From Anaerolineae bacterium (GTDB lineage Bacteria > Chloroflexota > Anaerolineae > Aggregatilineales > Phototrophicaceae): a stretch of DNA of 59,141 nt. Position 1 is the stretch's first letter. The number at the start of each line of letters is the position of its first letter. This document shows, piece after piece, positions 1 through 59,141 of the stretch. The notes below the pieces were generated by a model that ran no database searches, was not told where the DNA came from, and saw nothing but the letters and a program-made list of their open reading frames with translations. The stretch spans positions 1-59,141 of the forward strand of contig JALHNB010000044.1 in assembly GCA_022843745.1 (NCBI GenBank). The letters run 5' to 3'. Position numbers and translations under genes: made by a program.

Positions 1-61
1 GGGCGATCTGCCCCGCGCGAGGGAGGCGGGACCAGTATTCTGCGATTCGCGTTTGCATCAT
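1..61 (-). CDS. LivM-type ABC permease, N-terminal 20 residues only
   Basis: Partial gene running off the left edge. After the livH stop (68-70) the minus strand carries a purine-rich GGGGG ribosome-binding stretch and two consecutive ATG codons (59-61 and 56-58), then an open frame beginning MMQTRIAEYWSRLPRAG to the window edge. The position directly behind livH, as in the complete liv cluster at 43.2-48.4 kb, suggests the second permease of a branched-chain amino acid importer. Only about 20 residues are visible, so the family call rests on context rather than on motifs. Confidence 0.55.
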   Translation of the reverse strand, partial: MMQTRIAEYWSRLPRAGQIA

Positions 62-67
62 GTCCCC

Positions 68-1012
68 CTAAACTTTCTCAATCGATTGGCCTGAACCGAG
101 GATGCCGGAAGGCCGCAACACCAGCATCAGAATGAGAATGCCAAAAATAACGATGCGTGTCCATTCGCCGCCGATATAGCCATCACTCATGGATTTCAAC
201 ATGCCGATGATGAATGCGCCCAACACCGCGCCACGTATATTGCCGATGCCGCCGAGAACCGCCGACGTAAAGGCCATTAACCCGGCCTCAAAGCCCATCA
301 GGAAGCGCCCGGTATTGATATATAATCCCCAGACGAGTCCGGCTGCACCTGCCAACGCGCCACCGACAAAAAAGGTCATCGCGATAATCCGGTTGACGTT
401 AATGCCCATCATCGCGGCGGCTTCACGATCCTGAGCGCAGGCACGCATGGCCTTGCCCGTTTTGGTGCGGTCAATAAACAACGTCAGGCCGATCATTAAA
501 GGAATGGTCACGGCGAAAAGAAAGACATCTTTACTGGTAAACAAAATAAAAGTATCTATCCCAAACACATCACGCAAAATATTCACCGTCGGAAAATATT
601 GCGGATAGGTAATTTGGGTTGGCCCCTGCCAGATCGCGAATAACGCTTCCAGAATGAAGGAGACACCGACTGCTGTCAGCAATGGAGCAAGGCGGGGCGC
701 TTTTCGCAGTGGTTTGTAGGCAACACGATCAATAAATACGTTGAGTCCGCCTGTCAGGAGCATCGTCAGGATAAAAATGATGGGCAGGATGACGAGCAGA
801 CCAACCGTATCAAGTGGGCGGGGCGGGTTAATCATCGTGAACATGGTCAGCGAAATGAAAAAGCCAAACGCAAATAAATCGCCGTGTGCGAAGTTAATCA
901 ACTCGATAATGCCATATACCATTGTATAGCCCAGGGCGATCAGCGCCAGATAGCCGCCAATGGTCAGGCCGATGATGACTTGTTGGATAAATATTTCAAC
1001 TTCTAGGCTCAT
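68..1012 (-). CDS. livH: Branched-chain amino acid ABC transporter permease LivH
   Basis: 314-residue polytopic inner-membrane permease of the LivH family, forming with LivM the channel through which a periplasmic-type binding protein delivers branched-chain amino acids or related compounds. The N-terminus contains the family pattern GYLALIALGYTMVYGIIELINFAHGD, cited here only as hydrophobic segments around residues 20-45, and the cytoplasmic loop has RAxAQDREAAAMMGI, the usual ABC-ATPase docking region. The same order livJ-livH-livM is seen in the second cluster at 44.7-48.3 kb. It lies 84 bp downstream of livJ, with a perfect hairpin between them, so its expression may be lower than that of livJ. 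Confidence 0.9.
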   Translation of the reverse strand: MSLEVEIFIQQVIIGLTIGGYLALIALGYTMVYGIIELINFAHGDLFAFGFFISLTMFTMINPPRPLDTVGLLVILPIIFILTMLLTGGLNVFIDRVAYKPLRKAPRLAPLLTAVGVSFILEALFAIWQGPTQITYPQYFPTVNILRDVFGIDTFILFTSKDVFLFAVTIPLMIGLTLFIDRTKTGKAMRACAQDREAAAMMGINVNRIIAMTFFVGGALAGAAGLVWGLYINTGRFLMGFEAGLMAFTSAVLGGIGNIRGAVLGAFIIGMLKSMSDGYIGGEWTRIVIFGILILMLVLRPSGILGSGQSIEKV

Positions 1013-1041
1013 CTGGGAACTCCAAAAGTGGGGTAACAGAA

Positions 1042-1066
1042 GGAGAGGACAACACTTGTCCTCTCC
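1042..1066 (-). terminator. Perfect 11-bp hairpin between livJ and livH
   Basis: GGAGAGGACAA at 1042-1052 pairs with TTGTCCTCTCC at 1056-1066 around a 3-nt loop. There is no long U tract after it on the minus strand, so it may be a partial terminator, an attenuator or an mRNA stabiliser protecting the livJ transcript. A second, weaker inverted repeat (ACACCAT / ATGGTGT, 1083-1105) straddles the livJ stop codon. Confidence 0.55.
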
Positions 1067-1096
1067 CTGGAATTATGCGCTTACACCATTATCAGC

Positions 1097-2368
1097 TTAT
1101 GGTGTTGCTACACATTCGCTGTCCTGCATAATTGGGCTGATCGGAAGGGCACCACCAATCGCTCCATCGGCAATGCTGTAGCCATAGATGAAGGCCAGCG
1201 TTGAGTCGCCGTTTTCATCAAGGGTGAAGGTGCCGGTGATGCCATCAAAGTCGGCGGTTGTACGCATCGCATCGAGGATAGCGGTACGATCCGCTACGCC
1301 AGCCACTTCAATCGAGTTCAGGATCACCTGCATACTCTGATAAGCATAGGTCGCATAGGGATCGGGTTCTTCGCTAAATGTCTCAAGGTAATCGTTATAG
1401 AAACGCTGACCGCTTTCGGTGGTCAATGCGCTGGGCAGCAGGCCGGGGAAGGTCAGGAGAACGTTGTCATTAACAACATCTGCGCCGCCTGCCTGGTCGA
1501 TCAGGCTGGGGCTTGCCAAACCATCTGGCCCCATGAACTTGACACCTGCATCGAAAAGTCCCTGTGAACCCATCTGCTGAATAACCTGTGGGCCACCGGA
1601 ATCCAACACGAAACCGCCGTAAACGAGGTCTGCGCCAGACGCCCGGATGTCGTTGAGCAGCGCACGCAGGTCTTGTTCGGTTGATTCGACAGCATTACGA
1701 CCTGCTATCGTTAAGCCGATTTCATTAGCCTGACGCTCAAATTCATCGGCGATACCTTTGCCGTAGGCCTGAGTATCGTCCAGAATATAGACACTCTCGT
1801 ATCCTGCGCAGAATGCCCATGAAGCTGCTGCAGGGCCTTGTAAATCGTCAGTGGCGTTGGTGCGGAAGTAATTGACCTCACCGCTGGGACGATAAATTTC
1901 AGGTTCGCCTTCCGCACAGGTTTCGCAGGCGCGGGTCAGTCCAGGATAGGAATTGGCCGGGCTGATTTGTGCTATGCCCGCTTCGTTGGTGATAATCATG
2001 CTTACTTTGGCTGCACCGCTGTTATAGGTGCCGAAGTAGGCCATACATTCCGGGTCATTGACACAGCGCTGGGCATTTTCGGCTTCGATTGTGCCGTCCC
2101 ACGCGCCAGATGTTGGTGAAGCATCATCCAGAGAAACAATCTCAACCGTGAATCCTGCGGGGCCAGCGCCATCGTGATCGGCTACATAGTGGTCAAGTGC
2201 CAATTGTGCGGCCTTTAACATGCTCTGACCGACAGCTTGCGTACCGCCTGTAAGGGGCCAACTGGTGTAGACCTTGATTGTTGCGGCATCTTGCGCGATC
2301 ACGGGCAGAATGCCAAGACTGGCAAACAACAGGACAGTGACTAAAATCAATATGCGATTTCTTGACAT
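1097..2368 (-). CDS. livJ: Branched-chain amino acid ABC transporter substrate-binding protein
   Basis: 423-residue type I periplasmic-binding-fold protein. A signal peptide is visible: MSRNR, a hydrophobic stretch and an AQDA cleavage region, followed by the typical start of the mature protein (IKVYTSWPLTGG). The start at 2368 is preferred over the upstream in-frame codon at 2395 because AGGAGA lies 8 nt before it. A sigma70-like promoter ends about 65 nt upstream of this ATG. Several cysteines (for example CETCAEG) are present in the mature part, unlike the paralogue at 47.2 kb, which suggests a different ligand. The ligand cannot be told from sequence. Confidence 0.88.
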   Translation of the reverse strand: MSRNRILILVTVLLFASLGILPVIAQDAATIKVYTSWPLTGGTQAVGQSMLKAAQLALDHYVADHDGAGPAGFTVEIVSLDDASPTSGAWDGTIEAENAQRCVNDPECMAYFGTYNSGAAKVSMIITNEAGIAQISPANSYPGLTRACETCAEGEPEIYRPSGEVNYFRTNATDDLQGPAAASWAFCAGYESVYILDDTQAYGKGIADEFERQANEIGLTIAGRNAVESTEQDLRALLNDIRASGADLVYGGFVLDSGGPQVIQQMGSQGLFDAGVKFMGPDGLASPSLIDQAGGADVVNDNVLLTFPGLLPSALTTESGQRFYNDYLETFSEEPDPYATYAYQSMQVILNSIEVAGVADRTAILDAMRTTADFDGITGTFTLDENGDSTLAFIYGYSIADGAIGGALPISPIMQDSECVATP

Positions 2369-2439
2369 AGCAAGTCTCCTCATAAGAATGCTCACTTGTA
2401 AAATAGTGATTTCAACATCACCCTTAATATTCGCTGCCC

Positions 2440-2468
2440 ATTGTAGCGAACCATTGAAAAGGTTACAA
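2440..2468 (-). promoter_or_regulatory. Sigma70-like promoter of liv cluster 1
   Basis: On the minus strand TTGTAA (2468-2463) and TACAAT (2445-2440) are separated by 17 nt. The predicted transcript start near 2433 leaves a leader of about 65 nt before the livJ ATG at 2368. The region is the divergent gap between livJ and the EamA gene. Confidence 0.6.
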
Positions 2469-2561
2469 AAAATTGTAATGTAATGGAGCTTGCGCAGTCA
2501 GATAAAAGTGGCACACAAACCACCATGTTTGTGTTGTGGATTTTTGATAAGGTGAATAACA

Positions 2562-3458
2562 ATGTTGGTAGGCGCAATTTATGGTTTAACTGCGGCGGCA
2601 ATCTGGGGCGGTATGTATGTGGTATCGGATGTTGTCCTGCAAACGATTCCGCCGTTCACACTGCTGACGATACGGCTCATTATGGGTGCGCTGGTGTTGG
2701 GGCCGCTGGTTTGGCGACAAAGCCGTACCGGAAAAGTGCGCTTGCCCAAGCAATCGGAAATTGTGACGCTGCTCGGTGTTGGATTGCTGGGGTTTGGGGT
2801 CAGTGTGGGTGCGCAGTTCGTCGGCACGGATAAATCGACAGCGGTGAACGGCTCACTGGTGACAAGCGCGTCCCCGGCGTTTATTGTCATTTTTGCGGTG
2901 CTTATTCTGCGCGAACGGCTGACGGTTCAGCGAATCGGTGCGGTCATTCTGGCGACCATTGGCGTTTTCGTCATCATTGACCTGAGCAAAGCCGATTTTG
3001 GCTCGGATACGTTCGCGGGTGATGTTGCGCTGGCGGTGGCGGCGATCACCTGGGGTTTGTATTCGGTGCTGGTACGCCGGGTGAGTGCCAATCTGGACAC
3101 GCTGGTCGTGACGCTTTTTGCATTTCTCGGCGGGCTACTGCTGACCATCCCGGCAGCGATCATCGAACTTCCCGAACGTCCGATTGGCGAAATCAACGGC
3201 AATATTATCCTCGGTATTTTGTACCTCGGCGTTGTTTCGACAGCCGGGGCGATGTGGCTGTGGAATCGGGCATTCGCGCTGGTAGATGCCTCTGTTGCAT
3301 CACTGTTCTTTTTTGCCCAGCCGCTGGTTGGTGCGCTGCTCGGCGTTCTCGTGTTGCACCAAGAAATGACGTCGAATCTCTGGATTGGCAGTATCTTGAT
3401 CGCCGTTGGGGTGCTGCTGTCGTTGAATCGCCCGAAGTTGGCGCAGGCTGCGGGGTAA
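2562..3458 (+). CDS. EamA/DMT-family transporter
   Basis: 298-residue inner-membrane protein with about ten hydrophobic segments arranged as two EamA repeats, the second starting near residue 150 (DVALAVAAITWGLYSVLVRR). The family exports amino acids, purines or other metabolites; the substrate is not predictable. The start at 2562 has AAGGTG about 10 nt upstream. It is divergent from livJ and stands alone, with a REP-like palindrome 14 bp after its stop and the Hsp70-like gene following on the same strand. Confidence 0.85.
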   Translation: MLVGAIYGLTAAAIWGGMYVVSDVVLQTIPPFTLLTIRLIMGALVLGPLVWRQSRTGKVRLPKQSEIVTLLGVGLLGFGVSVGAQFVGTDKSTAVNGSLVTSASPAFIVIFAVLILRERLTVQRIGAVILATIGVFVIIDLSKADFGSDTFAGDVALAVAAITWGLYSVLVRRVSANLDTLVVTLFAFLGGLLLTIPAAIIELPERPIGEINGNIILGILYLGVVSTAGAMWLWNRAFALVDASVASLFFFAQPLVGALLGVLVLHQEMTSNLWIGSILIAVGVLLSLNRPKLAQAAG

Positions 3459-3471
3459 AAGAAATCGGACG

Positions 3472-3493
3472 TATGGGCATGCGCCCCTACAAT
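3472..3493 (+). repeat. REP-like palindrome, copy 1 (CCCCTAC family)
   Basis: GGGCATGCGCCCCTACAA, a short version of the interspersed family with consensus GGGCGCAT-n4-ATGCGCCCCTACAA. Located between the EamA and Hsp70-like genes. Confidence 0.6.
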
Positions 3494-3539
3494 TCCATGC
3501 CTCTCAAAACACACCCTTTTCTTAATCAGTGCTTGATCT

Positions 3540-3545
3540 ATAATA
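3540..3545 (+). promoter_or_regulatory. Possible -10 element of the Hsp70-like gene
   Basis: TATAAT 77 nt upstream of the start codon; no convincing -35 sequence at 16-18 nt. The gene itself has a strong AGGAGG ribosome-binding site at 3612-3617. Confidence 0.35.
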
Positions 3546-3621
3546 GCCTGTTCTGAACCCTTCATTTCGCATCAAATTGAGTTTCGGTGAGAGTCGTCCG
3601 CGCTGCCTTTAGGAGGATAGC

Positions 3622-5988
3622 ATGATTATCGGCATGGACTTTGGCACCACCAATTCCGGAGTAGCCGTTTACGATGGCAACCATTTACAGCTTATTCCCA
3701 TTGACACCGCCAAGCAGAACAACAGCGTTGCCCGCACCGCGCTTTATCTCACGAATGACCGCGAGGTCTACATCGGGCGTAATGCCATCGACACCTATTA
3801 CGAGCAAAATCTGAATCGTCCGGTGCGAATCGAGCGTGTGCGTGTTGGCGAAATCACGCTGACGTTCGCGGAATTGCCATCATTCATACGTGATGTGTAC
3901 ATCGACAAAGATGTGCTTTCGCCGGGGCGCTTATTTGTGTCGTTCAAGACGGCGCTGTCCTCGCTTAGTTACCTGGGGACAGTGGTCGGCTCACACTTCT
4001 ATTTTCTCGAAGACATCATCGCGCTTTATCTCTACATTGCCAAGCAGCGTGCGGAGGCTCATCTTGGTCAGGAAATCAAGCGTATTGCGCTGGGTCGTCC
4101 GGTGCATTTTTCGTTTGACCCCGAAGGCGATCAATTAGCGAAAGAACGTCTGCTCAAGGCCGCTTTCCGCGCGGGCTACGATGAGGTTTATCTGCAATAT
4201 GAGCCTATCGCGGCGGCCTATCATTATGAATCGACTATAGACCGTGAACAGAATGTGCTGATTTTCGACTTCGGCGGCGGTACGCTGGATATGAGTGTCC
4301 TGCGGGTGGGCAATCCGCAAAATCGCGAGGTGCTGGCGACAGGCGGCGTGCCTATCGCGGGTGATATTTTCGATCAAAAGCTGGTACGCGCCAAGCTGCC
4401 CAAACACTTTGGCGAAGGCAGTTTCTACCGCGCGGGCAACAAAACGCTCTCGGTGCCGAACAGTTTTTATGAAGCGTTTTCCAACTGGCAGGATATGCTG
4501 GCGCTGCAACGTCCGATATTTTTTGAAGATGTCCAGCGAATCGAGCAAACCGCTGACAAACCCCGCCAGATTCGCGCGTTGAAAAATCTCATTTCGAGTA
4601 GTTATGGCTTGAAAATGTTCGACGAAGTGGAAGCCGCTAAACGCCAGCTTTCGACATCTGACCGCACATCTATCCAGCTCAACGGGCCGAATTTCCAGGT
4701 TCACGAACCCGTCACGCGCACGGAGTTCGAGAAGATTATCCAGGCGGAAACACGCACGATTGAAGCTAATCTGGATATGGTCATTCGGGACGCGGGATTG
4801 AAGCCAGGGCAGATTGATGCTGTGATCCGCACGGGTGGGTCGTCGCAAATTCCGGCGTTTGTCGAAATATTAGAGCGAAGATTCGGACGCGAGAAAGTCC
4901 GCAGTATTGATATTTTCAGCAGCGTAACGTCAGGTTTGGGAATCATCGCGCATCGCATCGAACGCGGCGAGATTGAGGCGCACGTTGACCGTAAAGCGGA
5001 TTATAACCTTGAAGATCGTGTCGCTGATGCCCCGAAGAATGAAGCCCAGCCTGTCAATTTTGAAATGATGAAGAAATTTATCGCTTTTACCGAAACGCAA
5101 ACCGACGACACCCCAGCGATAGGATTGGTCGCGCAAACCGATGATCGAAAATTGATCGCGTCCGTTCATTCGCCAGAAGTTTTTGAAACTGATGACGAAG
5201 CGATCTCACTCGAAAAGCTGAGTTTCACACCTGGAAATATCGAATGGATGATGAACAGTGCGCCCGATCAACCGCTGCTGCTTTCGACCTCCGATTATCG
5301 TTTCGTCCTCAAAACGCCTCGCCAGCTCGCCCACTTGAACGAACTGGGCCTGGAACTCGCGGATGCCGAAGGTTTTGCGACAGATGTGTTTGGCAATGAA
5401 TATGTCAGCGGCGTGAGTGTGTGGGAGCGAAATGTCGCGGCGAAAAGCGGAATACTCCTCAGCACATCCGGCCATTTCCGAACTTTCCGCTGGGAGGGTC
5501 TTGTCTCACGCATCGAACAGCCCGTACCCTATCAAGTTCCTCGACTCAAAGGCTATCCCGTGACCGTGTTTGGGATGGGGGAGGGCGATGATGTGATCGC
5601 TTTTACTTCGCTAGGCCGCGCTATCCGCATGAAATCGTCTGCGCTGACCGACTCGGAAGGGCGTGTGATGATGGTCTCGACCAAAGATCAGATTATTGCC
5701 GCGCTGAGTATCGAAAAACCCACGCACTTTCTCTTGGGCATCGCTAATGGTTCGATTGTGCGCCTATCCTCCGTCGATATTCCCCTCGCAAAAGACCTGC
5801 GTACCAGCGGCTCCAAAGTCATTACCGCCCACAATCTGAAAAGTGTTATCCCCTGGCGTGACGGACAGCCCGTTTGGGTCGTCACCACACAGCGCTTGCT
5901 GCCTGTTGAGATGGATGATGAAAATCCCCGCGTAAAACTCAAAAAAGGCGAGACTCTCGTCAGCTTGTTAAGTCCATCTGTTCTTTAG
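3622..5988 (+). CDS. Hsp70-like ATPase with C-terminal GyrA-CTD-like beta-propeller
   Basis: 788 residues. Residues 1-440 hold an Hsp70/actin-type ATPase: phosphate 1 loop MDFGTTNSG, phosphate 2 loop DFGGGTLDMS near residue 216, and adenosine motif TGGSSQIPAF near 406. The usual substrate-binding beta sandwich and lid are absent. Instead, residues from about 480 carry repeats of the kind VIAFTSLGRAIRMKSS and FLLGIANGSIVRLSS, resembling the blades of the DNA gyrase A C-terminal beta-pinwheel. Start chosen at 3622 with AGGAGG 5 nt before. The 3' end overlaps the convergent gene by 29 bp. The role is unknown: a chaperone-like ATPase with a possible nucleic-acid- or protein-binding propeller is an inference. 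Confidence 0.75.
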   Translation: MIIGMDFGTTNSGVAVYDGNHLQLIPIDTAKQNNSVARTALYLTNDREVYIGRNAIDTYYEQNLNRPVRIERVRVGEITLTFAELPSFIRDVYIDKDVLSPGRLFVSFKTALSSLSYLGTVVGSHFYFLEDIIALYLYIAKQRAEAHLGQEIKRIALGRPVHFSFDPEGDQLAKERLLKAAFRAGYDEVYLQYEPIAAAYHYESTIDREQNVLIFDFGGGTLDMSVLRVGNPQNREVLATGGVPIAGDIFDQKLVRAKLPKHFGEGSFYRAGNKTLSVPNSFYEAFSNWQDMLALQRPIFFEDVQRIEQTADKPRQIRALKNLISSSYGLKMFDEVEAAKRQLSTSDRTSIQLNGPNFQVHEPVTRTEFEKIIQAETRTIEANLDMVIRDAGLKPGQIDAVIRTGGSSQIPAFVEILERRFGREKVRSIDIFSSVTSGLGIIAHRIERGEIEAHVDRKADYNLEDRVADAPKNEAQPVNFEMMKKFIAFTETQTDDTPAIGLVAQTDDRKLIASVHSPEVFETDDEAISLEKLSFTPGNIEWMMNSAPDQPLLLSTSDYRFVLKTPRQLAHLNELGLELADAEGFATDVFGNEYVSGVSVWERNVAAKSGILLSTSGHFRTFRWEGLVSRIEQPVPYQVPRLKGYPVTVFGMGEGDDVIAFTSLGRAIRMKSSALTDSEGRVMMVSTKDQIIAALSIEKPTHFLLGIANGSIVRLSSVDIPLAKDLRTSGSKVITAHNLKSVIPWRDGQPVWVVTTQRLLPVEMDDENPRVKLKKGETLVSLLSPSVL

Positions 5989-6991
5989 TCGGCCCAATAA
6001 CTCGATAATGCCCGTCATGCGATTCAATCGCCGTGACCGATTCGACTCCGGTATAGGCGACTACCGCCAATTCATACTCAATCGGCTGGCCGGGGGACAG
6101 GATACGCTGTCGTCCGGCTGCGATGGCCTGTTCCAGCCGCACTGGGTAGCCGACCCAGGGTTCGATTGCGAGATGATAGAGACCGCGCCAGCCACCATAA
6201 ACCTGCCACATCCACAGGACGCGGAAAATGTCGGTGGGAAATACCATGCCAATGCCGACTTGCCGCTGGGTATCGGTCAGTGCGAACCAATTGCTGCTGA
6301 GTTCTGTCCCATAATGTCCGGCAAAAACATTGGCTTCATAGGGCTGAATGCGGCTGACATCGGTCATGCCTTCGGTGGTGGGCAAGTGCGGCCATTCATA
6401 GGTCTGGCCGACTTCGCCCATTCTTGCGCTGTTCGATTGCCCGACAAGCCCTTTACACGGCGGTAAGTCGATTTTGTGATGTGGCGTGATGGCGAAAAGT
6501 GGATGTATACCCCAGTTCAGATCAAGCGGGTCAAGGCCGAGGTTCGTCAGGCGGTAGCGCAGATGAATCACAGGCTGTTCAGCATCCAGACGCATCCAAC
6601 GCTCGAATCGCAGTGGCAAAATCGCCGCCGAAACGCCCGTATAAACGCAGGCCGAACCGTCATCGGTTGGGACTTCGTGCCAATCCCAGGGCCGCGACCA
6701 TAACTCGCCCATATGCGGCAATTTTTCGCCACGATATTCGGTTTCTTCCGTCGAGGGCAAAACCTCGTCCCATCCACCGGGCCAGGTGTTATCAAAATTT
6801 GAGCCGTAGGGAATGTGGCGGGGCAGGTTGCGTGGGTGATGCCACAAAAAATTCGTATCCGTTGGTTTATGGATAATGTTGTAGACTCGCGCACCTGTTT
6901 CCGGGAGAATCGTGATCTGCAAGGCCGGATTATCCAGAACTAGAGCGCGGAGGCCGTTATACTGCCAGTTGGAATCGAGTCGCGCGGTCAT
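5960..6991 (-). CDS. Galactose-mutarotase-like (aldose 1-epimerase-related) protein
   Basis: 343 residues of the galactose-mutarotase-like beta-sandwich superfamily, probably of the DUF5107/DUF4432 type rather than a classical GalM. Visible pieces are the N-terminal ITILPETGARVYNIIHK, a central HPLFAITPHHKIDLP segment and a C-terminal AIEPWVGYP motif. Such enzymes act on carbohydrate anomers or are carbohydrate-binding. It is the last gene of a minus-strand run with SDR, aminotransferase and GH4 genes, 4 bp after the SDR stop, so it is probably co-transcribed with them. Its 3' end overlaps the Hsp70-like gene. Confidence 0.7.
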   Translation of the reverse strand: MTARLDSNWQYNGLRALVLDNPALQITILPETGARVYNIIHKPTDTNFLWHHPRNLPRHIPYGSNFDNTWPGGWDEVLPSTEETEYRGEKLPHMGELWSRPWDWHEVPTDDGSACVYTGVSAAILPLRFERWMRLDAEQPVIHLRYRLTNLGLDPLDLNWGIHPLFAITPHHKIDLPPCKGLVGQSNSARMGEVGQTYEWPHLPTTEGMTDVSRIQPYEANVFAGHYGTELSSNWFALTDTQRQVGIGMVFPTDIFRVLWMWQVYGGWRGLYHLAIEPWVGYPVRLEQAIAAGRQRILSPGQPIEYELAVVAYTGVESVTAIESHDGHYRVIGPTKEQMDLTS

Positions 6992-6995
6992 TATA

Positions 6996-7769
6996 TTAAA
7001 CCACGATGCCCATAGCAGGCGCTAACCCTGCTGAGAAACCGCCATCGACGGTCATCATCGAACCCGTGATGAATCCAGCTTCGTCAGAGGCCAGGAATGC
7101 GACGGCGTTGGCGACTTCATCCGCCTGACCGATGCGCCCAATGGCGTGTAACTTCGCAGCCTGTTCGCGGATGTGCGGCCCCAATGAGAAGAATTTGGCG
7201 TTCATGGGTGTCTCGATCCAGCCTGGTGCGATGCAGTTTACACGGATGCCTTCGATGCTGTGATCCATTGCAAGGGCGCGGGTGAATTGGGCGATGCCGC
7301 CTTTAGTTGCGCAGTAGGCTGCGATGCCGCCCTCGGCAAAGAAGCTGTTGACGGAAGCGATATTGACGATATTTCCACCATGACCCTGCTTGCGAAACTG
7401 TAAAATCGCGTGTTTGGCGCAGAAAAACGCACCCTTCAGGTTGGTGTTGGCGATGCGATCCCAATCTTCTTCGGTGGTATCGACGGCGGTTTTTTCCAGC
7501 ATGACAGCAGCGCTGTTGACCAGAATATCCAGCTTGCCGAATTTCGCGACAGTTTCCGCGACGATGCGTTCGGTTTCCGCGACTTTTGAAAGGTCGCATT
7601 CGATAAACAGCGTATCGCCACCGATCAGCTTGACGGTTTCCGCGCCCATTACCGGATTTCGATCCGCAATGGCGATTTTTGCGCCTTCCTGCGCCAGCCG
7701 GACAGCCGTCGCGCGTCCGATACCCGATCCGCCGCCCGTGATGAGCGCTACTCGATCTTGTAATTTCAT
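6996..7769 (-). CDS. SDR-family NAD(P)-dependent oxidoreductase
   Basis: 257-residue classical short-chain dehydrogenase. The cofactor motif TGGGSGIGRA is near residue 10, the NSAA version of the NNAG motif near 85, and the catalytic Ser with YCATK near 150. The start at 7769 is preferred over the in-frame codon at 7868 because AGAGGG precedes it and the upstream stretch is repeat DNA (CACAGAGA-type), not protein-like. A sugar or polyol dehydrogenase is likely from the neighbours; the exact substrate is unknown. Confidence 0.85.
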   Translation of the reverse strand: MKLQDRVALITGGGSGIGRATAVRLAQEGAKIAIADRNPVMGAETVKLIGGDTLFIECDLSKVAETERIVAETVAKFGKLDILVNSAAVMLEKTAVDTTEEDWDRIANTNLKGAFFCAKHAILQFRKQGHGGNIVNIASVNSFFAEGGIAAYCATKGGIAQFTRALAMDHSIEGIRVNCIAPGWIETPMNAKFFSLGPHIREQAAKLHAIGRIGQADEVANAVAFLASDEAGFITGSMMTVDGGFSAGLAPAMGIVV

Positions 7770-7796
7770 GATATTGCCCTCTTGAGATTTAATTTG

Positions 7797-7883
7797 AACC
7801 ACAGAGACACAGAGAACACAGAGAGAATAGTTTAAAGTGCTGAGTTTTGATAACGTTAGACTCAGCACTCGGAACTTAGCACT
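7797..7883. repeat. CACAGAGA-type repeat plus inverted CTCAGCACT element (copy A)
   Basis: At 7797-7826 runs an imperfect CACAGAGA repeat. At 7829-7883 follows an element with inverted arms AAGTGCTGAGT (7835-7845) and ACTCAGCACT (7860-7869). The second part is closely matched by 40847-40904: both share AGTTTAAAGTGCTG and the CTCGG/CTCAG-GCACT core. I recall such sequences as common intergenic repeats in environmental bacteria; that is recollection, not a search. Confidence 0.55.
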
Positions 7884-7906
7884 GGTTGGCAGAATTGCGT
7901 TGAGCG

Positions 7907-7972
7907 TCTATCCGTAGATTTTAGGGCGCAATATATTGCACCCCTACGGGAAATACCATTTTTTCGGATAGA
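7907..7972. repeat. REP-like palindrome copy 2 nested in an outer inverted repeat
   Basis: TCTATCCG (7907-7914) and CGGATAGA (7965-7972) flank the palindrome GGGCGCAAT...ATTGCACCCCTAC (7924-7947). The outer arms make a small MITE-like unit of 66 bp just downstream of the aminotransferase stop. Confidence 0.55.
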
Positions 7973-7974
7973 TA

Positions 7975-9294
7975 CTAAGTCAATACATCACCGATTGCCA
8001 ATGCTAGGCGGCTGACCATTTCGTCAATTTGCTCTTTCGTGATAATCAGCGGTGGGCCGAATGAAACCATCGTTGGTGCGCCGCGCAGTACCAAGCCGCG
8101 TTTCCGTGCCGCGCGTTCGATGCGCCGCCCGATGTCATTGGTCATCTGCCCGGTGGTATTGTCCTGTGGAAATTCGATTCCCCACCACATCCCTAACCCG
8201 CGCACGTCGATGATCGACGGGAACTGCTCTTTGAGCGCGGTCAATTTTGTGCCGAGATAAGGGCCGACCTGGGCAACGTGTTCCATGATGCGGTGATTTC
8301 TGAAATAATCCAGAACGGCCAACCCAGCGGTGCAAGCAATCGGGTTTCCACCGAAAGTGTGACCGCCGTTGTATTGCACGCCATCTTCGGTATCGCCCCA
8401 GAACGCCGCAGCCACTTTATCGTTGATAATCGTTGCACCAAGCGGGATATAGCCGCCGCTAACGCCTTTGCCCACGCAGAGCATGTCCGGCCATGCGCCT
8501 GCCTGCTCCGCAAAAAATAACGTTCCGGTGCGGCCAAATCCGGTAATCACTTCGTCGTAAATCAGCAGCACATTATATTTGTCGCAAATTTTTCGGAGTG
8601 CCTGGAAATAGGATGATGGTGGCCAGATCAACCCTTCGACGTTCATCACAGGCTCGACAATCACAGCAGCGACGGTATCCGGCCCCTCGCGGCGAATCGC
8701 TTCTTCAAATTGCAGCACACACGAGATCGAACATTGCGCCGAGTCCAGCGCCAGCGGGCAGTGGTTATAGTTTGGCGGGTGAACGTGAATAAAATTGCCC
8801 ATCAGCGGCTCAAATGTCGCTTTGCGACCAGCGATTCCACTAGCGCTCAATGCGCCCATTGTTCCACCGTGATATGAGCCGTAAGTAGCTATAATCTTAT
8901 ATTTTTCGGGATGTCCGGTCTGCTTGTGATATTGCAGCGCCATTTTAAGCGCGTTTTCAATGGCTTCCGAGCCACCGCTGGCAAATTTCACCAGATTAAA
9001 ATCGGGCGGAGTCAATTCGCAGATGCGCTCGGCAAGCTTCATCGCGGGTTCGTTAGCGCTTGCCAGGGGAGGGGCGAACGTCAATCGCTGCATCTGATCG
9101 ACTATTGATTCCAGCACGGACGTGTTGGTATGGCCGACACTGGCGACGAATACACCCGCGATGCCGTCGATATATTCCTTGCCCTGGTCGTCGTAAATAT
9201 AAATATCATGGGCGCGATCTATAATGAAGGGGTCTTCAATGAAATCCTTCATCTGCTTGAAATCGACCATGATACGTGAGAGTGGGTGAACCAT
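7975..9294 (-). CDS. Class III PLP-dependent aminotransferase
   Basis: 439-residue fold-type I aminotransferase (omega-aminotransferase group). Visible motifs are the cofactor phosphate region ASGGSEAIENALK, the pyridine-N-binding aspartate in LLIYDEVITGFGRTG, and the PLP-lysine region LCVGKGVSGGYIPLGA. The start at 9294 is chosen because AGGAGG lies 5 nt upstream; ten extra in-frame codons before it lack support. It lies 33 bp after the GH4 gene on the same strand, so an operon is likely. The substrate is not predictable: candidates are an amino-sugar-like or omega-amino compound. Confidence 0.87.
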   Translation of the reverse strand: MVHPLSRIMVDFKQMKDFIEDPFIIDRAHDIYIYDDQGKEYIDGIAGVFVASVGHTNTSVLESIVDQMQRLTFAPPLASANEPAMKLAERICELTPPDFNLVKFASGGSEAIENALKMALQYHKQTGHPEKYKIIATYGSYHGGTMGALSASGIAGRKATFEPLMGNFIHVHPPNYNHCPLALDSAQCSISCVLQFEEAIRREGPDTVAAVIVEPVMNVEGLIWPPSSYFQALRKICDKYNVLLIYDEVITGFGRTGTLFFAEQAGAWPDMLCVGKGVSGGYIPLGATIINDKVAAAFWGDTEDGVQYNGGHTFGGNPIACTAGLAVLDYFRNHRIMEHVAQVGPYLGTKLTALKEQFPSIIDVRGLGMWWGIEFPQDNTTGQMTNDIGRRIERAARKRGLVLRGAPTMVSFGPPLIITKEQIDEMVSRLALAIGDVLT

Positions 9295-9327
9295 AACGCC
9301 TCCTAATTGTGTTCGTGTAGTCAAGCA

Positions 9328-10674
9328 TCAACCAAAGTGCTGGCGCATATCCTCATGGAACGGTAGCGCGAGGATTTCATCGAGCATCGCCGCCGCCTGT
9401 TCCTCGGAGTGCGTATAGGGATCCATCAGAATCATTTGAAGCAGCTTGTTTTTGTCACCTGTTTCATAAGCTTCCAGCTCCATTTCAATCGGCGCGACTC
9501 GATCCCGCAGGATATAAGCGGTCAGCGGGCGGGGCAGACCTTCGGTACGGATGCCCTGGATGCCGCGCTTGCTCACTAGTGTCGGGATTTCGACGGCAAA
9601 ATTTTGCGGTACACCGGGTACAAAATCGCCGTGATTCGGGATATTCGCGATAATCACGCGGGGGATGTCGCAGGCAATCGACTCGATCATCGGCACCATC
9701 ACCTCGCCGGACATTTTTGGTGGGAAGGCTTGCATTACGGGTGTCGCGGTGTCTTCACCGACCACTTTAATGTGCGCGACCATTTTTTCCACCCATTCGA
9801 AATGATGCTGGTACCATGTTTCAGGGTCTTCCTGCCAGCGTTTCTCTGTCGCATCATCAATATGATACCAGTACGGCCACGCGCCGCCGCCGGGGTTAGC
9901 AGTGTCACCGATTGGGAATACGCCAAAACGTTTATAGAGGTCAATCGAGACAGGCCCCATCTGGTGGCAAGGACCGCAGGTCTCCCAGAACTTCTCCGCT
10001 TCGGTCTCGATCCAGCGATCCAGCATCGGGAAAACATCTTCACCTTTGTAGTACAGGTTTGTCAGCCAGACGAAGTGATTCACGCCGGGAATCTGAAAAT
10101 TGATGTGTTCGCGTTCCAGACCGAGAACTTTCGCGACGGTATAAACGCCGTCAAAGCCATGACAGAGGCCGACAATTTTGGCCTGCGGGTATTTGCGCCC
10201 CAAGTAGGTGATGCCTGCCAGCACAGGGTTATCGACCTGGAGATACCAGGCATCCGGGCAAATTTCGAGAATGTCTTCCATGACCGAATCAAAGAGTTTG
10301 AACTGGTAGAAATTAATCCAGAAGGCTTCATCGTGCATGACGTGCAAGCTGCCGCCGATACGATAACCGTATTTGCGGGCGACATCCCAGCCTGCGCGGA
10401 GGCGTTCATGTCCGGCAACCAGCGCTGTGTTGATGACGAAATCCGCGCCTTGCAGACATTTGCGGCGATCCGTCGTCTTTTCGAGGATGAGCTTGTTGCC
10501 GATCTCATCGGCGTAGCGCTGGCACAGGTTATGAATCGCATCGAGGCGTTCTTCATTAATGTCCATAAAGCTGATGGTGCTGCCCTCAAGATTGGGTGTC
10601 AGGCACAGGTCGATAATCAGACGCAGCGAAAAAACCGCGCTGCCTGCACCGATAATACTAATTTTCTTTTGCAT
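9328..10674 (-). CDS. Family 4 glycoside hydrolase (alpha-galactosidase/alpha-glucosidase, MelA type)
   Basis: 448 residues with the GH4 hallmarks: a Rossmann NAD-binding start (KISIIGAGSAVFSLRLI), the DNPVLAGITY segment, the metal-binding LCHGF motif near residue 175, and PGVNHFVWLTN. GH4 enzymes hydrolyse glycosides by an NAD+/Mn2+-dependent redox mechanism in the cytoplasm. The start at 10674 follows GGGAGAA. It sits at the head of a likely operon with aminotransferase, SDR and mutarotase-like genes, supporting uptake and breakdown of a glycoside. Specificity cannot be assigned. Confidence 0.85.
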   Translation of the reverse strand: MQKKISIIGAGSAVFSLRLIIDLCLTPNLEGSTISFMDINEERLDAIHNLCQRYADEIGNKLILEKTTDRRKCLQGADFVINTALVAGHERLRAGWDVARKYGYRIGGSLHVMHDEAFWINFYQFKLFDSVMEDILEICPDAWYLQVDNPVLAGITYLGRKYPQAKIVGLCHGFDGVYTVAKVLGLEREHINFQIPGVNHFVWLTNLYYKGEDVFPMLDRWIETEAEKFWETCGPCHQMGPVSIDLYKRFGVFPIGDTANPGGGAWPYWYHIDDATEKRWQEDPETWYQHHFEWVEKMVAHIKVVGEDTATPVMQAFPPKMSGEVMVPMIESIACDIPRVIIANIPNHGDFVPGVPQNFAVEIPTLVSKRGIQGIRTEGLPRPLTAYILRDRVAPIEMELEAYETGDKNKLLQMILMDPYTHSEEQAAAMLDEILALPFHEDMRQHFG

Positions 10675-10757
10675 ACTATTCTCCCGTGACAGAATACAAA
10701 GTGCGCCCAACGGAATCCGTCGATCCGCTGTTTCGTCTCAATTTTTACTCAAATTAT

Positions 10758-11450
10758 CTAGGATTGAATGATGCCTGTTGCTAGCGCAAAGTTGCGGATC
10801 AGGCGTTTGCCATCAGGATACTGCTCGGTATAGGCTTCCGGGTGTCCCTGTATACCATATATGGGCAATGCGCGATGCCGCATTAACTGAACGCGACACC
10901 AGTTCGTCGAGGCTAACAGTTCAAAATCGTTTGGTACGCCTTTGATCTCCCAATAATGGCTTTCCATGATAACGGGGCCGGATGATGGAAAACCATCAAA
11001 AATCGGATGCTCTGGAACTTCGATTTTCAGCGGTAAATATCCTCGTTCCTTGCGCATTCCTGGGTGATACTCCGGCATGAGGTCGGTTTCGCCGTCTTCC
11101 AGTGGCCCCAATGCTTCGCAGGGTGCGCCGAAAGTCATGCCGACGAGTTGATGACCGCCGCAAAAAGCCATGACCGGAAATTCACCGCTGCATACGGCTT
11201 CTTGCAGGGGTTTAAAATTTTCCCAGTCATATTCGACCCAATCGGGCGTATTACCGCTGATAAAGAAGGCATTAATGCCGTTGTCACGCATCCAATCGAG
11301 GCTGAAATCGCGATAATGGATAGGTACGCAGGGCATTCCAATCGCCGCGCCGATATTATCCGCGCGTTGTTGGAGTTCTTCCAGATGGGGTGGCCCAACT
11401 ATAGGGCCGTTGACGAGCTTTTCGTGTTGAATATTGACAAATGCCAGCAT
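10758..11450 (-). CDS. Class I glutamine amidotransferase-like protein
   Basis: 230-residue GATase1 fold. The nucleophile is in VMAFCGGHQLVG near residue 98, and the His/Glu pair is in YGIQGHPEAYTEQYP near the C-terminus, so the catalytic triad looks complete. The frame stays open upstream to 11675, but the start at 11450 has GGAG 8 nt before it and gives the usual stand-alone GATase length; the extra 75 residues look non-coding. Possible roles are gamma-glutamyl hydrolysis or transfer of ammonia to a partner; no synthetase partner is adjacent. Confidence 0.8.
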   Translation of the reverse strand: MLAFVNIQHEKLVNGPIVGPPHLEELQQRADNIGAAIGMPCVPIHYRDFSLDWMRDNGINAFFISGNTPDWVEYDWENFKPLQEAVCSGEFPVMAFCGGHQLVGMTFGAPCEALGPLEDGETDLMPEYHPGMRKERGYLPLKIEVPEHPIFDGFPSSGPVIMESHYWEIKGVPNDFELLASTNWCRVQLMRHRALPIYGIQGHPEAYTEQYPDGKRLIRNFALATGIIQS

Positions 11451-11825
11451 AGTTTTGACTCCGCGATGAAATCCTGATCGTTCTTTAACTTCTCTCGGGA
11501 CGATCCGATGTCCTTCTAAAGAACACAATTGTAATAGATTCCACGATTCGAGCCACGTATTGGCGATCCAAATAGATGCGAGGTTGCCATAGAGTTGGGG
11601 AATTTTGCCGCGAAGTTCTGGTGGAAGCATATTAGGAGGATAACGGGTCGATCCAATTGAATGATTTGGGATCAATTTTCGATATTGGTTTTATGATGTC
11701 CAATGTTCACGGCAATGCCGACACCAATCACGTTTACAAAATGATCGATGTCGGCATTGCTATTGTGCTTTTACAGTTTGGCTATTGCGTTTCAGCCATA
11801 TCAAACAGCAGGTCGTGACTCGGTG
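11451..11825. other. Non-coding gap with a long-loop inverted repeat
   Basis: 375 bp without a supported gene. The only structure seen is an inverted repeat, GCAATGCCGACA (11712-11723) and TGTCGGCATTGC (11749-11760), with a 25-nt loop. It lies 65 bp downstream of the epimerase stop on the minus strand and could end that transcript, but there is no U tract. Confidence 0.5.
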
Positions 11826-12728
11826 TTAGTCACCCAGTCGAAAGCGCGGCGCATAACCGAATGTCAGGCGGGCGCGTTCAATCGAAAGCAAGGGTGCTCG
11901 ACCTTCCAACGGAGTGAGTACATTTTGTGCCAGATCGGGCCGGAGCTTATTCAGAATTTCTGCGGTTGGTTCTGGGCAGCGGGTGTCGGCACCACTGAGC
12001 GTATAAGCGCCATAACCCGGCAAATTGGATTCTTCTAAGGCTAAACGGATGCCCTCTACGATGTCGGTAAGATGCACCCACTGGTAAAGATCATCTGACC
12101 ATTGGGTCGTTGGCTGTAATCCTTCAGCCAGCCGTTTCTCATACATTTCGATTGACCATACTCCGGCGAAACGGAAAGCTGCCGTTGTCATGCCATATGC
12201 GCGATGAAAGGCAGCGCAGGTTTCTTCATTGACCAGTTTGCTGAGGCTGTAGGGGTCTTCGGGGACGGGCGGAAATGTTTCGTCAATGGGCATATACGTA
12301 TAGCGCACGGGCTTGCCACTCAGTCGCCAGTAGAATATGCCATAGGCGTTAATACTGGACGCGCACATGAAGCGTTGAACGCCTGCCTCATGTGCGGCGT
12401 TGATCGCGACGAATGTTCCTAGCGCATTGGTGGTGAAGGTCTCGACGCCAATTTCGGGCAGACCGCGTGGCTCACCTGCCAGATGAATCACGGCATCCAT
12501 GCCCTCACATGCAGTGCGCATTGCCACTGGGTCGGTGATATGTGCCTGAACGAAGGGCCAATCGGAGATAAGGGGGTTAGAAGCACGCTCGCCTGATCCT
12601 GGAACCCAAACGGTTGCATCCTGCGGAGCGTTCTGGTCAAGCAGTCGTAATTGATGACCACGTTTTTCGAGTTCGGTAATGAGTGCGCGTCCGATAAATC
12701 CGCACGCGCCGGTAATTAAAACATTCAT
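11826..12728 (-). CDS. NAD-dependent epimerase/dehydratase family protein
   Basis: 300-residue extended SDR. It begins with the Rossmann motif TGACGFIG, has the VIHLAGEP segment near residue 80, and the catalytic Tyr-Lys pair in DPYSLSKLVNE near residue 155. Members act on nucleotide sugars or related polyols. It abuts the upstream MDR gene (12729) with no gap, so the two are probably translated from one message. The substrate is unknown. Confidence 0.85.
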   Translation of the reverse strand: MNVLITGACGFIGRALITELEKRGHQLRLLDQNAPQDATVWVPGSGERASNPLISDWPFVQAHITDPVAMRTACEGMDAVIHLAGEPRGLPEIGVETFTTNALGTFVAINAAHEAGVQRFMCASSINAYGIFYWRLSGKPVRYTYMPIDETFPPVPEDPYSLSKLVNEETCAAFHRAYGMTTAAFRFAGVWSIEMYEKRLAEGLQPTTQWSDDLYQWVHLTDIVEGIRLALEESNLPGYGAYTLSGADTRCPEPTAEILNKLRPDLAQNVLTPLEGRAPLLSIERARLTFGYAPRFRLGD

Positions 12729-13721
12729 TTAAGTTGTCCAATCCAGTGTGATTCCGAGGAAATGCTGCGACTTACTGGCATTCATTCGATACATTTCCGG
12801 GCCATTTTTATAAGATGAAAGATGAGTAATTAAAGGTTTCAGGGACATTTTGCCTGCCGCCATGAGCGCTAATGTGCTTTCCATCCGCGCACGTGTCCAG
12901 CCGGAAATAAAGTGAGTCGTGAGTTCTCGCTGTTGCAGCACGCCCATATCGGCCCAGGTTTTGCCGGGGGTAAATCCGCAGTAGACGATTTGACCACGCC
13001 CGCGTTCGAGCAGGGGCATATATTCGTGCTGCGCAGATTCGGATTGCACAGAGTCGAGGATAGCAGTCACAGGCTGTCCGCCCGTGTGCGCATGAACAAC
13101 GTCGATCACATTCTCGATATGATTGTTGATGACAATATCGGCGCTGTAGGCTGCTGCCAGGGTTAAACGTTCGGGGCGGTGTCCAACTACAATGACACGC
13201 GCACCGCGAGATCGTGCTGCCTGCGCCGCAGATTGGCCGATAAGACCGTCACCGTAAACGATCACCCACTCGCCCGGTTGCAAAACTGCACGATACGCAG
13301 CGTTATAGCCGACCTGAGCGACAACCGTGCCGGATGCGTCAATCTCGTTTACACCATCGGGGAGTTTATAGAGTTCGGAGGCAGAAGTATTACCCAGGGC
13401 GGTGTGCGCGCCCCAGAAAGGACAGATTTCACCTTCCCATTTTCCCACTGTTGCCATGACGCGATCACCAATGTTCCAACCCGTGACATCTGAGCCGATA
13501 GACTCGATGACACCGACGCGCTGATAACCGGGTACGCATGGAAAACGGGTTGCTGACCAGGTGAATAAATTCTGTAACGCCCAACCTTCAGTCCCACCAC
13601 TGATGGTGGAATATCGAGTGCGAATCTGCACTTCGCCGGGTTGGGGTTCAGGCATTTCAATAGATTTAAGCGAGACTTTATCAGCCTCGACAAAAACAAT
13701 CGCTTCGGTTTGCATAGCCAC
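12729..13721 (-). CDS. MDR-family dehydrogenase, zinc-free type
   Basis: 330-residue medium-chain dehydrogenase/reductase. The N-terminal GroES-like part contains YSTISGGTEGWAL and PCVPGYQRVGVIESIG; the nucleotide-binding part contains VYGDGLIGQSAAQAARSRGA. The catalytic and structural zinc cysteines of alcohol dehydrogenases are not present, so a zinc-independent oxidoreductase (the group that includes BchC-like and threonine-dehydrogenase-like proteins) is more likely. First gene of a two-gene unit with the epimerase. Confidence 0.8.
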   Translation of the reverse strand: MAMQTEAIVFVEADKVSLKSIEMPEPQPGEVQIRTRYSTISGGTEGWALQNLFTWSATRFPCVPGYQRVGVIESIGSDVTGWNIGDRVMATVGKWEGEICPFWGAHTALGNTSASELYKLPDGVNEIDASGTVVAQVGYNAAYRAVLQPGEWVIVYGDGLIGQSAAQAARSRGARVIVVGHRPERLTLAAAYSADIVINNHIENVIDVVHAHTGGQPVTAILDSVQSESAQHEYMPLLERGRGQIVYCGFTPGKTWADMGVLQQRELTTHFISGWTRARMESTLALMAAGKMSLKPLITHLSSYKNGPEMYRMNASKSQHFLGITLDWTT

Positions 13722-13773
13722 TCACTGATGATTTCTATAAAAAGCTTACCCAATAAGAATGATATCCAGCCAT

Positions 13774-14196
13774 CTAGCCGCAAGCTTGAGCAGGAGGTGG
13801 TTGGGTCAGTATATCACGCACTTTGGTAATCAATTCATAGTGCGAGGTGACTTTGGGTAGATACAGGTTTGCGCCTACTTCCAAAGCACGTTTCGCATTT
13901 TTGCCATCGTGGAGCGCTGATAACATGATAATCGGGACATGGGATGTCTGCGGGCGGGCACGTATTCGTGCGCACAGCTCAATACCGTCCATACCGGGCA
14001 TCATCATATCAATAATAATCAAATCAGGGACTGATTTTTCCAACATGGCGAGTGCTTTGGTGGCGTTTTCCGCTTCCACTACACAGAAACCATGCCTTTT
14101 CATCGTAATGCTGACAAGCGTAAGCATAGCCATTTCATCATCGACCAGCATAATCTGCTTGCTCGCGTTAAGAGTCTTTTGTGTTGTAGTCATCAT
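13774..14196 (-). CDS. Stand-alone response regulator receiver protein
   Basis: 140 residues: a single CheY-like receiver domain without an output domain. The acidic pair is in LVDDEMA, the phosphorylated Asp in IIIDMMMPGMDGIEL, and the conserved Lys in YLPKVTSHYEL. No histidine kinase is in the window. It is the last gene of the minus-strand set BTAD regulator, 52-aa ORF, 109-aa protein, receiver. The partner is unknown. Confidence 0.88.
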   Translation of the reverse strand: MMTTTQKTLNASKQIMLVDDEMAMLTLVSITMKRHGFCVVEAENATKALAMLEKSVPDLIIIDMMMPGMDGIELCARIRARPQTSHVPIIMLSALHDGKNAKRALEVGANLYLPKVTSHYELITKVRDILTQPPPAQACG

Positions 14197-14259
14197 GGGT
14201 TATTGATTTCGAGCGCTGACGCAGTGCTAACGAGAAGTTAGCCCCGGAAATGACAGCGA

Positions 14260-14589
14260 TCAGGAAATCTCCCCCATCCTGAACAGTTGAGTTTGTGGCC
14301 CCGATACAATAGCCTGGGCAAGTTCGACCAGATTGGCTGCCTGAATGGTGCGCAACCACGCTAAAGTTTCTTTGGAGAACCCAAATGGCATGAGCAGCGA
14401 ATCATCTCGTTCATTGAGTAATCTGTTGCCGAATTCTTCGTCGAGGAGGGCGATACCCATTAAGTTGTCGAGGCGTCTACTTTCCTCTTTACTTAACATG
14501 TATTCCCACCATGCGTTGGTGCCAGAAAATCCGTGACCTTGCGGCCAGGGCAGAACGTCCATGACGAGCGCTTGTTTCGTCTTTGACAT
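14260..14589 (-). CDS. 109-aa helical protein resembling NHLP/Os1348-type RiPP-leader proteins
   Basis: No firm family match. Residues about 42-95 (GIALLDEEFGNRLLNERDD, then LMPFGFSKETLAWLRTIQA) resemble the pattern of nitrile-hydratase-leader-like (NHLP, Os1348, Franean1_4349) small proteins: a helix with E-F-R/N-x-x-L-L, then an L/F-S/T-x-E-x-x-x-L helix. The N-terminal 40 residues are rich in Trp, Gly and Pro. AAGGAGAA lies 7 nt before the ATG, so it is a real gene. It sits between a small secreted-peptide-like ORF and a receiver gene. Whether it is a peptide precursor, a scaffold or something else is open. Confidence 0.6.
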   Translation of the reverse strand: MSKTKQALVMDVLPWPQGHGFSGTNAWWEYMLSKEESRRLDNLMGIALLDEEFGNRLLNERDDSLLMPFGFSKETLAWLRTIQAANLVELAQAIVSGPQTQLFRMGEIS

Positions 14590-14699
14590 GGGATATTTCT
14601 CCTTTTTGAACGTAATCCATCCTACAGACTGGTGCGTTCAACCTGTTATAGCGTATCCGTCCGGTACGATAAATCTACTTTTATCGTTCAGGGATGTGG

Positions 14700-14858
14700 C
14701 TAATGAACTCCACCTGTCGCTTGTCCAGCGAGGACGGCGGCTGCTGGAGACAGGCCGACGGCCACGAGCAAAGCTGCGCCAATAACGGCAACGCGCACGC
14801 GACGGGGATTTGAAGAGAACCAGGTTGTGAACAGAACAAATTGGTGCGACATACTCAT
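14700..14858 (-). CDS. 52-aa ORF with signal-peptide-like hydrophobic core
   Basis: Short gene translating to 52 residues, MSMSHQFVLFTTWFSSNPRR, then a hydrophobic core VRVAVIGAALLVAVGLSP and an AAAVLA-type signal-peptidase site followed by an eight-residue tail GQATGGVH. Start at 14858 or the second ATG at 14852; AAAGGAAAG lies just upstream. It is on the same strand as the BTAD regulator before it and the 109-aa protein after it. A secreted short peptide or a single-pass membrane peptide is possible; function unknown. Confidence 0.55.
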   Translation of the reverse strand: MSMSHQFVLFTTWFSSNPRRVRVAVIGAALLVAVGLSPAAAVLAGQATGGVH

Positions 14859-14967
14859 CTTTCCTTTGGTGTGTCGTATCGATCAAGCTATTCACACAAT
14901 AGGCGAGGGCGCACAACAAAGTGCTTACCAATTATGAGAAAAACTTGGATTTGGATGGTGAAATGAT

Positions 14968-14998
14968 CGAAAGCGTACTGTCTACCGGTGCGCTTTCG
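14968..14998 (-). terminator. Hairpin downstream of the BTAD gene
   Basis: CGAAAGCG (14968-14975) and CGCTTTCG (14991-14998) with a 15-nt loop, 33 bp after the BTAD stop codon. No U tract; a weak or factor-dependent terminator at best. Confidence 0.3.
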
Positions 14999-15030
14999 CC
15001 GATGCTACTGTTTTATCCAACCCGAAACGA

Positions 15031-18000
15031 TTAGTCGAGCAGGCTTTTAGCGTGGATGATGGTTTCTGTCGAAGGTTCGACAGCGAGGTCGGTGCGCAGT
15101 AATTCCTGCAAGCGGTGCAAATGGGCATGAATCTGTTTTTTCTCGCCCAGGTTGGCGTAACAGGTCATGATAGCGCGGTGAATATCTTCACGGTAGGGAT
15201 CAAGTTCGAGCGCACGCTTGAATGCCAGAATCGCCTCGCGGAAACTTTTACGAGCGCGAGCGCATTCACCCAGGCCAACGAGCGCATCAAGGTGGGATTC
15301 ATAATAAGCATCCCGACGTGCAAGAACCCAATCTTCGGTAAGTGAAGGCAAGAATTCACCCCGATAGAGATTGACAGCTTTTTGCCATAAATCCTCCGTT
15401 CGTGCATCACGAGGGGACAATAGTCGGGTTTGCTTGGTCAGATTCTCGAATTCATGGGCGTCGCACCATAAATCAAGTTCGGGGTTAACCTGGTAAAGAT
15501 CGTCTTCATAAGTAATAACGGGTTCACCGAGCGCCTGTCGCGCACGATACAAAGTGGTATGAAAACTCTGACGAGCTTGTTTTGGGCTGCTGTCCGGCCA
15601 AAAGGCGAGACAGATCCTCTCGCGAGTTTCTGGCCCCATAAACAATAAATAAAGGAATAATTCCCGCGACCCGGTAGAACGCCATTCGGATGATGGGATG
15701 CGCACACCATTGCGCTCGATAATCTCACGCCCTAATGTTGTTACTTTCAAGCTGTAAGTTTCGTCGGCTTTTTGCTCAGTGCGGATTTCGGGTTTTGGTT
15801 TGTCCTGCGCTGCACGCAGACGTTTAAGGTCGCGCAATAAAATAGTGTAACGGTTCGGTTCAGCATTGAGGATGGCCTCAAGTTGGGGATTATATAAAAC
15901 TTCGCTAGCCAGCGGTTGGGCCATATTGATGTCCTGCGCGATATGCACAGCAGACTGAAGATATTCTTCAGCCAATGGCCTATCGGCACAGAGGAGTGCC
16001 GTCTGTGCGCATAATGCCAGAACACGCAAAAGCTCATTCTGCGACTGGTTGCCTAATGCTTCTACGGTTGTTTTCATTTCCCCAAGTGCAACATCGGCGT
16101 GTTCGAGATAGGCACGTGCGGACCACAGATTCGCCTGGGCAAGGGTGCCTTCCAGAGCGATGCTGTGCTTTTGAGCGAGGACACCCGCTTCAGCAGCCAG
16201 AGTCGCCGCTTCGTGGTAATTGCCCTGCCAACGGCGCAGTATCGAGAAGCTGGTGAGGATCGAGCAACGCAGCATTGGCTCGCCGTTGCCAAGAAGTTCC
16301 AGGCCTCTATTATAATGTTGGACGGCCTCCGTATACGAGCCTAAATCGCGCTGAAGATCGCCCAGACTCCAAAGTAGAAAGCTCTCGGTACGTCGATTGG
16401 GAACTTTCGAAACAACTGTCAGGCCTTCCTGAAAGGTCGCAAGCGCTTGTTTATAGTCGCTATGCTGGTGATAGTAAAAACCCAAATTGTTGAGCGCCAA
16501 CGCCAGCGCCCCCGCGCTTCCCAATGAGCGCCGCAGCGCGACAACTTCCTGTAGGCAGGCAGCAGCGTCATCTAAGCGGCCTAAGCGCGTATAAACGACT
16601 TCAAGATTCTGGAGCAGTTGAGAGGTGGCATACGCATCCCCATCATCCCGATAAAAGGGACGGGCTTTTTCAAGATATTGGAGCGATTGTTGAAGATCAC
16701 CTTTGTGCAGAGCCACAGACCCTAAGATATTAAGAGCGCGACCTGTTAAATTGGCAAATTCTGAGCCGGATTGCAGAAAGGTTTCAGCACCAACTCTGGC
16801 TTCTTCATAATTACCGCGCTGTAAATTGAGCATCGCGTGAAGTGTTTGAATTTCCGCGATGCCGGCTTCATCTTCTAAAGTCATAAAGCCTAACTCGGCA
16901 TCTTTGAGCTTAGCTTCGACGGACTCATACTCGTAACGATCAAAGAAAATTTTGGCGCAGGCACGTGACAAACGAGGTACACGCCCACTAACTTCATTGA
17001 GCTTGTACCCCCAGTTTAACAATGTTTCGATTTTTCCTTGTATAAAATAGGCCTCGGCTACACGCTCACTGATGTTAACAGCATGATCGAGTCGCTCTGC
17101 TGCGACATAATGATCAAATGCTTCGGGGATGTAATCCTGCTGTTCAAACCATTGTCCCGCGCGGGTATGCAGGTGAACGAAGCGCTGAGGGTCAGCCGCT
17201 TTAAGCTGGCGCTGCAAAAACGTGCGAAATAGTGAATGGTAGACGAAGCCCCCTGTTGTCCGGGTTAAAAATAAATTGCGGCTGATAATTTCTGAGAGCC
17301 AGGAAGTGCTCTCGGTTAACTCCAAGCAGGATTTGCAAATCTCGGGTGTCAGACGTGTGAGTGTGGATGATGCTAGTAAAAAATCTCTTAACCCAGGATT
17401 GAGTGCGCTCAGCATCGAATCTGCCAGCCCATCAAAAAGTGCTTCTGGCCCCACACCTTCGCGGAGCATTGCGCGTTCCATATCGGGGGGCAGAGGATGT
17501 AATGCCAGCACCGTGCCAGCAGGCCAGCCTTCCAGCCGCTTAATGAGTTCCTGAGCCTTAGCATCGGCCATTGGCGAACCGAGCATCTCGCGGCCCAGAT
17601 TATGAATTTCTGGTACCGTGAGGCGTAATTCTTCCTGCCCAATCGCTAAGACTTCGCGGCGGGAGATCATTTCAGCCAGCGGTACATCTGGTATGGTGCG
17701 GCTGAGTAAAACCAGATGGCATGCGGTAGGAATATTGCCAACGAGGGTGCGCAGCCAGGTTTCAACTGGTGCTGAGCCGGCAAGAAGCTGCACATCGTCA
17801 ATGATATAAATGAAATCCCCGGCCAGGTTTTCGCGCAGATAAGCGATAATGAGTGTCGCAAGCTCACTTGCGGGGTAGCCAGTTGGCCCAGGGAGTGATT
17901 GGATGCCAGGTGCGACTGATTCTAGCAGCGACAACGCCCGTTGATACAGTATAGGGAGGTCGCGTTGACTTTCATCAAGCGTGTGCCAGACAACCGGATA

Positions 18001-18159
18001 CGGCGATTGACGCGCTAATTGAGTCGCTAACGCGGTTTTACCGTACCCAGGAGGGGCAGTAATCAACGTTAATTTATGTTCCAGTGCTTTCTGAAGCTTG
18101 TTGAGAAGCCTGGGTCTTTCAATTAATCCTGAACTTTGGAAGGCATTTGGCGAAGACAT
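15031..18159 (-). CDS. MalT/BTAD-type ATP-dependent transcriptional regulator
   Basis: 1042 residues. A STAND-type P-loop ATPase opens the protein (LTLITAPPGYGKTALATQLA, near residue 35) with a hhhDD motif in FIYIIDDVQLL. A long TPR-like alpha-helical middle follows (about 350-770), with NLGFYYHQHSDYKQALATF-type repeats. The C-terminus has an OmpR-like winged helix (about 800-885, LKVTTLGREIIERNG) and a bacterial transcriptional activation domain. Start 18159 is chosen over 18246 because a TATAAT at 18211-18216 would start transcription inside the longer version. These regulators are usually switched on by a small ligand or peptide; here a secreted-peptide-like ORF is next door. Confidence 0.85.
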   Translation of the reverse strand: MSSPNAFQSSGLIERPRLLNKLQKALEHKLTLITAPPGYGKTALATQLARQSPYPVVWHTLDESQRDLPILYQRALSLLESVAPGIQSLPGPTGYPASELATLIIAYLRENLAGDFIYIIDDVQLLAGSAPVETWLRTLVGNIPTACHLVLLSRTIPDVPLAEMISRREVLAIGQEELRLTVPEIHNLGREMLGSPMADAKAQELIKRLEGWPAGTVLALHPLPPDMERAMLREGVGPEALFDGLADSMLSALNPGLRDFLLASSTLTRLTPEICKSCLELTESTSWLSEIISRNLFLTRTTGGFVYHSLFRTFLQRQLKAADPQRFVHLHTRAGQWFEQQDYIPEAFDHYVAAERLDHAVNISERVAEAYFIQGKIETLLNWGYKLNEVSGRVPRLSRACAKIFFDRYEYESVEAKLKDAELGFMTLEDEAGIAEIQTLHAMLNLQRGNYEEARVGAETFLQSGSEFANLTGRALNILGSVALHKGDLQQSLQYLEKARPFYRDDGDAYATSQLLQNLEVVYTRLGRLDDAAACLQEVVALRRSLGSAGALALALNNLGFYYHQHSDYKQALATFQEGLTVVSKVPNRRTESFLLWSLGDLQRDLGSYTEAVQHYNRGLELLGNGEPMLRCSILTSFSILRRWQGNYHEAATLAAEAGVLAQKHSIALEGTLAQANLWSARAYLEHADVALGEMKTTVEALGNQSQNELLRVLALCAQTALLCADRPLAEEYLQSAVHIAQDINMAQPLASEVLYNPQLEAILNAEPNRYTILLRDLKRLRAAQDKPKPEIRTEQKADETYSLKVTTLGREIIERNGVRIPSSEWRSTGSRELFLYLLFMGPETRERICLAFWPDSSPKQARQSFHTTLYRARQALGEPVITYEDDLYQVNPELDLWCDAHEFENLTKQTRLLSPRDARTEDLWQKAVNLYRGEFLPSLTEDWVLARRDAYYESHLDALVGLGECARARKSFREAILAFKRALELDPYREDIHRAIMTCYANLGEKKQIHAHLHRLQELLRTDLAVEPSTETIIHAKSLLD

Positions 18160-18552
18160 GTAGTGGTCCCCAGCCACAACTCCTCTGAAAAGACATCCTA
18201 TTCTGATTTTATTATACCGTTTATCGCCAGAAAAACAGAATTTCAACCAACAAAGTTTTAGTCTTTTAGTACGAATTTCGCTACATTAGGGATTGAATCA
18301 GGTTTGTGAGATGATATTCGGTTGGCAGGTGATTTGACTTCTTAAGAGATTATTGGTGCGGTGAGGCTTGATTCTACGATCCTTTTATTCCAAATAGTGT
18401 GGCTGCAATTCGATTTCTCATACAGATTTACGATAATGCCATCCAAGTGGAAATATTTTGTGAAATATCGAAACATAAACGTTGAAAGAGCTAACGAATC
18501 ATGATTTTTACTTTTTGCACAGCACTCTATTCCATGATAGAATAGGTGGTTA
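18160..18552. other. Divergent regulatory gap between BTAD regulator and padR
   Basis: 393 bp. It holds a TATAAT -10 for the BTAD gene (minus strand, 18211-18216, start of transcription near 18204, leader about 45 nt) and the padR promoter-operator at its other end. The stretch around 18440-18470 contains an A/T-rich partial palindrome (GAAATATTTTGTGAAATAT). No convincing protein gene was seen in between. Confidence 0.5.
18515..18545 (+). promoter_or_regulatory. padR-mod promoter with overlapping palindromic operator
   Basis: TTGCAC (18515-18520) and TAGAAT (18538-18543) are separated by exactly 17 nt. A 19-bp near-perfect palindrome, CTATTCCATGATAGAATAG (18527-18545; eight of nine pairs match), covers the spacer and -10. 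Transcription should start around 18550, only about 3 nt before the padR ATG, so the message is leaderless or nearly so. The position is classical for autorepression by the PadR protein encoded next. Confidence 0.65.
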
Positions 18553-19086
18553 ATGAGCCTACTCACACCAGACGAAACCATTCTCGGATTACTGGCTGCG
18601 GACGCGCGCCACGGTTATGAGCTATTAGAGTGTTTTCGCGACCCAGCGCAATTGGGTGAGGTCTGGAATCTCAGCACCAGTCAGCTTTACGCAGTATTAA
18701 AGCGGCTCGATCATCAGGGGTTGATTATCGGGAAAGCTATCCAGTCCGAGAACGCGCCAACCCGCACAGAATATTGTTTGACGGACGCAGGAATCGAAAA
18801 GCTGAAAATATGGCTCGACGAACCGCATCCTTCAGCCAGTATTCGCCGAGTGAGGGTCGATTTTTTGAGCCGACTCTATATCGCGCGGCTGCTCAACGTA
18901 CCAACGATTCCGATTGTTCAATGCCAAAAAGCGGAATGTCAGGCCATGCGCGAGGCATTAATCATCCAGCGCAATCAAGCTGCACCGGGCATTGGCTTAC
19001 TGGCGCTCGATTTGGTGATTGCCCAGTTAGATGCTGTTTTGCTATGGATTGATCGCTGTGAACTCGTTCCAAAGGATGAATCATGA
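18553..19086 (+). CDS. PadR-family transcriptional regulator
   Basis: 177 residues. An N-terminal winged helix (ETILGLLAADARHGYELLE, then LSTSQLYAVLKRLDHQGLI) is followed by the PadR C-terminal dimerisation helices. PadR proteins bind palindromes upstream of their own operons and release on ligand binding; a candidate operator overlaps the promoter. The stop codon overlaps the modA start (ATGA), so it is translationally coupled to a molybdate transporter, suggesting control of molybdate uptake. That link is an inference, since molybdate control is more often by ModE. Confidence 0.87.
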   Translation: MSLLTPDETILGLLAADARHGYELLECFRDPAQLGEVWNLSTSQLYAVLKRLDHQGLIIGKAIQSENAPTRTEYCLTDAGIEKLKIWLDEPHPSASIRRVRVDFLSRLYIARLLNVPTIPIVQCQKAECQAMREALIIQRNQAAPGIGLLALDLVIAQLDAVLLWIDRCELVPKDES

Positions 19087-20351
19087 AAACGAAACTTGTC
19101 ATCATTTTATTATTTGTCCTCGTTTTTAGCTTATTGCCTGTTGCCGCGCAGGACAGCCAAACACTGACCGTCTTTGCGGCTTCATCGCTGTCGGATGCCT
19201 TTGAAGAAATAGCGACTGCTTTTGAAGGGGAAAATGCGGGTGTTGATGTCGTCTATAGTTTTGGAAGCTCATCTACTCTGGCAACACAGTTGGTGGAGGG
19301 CGCTCCGGCGGATATTTTCGCCAGCGCAAATGCTCGCCAGATGACGGTTGCTCTGGACGGTGAGCGTATCGCAGGCCGCCCACGTACATTCGCCAAAAAT
19401 CGTCTGATCCTGATTGTGCCAATTGATAATCCGGCTAATATCCAATCTTTGCGCGATCTTTCTAATCCAGGCATCAAGCTGGTTATTGCCGCGCTGGAAG
19501 TACCGGTTCGCGATTACACAAATACGATGCTGGATCGGCTGGTCGCTGATCCAGCTTACGGTGAAGCCTATCGCGAGGCGTTTATGGCGAACGTCGTCTC
19601 AGAGGAAGATAACGTGCGTCAGGTTTCGGCGAAGGTGTCATTGGGTGAGGCGGATGCGGGCATTGTCTATCGTTCGGATGTCACGCCGGATATTTCCGAC
19701 TCGGTGATTGCGCTGCCAATTCCTGATGCGCTGAATACCCTCGCAACCTATCCGATTGCTGTGACCAATGACAGTGCGAATCCTGAACTGTCGCAAGCAT
19801 TTATTGACTATGTGCTATCAGACGCAGGACAGGATACACTGGTAAAATGGAATTTTATCTCGGCGCGTATCCCTGAACTGCCGAATATGATCAGCGTTCC
19901 AGCAGATGGAAGCGTCAGTGTCGATGGTCAGGTGCTTAACCCGCTGACCCTTACAGCAGATTTCCTGCGCGATAATTTTGCCGCGCACACGATGGATGTG
20001 ACCTATACGAGTGGGGAAGAAAGCGTCAGCACGTCGTTTACAGGTGCGCTGCTGTGGGATGTTCTGGGAAGCGCACAGCCGAATTATAACGCTGACGTGA
20101 GGAACGATAAATTGGGCATGTATATCGTCGTCACCGCCAGCGATGGTTATCAAGCAGTGATCGCTTTGGGCGAGATTGACCCGGAATTTGGTAATCAGCC
20201 GATCCTGGTTGCCTATGAGCAGGAGGGCAGCCCGATTGAAGATTCACAAGGGGCGATTCGACTCGTCGTCCCTTGTGACGCGCGTGGCGGACGGGATGTG
20301 AGTGGGATTGTCAATATCAGCCTGCGTGATTCGCCACCTATTGCTCAATAA
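19083..20351 (+). CDS. modA: ModA molybdate-binding protein fused to a molybdopterin-oxidoreductase-like domain
   Basis: 422 residues, much longer than the usual 230-260 of ModA. A signal peptide (MKTKLVIILLFVLVFSLLPVAAQ) is followed by a ModA domain to about residue 260 (LTVFAASSLSDAFEEIATAF, SFGSSSTLATQLVEGAPADI, VSLGEADAGIVYRSD). Residues about 275-415 look like the sulfite-oxidase-type molybdopterin-binding fold (SVDGQVLNPLTLTADFL, FTGALLWDVLGSAQ, GAIRLVVPCDARGGRDVSG). No heme or cofactor cysteine is obvious in the second domain. Start overlaps padR by 4 bp. The fusion is unusual; it may sense or bind a molybdenum form other than free molybdate. Confidence 0.8.
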   Translation: MKTKLVIILLFVLVFSLLPVAAQDSQTLTVFAASSLSDAFEEIATAFEGENAGVDVVYSFGSSSTLATQLVEGAPADIFASANARQMTVALDGERIAGRPRTFAKNRLILIVPIDNPANIQSLRDLSNPGIKLVIAALEVPVRDYTNTMLDRLVADPAYGEAYREAFMANVVSEEDNVRQVSAKVSLGEADAGIVYRSDVTPDISDSVIALPIPDALNTLATYPIAVTNDSANPELSQAFIDYVLSDAGQDTLVKWNFISARIPELPNMISVPADGSVSVDGQVLNPLTLTADFLRDNFAAHTMDVTYTSGEESVSTSFTGALLWDVLGSAQPNYNADVRNDKLGMYIVVTASDGYQAVIALGEIDPEFGNQPILVAYEQEGSPIEDSQGAIRLVVPCDARGGRDVSGIVNISLRDSPPIAQ

Positions 20352-20391
20352 TAGTAACCAGCCTGACGCACCAATTTCTCAATAACAGGAA
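20319..20391 (+). repeat. Diverged tandem duplication of the modA 3' end
   Basis: The last codons and stop of modA (CAGCCTG at 20319; CACCTATTGCTCAATAA at 20335-20351) recur directly downstream as CAGCCTG (20359) and CACCAATTTCTCAATAA (20369-20385). The copy preserves a TAA and fills the gap up to modB. A third CAGCCTG begins at 20396 inside modB. Confidence 0.6.
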
Positions 20392-20393
20392 TT

Positions 20394-21218
20394 ATGCAGC
20401 CTGATTCTCGTCAAATAACCAAAACGCGGCTCAACCTCCGGTGGCTGATTCTTCTGGCTGCCGTAGGGCTTGGGCTTTTATTTTTGATTCTGCCGATTGC
20501 GGTGCTGGTTGTGCGTGGGCTTCAGACTCGCGCCTGGGAAGGTCTGCCAGAGGCGGGTGTTTCTGATGCGATTGCGCTTAGTTTCGTCACCACGCTGCTG
20601 ACAATCATTTTGACGGTGCTTTTTGGTACACCGCTGGCTTATATTTTTGCGCGCTGGAAGTTTCCGTTCAAAAATGCACTGAATATTTTCATCGAACTGC
20701 CGATTGTGCTGCCACCTGCCGTCGCCGGACTCGCGCTGCTGACGACATTTGGACGGCGCGGATTTCTGGGGCCGATTCTGGGAAGCCTGGGGATTTCGCT
20801 GCCCTTTACGACAGCGGCTGTTGTTTTTGCGCAGACGTTTGTGTCCGCGCCGTTTTACATTCGAGCCGCACAGGTGGGTTTTCAAGCTGTCCCGCGTGAA
20901 ATCGAGGATGCCGCGCGTGTGGATGGGGCATCCGGCCTCGTTTTATTCCGCTATGTGACTCTGCCACTTTCGCGGCGTTCGCTGGCAGCCGGATTGGTGC
21001 TGAGTTGGGCGCGGGCGCTGGGGGAATTTGGCGCGACGATTTTGTTCGCGGGCAGTTTGCAGGGACGCACCCAGACTATGCCGCTGCTGATTTACAACGT
21101 GCTAGAGCGCGATATTAACGCCTCGATCTGGACGGGTGTGATTCTTGTCGGATTGGCGTTGATCGCGCTTGTCATTTCGCAGTGGTTGGCGCGTGGTCAG
21201 CCGGAGAATGAGGGATAG
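20394..21218 (+). CDS. modB: Molybdate ABC transporter permease ModB
   Basis: 274-residue inner-membrane permease with the BPD_transp_1 fold. The family ATPase-contact motif EIEDAARVDGASGLVLFRYVTLP is around residue 165, and LSWARALGEFGATILFAGSLQGRTQTMPL is typical of ModB/CysT-type proteins (shown for the family only; key residues EFGA and TMPL). Ribosome-binding site AGGAATT lies just before the ATG. It is 42 bp after modA. A ModC ATPase is not adjacent: the next gene is a convergent oxidoreductase. Confidence 0.88.
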   Translation: MQPDSRQITKTRLNLRWLILLAAVGLGLLFLILPIAVLVVRGLQTRAWEGLPEAGVSDAIALSFVTTLLTIILTVLFGTPLAYIFARWKFPFKNALNIFIELPIVLPPAVAGLALLTTFGRRGFLGPILGSLGISLPFTTAAVVFAQTFVSAPFYIRAAQVGFQAVPREIEDAARVDGASGLVLFRYVTLPLSRRSLAAGLVLSWARALGEFGATILFAGSLQGRTQTMPLLIYNVLERDINASIWTGVILVGLALIALVISQWLARGQPENEG

Positions 21219-21236
21219 GGCGTAAAACAAAATCCA

Positions 21237-21262
21237 GGGCGCATCACGATGCGCCCCTACAA
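21237..21262 (+). repeat. REP-like palindrome, copy 3
   Basis: Perfect 8-bp arms GGGCGCAT and ATGCGCCC with loop CACG, followed by CTACAA. It lies between the convergent ends of modB and the GMC gene. Confidence 0.75.
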
Positions 21263-21275
21263 GCGTGAAATTGAC

Positions 21276-22904
21276 TTACCAGTTTTGTGCGATATGCTCC
21301 GCCGTGCGGAAGGACAGCGCCAGAATCGTCAGCACGGGGTTAAAGCCGCCGTTGGTGACATGAACCGACCCATCGGCAATGTATAAATTATCGTGACCAT
21401 GCACACGACTCCATTTATCGACCACTGAGCTTTGCGGATCGTCGCCCATACGCGCTGTCCCGGCCTGGTGCTGCCCGCCGGAGAGAAATAAACCGGGAGG
21501 AGCGCCCCAAACCTTGACCGCGCCGGACGCTTTAACCCACTCTTTTGCCCGTTCGTGCATAAAATTCGCAGTTCGCACCGTTTCAGGGTGTGTTGTGCCG
21601 GAAAGATTCGCTACCGGGATACCCCAGCGATCACGCACTTTTTGATTCACGGTAACACGCGCATCGTAGCTCGGAATGTCCTGTACAGGCCCCTTGATGT
21701 CGCTGACCCGACGATAATTTTCGCGCATGAAATTCTTATTGGCTGCACCCCATCGCGGCAAATCCGGCGGGAGTGTGCGTTTTGAGAAAATGATCGGCAG
21801 CAGGATAAATTCGTCAGCCAGCATCCCGCCGCCGATAATGCCGTCGTTGCCATGATTAAATTCGCAGGTCGCTGTCGAAGCGCCGGGGCCAATGCCATCG
21901 TGAACGGGTTCTGGGAATAGCCCGACTGCGCCGGGGTAATAATGGCCTTGCAAGCTGCGCCCGACCTGATCGCCCGCGTTGCCAATGCCGTTCGGCTCGG
22001 CGGAAGTGGCGGAGTTGAGGAGCAGCCGCGCCGTTTCAACCGCGCCCGCGCTCAAAACGATGACTTCGGAGGTCACTTCGATACGCTGACCATCTTTGTC
22101 AAAATAGGCGATGCCCGTCACACGACCTGCCGAGTCGGTGGTGATGCGCTCGACCATCGTTTCGGTGAGCAAATCGCAGCGGCCTGTCGCTAATGCACGT
22201 TGGATCAATGTATTTTGTGTGCCATTTTTCGCGTCTACAGGGCAGGCAAAACCGACGCAATGCTGGCAGCGAATACAGGCGGGGCGATTATTATAAGGAA
22301 CAGAGTTGATGAGCAGAGGAATCGGCAGGGTGTGCCATCCGAGTTCAGCCGCGCCGTTGCGAAATGTTCTACCCTGTGTGTGAACGGATTGCGGCGGCAT
22401 CGGGTAGGGCTTGTTATAGTCTGGCAGGTGCTTCATGGCATCGTGGCTGCCGCAAACGCCAATTTCCCATTCCGCGCGTTCGTAATAGGGCGCGAGTTCA
22501 TCATAAGTGATCGGCCAATCCGCCAACGAACTGCCTTTTGGAACGCCATAGGTGCTTGCCATACGAAAATCCTGCGGCATAAAGCGCCATGCCTGCGCAC
22601 CATAGACTCGTGTGCCGCTGCCGACACAGGCGGCATTGGCATGATAGCCGCCTTCGTGGGGGCGAATGGTGCGCTCATCGCCATTCACTTCGAGCGTTCT
22701 TGGATTGCTGTTGATGTCCGGCCCGGCGTTGTGACCATACTGCGAAAGGCGCTGGTTACGCAGATGATCGCGACCAACATCCTCGAATGATAAATTGCGC
22801 CCACGCTCGATGAGCAAAACGCGCTTGCCTGCCTCGGCTAGTACGCCCGCTGCGACACCGCCACCCGCACCCGCACCAACGATAATCACGTCATATTTGC
22901 TCAT
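21276..22904 (-). CDS. GMC-family FAD oxidoreductase (gluconate 2-dehydrogenase large-subunit type)
   Basis: 542 residues. The N-terminus is a dinucleotide-binding motif (DVIIVGAGAGGGVAAGVLAE). A ferredoxin-like cysteine patch occurs in RPACIRCQHCVGFACPVDAK near residue 205, as in membrane-linked gluconate/sorbitol dehydrogenases. The C-terminal GMC signature contains GGQHQAGTARMG and VTNGGFNPVLTILALSFR. Start 22904 is fixed by a GAGGTG site and ATGA overlap with the upstream small-subunit gene. It oxidises sugars, polyols or aldonates and passes electrons to an unseen acceptor. Confidence 0.87.
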   Translation of the reverse strand: MSKYDVIIVGAGAGGGVAAGVLAEAGKRVLLIERGRNLSFEDVGRDHLRNQRLSQYGHNAGPDINSNPRTLEVNGDERTIRPHEGGYHANAACVGSGTRVYGAQAWRFMPQDFRMASTYGVPKGSSLADWPITYDELAPYYERAEWEIGVCGSHDAMKHLPDYNKPYPMPPQSVHTQGRTFRNGAAELGWHTLPIPLLINSVPYNNRPACIRCQHCVGFACPVDAKNGTQNTLIQRALATGRCDLLTETMVERITTDSAGRVTGIAYFDKDGQRIEVTSEVIVLSAGAVETARLLLNSATSAEPNGIGNAGDQVGRSLQGHYYPGAVGLFPEPVHDGIGPGASTATCEFNHGNDGIIGGGMLADEFILLPIIFSKRTLPPDLPRWGAANKNFMRENYRRVSDIKGPVQDIPSYDARVTVNQKVRDRWGIPVANLSGTTHPETVRTANFMHERAKEWVKASGAVKVWGAPPGLFLSGGQHQAGTARMGDDPQSSVVDKWSRVHGHDNLYIADGSVHVTNGGFNPVLTILALSFRTAEHIAQNW

Positions 22905-23311
22905 CCGCGCACCTCGAATCCGATCATTTTCCATGCGATTTGATCGCGATTGCCACCGTTGCCGGGATCACTGTAAAAGCCTTCCATCGAATGGTCGATC
23001 ATCATGCTAAAGAAGCTTTCGGGGTCAATCGGCCAGGTTGTTTTGACGCTGCCGTGTTCGATTTGTGTCAGCAGCGAATCCTGGGCTTCGGCATTGGCTA
23101 ATGCGAAACCCGTGCCGATAGCTGCCTGGGATTCGGCATCGAGCGCGTCCAGTCCAACGCGATAGGTATCCAATAAATCTTTCAGGTCGCCCTTGAATTG
23201 GCGGGATAAGTAATCGCCAACGCCGCCCTCCCAACCGCCGGGGAAATCATCGGGTGGGATGATACGGTTGACGGCAGCCCGCAGAATTTCTGTCTGATGT
23301 GCGGAAAGCAT
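22901..23311 (-). CDS. Gluconate 2-dehydrogenase subunit 3 family protein
   Basis: 136 residues with the start ILRAAVNRIIPPDDFPGGWEGGV and WKMIGFEVRG end typical of the small (gamma) subunit of FAD-dependent sugar dehydrogenases. The usual twin-arginine signal of family members is missing, so the complex is either cytoplasmic or exported through a partner. The gene directly precedes the GMC subunit with a 4-bp stop/start overlap. Confidence 0.8.
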   Translation of the reverse strand: MLSAHQTEILRAAVNRIIPPDDFPGGWEGGVGDYLSRQFKGDLKDLLDTYRVGLDALDAESQAAIGTGFALANAEAQDSLLTQIEHGSVKTTWPIDPESFFSMMIDHSMEGFYSDPGNGGNRDQIAWKMIGFEVRG

Positions 23312-23355
23312 AAAATTATTCCTTATAAGTGCAAAGTGAATGAGTTTGATTATAA

Positions 23356-23398
23356 AACCGATTCAGGCATTCGGAAACGAAATATACCTGAATCGGTT
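23356..23398 (-). terminator. Intrinsic terminator of the GNAT gene
   Basis: Perfect 12-bp arms AACCGATTCAGG (23356-23367) and CCTGAATCGGTT (23387-23398), 19-nt loop; on the minus strand the stem is followed by TTTTATAA. It lies 17 bp past the GNAT stop codon. Confidence 0.7.
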
Positions 23399-23414
23399 CT
23401 AAACTTTCGCAATT

Positions 23415-24680
23415 TTAGTAGTTGCCGAAGATAAAAGAATCCAGGTGGGGAAACAGGACATCAACGAGATGACATGCCTGACCGCTGATGCTTACATCGG
23501 GATACGTGTGGGTAAGCTCCTGGCGGCTGCGATAGCCCAGAAGCAGGGGGGTGAACTGCATCGGTGGGATCCGAATCGCGCCGCCATCCTGAAAGCCGAT
23601 TGAATTTACCGTGCGCAGCTTGCCGCCGTCGAAATCCAACTCGAATGCTTCTTGATACAGGTTGATGACGATTTTTTCAGTTAATCCGGCGAATAAACTT
23701 GTCGCGATACGGCGTTCCAGTACAGGTGCTAATTTGCGCAGCAGATGGGCGACATCGACCAGATGAATCTGCCAGGCATATGTGCCGGAGTCGCTTGCGC
23801 CCCAACCCCGTGCTGTGCGGAGCAAGTCGTTAGTAACCGGCATATTGAAGCGAATATAAGGTTTATTTCGCTCAATCGCGGCAGCTTTCAGCCAATGCAA
23901 CAGGTTCTCAGCGGCGGTGATACTCAATCGCGAGGTTTCGCTCACGATTAAGCCTGTGCCAAAACCGTGATGGTTGATACGCCAATAGCCGACAATCTGA
24001 TTTTCGGTATTGAGGATTAACCAGATTTCACCCTCGAAATAGGTTTCGGCAGTATGTTCAAAGATGTATCGCCAAACCGCTTCGGTGCGAACAGTGCTGA
24101 TATTCAGATTGGCATTTGCTTCATTATAGAGGCGCATCAAAACAGGGATGTCGTTCGGCGTTGCAAGGCGAAAATGAAAGTTTTCGCTTGGCGTGTCGGG
24201 AATATTCCGCAGTTCGATGTGCCAGCCAGTTTCGAGGGGCAGAGCATACTCATAGCCGAATTGTCGATAAAAGTAGGGGATTCCCTGAATATGGCTGAGG
24301 TCGAATGCTTCTTCGCGCAGCAGTTCTTTGAAACGGGCGATCAGTTCGCGCACAAGCCCTCGGTTGCGATACGATTCCAGCGTCCCCACGATGCCCATTT
24401 CCCCGGCTTTCAGCGTGACATCTTCGTAGCGCCACTCCCAGGGAATGAGAGCCAGTGATGATACGATTTGTTGGTTGGCTTCGTCTTCGATATAAAGCCA
24501 ATGTTCCGGGCGCGTCAGCGGGTGATGGAGGATCAGCGAACGTGTCATTTCGATGACTTCTTCGCCATGAATTTGGCCGTTAAAAGCCGCGAGGCGCTCA
24601 ACATCAGCGAGATCGCGAATAGATTTTAAGATTAAACCGTTGGATAAGGCACGGTTATAAGGAGTTGTGGATGTTAACAA
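23415..24680 (-). CDS. GNAT-family N-acetyltransferase, Eis-like two-domain type
   Basis: 421 residues. Residues about 20-165 form a GNAT domain with an acetyl-CoA-binding region VGTLESYRNRGLVRELIARF (Q/RxxGxG/A variant) followed by IQGIPYFYRQFGYEYALPLE, as in Eis-like enzymes. A second GNAT-like half and a C-terminal sterol-carrier-like segment follow. A TTG start at 24680 preceded by GAAGGAAG is preferred; the frame is open to another TTG at 24731. It probably acetylates an amine or aminoglycoside-like substrate; unknown. It ends at a good terminator. Confidence 0.75.
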   Translation of the reverse strand: MLTSTTPYNRALSNGLILKSIRDLADVERLAAFNGQIHGEEVIEMTRSLILHHPLTRPEHWLYIEDEANQQIVSSLALIPWEWRYEDVTLKAGEMGIVGTLESYRNRGLVRELIARFKELLREEAFDLSHIQGIPYFYRQFGYEYALPLETGWHIELRNIPDTPSENFHFRLATPNDIPVLMRLYNEANANLNISTVRTEAVWRYIFEHTAETYFEGEIWLILNTENQIVGYWRINHHGFGTGLIVSETSRLSITAAENLLHWLKAAAIERNKPYIRFNMPVTNDLLRTARGWGASDSGTYAWQIHLVDVAHLLRKLAPVLERRIATSLFAGLTEKIVINLYQEAFELDFDGGKLRTVNSIGFQDGGAIRIPPMQFTPLLLGYRSRQELTHTYPDVSISGQACHLVDVLFPHLDSFIFGNY

Positions 24681-24873
24681 AGTGGCACTTCCTTCAGAAA
24701 AGATGAAATCAGAAAAGACGAAATATCTCAACAGTTTGAGAGTAGCGGTGGTTGAATGGGATGAAATGAAAGCAAAACTTCATCGTCAGCTTGCAGCCGA
24801 GATGGAACTGAAGGGGTGCCAGGTTTTGAAAATCCTGGCTAGAGGACTTGCAGCGCGTATTTGTTTAACATGA
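24667..24873 (+). CDS. Possible 68-aa charged helical ORF (doubtful)
   Basis: The ATG at 24667 is preceded by AAGGAG with 6-nt spacing. The product is Lys/Glu-rich and helical (MKSEKTKYLNSLRVAVVEWD) without a recognised domain. It overlaps the first codons of the divergent GNAT gene, which argues against both starts being real. Given only because of its ribosome-binding site. Confidence 0.22.
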   Translation: MDVNKVALPSEKMKSEKTKYLNSLRVAVVEWDEMKAKLHRQLAAEMELKGCQVLKILARGLAARICLT

Positions 24874-24914
24874 GGACAACTATACTTCGGGACATAAACA
24901 CGGTCAATGGCGGA

Positions 24915-25097
24915 ATCAAAAACAGGGGTAAGGGCATGATGAATGCGATTTAAGAAATCAATACGGCGTTGGATGTGGGGCATGATGCGCCATCCCCAGG
25001 CAAACCGAGCATGGAGGGTTTGATACATCAAACCCCTACGAATACGGCGTCCCGTGTTTAATTTTGAAAACGCATCATCATGCCCCCTACGAATGCG
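24915..25097 (+). repeat. Cluster of degenerate CCCCTAC-family repeats (copies 4 and 5)
   Basis: Copy 4: GGGTTTGAT and ATCAAACCC with a 2-nt loop, then CCTACGAA (25016-25042). Copy 5: GCATCATCATGCCCCCTACGAA (25072-25093). Related fragments (GGGCATGATGAATGCG near 24936, GGGGCATGATGCGCCATCCCC near 24978) and a repeated AATACGGCGT (24960, 25041) suggest several decayed insertions. No gene is seen in the stretch between the GNAT and QueA-like genes apart from the doubtful ORF at its left. Confidence 0.6.
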
Positions 25098-25102
25098 AAT
25101 GT

Positions 25103-26227
25103 TTACGGCAGAATCAGGTGGAGATCGCCAAATTCGTGCCAGAGATAACGATTGGTGAGCGCCTGCTCGTAGGTCACGTGCAGGTGATTGCGTCCGGCTA
25201 AAGCTTCCAGCATGGCGAGGTGGGTCGCACGTGGCTCGTGTAGTCCGGTCAGCATCCCATCAACGGCGAAAATGCCGCGTTCCGGCGTGATGATAAGGCG
25301 AGTCCAGCCTTCGCCGGGGTGGGTTACGCCTTCCGCATCGGTGACGGTTTCCAGTGCGCGGACGACGGTTGTGCCGACAGCTACAACGCGACGATGAGCA
25401 GCGCGGGCGGCATTGATGACCTGGGCCGTATCCGCAGACACGCGATAATATTCCTCGTAGGACGGCTCGTGGTCTTCAAGGCTGGCGACACCCGTGTGCA
25501 GGATCAGCGGGACGATGTGGATGCCTTTCGCTACCAGACGGGTGATCAATTCCGGAGTAAAAGCGCGGCCTGCGGAGGGCATTTCGGCGCTGCCCGTTTC
25601 TGTCGCGTAGACTGTCTGGTAATAGCTATTGGGCCAACCCTCTTTGACATAACTGTAGCGAATGGGGAAACCGTATTCAGCTAAGTAATCCAAAATTGGA
25701 CAGGGTAAGTCGAAAGTCGCCAGCCAAAGGCGTGTGTGACTGCTGTTTTCGCCGCGCTTACTACGTTCGCCTGCATTATATGGCGCAAGTAATGTCGCAC
25801 TCGCCCCGGCAGGTAGCTGGAAAATTTCGCCGCTTTGTGCGGTGTAGAATGGCCGGGTTGACGTACCGTTTGGCTGCCGTACCTCGACTATCCACAAATC
25901 CGCCGGGAGATGAGTCGAGAGATGTAGTTCAAATGGCGTACCGTCGGAGCGATTGGCGTTGAGCGCAGCGTTCATCGTGCCGCTGGTGTTGATGACCAGC
26001 ACATCGCCCGCATTGAGAAATTGCGCGATGTCGCGAAATTGCGTGTGTGACACTCGATCATCGAGATAGTGCGACACCATCAGTTGAACTTCATCGCGAC
26101 ATAATCCTCGCGCTTCTGGAGGCTCGCTGGCTTCCAGTTCCGGCGGCAGTTTGAAATCAAGCAAATTGTCGATCACGGGTTTGAGAAAAGCGTCGCGCGG
26201 CAGGGCAGGTGTCGATAACAAATTCAT
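25103..26227 (-). CDS. QueA-like protein (S-adenosylmethionine:tRNA ribosyltransferase-isomerase family), divergent
   Basis: 374 residues. Family features are VAVGTTVVRALET near residue 290, QTVYA...GSAEMPSAGRAFTPELI and a GVASLE segment. Residues usually strict in QueA differ: the N-D/N-T-R region after GDVLVIN reads NTSGT, PTAGLHFT reads PSAGRAFT, LHVG reads LHTG, and the PLPPYI segment is replaced by FPIRYSYV. The start overlaps the SDR stop (ATGA). The canonical enzyme makes epoxyqueuosine in tRNA; this copy may have another substrate. No other queuosine gene is nearby. Confidence 0.7.
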   Translation of the reverse strand: MNLLSTPALPRDAFLKPVIDNLLDFKLPPELEASEPPEARGLCRDEVQLMVSHYLDDRVSHTQFRDIAQFLNAGDVLVINTSGTMNAALNANRSDGTPFELHLSTHLPADLWIVEVRQPNGTSTRPFYTAQSGEIFQLPAGASATLLAPYNAGERSKRGENSSHTRLWLATFDLPCPILDYLAEYGFPIRYSYVKEGWPNSYYQTVYATETGSAEMPSAGRAFTPELITRLVAKGIHIVPLILHTGVASLEDHEPSYEEYYRVSADTAQVINAARAAHRRVVAVGTTVVRALETVTDAEGVTHPGEGWTRLIITPERGIFAVDGMLTGLHEPRATHLAMLEALAGRNHLHVTYEQALTNRYLWHEFGDLHLILP

Positions 26228-26913
26228 GATTTGATTCCTATTGCGCGAGCCTGATAGCGACCACCGGGTAAATCGCCCTGCAACAGTTCAATAAAACCGG
26301 GGACGCTTTCTTCCGGCAGCGGTCTATCGCTGATGTCCTCGCCTGGGAAAGCCTCCTGGTGCATTTGTGTGCGCATATCACCGGGATCGACCCAATAAAC
26401 TTTGAGTGATGGATTTTCTGTCGCAAAGATGGCTGAAAGGTGTTCCAGTGCGGCTTTGCTTGAGCCGTATCCGCCCCAACCAGGGTAGGCTTCTGCTCCG
26501 ACATCGCTGGATACGTTGATGATTCGTGCGCCGGGTTTAAGTTGAACGCTTTGAAGAATTGCCAGCGGTGCGATCACGTTCGTAAGGTAAACCTGCTCCA
26601 ATATATCCAACGGATAAACGAGTAAATTGGGCTGCGGGCTAGGGCCGAGGATACTGGCATTGTTGACTACAGCATCCAGGCCGCCGATCCGCTGTGCGGC
26701 CTCAGCTAATGCGCGGCGATGTGCTTCATCGGTAACATCACCTGAAATGGCGATGACAGCGGTCAATTTTGAAAGTTCAGCGTGTGCTTTTGCGAGTTCG
26801 TCCGCGCCACGCGCGTTGATAATCAGTGACCAGCCGTTTTGCGCTAACGTTCGTGCTAAGGCGAGTCCGAGTCCGCGTGACGCGCCAGTAATGAGTGCAG
26901 TTTGAGTATTCAT
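26224..26913 (-). CDS. SDR-family oxidoreductase
   Basis: 229-residue classical SDR: TGASRGLGLALARTLAQ at the start, VVNNASILG near residue 85, and the catalytic SSDVGAEAYPGWGGYGSSK with Tyr-x-x-x-Lys near 150. It is translationally coupled to the QueA-like gene by a 4-bp overlap, an unusual partnership that suggests joint action on one compound or modification. The substrate is not known. Confidence 0.85.
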   Translation of the reverse strand: MNTQTALITGASRGLGLALARTLAQNGWSLIINARGADELAKAHAELSKLTAVIAISGDVTDEAHRRALAEAAQRIGGLDAVVNNASILGPSPQPNLLVYPLDILEQVYLTNVIAPLAILQSVQLKPGARIINVSSDVGAEAYPGWGGYGSSKAALEHLSAIFATENPSLKVYWVDPGDMRTQMHQEAFPGEDISDRPLPEESVPGFIELLQGDLPGGRYQARAIGIKS

Positions 26914-27034
26914 TCGTGATTATCCCCCATTTGGGTTCGATTCTATGACTTAAGGATAATCTGAATGCGGGGGTTCATCTTCGTACTCTAGGCGGGATGC
27001 GAGGCTGTACAAAGGTACAGCAAGCAATAAAAAA

Positions 27035-27084
27035 GGGCGCATCGTCCCGACGGGATTTCCGTTGGTCACCACGCGCCCCTACAA
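27035..27084 (+). repeat. REP-like palindrome, copy 6 (long-loop form)
   Basis: GGGCGC (27035-27040) and GCGCCC with CTACAA (27073-27084), with about 30 nt between the arms. Located between the SDR start region and the end of sucB. Confidence 0.6.
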
Positions 27085-27093
27085 TAAATATCA

Positions 27094-28320
27094 CTAACCT
27101 TCGATGAGCAGGGTTTCGGGGTCTTCGATCAGTTCTTTAACGCGCACCAGAAATTGCACGGCTTCGCGACCATCGACAATGCGATGATCGTAGCTCAAGG
27201 CGACGTACATCATTGGGCGAATAACGACCTGACCATCGAGGGCAATTGGACGCTGTTCAATTTTGTGGAGGCCGAGAATCGCAACCTGCGGGGGATTCAG
27301 AATCGGCGTACTGAGCATCGAGCCGAAAACGCCGCCGTTGGTGATGGTAAATGTCCCGCCGCGCAGACTTTCGAGCGAGAGTGTTCCCGCTTCGGTCTGC
27401 TGGGCGTAATCTTTGATGGCTTTTTCGATTTCCGCGAACGACATGCGATCCGCGTTGCGCAGGACAGGGACGACCAGCCCCTCTGCCGCGCCAATCGCGA
27501 TGCCGATGTCATAGTAATGTTTCAGCACGATTTCGTCGCCCTGGATTTCGGCGTTCAGCGGCGGGAATTTTTTGAGCGCACCGATAGATGCTTTAACGAA
27601 AAATGAGCTAAATCCTAAACCGACACCAAAGCGTTCTTTAAAAGTTTCCTTGCGGCGCTGGCGTACATCCATCACCGCGCTCATGTCGATTTCGTTGAAG
27701 GTCGTCAGCATCGCTGCGGTGTGCTGCGCTTCGACAAGGCGTTGCGCGATGGTGCGACGACGGCGAGACATGCGTACACGCTCTTCTTCAGATACTCTGC
27801 CAGACCTGGGCTGCGACGCGGGGGCGGGCGTAGGAGTTTGACGCTGTTCAATATAGCGCTCCACGTCACGTTTCATCACACGTTTCGAATCTTTGGGCGT
27901 GATTTTTGATAAGTCGACCTGATTCTCCTCAGCGACCCGTTTTGCGACAGGGGTTGCACGTTCTTCTTGAGCAGCGGGAATTACGGGTGGTGCTGGTACT
28001 TTAACAGGTACTTCAGCAGGTTTTTCAACGGCTTTTTCAGCTTTGGGCGCGGCAGCTGGCTTTGCACTTTCTCCGGTTGACCCATTTTCGTCAATGAGGC
28101 CGAGGACATCGCCGACCTTCACGTCCGCGCCTGCCTGCTGGTCGATTCGCGCCAGTTTGCCAGCTTTTTCTGCGCCAACCTCCAGGTCTACTTTGTCGGT
28201 TTCCAGGACGAGAACAGGTTCACCCGCCTTAACAACATCGCCTTCCTGTTTCAGCCAGCGTGCAATGGTTGCTTCAATCACCGATTCGCCTAAATCCGGC
28301 ACTTTAATTTCGATAGACAT
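27094..28320 (-). CDS. sucB: 2-oxoacid dehydrogenase E2 (dihydrolipoyllysine succinyltransferase)
   Basis: 408 residues. Residues 1-75 are a lipoyl domain with the lipoylated Lys in [13 protein letters not shown] Pro/Ala/Lys-rich linker, a peripheral-subunit-binding domain ([17 protein letters not shown]) and a catalytic acyltransferase domain with [15 protein letters not shown] follow. The start at 28320 follows GGAGT; nine in-frame codons before it are discarded. Four bases separate it from the sucA stop, so E1 and E2 form an operon. No E3 (lpd) gene is in the window. It acts in the TCA cycle. Confidence 0.93.
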
Positions 28321-28324
28321 AAGA

Positions 28325-31099
28325 TTACTCCGCAGCTTCTTTATCAAATTTCCAGTTGAAAGCGTATTCGATAATCATGGCCTGATTGGTCTTGTGGGCG
28401 GTAGAGGAGCCTTCCGCTGGGCTGGAACTGCGGCGCCGTCCGACATAATTTACGGGGAAGCGCCGTTTTACCAGCCGTTCCAGCCGCCAGCTTATAAACT
28501 CCCATGCGCCCATATTTTTCGGTTCTTCCTGCGCCCAGACAATTTCACGCAGATTGGGATACATCGCCAGGGTTGCCTGCAAATCGGCGGCAGGGAAGGG
28601 GTAAAGCTGCTCGATACGTACAACGGCCACATCGGGATGTTTGGCACGGTATTCGCTGGTCACAAGGTCGAGATAAAATTTGCCGCTGCATAAAATCATG
28701 CGCTGAACAGCTTCCGGCTTGGCATCGGCATCGTCGATCACTGGGTGCCAGTTGCTTTCGGTCAGGTCTTTTACCGATGAGGCTACCGCCGGATTACGCA
28801 GGAGACTTTTCGGTGTCATGATGACCAGCGGCAGGGGATCGGTTTTCAGCAAAATCGCCTGCCGCCGCAACAGGTGAAAATATTGCGCGGCGGTGGTGCA
28901 GTTGGCGACGCGCATATTGATTTTCGCGCCTAAATTCAAGAAGCGCTCCAGGCGGGCGCTGGAATGATCTGGCCCTGCGCCTTCCCATCCATGTGGGAGC
29001 AGCATCACCAGCGAGGGAGTCTGTCCCCATTTTTCACGCGCCGAGACGATAAATTCGTCGATAATGATCTGCGCATTGTTGATAAAATCGCCATACTGCG
29101 CTTCCCAGATGACCAATCGTTCCGGGGCTTGAACGTTGTAGCCGTATTCAAAGCCCAGAACGGCGGCCTCGGAAAGCGGACTGTTATGAACCTCAAAAGC
29201 GGCGGCAGATTGCGAAAGCTCTTGGAGGGGTACGAAGATTTTGCCCATTTTGGCATCGTGTAAAACTGCGTGGCGATGGCTGAATGTGCCGCGTTCGGTG
29301 TCTTGCCCCGTGAGGCGAATTGGTATGCCATCCTCAAGGATGCTGGCAAAGGCCAATTCCTCGGCAGTTGCCCAATCAATTGAAGGTTCGTAATACAGGC
29401 TATCAAAAGCTTTACGGCGGGCGCGAATCGTATCTTCCAGTCGGCTGGAATAGAATGTGAAATCGTCTGGAAATTTTGACAGCGATTCGTTCAAGGCTTT
29501 AAGCCGCTTTACCGGAATCGACGTTTTGACGCGGCGGGCTTCGCCGGGTGGTGGTGGGGATGGTTTCGGTTCGGCCAATTTTTCCGGGTCAGCTATCGTG
29601 TCGTTGATGGTCTGGAGATTCTGAAGATGGCGATTGACCATCTCCTCTGGCTTTTCCGCGCTGATGGTTTTGCGCCGCACTAATTCATTTGCCCAAAGCT
29701 GACGAACTGTGCGATGATCGCGGATATTTTGATACATAAGCGGCTGTGTAAAACCCGGCTCATCCAGTTCATTATGACCATAGCGACGGTAGCCAACGAG
29801 GTCGATGAGAAAGTCTTTTTCGAATTTATCCTGATACGCATAGGCAATCCGCGCGACTTCGATGCAGGCTTCGGGATCGTCGGCGTTGACGTGGATAATC
29901 GGGACTTTAAAACCTTTTGCCAGATCACTGGCATAGAGCGTACTGCGGCTGTCGTGAGGGTCGGTTGTAAAACCCAGTTGGTTATTGGTAATGATGTGGA
30001 GCGTACCGCCCGTAAAATAGCCGGGAATCTGCGACAGATTGAAGGTTTCGGCGACGATGCCCTGACCGGGGAAAGCTGCATCGCCATGAATCAGGATTTG
30101 CAGCGTCCAATCAGGATTGAAGTGTGGCTCACCGCGCCGATTCACGGTTGTTCCGGCTGCCCGCGCCATGCCAACGGAAATCGGGTTGATGACTTCGAGA
30201 TGGCTGGGATTGGGCGGCATCGTAATTATCAGCGGTGCATGATGCTCAATATTGATTGATCGGCTGAGTCCCTGATGGTATTTGACATCCCCGATTGTCC
30301 AGCCGATGGCATCCTGCAACTCCTGAATTTTGATCGGGTCTTTGAACTCCGCCAGAATTTGCTCATAAGGCTTATTCATGATGTGTGCGAGGACGTTAAG
30401 CCGCCCACGATGTGCCATACCGATCAGGATATTGGATATGCCGGAGCGTGCCGAAGACGAGACAACCTCATCCAGAATCGGCACGGTCATGTCCAGACCT
30501 TCTATCGAAAAGCGATATTTGGTTGGAAAGGTGCGCTGTAAAAAATGCTCAAAAACTTCGACCTGCGTCAGGCGTTCCAGCAGTGCAGTCAGGTATTCGG
30601 AATCAGCGGGAGGTCGGAAGCGTCGTGATTCAGCGGCCTCTCGCAGCCATTCGCGCTCCTCTGGGATGCGGATGTGGTCATAGTCAAAGCCGATATGCGA
30701 CGAATAGACCGTTCGCAGGGTTTGAAGCGCTTCCTGTGCATTGGACGCGGTACTAACGATTGGGCCACCCACGAGACTGGCTGGAAGATCGCGCAAATCA
30801 GCTTCGGTGAGTCCATGGGCAGTCGGCGATAGTGCAGGATCACCGGGCGGTGCGCCCCCCAGCGGGTCAAGCTGCGCGGCTGTATGCCCATATTCGCGAA
30901 TGGCCTGCGCGAGATTGACCGCGCCGACGATTTTGTCGATGGGGAGAACAGGCGCAACAGTTTCATTGGGCGGCGACCAATGGCTGAAGAACGCGCGCGC
31001 ATCGGCATCCACCAAATCGGGATTTTGACGGTAACGATCATAAAGTTCGAGGACGTAGCCCGCATTTGGGCCGTGAAAAAGCTGCCAAAAATCCATCAT
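28325..31099 (-). CDS. sucA: 2-oxoglutarate dehydrogenase E1 component
   Basis: About 924 residues, the normal length. N-terminal [21 protein letters not shown] is typical. ThDP enzyme landmarks include [13 protein letters not shown] near residue 230, [15 protein letters not shown] near 335 and [12 protein letters not shown] near 430; the C-terminal half has [16 protein letters not shown] and [16 protein letters not shown]. It decarboxylates 2-oxoglutarate and passes the succinyl group to SucB. The start is one of two adjacent ATGs (31099 or 31096); no strong ribosome-binding site. Confidence 0.95.
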
Positions 31100-31166
31100 C
31101 AATGTTTCTACTAATTTGTATGCTGCCGATAAGGTTAGGATACCATTTCAGGAGGTGCAGCGCTAA

Positions 31167-31979
31167 TTAATTCGCTGACTGAACCTCTAATGTCCTGCTG
31201 ACTACATGATTCCATGTCCGGGCATAATCGACACCGTATTCGTTCACGCCGCCGGATGCTTCTGTGCCTGTCAGATAGGGACGCACCGCCATAAATCCAC
31301 TTGTATTCTGCATCTGGTCGGCGTTGAGGAAATGCAGGGCGACTCCGGCACGTTCTTTGGCAGTGGTATTGCCGCGCGTGCAGTGGGCTGTGCCATAGGC
31401 AAACAGGACGACCCCGCCAGCAGGCAGTTCAACTGGTACGGCTTGGTCTTCGGGTGGGTAGCAGCGGATATGGTGATCGCTCTCTGGATCACGCGAATGT
31501 TCATAGGCTTGGCGAAAGCTGCCGGGAATGACGTGAATCGTGCCGTTGGCGAGTGTGGCATCGTGGACGGCTGTCCAGAGCGCTGTTCCTCGTAACGGAT
31601 TCGGGATTTTGAAATAGGCGTTATCCTGATGCCAGTTTGTGCCAGAGCCGTGCAAGCCGGGCTTCAGGAAGACCTGATCCAGATGAAGCACGACAGGATC
31701 GCCGATCAATTGGCTGACCGTTTCGACGACTTTCGGGACGAAGGGCATGGCGCGATAAAATTCGCTATGCGGACTCATCGGGCAAAGCTGTAGATTGGCT
31801 TTTGTGCTGGAATGCGTCTTGCCGTCACCATCTGTCGCGACGTTCCGCAGCAAACCAATCTGCTTGAAGCGCTCGATTTCAGCCTGCATGGCGGCTACTT
31901 CCGTTTTATCCCAGAATTCTGGAAGGGCGAGATAACCCTGTTCGTAAAACTGTTGAATTTGTGCGTCAGATAATTTCAT
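31167..31979 (-). CDS. Phytanoyl-CoA dioxygenase (PhyH) family protein
   Basis: 270-residue Fe(II)/2-oxoglutarate oxygenase. The first two iron ligands are in NWHQDNAYF near residue 120 (H-x-D), and the distal His in GTAHCTRGN near 205, with a C-terminal Arg typical of 2-oxoglutarate binding (RAGVALHFLN). Start 31979 follows GGAGAG at 8-nt spacing. It lies upstream of sucA on the same strand, 67 bp apart. Substrate unknown. Confidence 0.85.
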   Translation of the reverse strand: MKLSDAQIQQFYEQGYLALPEFWDKTEVAAMQAEIERFKQIGLLRNVATDGDGKTHSSTKANLQLCPMSPHSEFYRAMPFVPKVVETVSQLIGDPVVLHLDQVFLKPGLHGSGTNWHQDNAYFKIPNPLRGTALWTAVHDATLANGTIHVIPGSFRQAYEHSRDPESDHHIRCYPPEDQAVPVELPAGGVVLFAYGTAHCTRGNTTAKERAGVALHFLNADQMQNTSGFMAVRPYLTGTEASGGVNEYGVDYARTWNHVVSRTLEVQSAN

Positions 31980-32110
31980 ATGATGAACTCTCCAGATTTT
32001 CGAGAATTTCAAGATGTTTGATAGCGATAACGCGCTTTTACTACAATTGTAGCGTTATTTCGCCCTACACAAAAAGTTTTCATGAGTCTGTAACCATGAC
32101 ATTTGAACTA

Positions 32111-32140
32111 TTGGGCTTGGATTGAGATTACGTGTATAAT
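32111..32140 (+). promoter_or_regulatory. Promoter of the FHA-kinase unit
   Basis: TTGGGC (32111-32116) and TATAAT (32135-32140), 18 nt apart, 80 nt before the FHA start. It is in the divergent gap with the PhyH gene. Confidence 0.5.
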
Positions 32141-32220
32141 TAACGCGGCAAACAAGTGTAATATCACTTACTAAATTGCGACCCATCGAAATAACCTAAT
32201 TTATTGGGGGGATCGGGAAA

Positions 32221-33264
32221 TTGGTTCAGCCTTATAGTGCAGTAATGGAAAACATTAAACTCTGTTCATCATGCCAAAAAGAAAACCCGGCTGCGCTAAC
32301 TGTTTGCGAACATTGTGGTTCGCAGCTGGTTGCTTTGCTGCCTGCGCCAACGACAGTGATGATTCCCGATCAGCCGATTAAATTTGCGCCACCGACCAAC
32401 GTTGTCAAATTGGCTCAGACTTACGTCGGTTCGCTGATTTTGATGGTCATCGGACAGGAACAGCCGATTATTCTCAAAGGCAGTACGCAAGTTACGCTTG
32501 GGCGTTATAACCCTGGCGAAACAGCGCCTTCGATTGACCTGACACCCTATAAAGCCGATATGCTGGGTGTTTCACGCCAGCACGCGCGTATCCGACGCTC
32601 TGAAGATCGCTATACCATTGAAGATATTGGCAGTACGAATGGCACGTGGGTCAATGAAACTCGTTTAAAACCTCATCAATTTCATGAGATTGAAAGCGGC
32701 GCTCTCATTCGATTAGGCCAGTTGGGTTTATATGCCTATTTCGAGTCGGCTACTGAAGCTGATGCGGACGAAGCAACTATTAACCTGAAAAATGGGCAAA
32801 ATAAGCTGACTCCCCAATATCTTGCCAGCCATGTGACTCCTTATTTGAATGCTCTGGCGAGCGTACAGGCTGTTCGGAACGAATTTCTGGGGCGCACGAT
32901 GACTGAGGTTGGGATCGTGTCGATGAATGCCGATGAATCAAAAGGTATCAGCATTAAGATTGAAGGCGCTAAAGAAGCGGTTCAATTGGCGACCAACAAA
33001 CTGCCTTCCTGGAAACAAAAGCATCAAACGCAAATCAGCCGTTATCGCGAAATCAATAAAACACAGGATGATACGACGCAAGACAGTGATGAATCGCAGA
33101 GTTTACGGCGCGAACTTATGGAAGCTGAAATCCAGTTCGCACTGGACTATTTAGGTGAGTTATCACCGGAACAGCCGGAAGAAAAACGAAAGCCGTATCT
33201 CAAAAGACTAGTTACACATTTGCATGTTTTGATCGCCAGCCCGTTGCAAATCTCTGCTGATTAG
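32221..33264 (+). CDS. Zinc-ribbon FHA-domain protein
   Basis: 347 residues. The N-terminus has a CxxC-x10-CxxC zinc ribbon (CSSCQKENPAALTVCEHCGS). An FHA domain follows at about 80-180: VTLGRYNP, SRQHARIRR and IEDIGSTNGTWVNE contain the Gly-Arg, Ser-x-x-His and Asn residues that bind phosphothreonine. The C-terminal 150 residues are helical and charged, without a known domain. A TTG start with GGGGGG upstream is used; the ATG at 32245 is an alternative. It precedes a Ser/Thr kinase and is a natural phospho-reader for it. Confidence 0.85.
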   Translation: MVQPYSAVMENIKLCSSCQKENPAALTVCEHCGSQLVALLPAPTTVMIPDQPIKFAPPTNVVKLAQTYVGSLILMVIGQEQPIILKGSTQVTLGRYNPGETAPSIDLTPYKADMLGVSRQHARIRRSEDRYTIEDIGSTNGTWVNETRLKPHQFHEIESGALIRLGQLGLYAYFESATEADADEATINLKNGQNKLTPQYLASHVTPYLNALASVQAVRNEFLGRTMTEVGIVSMNADESKGISIKIEGAKEAVQLATNKLPSWKQKHQTQISRYREINKTQDDTTQDSDESQSLRRELMEAEIQFALDYLGELSPEQPEEKRKPYLKRLVTHLHVLIASPLQISAD

Positions 33265-33311
33265 TTCTGTTGCATCTTACGGTAAACCAACGTTGCATCT
33301 TGCGCTAAATC
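33243..33311 (+). repeat. Triplicated GTTGCA units at the FHA stop codon
   Basis: GTTGCAAATCTCTGCTGATTAG (unit 1 starts 33243, contains the TAG stop at 33262-33264), GTTGCATCTTACGGTAAACC (33269) and GTTGCATCTTGCGCTAAATC (33292). Units are spaced 26 and 23 bp. Units 2 and 3 match at 17 of 20 positions. Confidence 0.6.
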
Positions 33312-33358
33312 TACAAATAGCCATAATCGAGATGGATTGTTTGTAAATTGGCGTTGTT

Positions 33359-36300
33359 ATGCAGAATAATGTCCCGATAGATTTAAGTTTAAAAGGCTAT
33401 GAGCTGCGCCAGATGATCGGGCGCGGTGGTTTCGGCGCGGTTTATCGTGCCTATCAACCGCTGCTTGAACGCGAAGTTGCGATCAAGGTTATCCTGCCAG
33501 AATACGCCAATAACCCCAATTTTATCCGCCGATTTGAAACAGAAGCTCAACTGATTGCCCAGCTTGAGCATATTCATATTGTCCCGCTGTATGATTATTG
33601 GCGTGAGCCGGACAGTGCCTATCTGGTCATGCGCTGGCTGCGCGGCGGCAGCTTACAGGAATCGTTAGCAAAAGGGACGCTCTGGTCGATTGGTGAGATT
33701 TCGCGGCTGCTCGATCAGATTGCATCGGCATTAGTGGCTGCACATCGACATGGAATCATTCATCGTGACATCAAACCACCCAATATCCTGCTCGATGAAG
33801 AAAATAATGCTTATCTTGCGGATTTTGGTATCGCGAAAAATCTTATCACGGGCAAGCAGACCGTTGGTGATGATGAGCGCGTAGGCTCACCTGCCTATAT
33901 CTCGCCGGAGCAGATCATGGGTCAGCCTGTTTCGGCTCAAAGTGATATTTACAGCCTGGGTGTTGTGCTGTATATGCTGCTGACGGGGCAGACACCTTTT
34001 CTCGATCCTAGTACGACAACGGTGATTCGCAGGCATGTGACCGAGCCGCTGCCGCCGCTGCAAATGATTCAACCCAATTTGCCCCTCGCGCTCAATTCAA
34101 TTATCTGGCGTGCCACATCGAAACAACCAGACATGCGTTACCCTGATGCGCTGAGTATGGCAGAAGATTTTCGGCGGGTGATGTCCTCAGAACTGGGGAT
34201 GACACTCACGCCAACCAGGGTTGCAGATGTGTCGCCGACCCGGAATCTGCCGCCGACTTCCCCTGGGCGGACGGTCATTATTGACCTGCCTTTAGCACCG
34301 AAAAATCCGTATAAAGGTCTGCGGCCTTTTCAGGAAGCCGATGCCGCTGAATTTTTCGGGCGCAAAATGCTGATCGAATCGCTGCTGAAACGCCTGGATA
34401 AATCTCGGTTTTTGACGGTGATCGGCCCCAGCGGAAGCGGAAAGTCAAGCGTCGTCAAGGCGGGGATGCTTCCCATGCTGCGCCGAGGGGTGATTTTAGG
34501 CTCACAGGATTGGTTTATCACGCAAATGACACCGGGCGCGCAGCCATTTGTCGAACTGGAAGCTGCCTTACTGGGTATCGCCACTAATGCACCCACTGAG
34601 AAATTAGCGGATTATCTGCGCGAGAACCCAGCAAAGCTGACGCAAATGCTGAAGCAGATGTTGCCTGCTCAGGATGATGACGTATTGTTAGTGATTGACC
34701 AGTTTGAAGAGCTTTTTACCCAGACAGAAACTGAGATCGAACGCAGTCATTTTCTTAAATGTTTATATCTGGCTGCTACTGATCCTGATAGCCACCTGCG
34801 CATAGTCATTACATTGCGCGCCGATCTTTATGATCGACCACTTTTATATGCCGATTTCGGCAGCCTGATTCGAGAACATACAGAGGTCGTACTCCCACTG
34901 AATACCAGTGAGATGGAGGATGCGATTGTTGGCCCCGCGCATTGGCTGGGTTTGCGATTCGAGCCTGGATTGGTATCGGCGATTATTGCCGATGTCAATC
35001 AGCAGCCCGGTGCGCTGCCACTGCTGCAATATGCGCTGACTGAATTATTCGAGCATCGCGATGGATTCACGCTTACCCAGATCGCCTACCAGGAAAGTGG
35101 AGGCGTATTCGGCGCACTCGCGCGTCGCGCGGATGAGCTTTATGAAAGTCTGGATGCGACCAGCCAGGAGATGGCGCGACAACTTTTCCTGCGGATGGTC
35201 ACGCTAGGGGAGGGTGTGGACGATACACGCCGCCGAGTTTTGCGTGAAGAATTGACACGAATCGCAGGCGACAGGCGCACGATGCAGCGTGTTATCGACA
35301 CGTTTGGCAAATATCGCTTGCTGACATTCGATCATGAACCTGTGACACGTTCGCCAACGGTTGAGGTCGCGCATGAAGCCTTGATTCGCGTCTGGGGTCG
35401 TCTGCGAGATTGGATAGATGCCAGCCGTGATGATTTACGGCTTCATCAGCGCCTGTCTACTGTGACCAATGAGTGGATCAATTCAAATTACGAGTCCAGT
35501 TTTCTGGCATCAGGATCGCGTCTGGCGCAGTTCGAAACGTTGGCGGCATCCAAAAAGATCGCTCTCAGCCAGGATGAAGAAAATTATCTGCGAACCAGCG
35601 GTGCTGCCAGGCGACGGGCGGCTCGCAGGCTGCAAATATTTATTGCCGCGTTGATTGTGTTTTCTCTGGTTGCATTGGGACTGGCGCTGCTGGCCCTTGA
35701 TCGACAGGCTGCGGCTATCAGCGAACAACAGCGTGCCGACCAGGAAGCCAGCGTTGCGCGGTCACGCGAATTAGCGGTTACGGCGCTTAACGGGGTTCAA
35801 AGGCATGACTTAGCTTTGTTGTTGAGCCTGGAAGCCCTGCAATCCGCAGATACATTTGGCGCACGAAGCAGTCTGCTAACGACGCTGCAAGCTTCCCCTT
35901 ATTTACTGACTTATTTGCATGGCAGTGGTGAGTCGATCCGCAGTGTCGCTTATAGCCCGAATGGTCGCCTGATCGCATCCGGTGGCAAAGATAATGCCCT
36001 GACCCTATGGGATGGTAGTCGTCCGCTGGGACAGCCATTGACTGGACATGAAGGGTGGATTAACAGTATCGCTTTCGGCCCAGATAACCGCCTGTTGGTT
36101 TCTGGGAGCGCAGATGAGACTGTGCGACTTTGGGATGTTCAGAACCGTCAGCCAATTGGTGAGCCTCTTTTGGGTAATGGCGGTGCGGTATGGAGCGTCG
36201 CGGTTAGCCCCGATGGGCGAAAAATCGCATCCGGCAATACGGATGGAACGATCAATTTGTGGGATTCAGAGACGCAGCAACCGATAGGCGATTCCCTCAC

Positions 36301-37822
36301 AGGGCATGAGGACACTGTGTATGCGCTGGCGTTCAGCCCGGATGGTCAGATATTAGCGTCCGGCAGCGGTGATAATACGATTCGCTTGTGGGATGCTCAA
36401 ACAGGCAGCCCAATAGGTGATCCTCTTGTGGGGCATAACAATTGGGTGATGAGCGTTGTTTTTAATCCCGATGGCAGTTTGCTGGCCTCGACGGGGTTGG
36501 ATCGAACGATCATCTTGTGGGATACCCGCAATTACGAACCTATCGGACAGATTGATACCGAACATCAGGATTATGTCCGTAAACTTGCCTTTAGCCCGGA
36601 TGGTCAGATGTTGGCTTCGGGAAGCGACGATCATAGCGTGCGATTATGGGATGTGAGCTTTGGCGATATGATCGGTCAGCCACTCGTCGGACATTCCGAT
36701 GCGGTGTGGGGACTTTCCTTTAGCCCGGATGGTCAAAATTTGATTTCTGGCAGTGCGGATGGCGAAATCGCCGTTTGGGATGCGAATTTGCGGCTGCCAT
36801 TTACCCAAACATTGCTAGGCAGCGCAGATTCCATACTCAGTTTGGCTTTCAGCCCCGATGGTACACGCTTGGCATCTGCTGGCGGCAATCTGGCTGAAAC
36901 AGGACAGGATAACACGATACGCCTGTGGAATGTGGCGACCACTGCCCAGGAAGCGGTACTAACCGGACATGAGCAATCGGTTACGGGTGTTGCCTTCAGC
37001 CCGGATGGGAAGATCATCGCGTCTGCCAGCCCTGACCGAACGATCCGGCTGTGGGATACCGAAAGTGGGTCACTGATTCGCACAATCAACAATGCCAGTG
37101 CGGGAGATTATGTAACGGTGGCCTTTAGCCCAGATGGTCAATTATTGGCCTCTGGCAGTGATGATGGCGGTATCTTTTTATGGGATGTGTCCACTGGAGC
37201 GCAGCAAGGCGATGCTCTTAACGGACATAACGACGGTATTCTGAGCCTTAACTTCAGCCCGGATGGTAAAATATTAGCATCTGGAAGTCAGGATAACACG
37301 ATCATTCTGTGGGATGTTGGGACGCGAAAACCAATTCGCGATCCGCTGGTTGGACATAACGACGAAGTTTCGAGCATCGCCTTCAGCCCTGATAGTCAAA
37401 CACTGGCTTCAGGAAGCTATGACAATACGATTATTTTGTGGGATGTGGCAACGGGTCAGCCGGGTCAACCCCTCGTGGGCCATCAGGATTGGATCACAAG
37501 TCTCGCGTTCAACGCAAATGGGAACTATCTGGTTTCCGGGAGTGTTGACGACAGCGTTATTTTGTGGGATGTGGCAGCAGGTCAGCCGCTTGGGCAGCCA
37601 TTTATCGGACACACCGATTGGGTCACGGCGGTTGCCTTTAATCCACAACTTCAAATGTTTGCATCCGGTAGTCGCGATCAAACAATTAAGTTATGGGATG
37701 TCAATCCACTTTCATGGGCAGCACGTGCCTGCCAGATTGCAAACCGGAATCTCAATCCACGCGAATGGGATCAATATTTCCGTAGTGAGGCTTATCGTAA
37801 GACCTGCCCGCAGAACCCTTAA
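33359..37822 (+). CDS. Ser/Thr protein kinase-nSTAND ATPase-WD40 signalling protein
   Basis: 1487 residues. Kinase domain about 14-275: IGRGGFGAVY, Lys in VAIKV, HRDIKPPNILL near 139, LADFGIAK. An nSTAND module follows (NPYKGLRPFQEADAAEFFGR) with Walker A GPSGSGKSS near 355 and Walker B VLLVIDQFEELF near 442. A single membrane segment (IFIAALIVFSLVALGLALLAL) lies near 760-782. From about 858 to the end are 14 WD40 repeats, enough for two seven-blade propellers. The kinase and ATPase would be cytoplasmic and the WD40 part outside. The ligand is unknown. It follows the FHA gene by 94 bp. Confidence 0.93.
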   Translation: MQNNVPIDLSLKGYELRQMIGRGGFGAVYRAYQPLLEREVAIKVILPEYANNPNFIRRFETEAQLIAQLEHIHIVPLYDYWREPDSAYLVMRWLRGGSLQESLAKGTLWSIGEISRLLDQIASALVAAHRHGIIHRDIKPPNILLDEENNAYLADFGIAKNLITGKQTVGDDERVGSPAYISPEQIMGQPVSAQSDIYSLGVVLYMLLTGQTPFLDPSTTTVIRRHVTEPLPPLQMIQPNLPLALNSIIWRATSKQPDMRYPDALSMAEDFRRVMSSELGMTLTPTRVADVSPTRNLPPTSPGRTVIIDLPLAPKNPYKGLRPFQEADAAEFFGRKMLIESLLKRLDKSRFLTVIGPSGSGKSSVVKAGMLPMLRRGVILGSQDWFITQMTPGAQPFVELEAALLGIATNAPTEKLADYLRENPAKLTQMLKQMLPAQDDDVLLVIDQFEELFTQTETEIERSHFLKCLYLAATDPDSHLRIVITLRADLYDRPLLYADFGSLIREHTEVVLPLNTSEMEDAIVGPAHWLGLRFEPGLVSAIIADVNQQPGALPLLQYALTELFEHRDGFTLTQIAYQESGGVFGALARRADELYESLDATSQEMARQLFLRMVTLGEGVDDTRRRVLREELTRIAGDRRTMQRVIDTFGKYRLLTFDHEPVTRSPTVEVAHEALIRVWGRLRDWIDASRDDLRLHQRLSTVTNEWINSNYESSFLASGSRLAQFETLAASKKIALSQDEENYLRTSGAARRRAARRLQIFIAALIVFSLVALGLALLALDRQAAAISEQQRADQEASVARSRELAVTALNGVQRHDLALLLSLEALQSADTFGARSSLLTTLQASPYLLTYLHGSGESIRSVAYSPNGRLIASGGKDNALTLWDGSRPLGQPLTGHEGWINSIAFGPDNRLLVSGSADETVRLWDVQNRQPIGEPLLGNGGAVWSVAVSPDGRKIASGNTDGTINLWDSETQQPIGDSLTGHEDTVYALAFSPDGQILASGSGDNTIRLWDAQTGSPIGDPLVGHNNWVMSVVFNPDGSLLASTGLDRTIILWDTRNYEPIGQIDTEHQDYVRKLAFSPDGQMLASGSDDHSVRLWDVSFGDMIGQPLVGHSDAVWGLSFSPDGQNLISGSADGEIAVWDANLRLPFTQTLLGSADSILSLAFSPDGTRLASAGGNLAETGQDNTIRLWNVATTAQEAVLTGHEQSVTGVAFSPDGKIIASASPDRTIRLWDTESGSLIRTINNASAGDYVTVAFSPDGQLLASGSDDGGIFLWDVSTGAQQGDALNGHNDGILSLNFSPDGKILASGSQDNTIILWDVGTRKPIRDPLVGHNDEVSSIAFSPDSQTLASGSYDNTIILWDVATGQPGQPLVGHQDWITSLAFNANGNYLVSGSVDDSVILWDVAAGQPLGQPFIGHTDWVTAVAFNPQLQMFASGSRDQTIKLWDVNPLSWAARACQIANRNLNPREWDQYFRSEAYRKTCPQNP

Positions 37823-37859
37823 CTAATCACAAAACCTGTCCAGACAACCCCTAACCAAT
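37799..37859 (+). repeat. Diverged tandem duplication at the kinase stop codon
   Basis: Units of 29 bp at 37799-37827 and 37831-37859 (offset 32 bp) match at about 22 of 29 positions by eye. Unit 1 contains the last codons and TAA stop (AGAACCCTTAAC); unit 2 has AACCCCTAACC. Confidence 0.5.
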
Positions 37860-37895
37860 ATTACGATTAATGGTTGTCGTCTTAGAAGTCAATCA

Positions 37896-39464
37896 TCAAG
37901 GTGATGGCTCAGATGTCACCTCATTGATGAACTCACCCGTGTTATCGGTTGAATCACCGGATTGCGAACTCGAAGGCGGGGTAGCCTCTTCATCGGGCGG
38001 TGTATCTGAGTTGGTTGCTTCTCTGGTCGGCTCAGAATCATCTGATGGTGTTTCGTTCGGCAATGGCGTTTCGTTCGTCGTCCCGTTGCCTGATTCGCCT
38101 CCCGACGGTTCTTCTGTATTGCTTACCTGTGGGGTAGGTTCTTCCGTTTTAACTGGGCCAGGATCATCGGTAGGCGGTACTTGAGTTGGAACATCTGTTG
38201 GGATATCTGTTGGTATCTCGGTAGGTATATCCGTTGACGTTTCGCTGGGCGGAATGGATGTATTGGTTACTGTTGGCAGTGGGGTGCTGGACGGAATGGG
38301 CGTTGGCGTATCCGTCGGAATTGCTGTAGATGTTGGGATGTCGGTCGGTGTCTCAGTCGGTACGGCGGTATCTGTGACCATTGGCGTGAGCGAGGCACGA
38401 GGTACAACGGTAATCTGCTCTTCAAGGTTATCTATCGGCAAGCGTTCGACATTTTCTTCTGTGTAACGCTCTGGTTCGCTTGGAGGAGCAACTGCTTTGG
38501 AATCAGAGTCCAGTTCAACGGTGACTGTCGTCCCGGCAATGGCGGTTTGCTCAACACCAAATGCTTCCACATGAGCAGCACCTTCAAGAGTTGTGATTGA
38601 CATACTGCCACTGGGAGGTGCCTGGATGTATACGGTAGACCCCAAGCGAATCTTGACCTCATTGATCCACAACCGCACCTCACCCGCGCCTTCTGGTGTC
38701 TGGATTAGGAGGCCGTCATTTGGTGCTTCCTCGCAGGTGGAGCTATTGTCCCCAGTGCGGACGTAAAACGCCTGCATTGGGCCATAATTCATCAATTCCG
38801 GGTTAATAACATTCAGATTGTCGATCTCATCCGAAGCATCAATAAGCTGGGTGTTTATCCAACCATGCCCATCAAGGCCGGGATAATCAATATACAGCCA
38901 TGAACTATCGGTGTTTCGCCCTGTAGCCGTTACAATTTGTTTTGGCGCTAGCGTTCCCAAAACGAAGCCATTATCGGACGGTTCGCGTCGAACGTTTGCG
39001 TTGCCGGGAGATGCAACTGTGATGTCCATCTCTGTGGGGGCGGCAATCGCGTTATCAACTTCAACATCGCCAAAAAGGACCAGAGTCACATTTTGCGAAG
39101 GCATCTCCGCAGATAAATTGGCCTGGAGGCTCATCATCGCCACACCCCAACTTCCTGTCGCGACGTTCATGGGACTGAGACGGAGCGTTTTGAGCTGGGT
39201 TACATCAACAATGTCACCCGCTTCGTCAAATTTAAACGGCTCGAAACGCGATTGAGGCTGCGCTTCAAGATTGACATGACCGTAACAAGCCTGATTACGC
39301 TCGGTACCCGTGCAAACTTCATTGGCTTCCTCAAGGGCAGTCTGGACAACATGTTCGCAAACTTCCTGCTGCGTCGATGACGCAACTAATGGAGCAATTG
39401 CGAGAACCAATAACAAACCAGATAAGAACAGAATGATGTATCTCATAAGTTGTCCATGATTCAC
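37896..39464 (-). CDS. Secreted SH3b-domain protein with Thr/Pro-rich tail
   Basis: 522 residues. A signal peptide (LMRYIILFLSGLLLVLAIAPLVAS) is followed by a Cys-containing N-terminal region, a bacterial SH3 domain at about 148-207 (NANVRREPSDNGFVLGTL ... HGWINTQLI), and a FecR-like beta segment (about 260-330). From about 355 to the end the chain is low complexity, rich in Pro, Thr, Ser, Asp and Glu (PTDIPTEIPTDVPT-type), likely a wall-spanning stalk. Start 39464 follows AAGGTG. It is convergent with the giant kinase, whose WD40 part is also extracytoplasmic; a functional link is only a guess. Confidence 0.75.
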   Translation of the reverse strand: MNHGQLMRYIILFLSGLLLVLAIAPLVASSTQQEVCEHVVQTALEEANEVCTGTERNQACYGHVNLEAQPQSRFEPFKFDEAGDIVDVTQLKTLRLSPMNVATGSWGVAMMSLQANLSAEMPSQNVTLVLFGDVEVDNAIAAPTEMDITVASPGNANVRREPSDNGFVLGTLAPKQIVTATGRNTDSSWLYIDYPGLDGHGWINTQLIDASDEIDNLNVINPELMNYGPMQAFYVRTGDNSSTCEEAPNDGLLIQTPEGAGEVRLWINEVKIRLGSTVYIQAPPSGSMSITTLEGAAHVEAFGVEQTAIAGTTVTVELDSDSKAVAPPSEPERYTEENVERLPIDNLEEQITVVPRASLTPMVTDTAVPTETPTDIPTSTAIPTDTPTPIPSSTPLPTVTNTSIPPSETSTDIPTEIPTDIPTDVPTQVPPTDDPGPVKTEEPTPQVSNTEEPSGGESGNGTTNETPLPNETPSDDSEPTREATNSDTPPDEEATPPSSSQSGDSTDNTGEFINEVTSEPSP

Positions 39465-39502
39465 ACCTTTTGTGTGAACTCTTTAACCCCTTTCATACAG
39501 TT

Positions 39503-39508
39503 ATTATA
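39503..39508 (-). promoter_or_regulatory. -10 element of the SH3b-protein gene
   Basis: TATAAT on the minus strand, 39 nt upstream of the start codon at 39464. No good -35; two direct repeats further upstream may be activator sites. Confidence 0.4.
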
Positions 39509-39554
39509 CACACAAAATCATTTAAAAAACGGATGATACTGTAAAAATGTCGAA

Positions 39555-39619
39555 AAATATTTCGTCTATATCTTCTAAAACGACTAGAGTACAGGAAATA
39601 TTTCGTCTATATCTTCTAA
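39555..39619. repeat. Two perfect 24-bp direct repeats, 41-bp spacing
   Basis: The same 24 bp, beginning AAATATTTCGTCTATATCTT, occurs at 39555-39578 and 39596-39619. The spacing (41 bp, about four helical turns) puts both copies on one face of the DNA, 70 and 111 bp upstream of the presumed SH3b transcript start and about 105-170 bp upstream of the ThDP gene. Confidence 0.75.
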
Positions 39620-39724
39620 CGAATTATTAGAACACCGATTAAACAGATTGTGAATGACGCTTGCTTGACGGTTTAGCTATGGTGATCTACACTTCCCAAA
39701 ATATTTTTCAGAGGCAAAATTTAG

Positions 39725-40234
39725 ATGACAGTTTCGCTGGATCACTCGAAAGCGGTTTATCAGGGCATCAAGGATGCGGGCATCCAGTTTATCACGGCGC
39801 TGCCGGAAACATGGCTGGTGTATCTCCTGCAAATGGCTGAAGACGACCCGGAAATGTGCCTGATTGAAGTTGCCAAAGAGGAAGAGGCAATTGGTATCGC
39901 TGCTGGAGCTTATTTTGCCGGACAGCCTAATCTGTTATTGATGCAGAATCATGGTTTTTTAGCGGCGATCAACGGGATAGTTTCACTCGCGATGCTCTAC
40001 CGTGTGCCGCTGTGTATGCTGATCGCGCATCGCGGACATATGGGTGAACCCTACCCCTGGCATACTCAAGGTGGCATCGTGACCGAACCCGTGCTGCGCA
40101 GCCTGGGCATTCCGTTTGATTATGCCCGCGATCCAGCAAGAGTCGGCAAGCAGATTCGCGAAGCACATACTTATTCGCTGAGTTCGCTGTCGCCAGTGGC
40201 GCTGCTGCTCTCCCGCGATCTGATGGAGGGGTAA
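39725..40234 (+). CDS. ThDP-dependent decarboxylase, Pyr-domain subunit (sulfopyruvate decarboxylase alpha-like)
   Basis: 169 residues, the pyrimidine-binding (N-terminal) half of a ThDP enzyme. The activating Glu is in IEVAKEEEAIGIAAGAYFAG, with QNHGFLAAINGI after it, the pattern of ComD and of phosphonopyruvate decarboxylase N-termini. The partner PP-domain subunit follows. The two together should decarboxylate a 2-oxoacid such as sulfopyruvate or phosphonopyruvate; no comA-C or phosphonate genes are nearby, so the substrate is open. Confidence 0.78.
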   Translation: MTVSLDHSKAVYQGIKDAGIQFITALPETWLVYLLQMAEDDPEMCLIEVAKEEEAIGIAAGAYFAGQPNLLLMQNHGFLAAINGIVSLAMLYRVPLCMLIAHRGHMGEPYPWHTQGGIVTEPVLRSLGIPFDYARDPARVGKQIREAHTYSLSSLSPVALLLSRDLMEG

Positions 40235-40285
40235 GCTATGAAACACTCAAAGCGCGAGGGTAAGTCATGAAACGATCCAAGTGTA
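40226..40285 (+). repeat. Duplicated ribosome-binding-site/start region creating a 10-codon upstream ORF
   Basis: GAGGGGTAAGCTATGAAAC (40226) and GAGGGTAAGTCATGAAAC (40256) are near-identical. The first copy starts a mini-ORF MKHSKREGKS (40238-40270) whose TGA overlaps the ATG of the next gene (40267). Confidence 0.6.
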
Positions 40286-40848
40286 TTGAAACCATTTACC
40301 CTGAACTTCATGACAAGCTTGTTGTGACGATTATGGGCGCTTGCGCTCAGGAATTATATGACCTGGGACACTGCGAAAATTTCTTTTATTTACAACATGC
40401 AATGGGACTGGCTTCCTCGATTGGCTTGGGGTTGGCGCTCAACCTGCCTAACGAAAAAGTGGTTGTCATGGATGGCGATGGCTCGGTTTTGATGAACCTC
40501 GGCACGTTGACCACAATAGCGCGTTATCAACCTGCGAATCTGATACATATTATTTTTGATAATGGCAGCCTGCTTTCGACAGGTGGCTTTGCCTCGCATA
40601 CCACCTCTGGCGTGACAGATCTGGCGGCAATTGCCAGAGGCGCGGGAATCAAAAACGTGGCGGCAGTCAGCACGCCGATGGATTTTGTGGGTGCGGCGGC
40701 GGATGCGTTTGAGGGCAATGAACTCAGCGTGATCGTCGCAAAAGTCGAGGCGGTGGGGCCAGATCATTTTGGCATGGACTTGAAACTGCCGGAAAATGCG
40801 TTTCGATTTGAGCGTTATATTAAAGAGCATCAAAATCGAAAGTTCTGA
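40267..40848 (+). CDS. ThDP-dependent decarboxylase, PP-domain subunit (sulfopyruvate decarboxylase beta-like)
   Basis: 193 residues, the pyrophosphate-binding half of the split enzyme. The ThDP/Mg motif is VVVMDGDGSVLMNLGTLTTI near residue 70 with the Asn in IIFDNGSLLSTGG, and HAMGLASSIGLGLAL precedes it. It is co-directional with the alpha-like subunit, 32 bp downstream. The start is at the second copy of a duplicated ribosome-binding site. The 3' gap carries an inverted repeat ending in a T run that could terminate the message. Confidence 0.8.
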   Translation: MKRSKCIETIYPELHDKLVVTIMGACAQELYDLGHCENFFYLQHAMGLASSIGLGLALNLPNEKVVVMDGDGSVLMNLGTLTTIARYQPANLIHIIFDNGSLLSTGGFASHTTSGVTDLAAIARGAGIKNVAAVSTPMDFVGAAADAFEGNELSVIVAKVEAVGPDHFGMDLKLPENAFRFERYIKEHQNRKF

Positions 40849-40904
40849 GTTTAAAGTGCTGGGTGAAAAGTAAAATATTAAACTCGGCACTCGGCACTTT
40901 TTAC
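40847..40904 (+). repeat. Inverted CTCGGCACT element (copy B), possible terminator
   Basis: AGTTTAAAGTGCTGGGT is followed by ACTCGGCACTCGGCACTTTTT. The AAAGTGC arm (40853-40859) pairs with GCACTTT (40894-40900) before a run of five T. It matches the element at 7829-7883. Confidence 0.5.
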
Positions 40905-40932
40905 TGTGTACTTGTATATAAGGGGGATTCGT

Positions 40933-41724
40933 ATGTCGGCTCGTGTAACCGTCTTATCGCTGCTGGTCGAGGAACTCAATAGTGGACGGGTCAAAGTCGT
41001 TGACCTGACGCAGCCGTTGGGGGCTGACACACCTGTTATTGGCTTGCCGCCAATATTTGCGCCGTCCCCGCCGTTTTCGATGGAGACGATTTCCAGCTAT
41101 GACCAGAACGGCCCGGCGTGGTATTGGAACACGATCCATTTGGGTGAACACACCGGGACACATTTTGACGCACCCGTGCATTGGATCACAGGCAAAGATT
41201 TCGCCAATAACACGACAGATACGATTCCTGTACGCCAGTTTGTTGGCGCTGCGTGTGTGATCGACGTGAGTAAAGAGGTCGCTTTGTATGAGGATTTTCT
41301 GCTGACGCGCGAGGTTGTGCAAGCCTGGGAGGGTGAACACGGTAAAATCCCGCGTGGCGCATGGCTGCTGCTGCGCACTGATTGGTCGAAACGCACGGGC
41401 AACGAAGCATTCCTCAATGTGAAAGCCGATGGCCCACACTCACCGGGATTCCATAAGGACTGCGTAAAGTTTTTGGCACAGGAACGCGACGTGTTGGGTG
41501 TTGGCGTTGAGACAGTCGGTACAGACGCGGGGCAGGCCGGAACTTTTGACCCGCCGTTCCCATGCCACACATTCATGCACGGCGCGGGCAAATTTGGACT
41601 CGCCAGCCTCAAGAATCTCGACCAACTGCCACCAACAGGCGCTATCGTGATTGCCGCACCACTCAAAATAGTGAACGGCTCTGGCAGTCCACTGCGCGTC
41701 GTAGCGCTCACGCCAGCGGAATAA
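40933..41724 (+). CDS. Cyclase/kynurenine-formamidase-like metal hydrolase
   Basis: 263 residues of the cyclase (PF04199) family. The metal-binding signature HxGTHxDxPxH reads LGEHTGTHFDAPVHW near residue 70; a second family segment is LGVGVETVGTDAGQAG. The start at 40933 is preferred to 40906 because AGGGGGAT precedes it. Such enzymes hydrolyse formamides, lactams or related acids. It follows the split ThDP enzyme and precedes a 53-aa membrane protein, so a small catabolic operon is likely. Substrate unknown. Confidence 0.82.
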   Translation: MSARVTVLSLLVEELNSGRVKVVDLTQPLGADTPVIGLPPIFAPSPPFSMETISSYDQNGPAWYWNTIHLGEHTGTHFDAPVHWITGKDFANNTTDTIPVRQFVGAACVIDVSKEVALYEDFLLTREVVQAWEGEHGKIPRGAWLLLRTDWSKRTGNEAFLNVKADGPHSPGFHKDCVKFLAQERDVLGVGVETVGTDAGQAGTFDPPFPCHTFMHGAGKFGLASLKNLDQLPPTGAIVIAAPLKIVNGSGSPLRVVALTPAE

Positions 41725-41726
41725 GT

Positions 41727-41888
41727 ATGAATAAAAATCAGATCGTATTTGGAGTTATTCTTATCGCTGCTGTGGCAATTGCAGCGGCGAGTCTGCCGGC
41801 GATTCTTACGCTGTTGAGCATCATTCAGTCGGTTATTTTTAGCGTATTGGGCGTTGTCGCGATTCTCTATTTGCTCAAGCGGATGTGA
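41727..41888 (+). CDS. 53-aa two-helix membrane protein
   Basis: Starts 2 nt after the cyclase stop, so it is clearly part of that operon. The product, MNKNQIVFGVILIAAVAIAA and onwards, has two hydrophobic segments (about 6-20 and 33-50) and ends with the positive LLKRM. No family recognised. It is too short for many gene finders. Confidence 0.6.
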   Translation: MNKNQIVFGVILIAAVAIAAASLPAILTLLSIIQSVIFSVLGVVAILYLLKRM

Positions 41889-41922
41889 TGGCAAGATTTG
41901 TAAGCGGGGCATAATTTCCGAT

Positions 41923-41948
41923 GGGCGCATAGCGATGCGCCCCTACAA
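41923..41948 (+). repeat. REP-like palindrome, copy 7
   Basis: Perfect arms GGGCGCAT and ATGCGCCC with loop AGCG, then CTACAAGA; almost identical to copy 3 apart from the loop. Between the convergent 53-aa ORF and the PLP enzyme. Confidence 0.75.
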
Positions 41949-41996
41949 GAAATACGTCCCGTGATATGAATCGTTTATTTTCTTCGAATAAAATGC

Positions 41997-43124
41997 TCAG
42001 ACCAGTAATTCGCGGTGTTTGGTCAGGCAGTCCAGCAGGCAATCAATGTCGCGCATGTTGTTGTAAATATGCGGTGAGATGCGCAGGTTGTTATCGCGAC
42101 TGGACGTAATTACGTTGTCTTTTTCCAGCCTCTTCACCAATAAATCGACCTTATGTGAACGCAGCGTAATCAGCGCACCGTGCTGGTCGGGATTAATGGG
42201 CGACACCAGATTGAAGCCGCGCCGCATCGCTCCCTCTTTGATCGCGCCTGTGAGTTCGCGAATATGCTTTTCGATTTTCTCCACGCCAACCGATTGAATG
42301 AGCTTAATTCCTGCCACCGCCGCATAGATATTGGGAACGGGAGGTGTGCCGGATTCGAAGCGCCGCGCTGTGGGGGAAGGCGTGTTGGCGTAAATATCCA
42401 TCGCGAAAATATTGGCCTGCGAAAACCAGCCCATCGTGGTCGGGTTCAGATCATTGATGAGGTCTTTGCGCACATAGAGATAGGCCAGACCAGCGGAAGC
42501 CAGCAAATATTTGAGAACGCCGCCGACCAGAAAATCGACCTTCAACTTTTTGACATCAATCGGGAATGTGCCGAGGCCCTGATAGCTGTCGAGCAGGACG
42601 AGTGCGCCTTTTTTGTGGGCAAGTTCGATAATCGCCGGGACATCCATCCGTGCGCCGTTGCGGAAGCAAATATTGGTGATTGAAACGATAGCGGTCTGTT
42701 CATCAATCGCATCGGCAAAACGGCTGATCGGGATCGCGTTGCCCGCCGCCGGGACGTGAACAATCTGTGCGCCACGCTGTTCCTGGGCGTGCCAGACCTG
42801 CGCGACAGTGGGAAACTCGAAATCACTGATGACGATTTTATTGCGCTCCCCGGTGAAGTCAAAGGCGCTGGCGAGTGCGCTCACGCCAGCCGAAACCGAT
42901 GTCGTGACGGCTATTTCGTCCATTTCGGCGTTGACCAGTCCGGCGAAAGCACCCCGCGCGGCCTCCATGCGCTCGACCCAATATTCCCAGGGTGAGCCTT
43001 TTTCGTCCCAATCCTGCATATAGGCGGCATAGGCGTTTTTCACGTCAATGGATAGTGCGCCCTGTGAGCAGCTATTGAGGTAAACTTTCTTTTCGAAAAT
43101 GGGGAAACGGGAACGAATTGTCAT
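41997..43124 (-). CDS. Class V aminotransferase / cysteine-desulfurase-like PLP enzyme
   Basis: 375 residues, fold-type I. Visible are VYLNSCSQGALS at the start, ALVLLDSYQGLGTFPIDV with the pyridine-N-binding Asp, and VDFLVGGVLKYLLAS with the PLP Lys near residue 225. A desulfurase cysteine loop is not evident, so an aminotransferase, lyase or epimerase-like activity is more likely. Start 43124 (a palindrome overlaps it) is preferred; the longer frame to 43223 would run into livF. It follows the liv operon on the same strand, suggesting metabolism of the imported compound. Confidence 0.78.
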   Translation of the reverse strand: MTIRSRFPIFEKKVYLNSCSQGALSIDVKNAYAAYMQDWDEKGSPWEYWVERMEAARGAFAGLVNAEMDEIAVTTSVSAGVSALASAFDFTGERNKIVISDFEFPTVAQVWHAQEQRGAQIVHVPAAGNAIPISRFADAIDEQTAIVSITNICFRNGARMDVPAIIELAHKKGALVLLDSYQGLGTFPIDVKKLKVDFLVGGVLKYLLASAGLAYLYVRKDLINDLNPTTMGWFSQANIFAMDIYANTPSPTARRFESGTPPVPNIYAAVAGIKLIQSVGVEKIEKHIRELTGAIKEGAMRRGFNLVSPINPDQHGALITLRSHKVDLLVKRLEKDNVITSSRDNNLRISPHIYNNMRDIDCLLDCLTKHRELLV

Positions 43125-43139
43125 GTTAGCGCCTAACAT
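43123..43139. promoter_or_regulatory. Perfect palindrome over the PLP-enzyme start codon
   Basis: ATGTTAG (43123-43129) and CTAACAT (43133-43139) with a 3-nt centre. It overlaps the ATG at 43122-43124 and could hide the start in a hairpin or bind a repressor. Confidence 0.4.
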
Positions 43140-43166
43140 ATCCTTGTTTAACATCCGAAATTTGCT

Positions 43167-43205
43167 TTTAACGCCCAGGATACTCTCTTTAACGCCCAAG
43201 ATAGG
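43167..43205 (-). repeat. In-frame tandem duplication of the livF stop region
   Basis: On the minus strand TATCTTGGGCGTTAAAG (livF end and stop) is repeated 21 bp later as TATCCTGGGCGTTAAAA. The spacing is a multiple of three, so read-through of the first TAA meets the second TAA after seven codons. Confidence 0.6.
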
Positions 43206-43908
43206 CTTTACGCAGCTGCTCATCGTGAAGTAAGTTTTTCGCCTGATCGGTCAGCACGACACGTCCGGTTTGCAGCACATAACCGCGCGTGCCAATCGAG
43301 AGCGCCATATTTGCGTTTTGTTCGACCATAAAAATCGTCGTGCCTTGCTGGTTGATCTGCTGGATGATCTCAAAATTCTGCTCGACCAGGATCGGCGCGA
43401 GTCCCATTGATGGCTCGTCCATCAACAGCAGGTGAGGCCGCGAAATCAGCGCACGTCCCATTGCCAGCATTTGCTGCTCACCACCGCTTAATGTGCCGCC
43501 TAGTTGATGAAGACGCTCTTTCAGGCGCGGAAATAACTTCAGGACGCGCTCGAAATCCTCTTTAATGCCGTCACGGTCATTGCGCAGATACGCGCCCATT
43601 TCCAAATTTTCCTCGACGGTCATCGAACCGAAAATGCGACGATTTTCCGGCACGACAGCCATGCCGCGCTCAATGCGGTAGCTGGTGGGGCGCTGCTGGA
43701 CGGGTTCGCCACGAAATTCAATCGTGCCGCTGGTGGGTTTGACGATGCCGAGAATGGTTTTGAGCGTGGTCGATTTGCCAGAGGCATTGCCGCCCAGCAA
43801 GCAGACAAGTTCACCTGAATAGACTTCTAGACTCACATCCTGGAGAATATGAATCTGACCGTAGTGCGTGTTGATGTTGCTGAGGCGCAGAATAGGCGTT
43901 TCGCTCAT
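43189..43908 (-). CDS. livF: Branched-chain amino acid ABC transporter ATPase LivF
   Basis: 239-residue ABC ATPase: Walker A LLGGNASGKSTTLK, LivF-specific VVPENRRIFGSMTVEENLEMG, signature LSGGEQQMLAMGRAL, Walker B LLLMDEPSMGLAP and switch His replaced by VEQNANMAL as usual in LivF. The ATG at 43908 overlaps the livG stop (TGATG); a GTG one codon earlier is possible. Last gene of the five-gene liv operon 2. Confidence 0.93.
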   Translation of the reverse strand: MSETPILRLSNINTHYGQIHILQDVSLEVYSGELVCLLGGNASGKSTTLKTILGIVKPTSGTIEFRGEPVQQRPTSYRIERGMAVVPENRRIFGSMTVEENLEMGAYLRNDRDGIKEDFERVLKLFPRLKERLHQLGGTLSGGEQQMLAMGRALISRPHLLLMDEPSMGLAPILVEQNFEIIQQINQQGTTIFMVEQNANMALSIGTRGYVLQTGRVVLTDQAKNLLHDEQLRKAYLGR

Positions 43909-44693
43909 CACTTATTTTCCTGTCTGCGTCCCAAATAGGCTTCGACGACGTTTTCGTCTGTCGCCACTTGTTCAAAAGTCCCCTCGGCAATTTTTACGCC
44001 GTGATCGAGGGCAATCACACGATCTGAAATGCCGCCCACGACGGTCATGTCATGCTCAATCAGAATTATCGTCAGCCCAGCTTCGTCGCGCAGTTGGCCG
44101 ATCAGCTCGGTGACTTCGAGCGATTCGTTGGGATTCATGCCTGCGGCGGGTTCGTCGAGCAGAAGCAGCTTGGGTTCGGTCATCATCGCGCGGGCAATTT
44201 CCAGGCGGCGACGGTTGGCATAGGACAGGCTGTAGGCGGGTTGGTCGAGGCGGTAGCCCTTCAAACGTTCACCAAAAAACGCGAGTTTTTCCTGCGCCAT
44301 TTCGCGGATACGGGCTTCTTCGCGCCGGAATGATGGCGTGCGTAAAATAATCTCGAACAGGTTGGCGTGAGTGCGCGAATATGCTGCGCTCATCACATTT
44401 TCGATCACGCTCATGTTCAGGAAAAGCCGCAAATTCTGAAAGGTTCGTGCGATACCCAGGCGCGTGATCTGGTGGATTTCGCGACCTAAAAGCGATTGAC
44501 CGTTCAGGAGAATATCGCCTTCGTCTGGCTGATATAGCCCCGTGATGAGGTTCAGCACCGTTGATTTGCCTGCACCGTTGGGGCCGATGAGACTGAGAAT
44601 TTCGCCGGGTGCGACGCTCAATGAAAGGTCATTGACCACTTGCAGACCGCCGAAATGCTTGGAGACGTTTTTGAGTTCGAGTAAATTCATCAT
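43908..44693 (-). CDS. livG: Branched-chain amino acid ABC transporter ATPase LivG
   Basis: 261-residue ABC ATPase: Walker A LIGPNGAGKSTVLN, GIARTFQNLRLFLNMSVIENV, signature YSLSYANRRRLEIARAM, Walker B LLLLDEPAAGMNP and ILIEHDMTVV. The LSYANRR form of the signature is typical of LivG. The start at 44693 follows the livM stop by one base and is preferred to 44732, which would lie inside livM. Confidence 0.93.
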   Translation of the reverse strand: MMNLLELKNVSKHFGGLQVVNDLSLSVAPGEILSLIGPNGAGKSTVLNLITGLYQPDEGDILLNGQSLLGREIHQITRLGIARTFQNLRLFLNMSVIENVMSAAYSRTHANLFEIILRTPSFRREEARIREMAQEKLAFFGERLKGYRLDQPAYSLSYANRRRLEIARAMMTEPKLLLLDEPAAGMNPNESLEVTELIGQLRDEAGLTIILIEHDMTVVGGISDRVIALDHGVKIAEGTFEQVATDENVVEAYLGRRQENK

Positions 44694-44694
44694 T

Positions 44695-46137
44695 TTAAAC
44701 GACTTCCACGCGACGCTCACCCAGGAGGCCATTGGGACGGTAAATCATGAGGACAATCAAGAGTACCCCCACAAACAGCAGCCGAGTGATGCTCGGCTCT
44801 TGTGAGAGGCGGGTTTCCCACACGAAAGACAATAAATATAAGGTCGGTATCAGGGCGATAAAACGAACTCGCATATCCTTGATTCGCGTTACCAGCAGAA
44901 TCATGAGGATGAGCGCACCGAATGCCAGATTGCCAACGGCTTTGGCTTCAATGGGTATGGCTAGCCAATTACGAATGGTATCGACAAATCCCGAACTTGT
45001 GGCTTCCAGCGCTGCGAACGAAGCGGGGGAAAGGGCGACAAGAATTGGCTTGAGGATGAGGCCAAATACGATGACGGATACCAGAAGCGCCACACTTTGC
45101 CAGCGTGGGCGCAGAGTCGCAATCAGCGTGACGATTATCAACAGATAGAAAAGCTGCCCTGCCAGCTCGACATTGCGCAGGATTTCAGGGATAGCGATCA
45201 TCAAAACCGATCCGACGATGACACCAGGCAGGCTGCCCAGGCCACCCAAAACGATGATCGCATAGACGTTAATCAGCAGGGCAATATCGAAATTGCCAGG
45301 AAAGACAGAACCTTGCCACGCTGCGAAAAGTGCTCCGCTGAGTCCGGCTATGGCTGCACCAAGCGCAAAAGCCAGTAATTTAAGCTGGCGCGTGGGCATT
45401 CCCATCGCGTCCGCCGCCAGTTCATCCTCGCGCAAGGAGCGCCATGCACGACCAATCCGTGAATTGTTCAAATGAAAGCCGACGATCAGGATAATCACCA
45501 TGACCGCGAGCAAGACGTAATAATAATCGGTGACGGTATTCGCGGTGAAGCCAAGAATCGAGAATGGGTCGAGGTTGACAATGCCGTTTGGGCCGCCTGT
45601 TAAATTGACGGGTCTTTCGTGACCGGGTAAATTGACGCGCGTCATGCTGGTCATCAGTTGGACGAAAATCTGACCGAAGCCGAGCGTGACAATTGCCAGA
45701 TAATCACCGACCAGACGCAGAGATGGCAGGCCGAGGAGCAGTCCAAATAACAGGCCAATGCCGATGACAATAATGAGAGTCAGCCCAGTTGGCAGGTGAA
45801 CACCGGAAAAATCGGACGACAGGTAAGCATAAACGTAGCCACCAACGCCATAAAATGCCACAAATCCCAGGTCAAGCAAGCCGGCATAGCCGACGACGAG
45901 ATTGAGACCCATCGCCAGAGTTGCCATGAGGGCGATATTGCCGGCGACGCGGATAATGTAGGTGTTGCTAGTCAACATAGGAATCGCAACACCAATGGCA
46001 ATGACCAACGCGAACCATGCCCAGGTTGGCAGTCGCTCACTAATTCCTGCCAATGCACCACGCCAGCCTACTATTCCTGCGCTGCGCTGCTGATAACTGG
46101 CGACCCATTCGTCCTTGCCAATTTTATCTTTGGACAT
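44695..46137 (-). CDS. livM: Branched-chain amino acid ABC transporter permease LivM
   Basis: 480 residues, longer than the usual 320-420. A hydrophilic N-terminus of about 35 residues precedes the permease core (GYAGLLDLGFVAFYGVGGY, RVGDYLAIVTLGFGQI-like segment, RAWRSLREDELAADAMGM coupling loop). Extra hydrophobic segments after about residue 340 form a C-terminal extension before RPNGLLGERRVEVV. It overlaps nothing and sits 4 bp after livH. Confidence 0.9.
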   Translation of the reverse strand: MSKDKIGKDEWVASYQQRSAGIVGWRGALAGISERLPTWAWFALVIAIGVAIPMLTSNTYIIRVAGNIALMATLAMGLNLVVGYAGLLDLGFVAFYGVGGYVYAYLSSDFSGVHLPTGLTLIIVIGIGLLFGLLLGLPSLRLVGDYLAIVTLGFGQIFVQLMTSMTRVNLPGHERPVNLTGGPNGIVNLDPFSILGFTANTVTDYYYVLLAVMVIILIVGFHLNNSRIGRAWRSLREDELAADAMGMPTRQLKLLAFALGAAIAGLSGALFAAWQGSVFPGNFDIALLINVYAIIVLGGLGSLPGVIVGSVLMIAIPEILRNVELAGQLFYLLIIVTLIATLRPRWQSVALLVSVIVFGLILKPILVALSPASFAALEATSSGFVDTIRNWLAIPIEAKAVGNLAFGALILMILLVTRIKDMRVRFIALIPTLYLLSFVWETRLSQEPSITRLLFVGVLLIVLMIYRPNGLLGERRVEVV

Positions 46138-46140
46138 GGC

Positions 46141-47070
46141 CTATACCTTTTGTGGAATGCGTGCGCCGAGCAGACCACGCGGACGGACAAGCAGCACGAT
46201 CACCAGTACGACAAAAGCTATCACATCGCGATAAGTCGGTGAAATAAAACCTACCGCGAAACTTTCGGTCATGCCCAGCAGAAAACCCCCCAGCATCGCG
46301 CCAGGAATATTGCCGATGCCGCCTACCACCGCCGCTGTGAAGCCTTTTAACCCGGCGGTAAAACCCATAAAATGCCAGACGCGGGTAAAAACGATGCCTG
46401 TAAGCACACCCGCTGCCCCGGCCAGGGCACTGCCGATGAAAAAAGTGGCGATGATTACACGGTCAACATCGACACCCATCATCGCGGCTGCCTCGCGGTC
46501 TATGGCGACAGCCCGCATCGCTTTGCCAAGCTTTGTACGCCGTACCAGATATTGGAGAACGATCATCAGGATTATCGTGATGACGATGACCAACGCGCGT
46601 GTCATCGGGAGCCGCGTGTCACCGAAGTCGAAGCCCGCGCCAGGGGGAATGAGCAGTTCAGTTTGATAATTGCGAAATTCTGCCGTTAGCGTGAGTTGGA
46701 CGGCGTTTTGCAGAAAAAATGAAACCCCAAGCGCACTAATCAGCGGCGCGAGACGGGGTGAGTTCCGCAGCGGACGATAGGCAAATTGTTCAATAGCGAC
46801 ACCGAGCAAGCCGCAGCCCAGCATTGCCACGAGCAGCATCAAAATGATAATAAAAACGGGCGTGATCAGCGGTGCGCCTTCAGGGATCAGCGCGACCATA
46901 ACGCCATAGCCGATGAATGCGCCAATCATGTAGACATCACCATGCGCGAAATTGAGCATTTGCAAAACGCCGTAGACCATCGAATAGCCCAGGGCGATGA
47001 GCGCATACACTGCACCTAGTGTCAGGCCATTGATGATTTGCTGAGGGAGCTGGGCGAGAAAAGCATCCAT
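46141..47070 (-). CDS. livH: Branched-chain amino acid ABC transporter permease LivH
   Basis: 309-residue permease: LGAVYALIALGYSMVYGV and NFAHGDVYMIGAF near the N-terminus, coupling loop RAVAIDREAAAMMGVDVDR near 190. Closely related in pattern to the LivH at 68-1012, showing that the window carries two full-type liv systems. It lies 83 bp after livJ, with a strong terminator in between. Confidence 0.92.
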   Translation of the reverse strand: MDAFLAQLPQQIINGLTLGAVYALIALGYSMVYGVLQMLNFAHGDVYMIGAFIGYGVMVALIPEGAPLITPVFIIILMLLVAMLGCGLLGVAIEQFAYRPLRNSPRLAPLISALGVSFFLQNAVQLTLTAEFRNYQTELLIPPGAGFDFGDTRLPMTRALVIVITIILMIVLQYLVRRTKLGKAMRAVAIDREAAAMMGVDVDRVIIATFFIGSALAGAAGVLTGIVFTRVWHFMGFTAGLKGFTAAVVGGIGNIPGAMLGGFLLGMTESFAVGFISPTYRDVIAFVVLVIVLLVRPRGLLGARIPQKV

Positions 47071-47100
47071 AAATTCGTCCGCCGCATCACGCGATTATAA

Positions 47101-47139
47101 AAATAAAGGCGATCAACATAACGGAGATCGCCTTTATTT
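47101..47139 (-). terminator. Strong intrinsic terminator/attenuator between livJ and livH
   Basis: Perfect 14-bp arms (AAATAAAGGCGATC at 47101-47114; GATCGCCTTTATTT at 47126-47139) with an 11-nt loop. On the minus strand the stem runs into TTTATTTTTAT, a proper U-rich tail. Partial termination here would give more livJ than permease mRNA. Confidence 0.75.
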
Positions 47140-47152
47140 ACTCAAGTAAAGT

Positions 47153-48343
47153 TTAGCCTTCTTCGGTGGCTTCTGGGGTGGCTTCCGGCATCATTTCTGG
47201 TCCGGATGGCACGAGGACGAAAGCGTCGCCTACAACCTGGAACATGTAGAACGAAGCACCCAGTACATCGCCATTTTCATCGAACGCAATCGGAATGCCC
47301 AGAACGCTGAGTTCCTGATTGGTGGCGGCAACTTCATCGCGCACTGCTTCACGGCTCAGGTTGCCCGAGTCTGCCGCACGTTGGACTGCTTCCAGAACAA
47401 CCAGGGTCGCAGCATAGGTGGGTGGGCCGAAAGAGGTGAAATTGTCATCATATTGCTCGATATAGCGGTTCATGATGTCGGCAGAAGTGGCGACACCGCG
47501 AACATCGGGTGCGAAGGAAGAAACATAAGCGCCTTCAGTTGCCCCGGCAGAACCCGTGATGAAATCATCAACATTCTGCATACCATCTGCGCCAACGAAA
47601 ATGAGGTCTGAGCCTTGCTCGACAATTTGACGGGCAATCAGAGCACCTTGCGAAGCAATCTGACCAGGGAAGAAAATCGCTTCTGCGCCGCTGGCATCAA
47701 TGAGCGTAACCAATGACGAAAAATCACCATCATCCTGTTGGACTGATTCGCGACCAATGATCTCACCGCCAGCCGCAATAAAGGCTTCTTCAGCCTGATC
47801 GGCCAGACCAACCGCGTAGGAACTCTGGTCATCAATGACGAATAATTTGGTTAAGCCTAGAACATTGTAAATGAAATTGGCATCGCTGGGGCCTTGAACC
47901 GCGTCGGTTGGGACGGTGCGGAAGAAGGTCGTGTTACCCTCGGCTGTCAATGCAGGATCCGTAGCCGAGCCGGAGATGTGCGCCAGACTAGCATCCGCAA
48001 ACATTTGGGCAACCGCAGAAACTTCCTGGCTGCCCGCCGGGCCAACTACGCCATAAACATCGGCATCCGCAATCAGCGACTCAGAAGCGGTGACTGCGAT
48101 AGCGGGATCGAGTTGGGTATCGGCCTCAACCAGCTCAACACTCCAGCCTGTTGCCTCATTAAAATCGGCTACAGCCAGCTTTGCCCAGTTTAATTGTTCC
48201 TGACCGACAGATGCCGCAGGGCCAGTGAATGGGCCGAGAATGCCGATTTTGATGACCGGCGATTGCGCGAAAGCCGGCGCGATAACAAGGCTAAGAACAA
48301 GCAAAAATAGAGGTAGAATCAACATCAACTTACGGGATTTCAA
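47153..48343 (-). CDS. livJ: Branched-chain amino acid ABC transporter substrate-binding protein
   Basis: 396-residue type I periplasmic-binding protein. Signal peptide MLILPLFLLVLSLVIAPAFAQ; mature start IKIGILGPFTGPAASVG is typical. Motifs such as GVVGPAGSQEVSAVAQMFA and FFRTVPTDAVQGP match LivJ-type receptors. A TTG start at 48343 is used, with AAGGAGAGA 8 nt upstream. The tail is short and Glu/Ala/Thr-rich. It leads liv operon 2. Confidence 0.9.
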   Translation of the reverse strand: MKSRKLMLILPLFLLVLSLVIAPAFAQSPVIKIGILGPFTGPAASVGQEQLNWAKLAVADFNEATGWSVELVEADTQLDPAIAVTASESLIADADVYGVVGPAGSQEVSAVAQMFADASLAHISGSATDPALTAEGNTTFFRTVPTDAVQGPSDANFIYNVLGLTKLFVIDDQSSYAVGLADQAEEAFIAAGGEIIGRESVQQDDGDFSSLVTLIDASGAEAIFFPGQIASQGALIARQIVEQGSDLIFVGADGMQNVDDFITGSAGATEGAYVSSFAPDVRGVATSADIMNRYIEQYDDNFTSFGPPTYAATLVVLEAVQRAADSGNLSREAVRDEVAATNQELSVLGIPIAFDENGDVLGASFYMFQVVGDAFVLVPSGPEMMPEATPEATEEG

Positions 48344-48387
48344 GGTTATCTCTCCTTAGTTCAATTTAAATAAATGTATCAGCGGAT

Positions 48388-48414
48388 ATTGTAACAAAGT
48401 CTGAGCTTTGTCAC
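48388..48414 (-). promoter_or_regulatory. livJ promoter -10 with overlapping inverted repeat
   Basis: TACAAT on the minus strand (48393-48388) overlaps an inverted repeat of form GTnACAAAG-N6-CTTTGTnAC at 48391-48414. A -35 is poor. The layout suggests a repressor site over the promoter of liv operon 2. Confidence 0.4.
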
Positions 48415-48432
48415 TATAGCGTCTCGTCGAGC

Positions 48433-48476
48433 ATTCTGCTATTCGCCAGCGCCTCGGCGAATATTCTGCTATTCGC
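48433..48476 (-). repeat. In-frame tandem duplication of the cupin stop region
   Basis: GCGAATAGCAGAAT, containing the TAG stop, occurs at 48476-48463 and again at 48446-48433 (minus strand), 30 bp apart. Read-through of the first TAG would reach the second TAG after ten codons. Confidence 0.6.
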
Positions 48477-48897
48477 TGTTGCGGTCATAGGGGATAATGT
48501 TATCCCATTCGGCTGCGCTGGAACGGGCAACGACAGCGATGACAGGCTCGGTGTCGCTGATGTTAAAGACTTCATGAGGGATACCCGGCTCGATGAAGAT
48601 AAAATCTCCGGCCTCGTTTTCAAGAACCTTTTTGAGTCCAGCACCATATTCATGACGCACATGCCCTTGCAGGATGTAGAGCATCACTTCAAAATCGACA
48701 TGAATGTGAGCATAAGCCACGCCGCCGGGTGGGATGGTGGCGACGTTCATCGACAGCTCTTTTGAGCCGACATTTTTGGCTGACATGCCGATTTTATAGC
48801 GAATGTTATTCCACTCGCGTTTGTTCTGACCCCCGCGAATGACTGCAATGCCCCCACCAAACTCGACATCTTCCTTCAAATCAACCTGATCTGTCAT
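48469..48897 (-). CDS. Cupin-domain protein
   Basis: 142-residue single-domain cupin. Motif 1 reads GGVAYAHIHVDFEVMLYILQG (His-x-His-x3-Glu pattern, key residues H-x-H and E) and motif 2 PGIPHEVFNIS. The start at 48897 follows GGAGGC; thirteen earlier in-frame codons are discarded. Probably a metal-binding sugar isomerase or regulator-like protein. It is 36 bp after the peroxiredoxin gene on the same strand, so they may be co-expressed. Confidence 0.82.
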   Translation of the reverse strand: MTDQVDLKEDVEFGGGIAVIRGGQNKREWNNIRYKIGMSAKNVGSKELSMNVATIPPGGVAYAHIHVDFEVMLYILQGHVRHEYGAGLKKVLENEAGDFIFIEPGIPHEVFNISDTEPVIAVVARSSAAEWDNIIPYDRNSE

Positions 48898-48916
48898 ATT
48901 TTTATTGCCTCCGATA

Positions 48917-48988
48917 GTTCGTATTATTTGCCTCACTCAGCAAGCGTTTGATCGTTCGTGTTATCTGCCTCACCTGCAAGTGCTTTAA
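48917..48988 (-). repeat. Diverged tandem duplication at the peroxiredoxin stop codon
   Basis: Two units of about 35 bp, offset 37 bp (48988-48954 and 48951-48917 on the minus strand). Both contain CTTGC-n3-TGAGGCA-AT-A-ACGAAC with a few changes; the second unit carries the TGA stop. Confidence 0.6.
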
Positions 48989-49442
48989 TATTGCTGATTA
49001 TTCCATCAACTTCTGGTGCGCCCTTTAGGATGATCTCACTGTGACGAATGATGCCCGTTTCATCCATAATAATGATTGCCCGCTTGGTATAGCCTCGTTC
49101 CGCATTATAGACACCATATTGCTGCGCGATTTCTCCTTTTGGATGAAAATCGGCAAGCAACGGGAACGTCAGACCGCCAAGTTTTTCGGCAAAGGCTCCA
49201 TGCGAATATACACTGTCCACACTGATACCCAGAACCTGGGTATTTAACTCCTCAAAGCGGGAAAGATTTTCCTGCAATGATTGGAGTTCATTGCTTCAAG
49301 TACCTGTGAAATCGAGCGGGTAGAACGCGAGAACGACGATTTTGCCACGCAGGTCAGTAAGCTTCAGTGGGCTTTTTCCGGTGCTGGCAGGTAGGTTAAA
49401 GTCTGGTGCGGGTTGCCCCACTGCGATTAATTCTTCGGACAT
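48933..49442 (-). CDS. Peroxiredoxin with in-frame UGA at the catalytic position (probable selenoprotein)
   Basis: 169 codons of an AhpC/TSA (BCP/AhpE-like) peroxiredoxin. Residues 1-48 end in FYPLDFTGT, then UGA at 49298-49296 (residue 49), then [17 protein letters not shown] to the normal C-terminus without a frame change. Peroxiredoxins carry the peroxidatic Cys exactly here (F-T-x-x-C). The family Arg is present in [11 protein letters not shown]. There is no Cys anywhere else, so without Sec the protein could not work. Start 49442 follows GGGGAGAG. Insertion of selenocysteine is the best explanation; a nonsense mutation or a sequencing error (TGC/TGT read as TGA) is the alternative. Predicted role: peroxide reduction in the cytoplasm. 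Confidence 0.75.
49257..49294 (-). promoter_or_regulatory. Hairpins downstream of the UGA, candidate bSECIS
   Basis: Two alternative stems in the mRNA. Stem 1: GCAATGA/TCATTGC, 7 bp, 7-nt loop (49294-49274), one base after the UGA. Stem 2: GCAGGAAA/TTTCCCGC, one mismatch, 3-nt loop (49275-49257), loop 28 nt after the UGA. The distance of stem 2 fits a bacterial SECIS; its loop lacks the usual early G. Confidence 0.35.
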
Positions 49443-49501
49443 ATCTCTCCCCTTTTGGCAAGTTACCCACGAGATGATACACTTTTTCACTTAAACGGCA
49501 A

Positions 49502-49512
49502 GTCTTTAAGAC
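49502..49512. promoter_or_regulatory. Palindrome in the peroxiredoxin-AKR divergent gap
   Basis: GTCTTTAAGAC, a perfect 11-bp palindrome, 18 bp before the AKR start. The 87-bp gap also has a repeated GGCAAGT (49456 and 49497). Possible shared operator. Confidence 0.3.
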
Positions 49513-49529
49513 CATATTTAGAAGACGAT

Positions 49530-50507
49530 ATGAACTATAAAAATCTTGGTCGAACGGGATTAAAAGTCTCGGCAGTAGGCCTGGGCTGTGGGAATTTTGG
49601 CGGAATAGGCAGCGCGCCTGCATTTTTCGGCAAAGGCGAAACCGAAGAAGAAGCTTTTGCGGTCATGGATGTGGCCTGGGATTTAGGGATCAATTTTTTT
49701 GATACGGCAGATGCTTATGGCGGCGGGCGAAGCGAAACCTACATCGGCAACTGGCTCAAAAGCAAGGGCAGTCGGGTGCGCGATCAGCTTATTCTGAGTT
49801 CAAAAGTGTTTAACCCGGTGGGCGATGGGCCGAATGACCAGGGACTCTCGCGCCGTCACGTTATGCGCCAGATTGATGCCAGTTTGAAACGGCTTGGCGC
49901 GGATTATCTCGATATGTACCTGATGCACGAAACCGATCCGACAACGCCGCTGGATGAAACCCTTCGCGCGATGGATGATCTGATTCATATGGGCAAGGTG
50001 CGCTATATTGGCGCATCGCAGATGCCCGCGTGGTTGATGACCAAAGCATTGTGGATCAGTGACAAATACAATCTGCATCGTTTTGAGTGGGTGCAAAATT
50101 CTTACAGTTTGCTGGATCGCGCCGATGAAAAAGAGATGTTTCCGCTGTGTGCCGATCAAGATATCGGCTTTACGCCATTCAGCCCATTAGCAGGTGGCTT
50201 GTTGACCGGGAAATATCAATTAAGCACGGATTATCCGGCGGGGTCGCGTATGACGCTGCGACCAGAGCCGTACTTCAAATTTTGGAATCAAGGGACGTTT
50301 GACGGCCTTGAACGTGTCAAGGCGAAGGCGAATGAGTACGGCATGAGCATGGGCGGGTTGGCGCTGGCATGGGTGATGAGCAGTCCGCATGTCACCGCGC
50401 CGATTGTTGGGCCACGCAAGCCAGATCATTTTCAACCTGTGCGTGAGGCGCTGACATTGAATTTGAGCGCTGAAGAACGGCAAGCTATCGCTGATCTTTT
50501 GGGGTGA
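49530..50507 (+). CDS. Aldo/keto reductase
   Basis: 325-residue TIM-barrel oxidoreductase. The catalytic tetrad is visible: Asp and Tyr in NFFDTADAYGGG, Lys in LILSSKVF, and His in DMYLMHETDP. NADPH-binding end segment: SPHVTAPIVGPRKPDHF. The start at 49530 is preferred to 49455, which lies in the divergent promoter region. Divergent from the peroxiredoxin. It reduces carbonyls of unknown origin, possibly in oxidative stress. Confidence 0.87.
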   Translation: MNYKNLGRTGLKVSAVGLGCGNFGGIGSAPAFFGKGETEEEAFAVMDVAWDLGINFFDTADAYGGGRSETYIGNWLKSKGSRVRDQLILSSKVFNPVGDGPNDQGLSRRHVMRQIDASLKRLGADYLDMYLMHETDPTTPLDETLRAMDDLIHMGKVRYIGASQMPAWLMTKALWISDKYNLHRFEWVQNSYSLLDRADEKEMFPLCADQDIGFTPFSPLAGGLLTGKYQLSTDYPAGSRMTLRPEPYFKFWNQGTFDGLERVKAKANEYGMSMGGLALAWVMSSPHVTAPIVGPRKPDHFQPVREALTLNLSAEERQAIADLLG

Positions 50508-50514
50508 AAATTAC

Positions 50515-50540
50515 GAGCGCATCGCGATGTGCCCCTACAG
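50515..50540 (+). repeat. REP-like palindrome, copy 8
   Basis: GAGCGCATCGCGATGTGCCCCTACAG, a degenerate member of the family between the AKR and cyclodeaminase genes. Confidence 0.6.
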
Positions 50541-50580
50541 AAATATCTTGGGAATGACGATTTTATAGAAGGATTTATCA

Positions 50581-51582
50581 ATGGAAGTCTTGATTATCAA
50601 TCAATCGGAAGTTGCGCAACTGCTGCCGATGGGCGAATGTATGGACATCATGGTGGAAACGCTGGGCGCACTGGCGCAGGGGAACGCGATTTTGCCGCTG
50701 CGTCCGGTGATGTGGCTGCCGGAGCGCGTCGGGGCGCTGGGGATGATGCCTTCCTACCTCGGCAATATCGACGCGATGGGTGTCAAAGTCATCAGCGTGT
50801 TTCCGGGTAATCTCAACACAGAATACGATTCGCATCAGGGCGTGGTGCTGCTGTTTGAGACGAAAAATGGGCGATTGCTGGCGATCATGGATGCTAGTGA
50901 AATCACGGCAATTCGGACGGCGGCAGTAAGCGGTGTGGCGACCAAATTGCTGGCGCGTGAAGATGCTGGTGATCTGGCGATTCTGGGTTCTGGCGTACAG
51001 GCGGTTACTCATCTGAGTGCGATGCTCCATGCCCGAAAAATTCGCCGTGTGCGCGTGTGGAGTCGCGATGGCGATCATGCGCGTCATTTTGCGGAGCGCG
51101 AATCGCAGCGACACGGTATGGCGATTGAAGTTGCTGCAACCGCGCAAGAGGCTGTCAAAAACGCGGATATTATTTGCACGACGACATCATCACCTGAACC
51201 TGTTTTGATGGGGGAGTGGATTGCTGCCGGGGCGCATATCAACGCTGTTGGATCGAGCGTGCCGCATACGCGCGAACTCGATACAGCAGCAGTCGTGAAA
51301 TCGCGGTTGTTTGCGGATCGTCGCGAATCGACTCTCAACGAGGCGGGTGATTTTCTCATACCACGCAAAGAAGGTGCCGTCACAGATGAGCATATCCAGG
51401 GAGAAATTGGCGAAATCATCATCGGAAAAATCGCCGGACGGAAATCTCCCGATGAGGTCACGCTTTTCAAATCGTTGGGGCTATCGGTTGAGGATTTGGG
51501 ATCGGCGCAGCATATTTACACGCAGGCGATTGAAAAAACGATTGGAACCTGGGTTGAGTTAGGGGGCAATCGTCATGCTTAA
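50581..51582 (+). CDS. Ornithine cyclodeaminase/mu-crystallin family protein (EutC-like)
   Basis: 333 residues. The Rossmann motif is LAILGSGVQAVTHL near residue 140; preceding it, MDASEITAIRTAAVSGVATKLLA is the family hallmark. Members are ornithine cyclodeaminase, alanine dehydrogenase or imine reductases. AAGGATT precedes the ATG. It overlaps the next gene by 8 bp. The pairing with a threonine dehydratase-like enzyme resembles eutC-eutB of ectoine degradation, but other ectoine genes are absent here. Confidence 0.82.
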   Translation: MEVLIINQSEVAQLLPMGECMDIMVETLGALAQGNAILPLRPVMWLPERVGALGMMPSYLGNIDAMGVKVISVFPGNLNTEYDSHQGVVLLFETKNGRLLAIMDASEITAIRTAAVSGVATKLLAREDAGDLAILGSGVQAVTHLSAMLHARKIRRVRVWSRDGDHARHFAERESQRHGMAIEVAATAQEAVKNADIICTTTSSPEPVLMGEWIAAGAHINAVGSSVPHTRELDTAAVVKSRLFADRRESTLNEAGDFLIPRKEGAVTDEHIQGEIGEIIIGKIAGRKSPDEVTLFKSLGLSVEDLGSAQHIYTQAIEKTIGTWVELGGNRHA

Positions 51583-52531
51583 CGCGATTACGCTGAAGGA
51601 TATCCAGAATGCGCGGGCAAGGATTGAAGATTCCGCGATCCGCACGCCGCTTGTTCGCCTGAATGTCGATGATGCGCCGGCAGAAATCTATCTCAAGCTC
51701 GAAAATTTGCAGCCAATTGGCTCGTTTAAGCTGCGTGGCGCGGGGAATGCGATTGCGCTTGCGCCTAAAGAAGAGTTGGCAAAAGGGGTTTATACCGCCA
51801 GTGCTGGCAATATGGCACAGGGCGTGGCGTGGAATGCGCGACGATTGGGCATCCCGTGTACGGTGATTGTGCCGGATCACGCGCCGGAAACGAAATTAGC
51901 AGCGATCACACGGCTGGGCGCAACATATATCAAAGTGCCTTTTGACGTATGGTGGAATGTGGTTGTCACGCATCATTACGAAGGGCAAGAAGGTTTTTTT
52001 ATTCACCCCGTTAGCGACCCGGCGGTAATGGCTGGCAACGGCACCATCGGCCTCGAAATTTTAGAAGATTTACCGGATGTGGACACGGTTCTCGTTCCCT
52101 ATGGCGGCGGAGGGTTAAGCTCTGGGATCGCGACGGCAGTCCGTGCGCTGAAACCGGACACGAAAATTTTCGCTTGTGAGGTCGAAACAGCGGCGGCGTT
52201 GGCGGGTTCGTTAGCAGCAGGTGAAATTACAACAGTGCCTTATACGCCAAGCTTCGTGGATGGGATCGGAAGCCGATCTGTCCTGGAAGAGATGTGGCCG
52301 CTGGTACGCAGTCTGCTCGATGGTTCACTGGTGGTGTCATTGGATGAAGTTGCGGCGGCAGTGCGAATCCTCGCCGAGCGTAACCGTGTCATCGCTGAAG
52401 GTGCGGGTGCAGCGTCTGTCGCAGTGGCAATGAGTGGAAAAGCGGGCGGTGGAAAAATCGCCTGTATCGTCTCCGGCGGCAACATTGACCTCGGAAAATT
52501 TGTCACAGCGCTGGGAATACAGATGCATTGA
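51575..52531 (+). CDS. Threonine/serine dehydratase-like PLP enzyme (EutB-like)
   Basis: 318 residues, fold-type II PLP enzyme. PLP Lys in IGSFKLRGAGNA near residue 53, phosphate-binding loop PYGGGGLSSGIATA near 175, and IVSGGNIDLGKF near the end. It lacks the regulatory ACT domains of biosynthetic IlvA, as catabolic enzymes do. The start overlaps the cyclodeaminase gene; GGGGGC precedes the ATG. Deamination of a hydroxy-amino acid followed by imine reduction by the neighbour is a plausible two-step pathway (inference). Confidence 0.85.
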   Translation: MLNAITLKDIQNARARIEDSAIRTPLVRLNVDDAPAEIYLKLENLQPIGSFKLRGAGNAIALAPKEELAKGVYTASAGNMAQGVAWNARRLGIPCTVIVPDHAPETKLAAITRLGATYIKVPFDVWWNVVVTHHYEGQEGFFIHPVSDPAVMAGNGTIGLEILEDLPDVDTVLVPYGGGGLSSGIATAVRALKPDTKIFACEVETAAALAGSLAAGEITTVPYTPSFVDGIGSRSVLEEMWPLVRSLLDGSLVVSLDEVAAAVRILAERNRVIAEGAGAASVAVAMSGKAGGGKIACIVSGGNIDLGKFVTALGIQMH

Positions 52532-52539
52532 TGTGCATT

Positions 52540-52570
52540 GAAAGGGCTTAGGTGTGCCTCAAGCCCTTTC
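52540..52570. terminator. Bidirectional terminator candidate
   Basis: GAAAGGGCTT (52540-52549) pairs with AAGCCCTTTC (52561-52570), 11-nt loop, between convergent genes ending at 52531 and 52576. Neither side has a long T run. Just before it, a 10-bp imperfect repeat (GATGCATTGA / TGTGCATTGA) spans the dehydratase stop. Confidence 0.55.
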
Positions 52571-52575
52571 GTTTG

Positions 52576-54882
52576 CTAAAAGTAAGGGCTAATCCTTCTT
52601 AAGAGATCAGCGATATTGTCGGTATCACCAAGAAAATATCCATCGCCTGTAGTGGGATCAATGATAAAGCTAACGTTACCGATCCGGTTTAGCTCTGTCA
52701 TATCGGCATCGTTTCCATAAGCGATGGGTATCACAATCACGGGGTTGGAAGTTTGCCAACTAGCGCCGATTGCCCTTAGAACGGGATCGATGGTTATGAC
52801 GCCTGCTGTATCGCGACCATCACTCAAGAGGACGATAGCGTGAATACGATCATCATCGGCATTGCTTAACATTTGCATAGCTTCTAACAGTGCTTGATAG
52901 AGCGATGTATCGTTCATAGCGGCAGGGTTGCCATAATCCAGATTGCTAATCTGGGACTGGACTTGATTACCAACTAGCGTGAATGGATTAAGATCAACCT
53001 GGATGCTGACTTGGTTATTAAAAGTAATCAACGCAAGGTTATCATCCGGTGAAAGATTTCCCGATTGCAGAAATTGTAAAGCGGCCTCTTTAGCACGATC
53101 TAGCTTTTCAGGCGGGTTGCTCATCGAACCTGAAATGTCGATGACTAATACGAGATTGGTTTGCTTTTTAACATTGGTCCAATTTTTCTGTACACTATCC
53201 GCAAAATTGGGCGATGGGCTTGGAAGAATTATGGGCGGGTCGCCATTTGTTACCCCACATTGAGAAATCTGACAGCTATCCCAAAAAGTGTTATCGAGTT
53301 GAATATTCGTATTTGCCGGGCGAAAGCCGTAGCTCATGATGAGGCGCTGGATTGGCTCGGACACAGCATAATCGACAAAATAACGCGCTGCTTCCTGCTG
53401 TTCGGGTGTGACCCAATCTGCGTTGACGATTCCCATCGGACGCTCATGGAAGAATGTGCCTTCTTTGGGATAGAGCGCGACAAGGGGTTCAGGTGGAAAG
53501 CCGATGTCGCTACGTCCTTGATTGATGTAAATGAGGTCATTCTCCTCAAGTGGCACGAAATCCAGATAATCTGGGCCCCGTCCTAAATATTGGCGAAAGA
53601 CGACAGTATTGAGGGCATAATGGCGAGCCAGGTGTTGAAATTCACGAACCTTATCGACTACCCCCGGTGTCGTGACTGCGTTGACATCCAACTGCACGTT
53701 GGGCCAACCGTTCGCGAAATAAAATTGAGAGATGAGGCTGGAAAGGGCAGTCGAACTAACATTGGGATCTGTAAAGCCCATGAGAACTGCACGACGGCAG
53801 TTGGGCACATTATAATCACACCAACCATTGGGGCTGTTTTGCACGTCGAGCAGGTCTTGCCAGCCGATTTGGGCGCGACTTTTTCCCGTTTTTGCTGCGA
53901 TGGCCTGAAGGCGACTCTCCCAAATCGCCAGCACAACCGGTTCGCGTGTTGTAGCACGGCTTTCGCTGCGGTTGGCGAGATCGTAAGGATCGTTGATGGC
54001 GAAAACCGTGCGCTCACTGCGGTAATTGACTAACTTAAGCCAATCACTCACAGATGGCTGAAAAACCACCGGACGCTCAATATTGAGGTTGCCGGGGTCG
54101 GTGATGGCGTTGATAATCCCTTGAGCAACCGTTCCAGATGAACCACTTTTGCCGGTTACACAGATAAACATCGGAAGTTGCTGATCGTTTCTTGGATCAA
54201 CCCCTTGCTCACACGCTTTCGCGTTAAATTGGGCGATTAAGCCGCTGCTACCTTCCATGTAATTGGCTGATTCAGGCGCGTAAATAATTTCAATATTTAT
54301 CCGTATCTGCAAGATTGGTGGTGGTGCAGTAGGTGTAGTTACTGCTGTTGACGTAATAGTTATAGGTATATCAGTAGCAGTTGAAGTTAGAGTTAGTGAT
54401 GGAGTCGGGGCTGGTTGGGAGAAGTTGAGCGATAAACTATCTACGCCGGCTGGTAAAAATCGCATTCCCAAAGTATTGGGTATGAGACTAAGGGTTCTGC
54501 GCTGGTTGGTCGTGTTATCGTGCCAGAAAACTTCGCCGTCGGCGAGGTATTGGGTTAAGGTTATAGTTGAAGGGCACTGAGTAGGAGAAGTTAGATTACT
54601 ACCATTGCGAAAGAGACGAAAACAAATGGGCGGTAAGATATTGTCAAATGGGATGCTAAAAGCGGGATATCGCTCTAACAAATAGGTTTCGGTCTGATCA
54701 TTAAGGGTGACTTGGAATCCAAACCCTCTTAATGATACGGGTCCACCCGCTGGAATATAAACTGTTAAACTATCATCATCAATAAAAATAGTTCCACTAA
54801 TAGTTGCTTGAGCTTTTAAACTACCGACGAACAGCAATAACGCGAGAATATTTATCCCGACGAATAGCAGACGGCGTACCAT
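52576..54882 (-). CDS. Secreted solute-binding/von Willebrand factor A fusion protein
   Basis: 768 residues. A signal peptide or anchor (LLFVGINILALLLFVGSL) is followed by a beta-rich region, a Thr/Pro-rich linker (about 155-195), a type 2 extracellular solute-binding-like region (about 200-560, ending LIMSYGFRPAN), and a C-terminal VWA domain (about 574-768). The MIDAS is intact: VIDISGSMSNPP, a Thr in the middle and LLSDGRDTAGV. Such fusions are frequent in Chloroflexota; the ligand and process are unknown. AAAGGT precedes the ATG. Codon and base use look like the neighbours. Confidence 0.8.
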   Translation of the reverse strand: MVRRLLFVGINILALLLFVGSLKAQATISGTIFIDDDSLTVYIPAGGPVSLRGFGFQVTLNDQTETYLLERYPAFSIPFDNILPPICFRLFRNGSNLTSPTQCPSTITLTQYLADGEVFWHDNTTNQRRTLSLIPNTLGMRFLPAGVDSLSLNFSQPAPTPSLTLTSTATDIPITITSTAVTTPTAPPPILQIRINIEIIYAPESANYMEGSSGLIAQFNAKACEQGVDPRNDQQLPMFICVTGKSGSSGTVAQGIINAITDPGNLNIERPVVFQPSVSDWLKLVNYRSERTVFAINDPYDLANRSESRATTREPVVLAIWESRLQAIAAKTGKSRAQIGWQDLLDVQNSPNGWCDYNVPNCRRAVLMGFTDPNVSSTALSSLISQFYFANGWPNVQLDVNAVTTPGVVDKVREFQHLARHYALNTVVFRQYLGRGPDYLDFVPLEENDLIYINQGRSDIGFPPEPLVALYPKEGTFFHERPMGIVNADWVTPEQQEAARYFVDYAVSEPIQRLIMSYGFRPANTNIQLDNTFWDSCQISQCGVTNGDPPIILPSPSPNFADSVQKNWTNVKKQTNLVLVIDISGSMSNPPEKLDRAKEAALQFLQSGNLSPDDNLALITFNNQVSIQVDLNPFTLVGNQVQSQISNLDYGNPAAMNDTSLYQALLEAMQMLSNADDDRIHAIVLLSDGRDTAGVITIDPVLRAIGASWQTSNPVIVIPIAYGNDADMTELNRIGNVSFIIDPTTGDGYFLGDTDNIADLLRRISPYF

Positions 54883-55051
54883 ACGCTACCTTTCTAGGTT
54901 GATAATGGACTAGGTGATTTTGCCACAAGAGAATTTTTATTGCCAATGAAAGAGTTACTATCAGTTTCAATTAATTGTATCGTGTCTCAAATCGATATTG
55001 ACTATGGCGTTGGGCCAGTCCACACCTGACAGGCAGCCAATCATGAATTAA

Positions 55052-55067
55052 AATGATGTTTATCATT
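55052..55067 (+). promoter_or_regulatory. Inverted repeat before iscS
   Basis: AATGAT-GTTT-ATCATT, 18 nt before the start codon region of the desulfurase. It resembles the half-sites of Fur-type boxes; a role in iron or redox control of the operon is only a suggestion. Confidence 0.3.
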
Positions 55068-55084
55068 GAAATTATAAGGATAAG

Positions 55085-56251
55085 ATGATGGCTGTCCGGC
55101 GCACGGTTTATCTCGATCATTCTGCATCAACACCTACTGATCCGCGTGTGGTCGAGGCGATGATGCCCTATTTCACCGAAATTTATGGCAACCCGTCGTC
55201 GTCGCACAGTTTTGGGCGCAAAGCTGAACGGGCGATTGAAAATGCACGTGAAACCATCGCTGAAATTTTCAACTGTAAACCTTCGGAAATTGTGTTCACC
55301 AGCGGCGGCTCGGAAAGCGATAATCTGGCGATTCGCGGCGCAGTCTGGAACAGACATAAAGATGGCAAAAATGGTCATCTGATTACGACACCGACGGAAC
55401 ACGATGCGGTCAGCCGCACCATCGAGCAACTTGTCGAGGTCATGGAATTTGAGCAGTCGATTTTGCCTGTCGATCACTTTGGAAGTGTCGGTGTCGGCGA
55501 TTTTGAGCAGGCGATTCGCGAAAATACGGTTATCGCGAGCCTGATTTATGCCAATAACGAGGTTGGCACGATTCAAACATTGGCTGATTTAGCGAAAATT
55601 GCCCACAAGCGCGGGGTGCTTTTTCACACGGATGCGGTACAGGCCGCCGGGCAGCTTCCGCTGGATGTTCAAGAGCTTGGCGTGGACATGTTGAGCATTT
55701 CCGCGCATAAGTTTTATGGGCCAAAGGGCGTAGGTGCGCTGTACGTGCGTGATGGCATCGACCTTTTGCCGAGTCAAAGCGGCGGTAGTCACGAAAGTGG
55801 CCGTCGCGCCGGAACGCATAATACGCCGTTTATCGTGGGGATGGCAAAGGCGCTGCAACTGGCCTATGTTGAACCGCATAATGCCCATTATCAAGCGATG
55901 CGTGACCGTCTGATCGGCGGCGTTTTGAACCGTGTGCCAAATGCCAAATTGACCGGACACCCTGAGCAGCGCTTGCCCTCACACGCGAGTTTTATTTTTG
56001 ATGGCATCGAAAGCAATTTACTGCTCTCACATCTGGATTTAAAGGGCATTGCTGCCAGCAGCGGGTCGGCTTGCAAAACGGGCAATCCTGAGCCATCCGG
56101 CGTTTTGTTAGCGATGGGCTACAGCGAGAAAGAAGCCCTGAGCAGCCTGCGTCTAACGGTTGGACGGCAGACAACGCCAGAAGAGATTGACTATGCCGTC
56201 GATACGTTAGTTGAAGTCATCGAGAAGTTAGCGAAATTGGCTGTGTTGTAA
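55085..56251 (+). CDS. iscS: Cysteine desulfurase (IscS/NifS)
   Basis: 388 residues. Start YLDHSASTPTDPRVVEAMMPY is diagnostic; PLP Lys in SISAHKFYGPKGVGALYV near residue 203 and catalytic Cys in SSGSACKTGNPEP near 325. It provides persulfide sulfur for tRNA thiolation and iron-sulfur clusters. AAGGATAAG precedes the two ATGs. Its stop overlaps the mnmA start (TAATG), so the thiolation partner follows directly. Persulfide or selenide delivery to a selenoprotein pathway is conceivable but unsupported. Confidence 0.93.
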   Translation: MMAVRRTVYLDHSASTPTDPRVVEAMMPYFTEIYGNPSSSHSFGRKAERAIENARETIAEIFNCKPSEIVFTSGGSESDNLAIRGAVWNRHKDGKNGHLITTPTEHDAVSRTIEQLVEVMEFEQSILPVDHFGSVGVGDFEQAIRENTVIASLIYANNEVGTIQTLADLAKIAHKRGVLFHTDAVQAAGQLPLDVQELGVDMLSISAHKFYGPKGVGALYVRDGIDLLPSQSGGSHESGRRAGTHNTPFIVGMAKALQLAYVEPHNAHYQAMRDRLIGGVLNRVPNAKLTGHPEQRLPSHASFIFDGIESNLLLSHLDLKGIAASSGSACKTGNPEPSGVLLAMGYSEKEALSSLRLTVGRQTTPEEIDYAVDTLVEVIEKLAKLAVL

Positions 56252-57339
56252 TGACTAATGCAGATATTCGAGTCGTGGTGGCGATGAGTGGCGGGGTTGA
56301 TAGCTCCGTCGCGGCGGCTTTGTTGGTCGAGCAGGGTTATGAAGTCGTCGGGATGATGATGCGTCTGTGGTCGGACGAAACGGTTGGCGGGCGTGTGAGT
56401 AACCGCTGCTGTACCCCTGACCAGATGGCGGATGCACGTAGGATTGCCGATAAGCTCGATATTCCCTTTTATGTGCTGGACACCAAAGACGTTTTCCGCG
56501 AGAAAATTGTCGATTTTTTCATTGACCAGCATCGACAGGGCGTGACACCGAACCCATGCATGGAGTGCAACCGTCACATTCGCTTTGATTGGCTTCAGGG
56601 ACACGCGCTGGCGATGGATGCGGATTATCTGGCGACGGGGCATTACGCGCGGATTGCCAGTGACGAAAATGGACGGTTTACGCTCAAAAAAGGCGTGGAC
56701 GAGGGCAAGGATCAAAGCTATGTCCTGAGCGTGATAGGACAGGAGCAGCTTCGTCATGCCATGTTCCCGGTGGGCGAACATCCGAAGCCGGAAGTGCGCA
56801 AAATCGCGGAACGATTCGGCTTGCCAACTGCCAGCAAAAAGGACAGCCAGGATTTATGTTTTCTGGGGGATGGCGATTATCGCCGATTTTTGACCGTCTA
56901 CGCGCCAGAAGTGATGGCTGCCGGGCCGATTGTCCGCAAAACGGGCGAGATTATCGGCGAGCATCAGGGGTTAGCAAATTATACGATTGGGCAACGCAAG
57001 GGATTAGGTATCTACGCGCCAGAGCCGCTGTATGTGATCGGCATGAATCCGTATCGCAATGCGCTCGTCGTCGGTACGGTTGACGAACTGGGCGCGACGA
57101 CCCTCACGGCGAAGCGTGTGAATTGGGTGGGTGGCGAGACTCCGACTGATTTATTCCGTGCGGAGGTAAAAATTCGCTATAAGGCAAATCCGGTTTCGGC
57201 GTGGGTTGAGCCTGTGGGTGATGATGAATTCCGCGTGGAGTTTGACGAACCTATGCGCGACATCACACCAGGGCAGGGCGCAGTCGTTTATGACGGCGAC
57301 ACCTGCCTCGGCGGTGGGATCATACAACGTCAGAACTAA
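56251..57339 (+). CDS. mnmA: tRNA-specific 2-thiouridylase MnmA
   Basis: 362 residues. PP-loop SGGVDSSVAAALL at the N-terminus; catalytic cysteines in NPCMECNRHIRF near residue 110 and SQDLCFLGDGDYRRF near 205; C-terminal beta-barrel. It makes 2-thiouridine at position 34 of tRNA Lys, Glu and Gln with sulfur from IscS. One-base overlap with iscS supports an operon. The stop overlaps the convergent PhyH gene by 4 bp. Confidence 0.95.
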   Translation: MTNADIRVVVAMSGGVDSSVAAALLVEQGYEVVGMMMRLWSDETVGGRVSNRCCTPDQMADARRIADKLDIPFYVLDTKDVFREKIVDFFIDQHRQGVTPNPCMECNRHIRFDWLQGHALAMDADYLATGHYARIASDENGRFTLKKGVDEGKDQSYVLSVIGQEQLRHAMFPVGEHPKPEVRKIAERFGLPTASKKDSQDLCFLGDGDYRRFLTVYAPEVMAAGPIVRKTGEIIGEHQGLANYTIGQRKGLGIYAPEPLYVIGMNPYRNALVVGTVDELGATTLTAKRVNWVGGETPTDLFRAEVKIRYKANPVSAWVEPVGDDEFRVEFDEPMRDITPGQGAVVYDGDTCLGGGIIQRQN

Positions 57340-58169
57340 ACGTCGCGCTTAATCAGATTATCCTGGCAGTAAACGCCACGAAACAACGTCTGACGTTTGG
57401 GGTTCATTGCGGCTAATACGGGCGCGGGCGGCTCCCACTTGTGCCATTTGTTGCCGACGGTGTTGTAGCAGTGGAAAAGCGCAACCCGGTCATTTTCCTC
57501 GTCCGTCCATTCCGTGCCCGTATGTGTAATAGCCTCAGTAAAGAAAAGCACCGAGCCAGCGGGGCAGGAATAAGTCTCCCAAAGTGGCGAATTGGGGTCT
57601 TGAACAGATTTTGGTGCTGAAAATGCTGCTTTATGGCTGCCTGTGAGGAAAAGTGTGCTGCCTTTTCCGGCTTGCACGGGATTTAGCTCCCAGACGACAC
57701 GGGTCAAACCACTGTTCGCGCTTCCCCGCGCAACATGATAGGTATGCGAATTGCCGGGGAAATTGAGCAGGCCGCTGCCACCGTGTGGGCCGAAATTATT
57801 AAAGCCGAGGCCGCGAATGGTCAAAAAGCTGCCTTCGAGCCGGAAGCCGTAACAATCTTCGTTTGCGAGGCTGGCATGGGCGACAAATTCGTTCATGAAG
57901 CCGACAACCAGCGGGTGATCGGTTAATTTTTGCAGCGGGCCGCCAACTGTCGAGCGCTCATGTTCGGGAATTGATTCCGGATCGTCTTTTAGGCGGCGAC
58001 AGAAATCGCGCATTTCCACGATGTCATCCTCTGACAGTACGCCAGGGATTGCCAGCCAGCCCCTGGTATCAAAGAGATAACGCTGTTCTTCTGTGAATGG
58101 AACGGCGGGTAGACCATCAGCGTTCGTGGTGGGAAGATATTGGGTGAGTGGTAGGGTTGCTGTAGCCAT
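57336..58169 (-). CDS. Phytanoyl-CoA dioxygenase-like protein with altered metal site
   Basis: 277 residues of the PhyH superfamily: GWLAIPGVLSEDDIVEMRDF at about 30-55 and a C-terminal AGSVLFFTEAITHTGTEW. The position of the H-x-D iron pair reads GPHGGSG, so the acidic ligand is missing; a distal His is present in THTGTE. It could be a halogenase-like or inactive member, or use different ligands. AAAGGAAAA precedes the ATG. Confidence 0.72.
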   Translation of the reverse strand: MATATLPLTQYLPTTNADGLPAVPFTEEQRYLFDTRGWLAIPGVLSEDDIVEMRDFCRRLKDDPESIPEHERSTVGGPLQKLTDHPLVVGFMNEFVAHASLANEDCYGFRLEGSFLTIRGLGFNNFGPHGGSGLLNFPGNSHTYHVARGSANSGLTRVVWELNPVQAGKGSTLFLTGSHKAAFSAPKSVQDPNSPLWETYSCPAGSVLFFTEAITHTGTEWTDEENDRVALFHCYNTVGNKWHKWEPPAPVLAAMNPKRQTLFRGVYCQDNLIKRDV

Positions 58170-58337
58170 AATTTTCCTTTTAAACTAATTTAGTACGCAT
58201 AGGGGTTTTCGGGAAAAAATTCATAAGCTCAGAAAAACTCGAAGTTTGAGCCATTAAGCATGAGTCTATCAAGACTGATTAACTCGTCCAATGACCAGCC
58301 TATAGCCAATTTCTGCTCTTCTGCCGAAACACCTGTT

Positions 58338-59141
58338 TTAGAACGACCAGATTAAGTTCCGAACCTGGGCGCTGTAGAGCAGCATGATGTAGGTGCCGAT
58401 GACGATATATGGCCCGTAGGGAAGCGGCGTGAAAAAACTATATTTCCCGGAAAAGCTGCGAGCGATCAGGTAAATCAGTGCGCCAAATGCGCCGAGAAAT
58501 ACGGTGATAAACATGGCGAAGATAAGCGGTTGCCAGCCGAGGATGAGGCCGCAGAGCGTTGAAAGTATCACGTCACCATAGCCGAAAGCGACTTCGGGCA
58601 GATCGTAGCCGCGCATTTTGGCGACCACATATGAGAAAAGAACGCCGCCCATGTAGAGTATAAAAAATACGCCAAATCCGAGCACCCCGCCGATTAGTGC
58701 TGCGCCGAGGTCGGGCTTGTGATTGTTGGGGGTCAGGAGAGCATCAATGAGTGCGATAACACATGAGGGGATGATAACAGCAAATAAAATCAGGCGGTGT
58801 TCGATGTCGATGACGGTAATGAGAACAAAAATCGCCATATAGATCAGATAAAAGATGAGTTGCAGGCCACTGACATCGGTAGCGTCGGCTGTAACCAACA
58901 CGGTGAGAATCATCAGCAGCGGCGTAACAATCTCGACAATTGGATAACGCCAGGAAAGTTTTGAGCCACCAGGTGATACGCGCTTCCCTGTTAAAAATGC
59001 CAGAATGCCCAGCCAGGGGCGTGGTGTGCCATCGGGATAATGGGGCGGCGTTACCCTGCGGTGGTGGGGCAAATCGTCCGCAAGCGCATTGACAACGCCT
59101 CCAGCAAGCAGACCGATGATGCTGACGATGACGAGATTCAA
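58338..59141 (-). CDS. Prepilin peptidase (A24 type), 5' end at window edge
   Basis: At least 267 residues; the first visible codon (TTG at 59141) is at the edge, so the true start may lie outside. Polytopic membrane protein with the two active-site aspartates in TVIDIEHRLI and FGYGDVILS (GxGD motif). The cytoplasmic zinc cysteines of PilD are absent. N-terminal sequence GGVVNALADDLP resembles the start of full-length peptidases. It would cleave type IV pilin-like signal peptides. Confidence 0.87.
   Translation of the reverse strand: MNLVIVSIIGLLAGGVVNALADDLPHHRRVTPPHYPDGTPRPWLGILAFLTGKRVSPGGSKLSWRYPIVEIVTPLLMILTVLVTADATDVSGLQLIFYLIYMAIFVLITVIDIEHRLILFAVIIPSCVIALIDALLTPNNHKPDLGAALIGGVLGFGVFFILYMGGVLFSYVVAKMRGYDLPEVAFGYGDVILSTLCGLILGWQPLIFAMFITVFLGAFGALIYLIARSFSGKYSFFTPLPYGPYIVIGTYIMLLYSAQVRNLIWSF

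Follow-up and report, generated by a model that had tools for sequence, protein, structure and literature searches.

The minus-strand gene at 48933-49442 of the window (the whole stretch of 59,141 nucleotides analysed here, from the Anaerolineae bacterium genome G000) almost certainly codes for an AhpE-like peroxiredoxin in which the peroxidatic residue, judging from sequence comparisons, would be a selenocysteine decoded by SelB at the in-frame UGA of 49296-49298. The evidence for a real selenoprotein is strong. Selenocysteine peroxiredoxins as a kind of enzyme are already known; this gene is hidden from ordinary gene finding, its active-site selenocysteine being spelled with a codon that is normally a stop, and its Cys-free product offers a clean case for how a one-selenocysteine peroxidase gets recycled.

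The reading frame and its predicted product

The gene and its signals are located as follows.

48933..49442, minus strand: gene for a Sec peroxiredoxin of 169 aa (U49 included), ending in TGA
49296..49298, minus strand: UGA codon (codon 49) read as selenocysteine, at the peroxidatic position
49445..49452, minus strand: purine-rich, ribosome-binding-like stretch GGGGAGAG, just 5' of the ATG, from sequence reading

The sequence-only reading had claimed a single frame broken by one UGA, and reading the frame bears this out, since it starts at ATG 49442, ends at TGA 48933-48935 and has the TGA at 49296-49298 as its sole interruption. Translated with TGA as U, gene 49442-48933 (minus strand) gives a product of 169 residues with U49 and zero Cys, which confirms that the protein is without Cys, as had been proposed. 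The mechanical ORF list makes two frames of the gene, one of 64 aa (with an upstream GTG start) and one of 114 aa, and none of the 14 NCBIfam models matching the Sec peroxiredoxin does so at its cut-off; standard annotation would thus probably split or lose the gene, much as the earlier expectation of fragments or a pseudogene had it. Given that UGA peroxiredoxins occur in loci of many phyla, such genes are likely under-counted.

The Pfam AhpC-TSA match runs across the UGA (E 1.6e-37), and a TGA or Cys codon occupies the same place in 137/137 other loci, which upholds the assignment of the UGA to the peroxidatic position. The sequence hallmarks of a peroxiredoxin were found, namely the AhpC-TSA domain, T46-x-x-U49 and the catalytic Arg121; neither C/U49 nor Arg121 varies across two alignments, of 33 and 27 sequences. 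AlphaFold2, run with 27 sequences, gave a model with a mean pLDDT of 92.3 and a pTM of 0.87, for which Foldseek top-ranked human Prx1 and mycobacterial AhpE; by this modelled fold, the product is predicted with confidence to be an AhpE-like peroxiredoxin.

Homologous loci and the decoding of the UGA

Homologues were searched in 61 genomes, in a public genome collection and in 396 genomes of the class, and 137 loci (the window locus excluded) were fetched, read through and aligned, PrxQ-like and AhpC-like relatives included. In this alignment with Sec and Cys peroxiredoxins, which the sequence-only reading had called for, codon 49 was TGA in 79 loci, TGC/TGT in 58 and Trp or Gly in 0, the 137 loci not being independent, as one genus supplies many of them. 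The UGA loci are labelled Chloroflexota, Binatota, Myxococcota, Acidobacteriota, Bacillota and others; of the 79, 14 are Cys-free within the aligned stretch.

L135, the nearest homologue, comes from G377, a genome of the same class but a different family; it is 63% identical and displays the same UGA, zero Cys and a terminal TGA stop, and its genome has selB and a tRNA-Sec match of 72.6 bits. Identity between the window protein and L135 amounts to 34/48 residues before the UGA and 64/108 after it, with third-codon-position differences of 0.52 before and 0.63 after the UGA and differences of 0.19-0.29 at the other positions. Differences thus fall mostly on third codon positions on both sides, which shows protein-level constraint past the UGA and agrees with the earlier claim that the peroxiredoxin is well kept there.

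These data bear directly on whether the gene is a Cys peroxiredoxin disabled by a nonsense mutation or a sequencing error. TGA differs from a Cys codon by a single base, and nothing else breaks the frame, which is what one would expect of a very recent error. However, the TGA recurs at codon 49 in the 79 loci counted above, nearest homologue included, constraint persists past it, the genome has Sec genes, and only one of the 17 AhpC-TSA matches in G000 contains an internal stop, namely the Sec peroxiredoxin gene, the other 16 being stop-free. We therefore regard a pseudogene as highly improbable; the insertion of selenocysteine that had been proposed at the UGA is supported by the Sec genes, by the constraint past the UGA and by the recurrence of UGA in other loci.

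The search for selA, selB, selD and tRNA-Sec that had been suggested found every one of them in G000 (7.96 Mb in 117 contigs, with a completeness of 98.6 and a contamination of 4.0). On contig C13, selB scored 394 bits (cut-off 242) and selD 382 bits (cut-off 125); selA scored 549 bits on C10 (cut-off 268), and tRNA-Sec 71 bits on C19 (gathering score 47), with the anticodon tca (UCA) according to ARAGORN. selA, selB and selD are all free of internal stops. In addition, a search of G000 for formate dehydrogenase alpha gave 3 matches, 0 above the cut-off and 0 with an internal stop. If UGA stood for a residue such as Trp or Gly throughout the genome, this would also account for readthrough of the UGA in gene 49442-48933, but the gene itself and its nearest homologue both end in TGA, the aligned codon is Cys in 58 of the 137 loci and never Trp or Gly, and selB is present together with a tRNA-Sec of anticodon UCA, so that reassignment has a negligible probability.

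Among relatives, selB was above the cut-off in 39 of the 61 genomes of the first search, G000 included. With one fetched best locus per genome, taken from the 61-genome and 396-genome searches, selB was above the cut-off in 29/29 genomes with U in that locus vs 18/28 with Cys (Fisher 3e-4). Counting by any examined U locus gave 29 of 30 genomes, the exception being G297, in which a second peroxiredoxin, L173 (G297:C1:4256200-4257400), has U at position 49 and the fetched best locus has Cys. No selB match was found at E 1e-70 in G297, a genome of one contig that is 85% complete; its tRNA-Sec match reaches 67.5 bits. Either a selB with a disrupted frame or a genuine loss of the gene could explain this. 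Note that the tRNA-Sec family model also gives matches of 47-57 bits and ordinary length in selB-less genomes, and its cut-off alone is therefore not specific. UGA matches in the selB-less genomes G037 and G048, considered as U peroxiredoxins, were rejected, both having Cys at position 49.

The tree was built on 113 of 138 rows, after leaving out 23 scoring below 230 and 2 identical ones. The Sec/Cys label changes 7 times on it and is clustered (as low in 0/500 shuffles). The window protein groups with L135 and the Sec rows L088, L090 and L102, two of which are labelled Myxococcota; support for this group is 92/92, under the program's star limit, and a long branch leads to the latter three. 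The contig looks native to the genome, with a window G+C of 0.519 (other stretches of G000, 0.456-0.584) and a neighbouring protein at 52579-54882 for which 23 of the 36 other genomes of the family contain matches at 42-56% identity. The Sec peroxiredoxin itself found no match better than 7e-23 in these 36 genomes, the best being a PrxQ-like Cys protein; this poor matching points to a gene that was probably gained, or else kept patchily.

Several other UGA types were observed among the loci. An AhpC-like type with the motif VUPTEL occurs within the same order (L025, L028, L031, L032, L034, L035, L036, L040, L041, L046 and L050), L046 belonging to the same family as the source genome. Also from this family, L051 is PrxQ-like; a TGA takes the peroxidatic place (FAFPKAGTYGU), and there are two more Cys. 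The Bacillota loci among L085-L126 hold UGA peroxiredoxins of Bacillaceae, Fictibacillaceae and kin; most of these Bacillota loci have the CCTCTTGGAAAGAGG hairpin in common, and the GGA loop of L085 fits the bSECIS model.

A predicted hairpin past the UGA

The candidate element is located as follows.

49246..49288, minus strand: predicted SECIS-like hairpin, 3' of the UGA

According to PMC13188914, a bacterial element lies 16-37 nt past the UGA, with a loop of 3-9 nt, a stem of at least 4 pairs and an MFE of -7.5 or lower. The window hairpin falls within these distance, loop, stem and MFE limits (loop of 3 nt, 28 nt past the UGA, -17.1 kcal/mol); by the bSECIS rule of the same paper, a G is placed in the first two loop positions, and no such structure was found within 6 kcal/mol. 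Two reviews report that some elements fall outside the bSECIS model. As coded here, the model separates U from Cys rows poorly, because 55 of the 76 U rows and 30 of the 58 Cys rows fit it.

The hairpin is more stable than would be expected from synonymous recoding: recoding of 57 nt reached -17.1 kcal/mol in 43 of 4000 cases (z -2.7 to -2.9 over three seeds), and permutation of the gene's own synonymous codons in 15/4000; other recoding runs gave 18/2000 and, for a short run, z -2.33. Dinucleotide shuffles of the hairpin stretch yielded z values of -1.1 (49 nt), -3.0 (65 nt) and -2.9 (81 nt). Across 134 distinct rows of 138, the mean hairpin z was -1.73 for U rows outside the AhpC-like type (n=65) and -0.25 for Cys rows (n=58), with little signal in the AhpC-like U rows (-0.62, n=11). 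Within the same gene, two further stretches fold at least as well (-19.4 and -18.9); the one at -19.4 overlaps the hairpin.

Across 19 chosen sequences, 69.4% of cells are paired in the window structure and two-sided changes number 17; its covariation score of 0.249 was reached by 0/500 shuffles (slid versions, 0.060-0.169), in a count that favours this structure, as it came from one of the 19 sequences. Alignment A3 combined the window with 18 U loci out of the 79, picked by type, and A4 combined it with 21. RNAalifold found no consensus structure in two alignments. A structure derived from L150 was discarded, its pairing being less clear than that of the window's own and its version slid by -1 scoring above the in-register covariation. 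In the window, Rfam gave nothing at gathering scores and ARAGORN no tRNA.

Gene neighbourhood, proposed mechanism and known systems

Three genes around the Sec peroxiredoxin have counterparts beside L135.

48469..48897, minus strand: cupin gene, directly downstream, 62% identical neighbour in L135
49530..50507, plus strand: aldo/keto reductase gene, divergent, 77% identical neighbour in L135
47153..48343, minus strand: ABC transporter periplasmic binding protein (PF13458), 52% identical neighbour in L135

The cupin gene is probably co-transcribed with the Sec peroxiredoxin gene. Among the 137 loci, whose flanks mostly covered 1.5-3 kb, aldo/keto reductase, cupin and ABC binding protein neighbours were found only in L135.

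Further away on the plus strand, ornithine cyclodeaminase-family and threonine dehydratase-like genes overlap by a few bases at 50581-52531, and a NifS-like cysteine desulfurase (under the NifS cut-off) stands beside MnmA at 55085-57339. That a desulfurase near a selenoprotein gene might be relevant to selenium supply is speculation. Reading 50581-57339 as a beta-hydroxyaspartate cycle cluster was rejected, the class-V protein being nearest to NifS and the next gene being MnmA. At 33359-37822, the plus strand also encodes a protein of 1487 aa in which a protein kinase domain and a novel STAND NTPase 1 domain are combined with many WD40 repeats.

We propose that SelB and Sec-tRNA(UCA) would decode the UGA at 49296-49298, aided by the hairpin just past it, which may play the SECIS role. 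By analogy with the peroxiredoxin family, U49 as a selenolate, with Thr46 and Arg121 holding it in place, would attack the peroxide and become a selenenic acid, and an external thiol or redoxin would then reduce U49 back. An external reductant is required in this scheme because the protein is without Cys, and the product is most likely a peroxidase with a single selenocysteine that an external thiol recycles. In AhpE, the reductant is mycothiol/mycoredoxin.

The neighbours conserved with L135 (cupin, aldo/keto reductase and ABC binding protein) could also suggest that the UGA is indeed read as Sec, with the protein acting mainly as a redox partner or peroxide sensor tied to the cupin and the aldo/keto reductase and not as a general peroxidase. 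However, the peroxidase site retains its Thr/Ser, Sec/Cys and Arg, and Prx1 and AhpE are nearest in fold, so we consider such a role unlikely. With the gene taken as that of an AhpE-like Sec peroxiredoxin, a more specific picture may be put forward tentatively, as a possibility somewhat doubtful as a whole: a Cys-free, AhpE-type one-Sec peroxiredoxin with a SECIS class lacking the loop G, serving as the dedicated partner of the cupin and the aldo/keto reductase and not as a general peroxidase.

Compared with known systems, the best PDB sequence match is AhpE of Mycobacterium tuberculosis (1xxu, 4x0x, 5id2), whose chains superpose on the predicted model with an rmsd of 1.3-1.7 and a TM of 0.90-0.94 by target length; identity is 36-37%, and AhpE has Cys where the window protein has Sec. 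PrxU (NF040737), a thioredoxin-dependent peroxiredoxin, is related in sequence, with an alignment over residues 4-154, but at 95.8 bits the window protein stays below the cut-off of 270 and is not a member by this model. A full-text literature search returned no title on an AhpE-type Sec peroxiredoxin, which is weak evidence of absence. Bacterial Sec peroxiredoxins (PF00578, TxxU), as described in PMC13188914 and PMC2398784, share the AhpC-TSA domain and a Sec after T-x-x. These and two other papers list Prx TxxU among selenoprotein families, citing experimental work of 2001 (PMC13188914), with 12 entries in 2006 (PMC1794560), 253 marine sequences in 2008 (PMC2398784) and 91 selenoproteins in 2016 (PMC5029168). 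Since TxxU Sec peroxiredoxins are already tabled, the gene is an unannotated addition to a known family, from which the window member differs in being Cys-free, as are 14/79 other U loci, and in a gene neighbourhood that recurs in 1 of the 137 loci.
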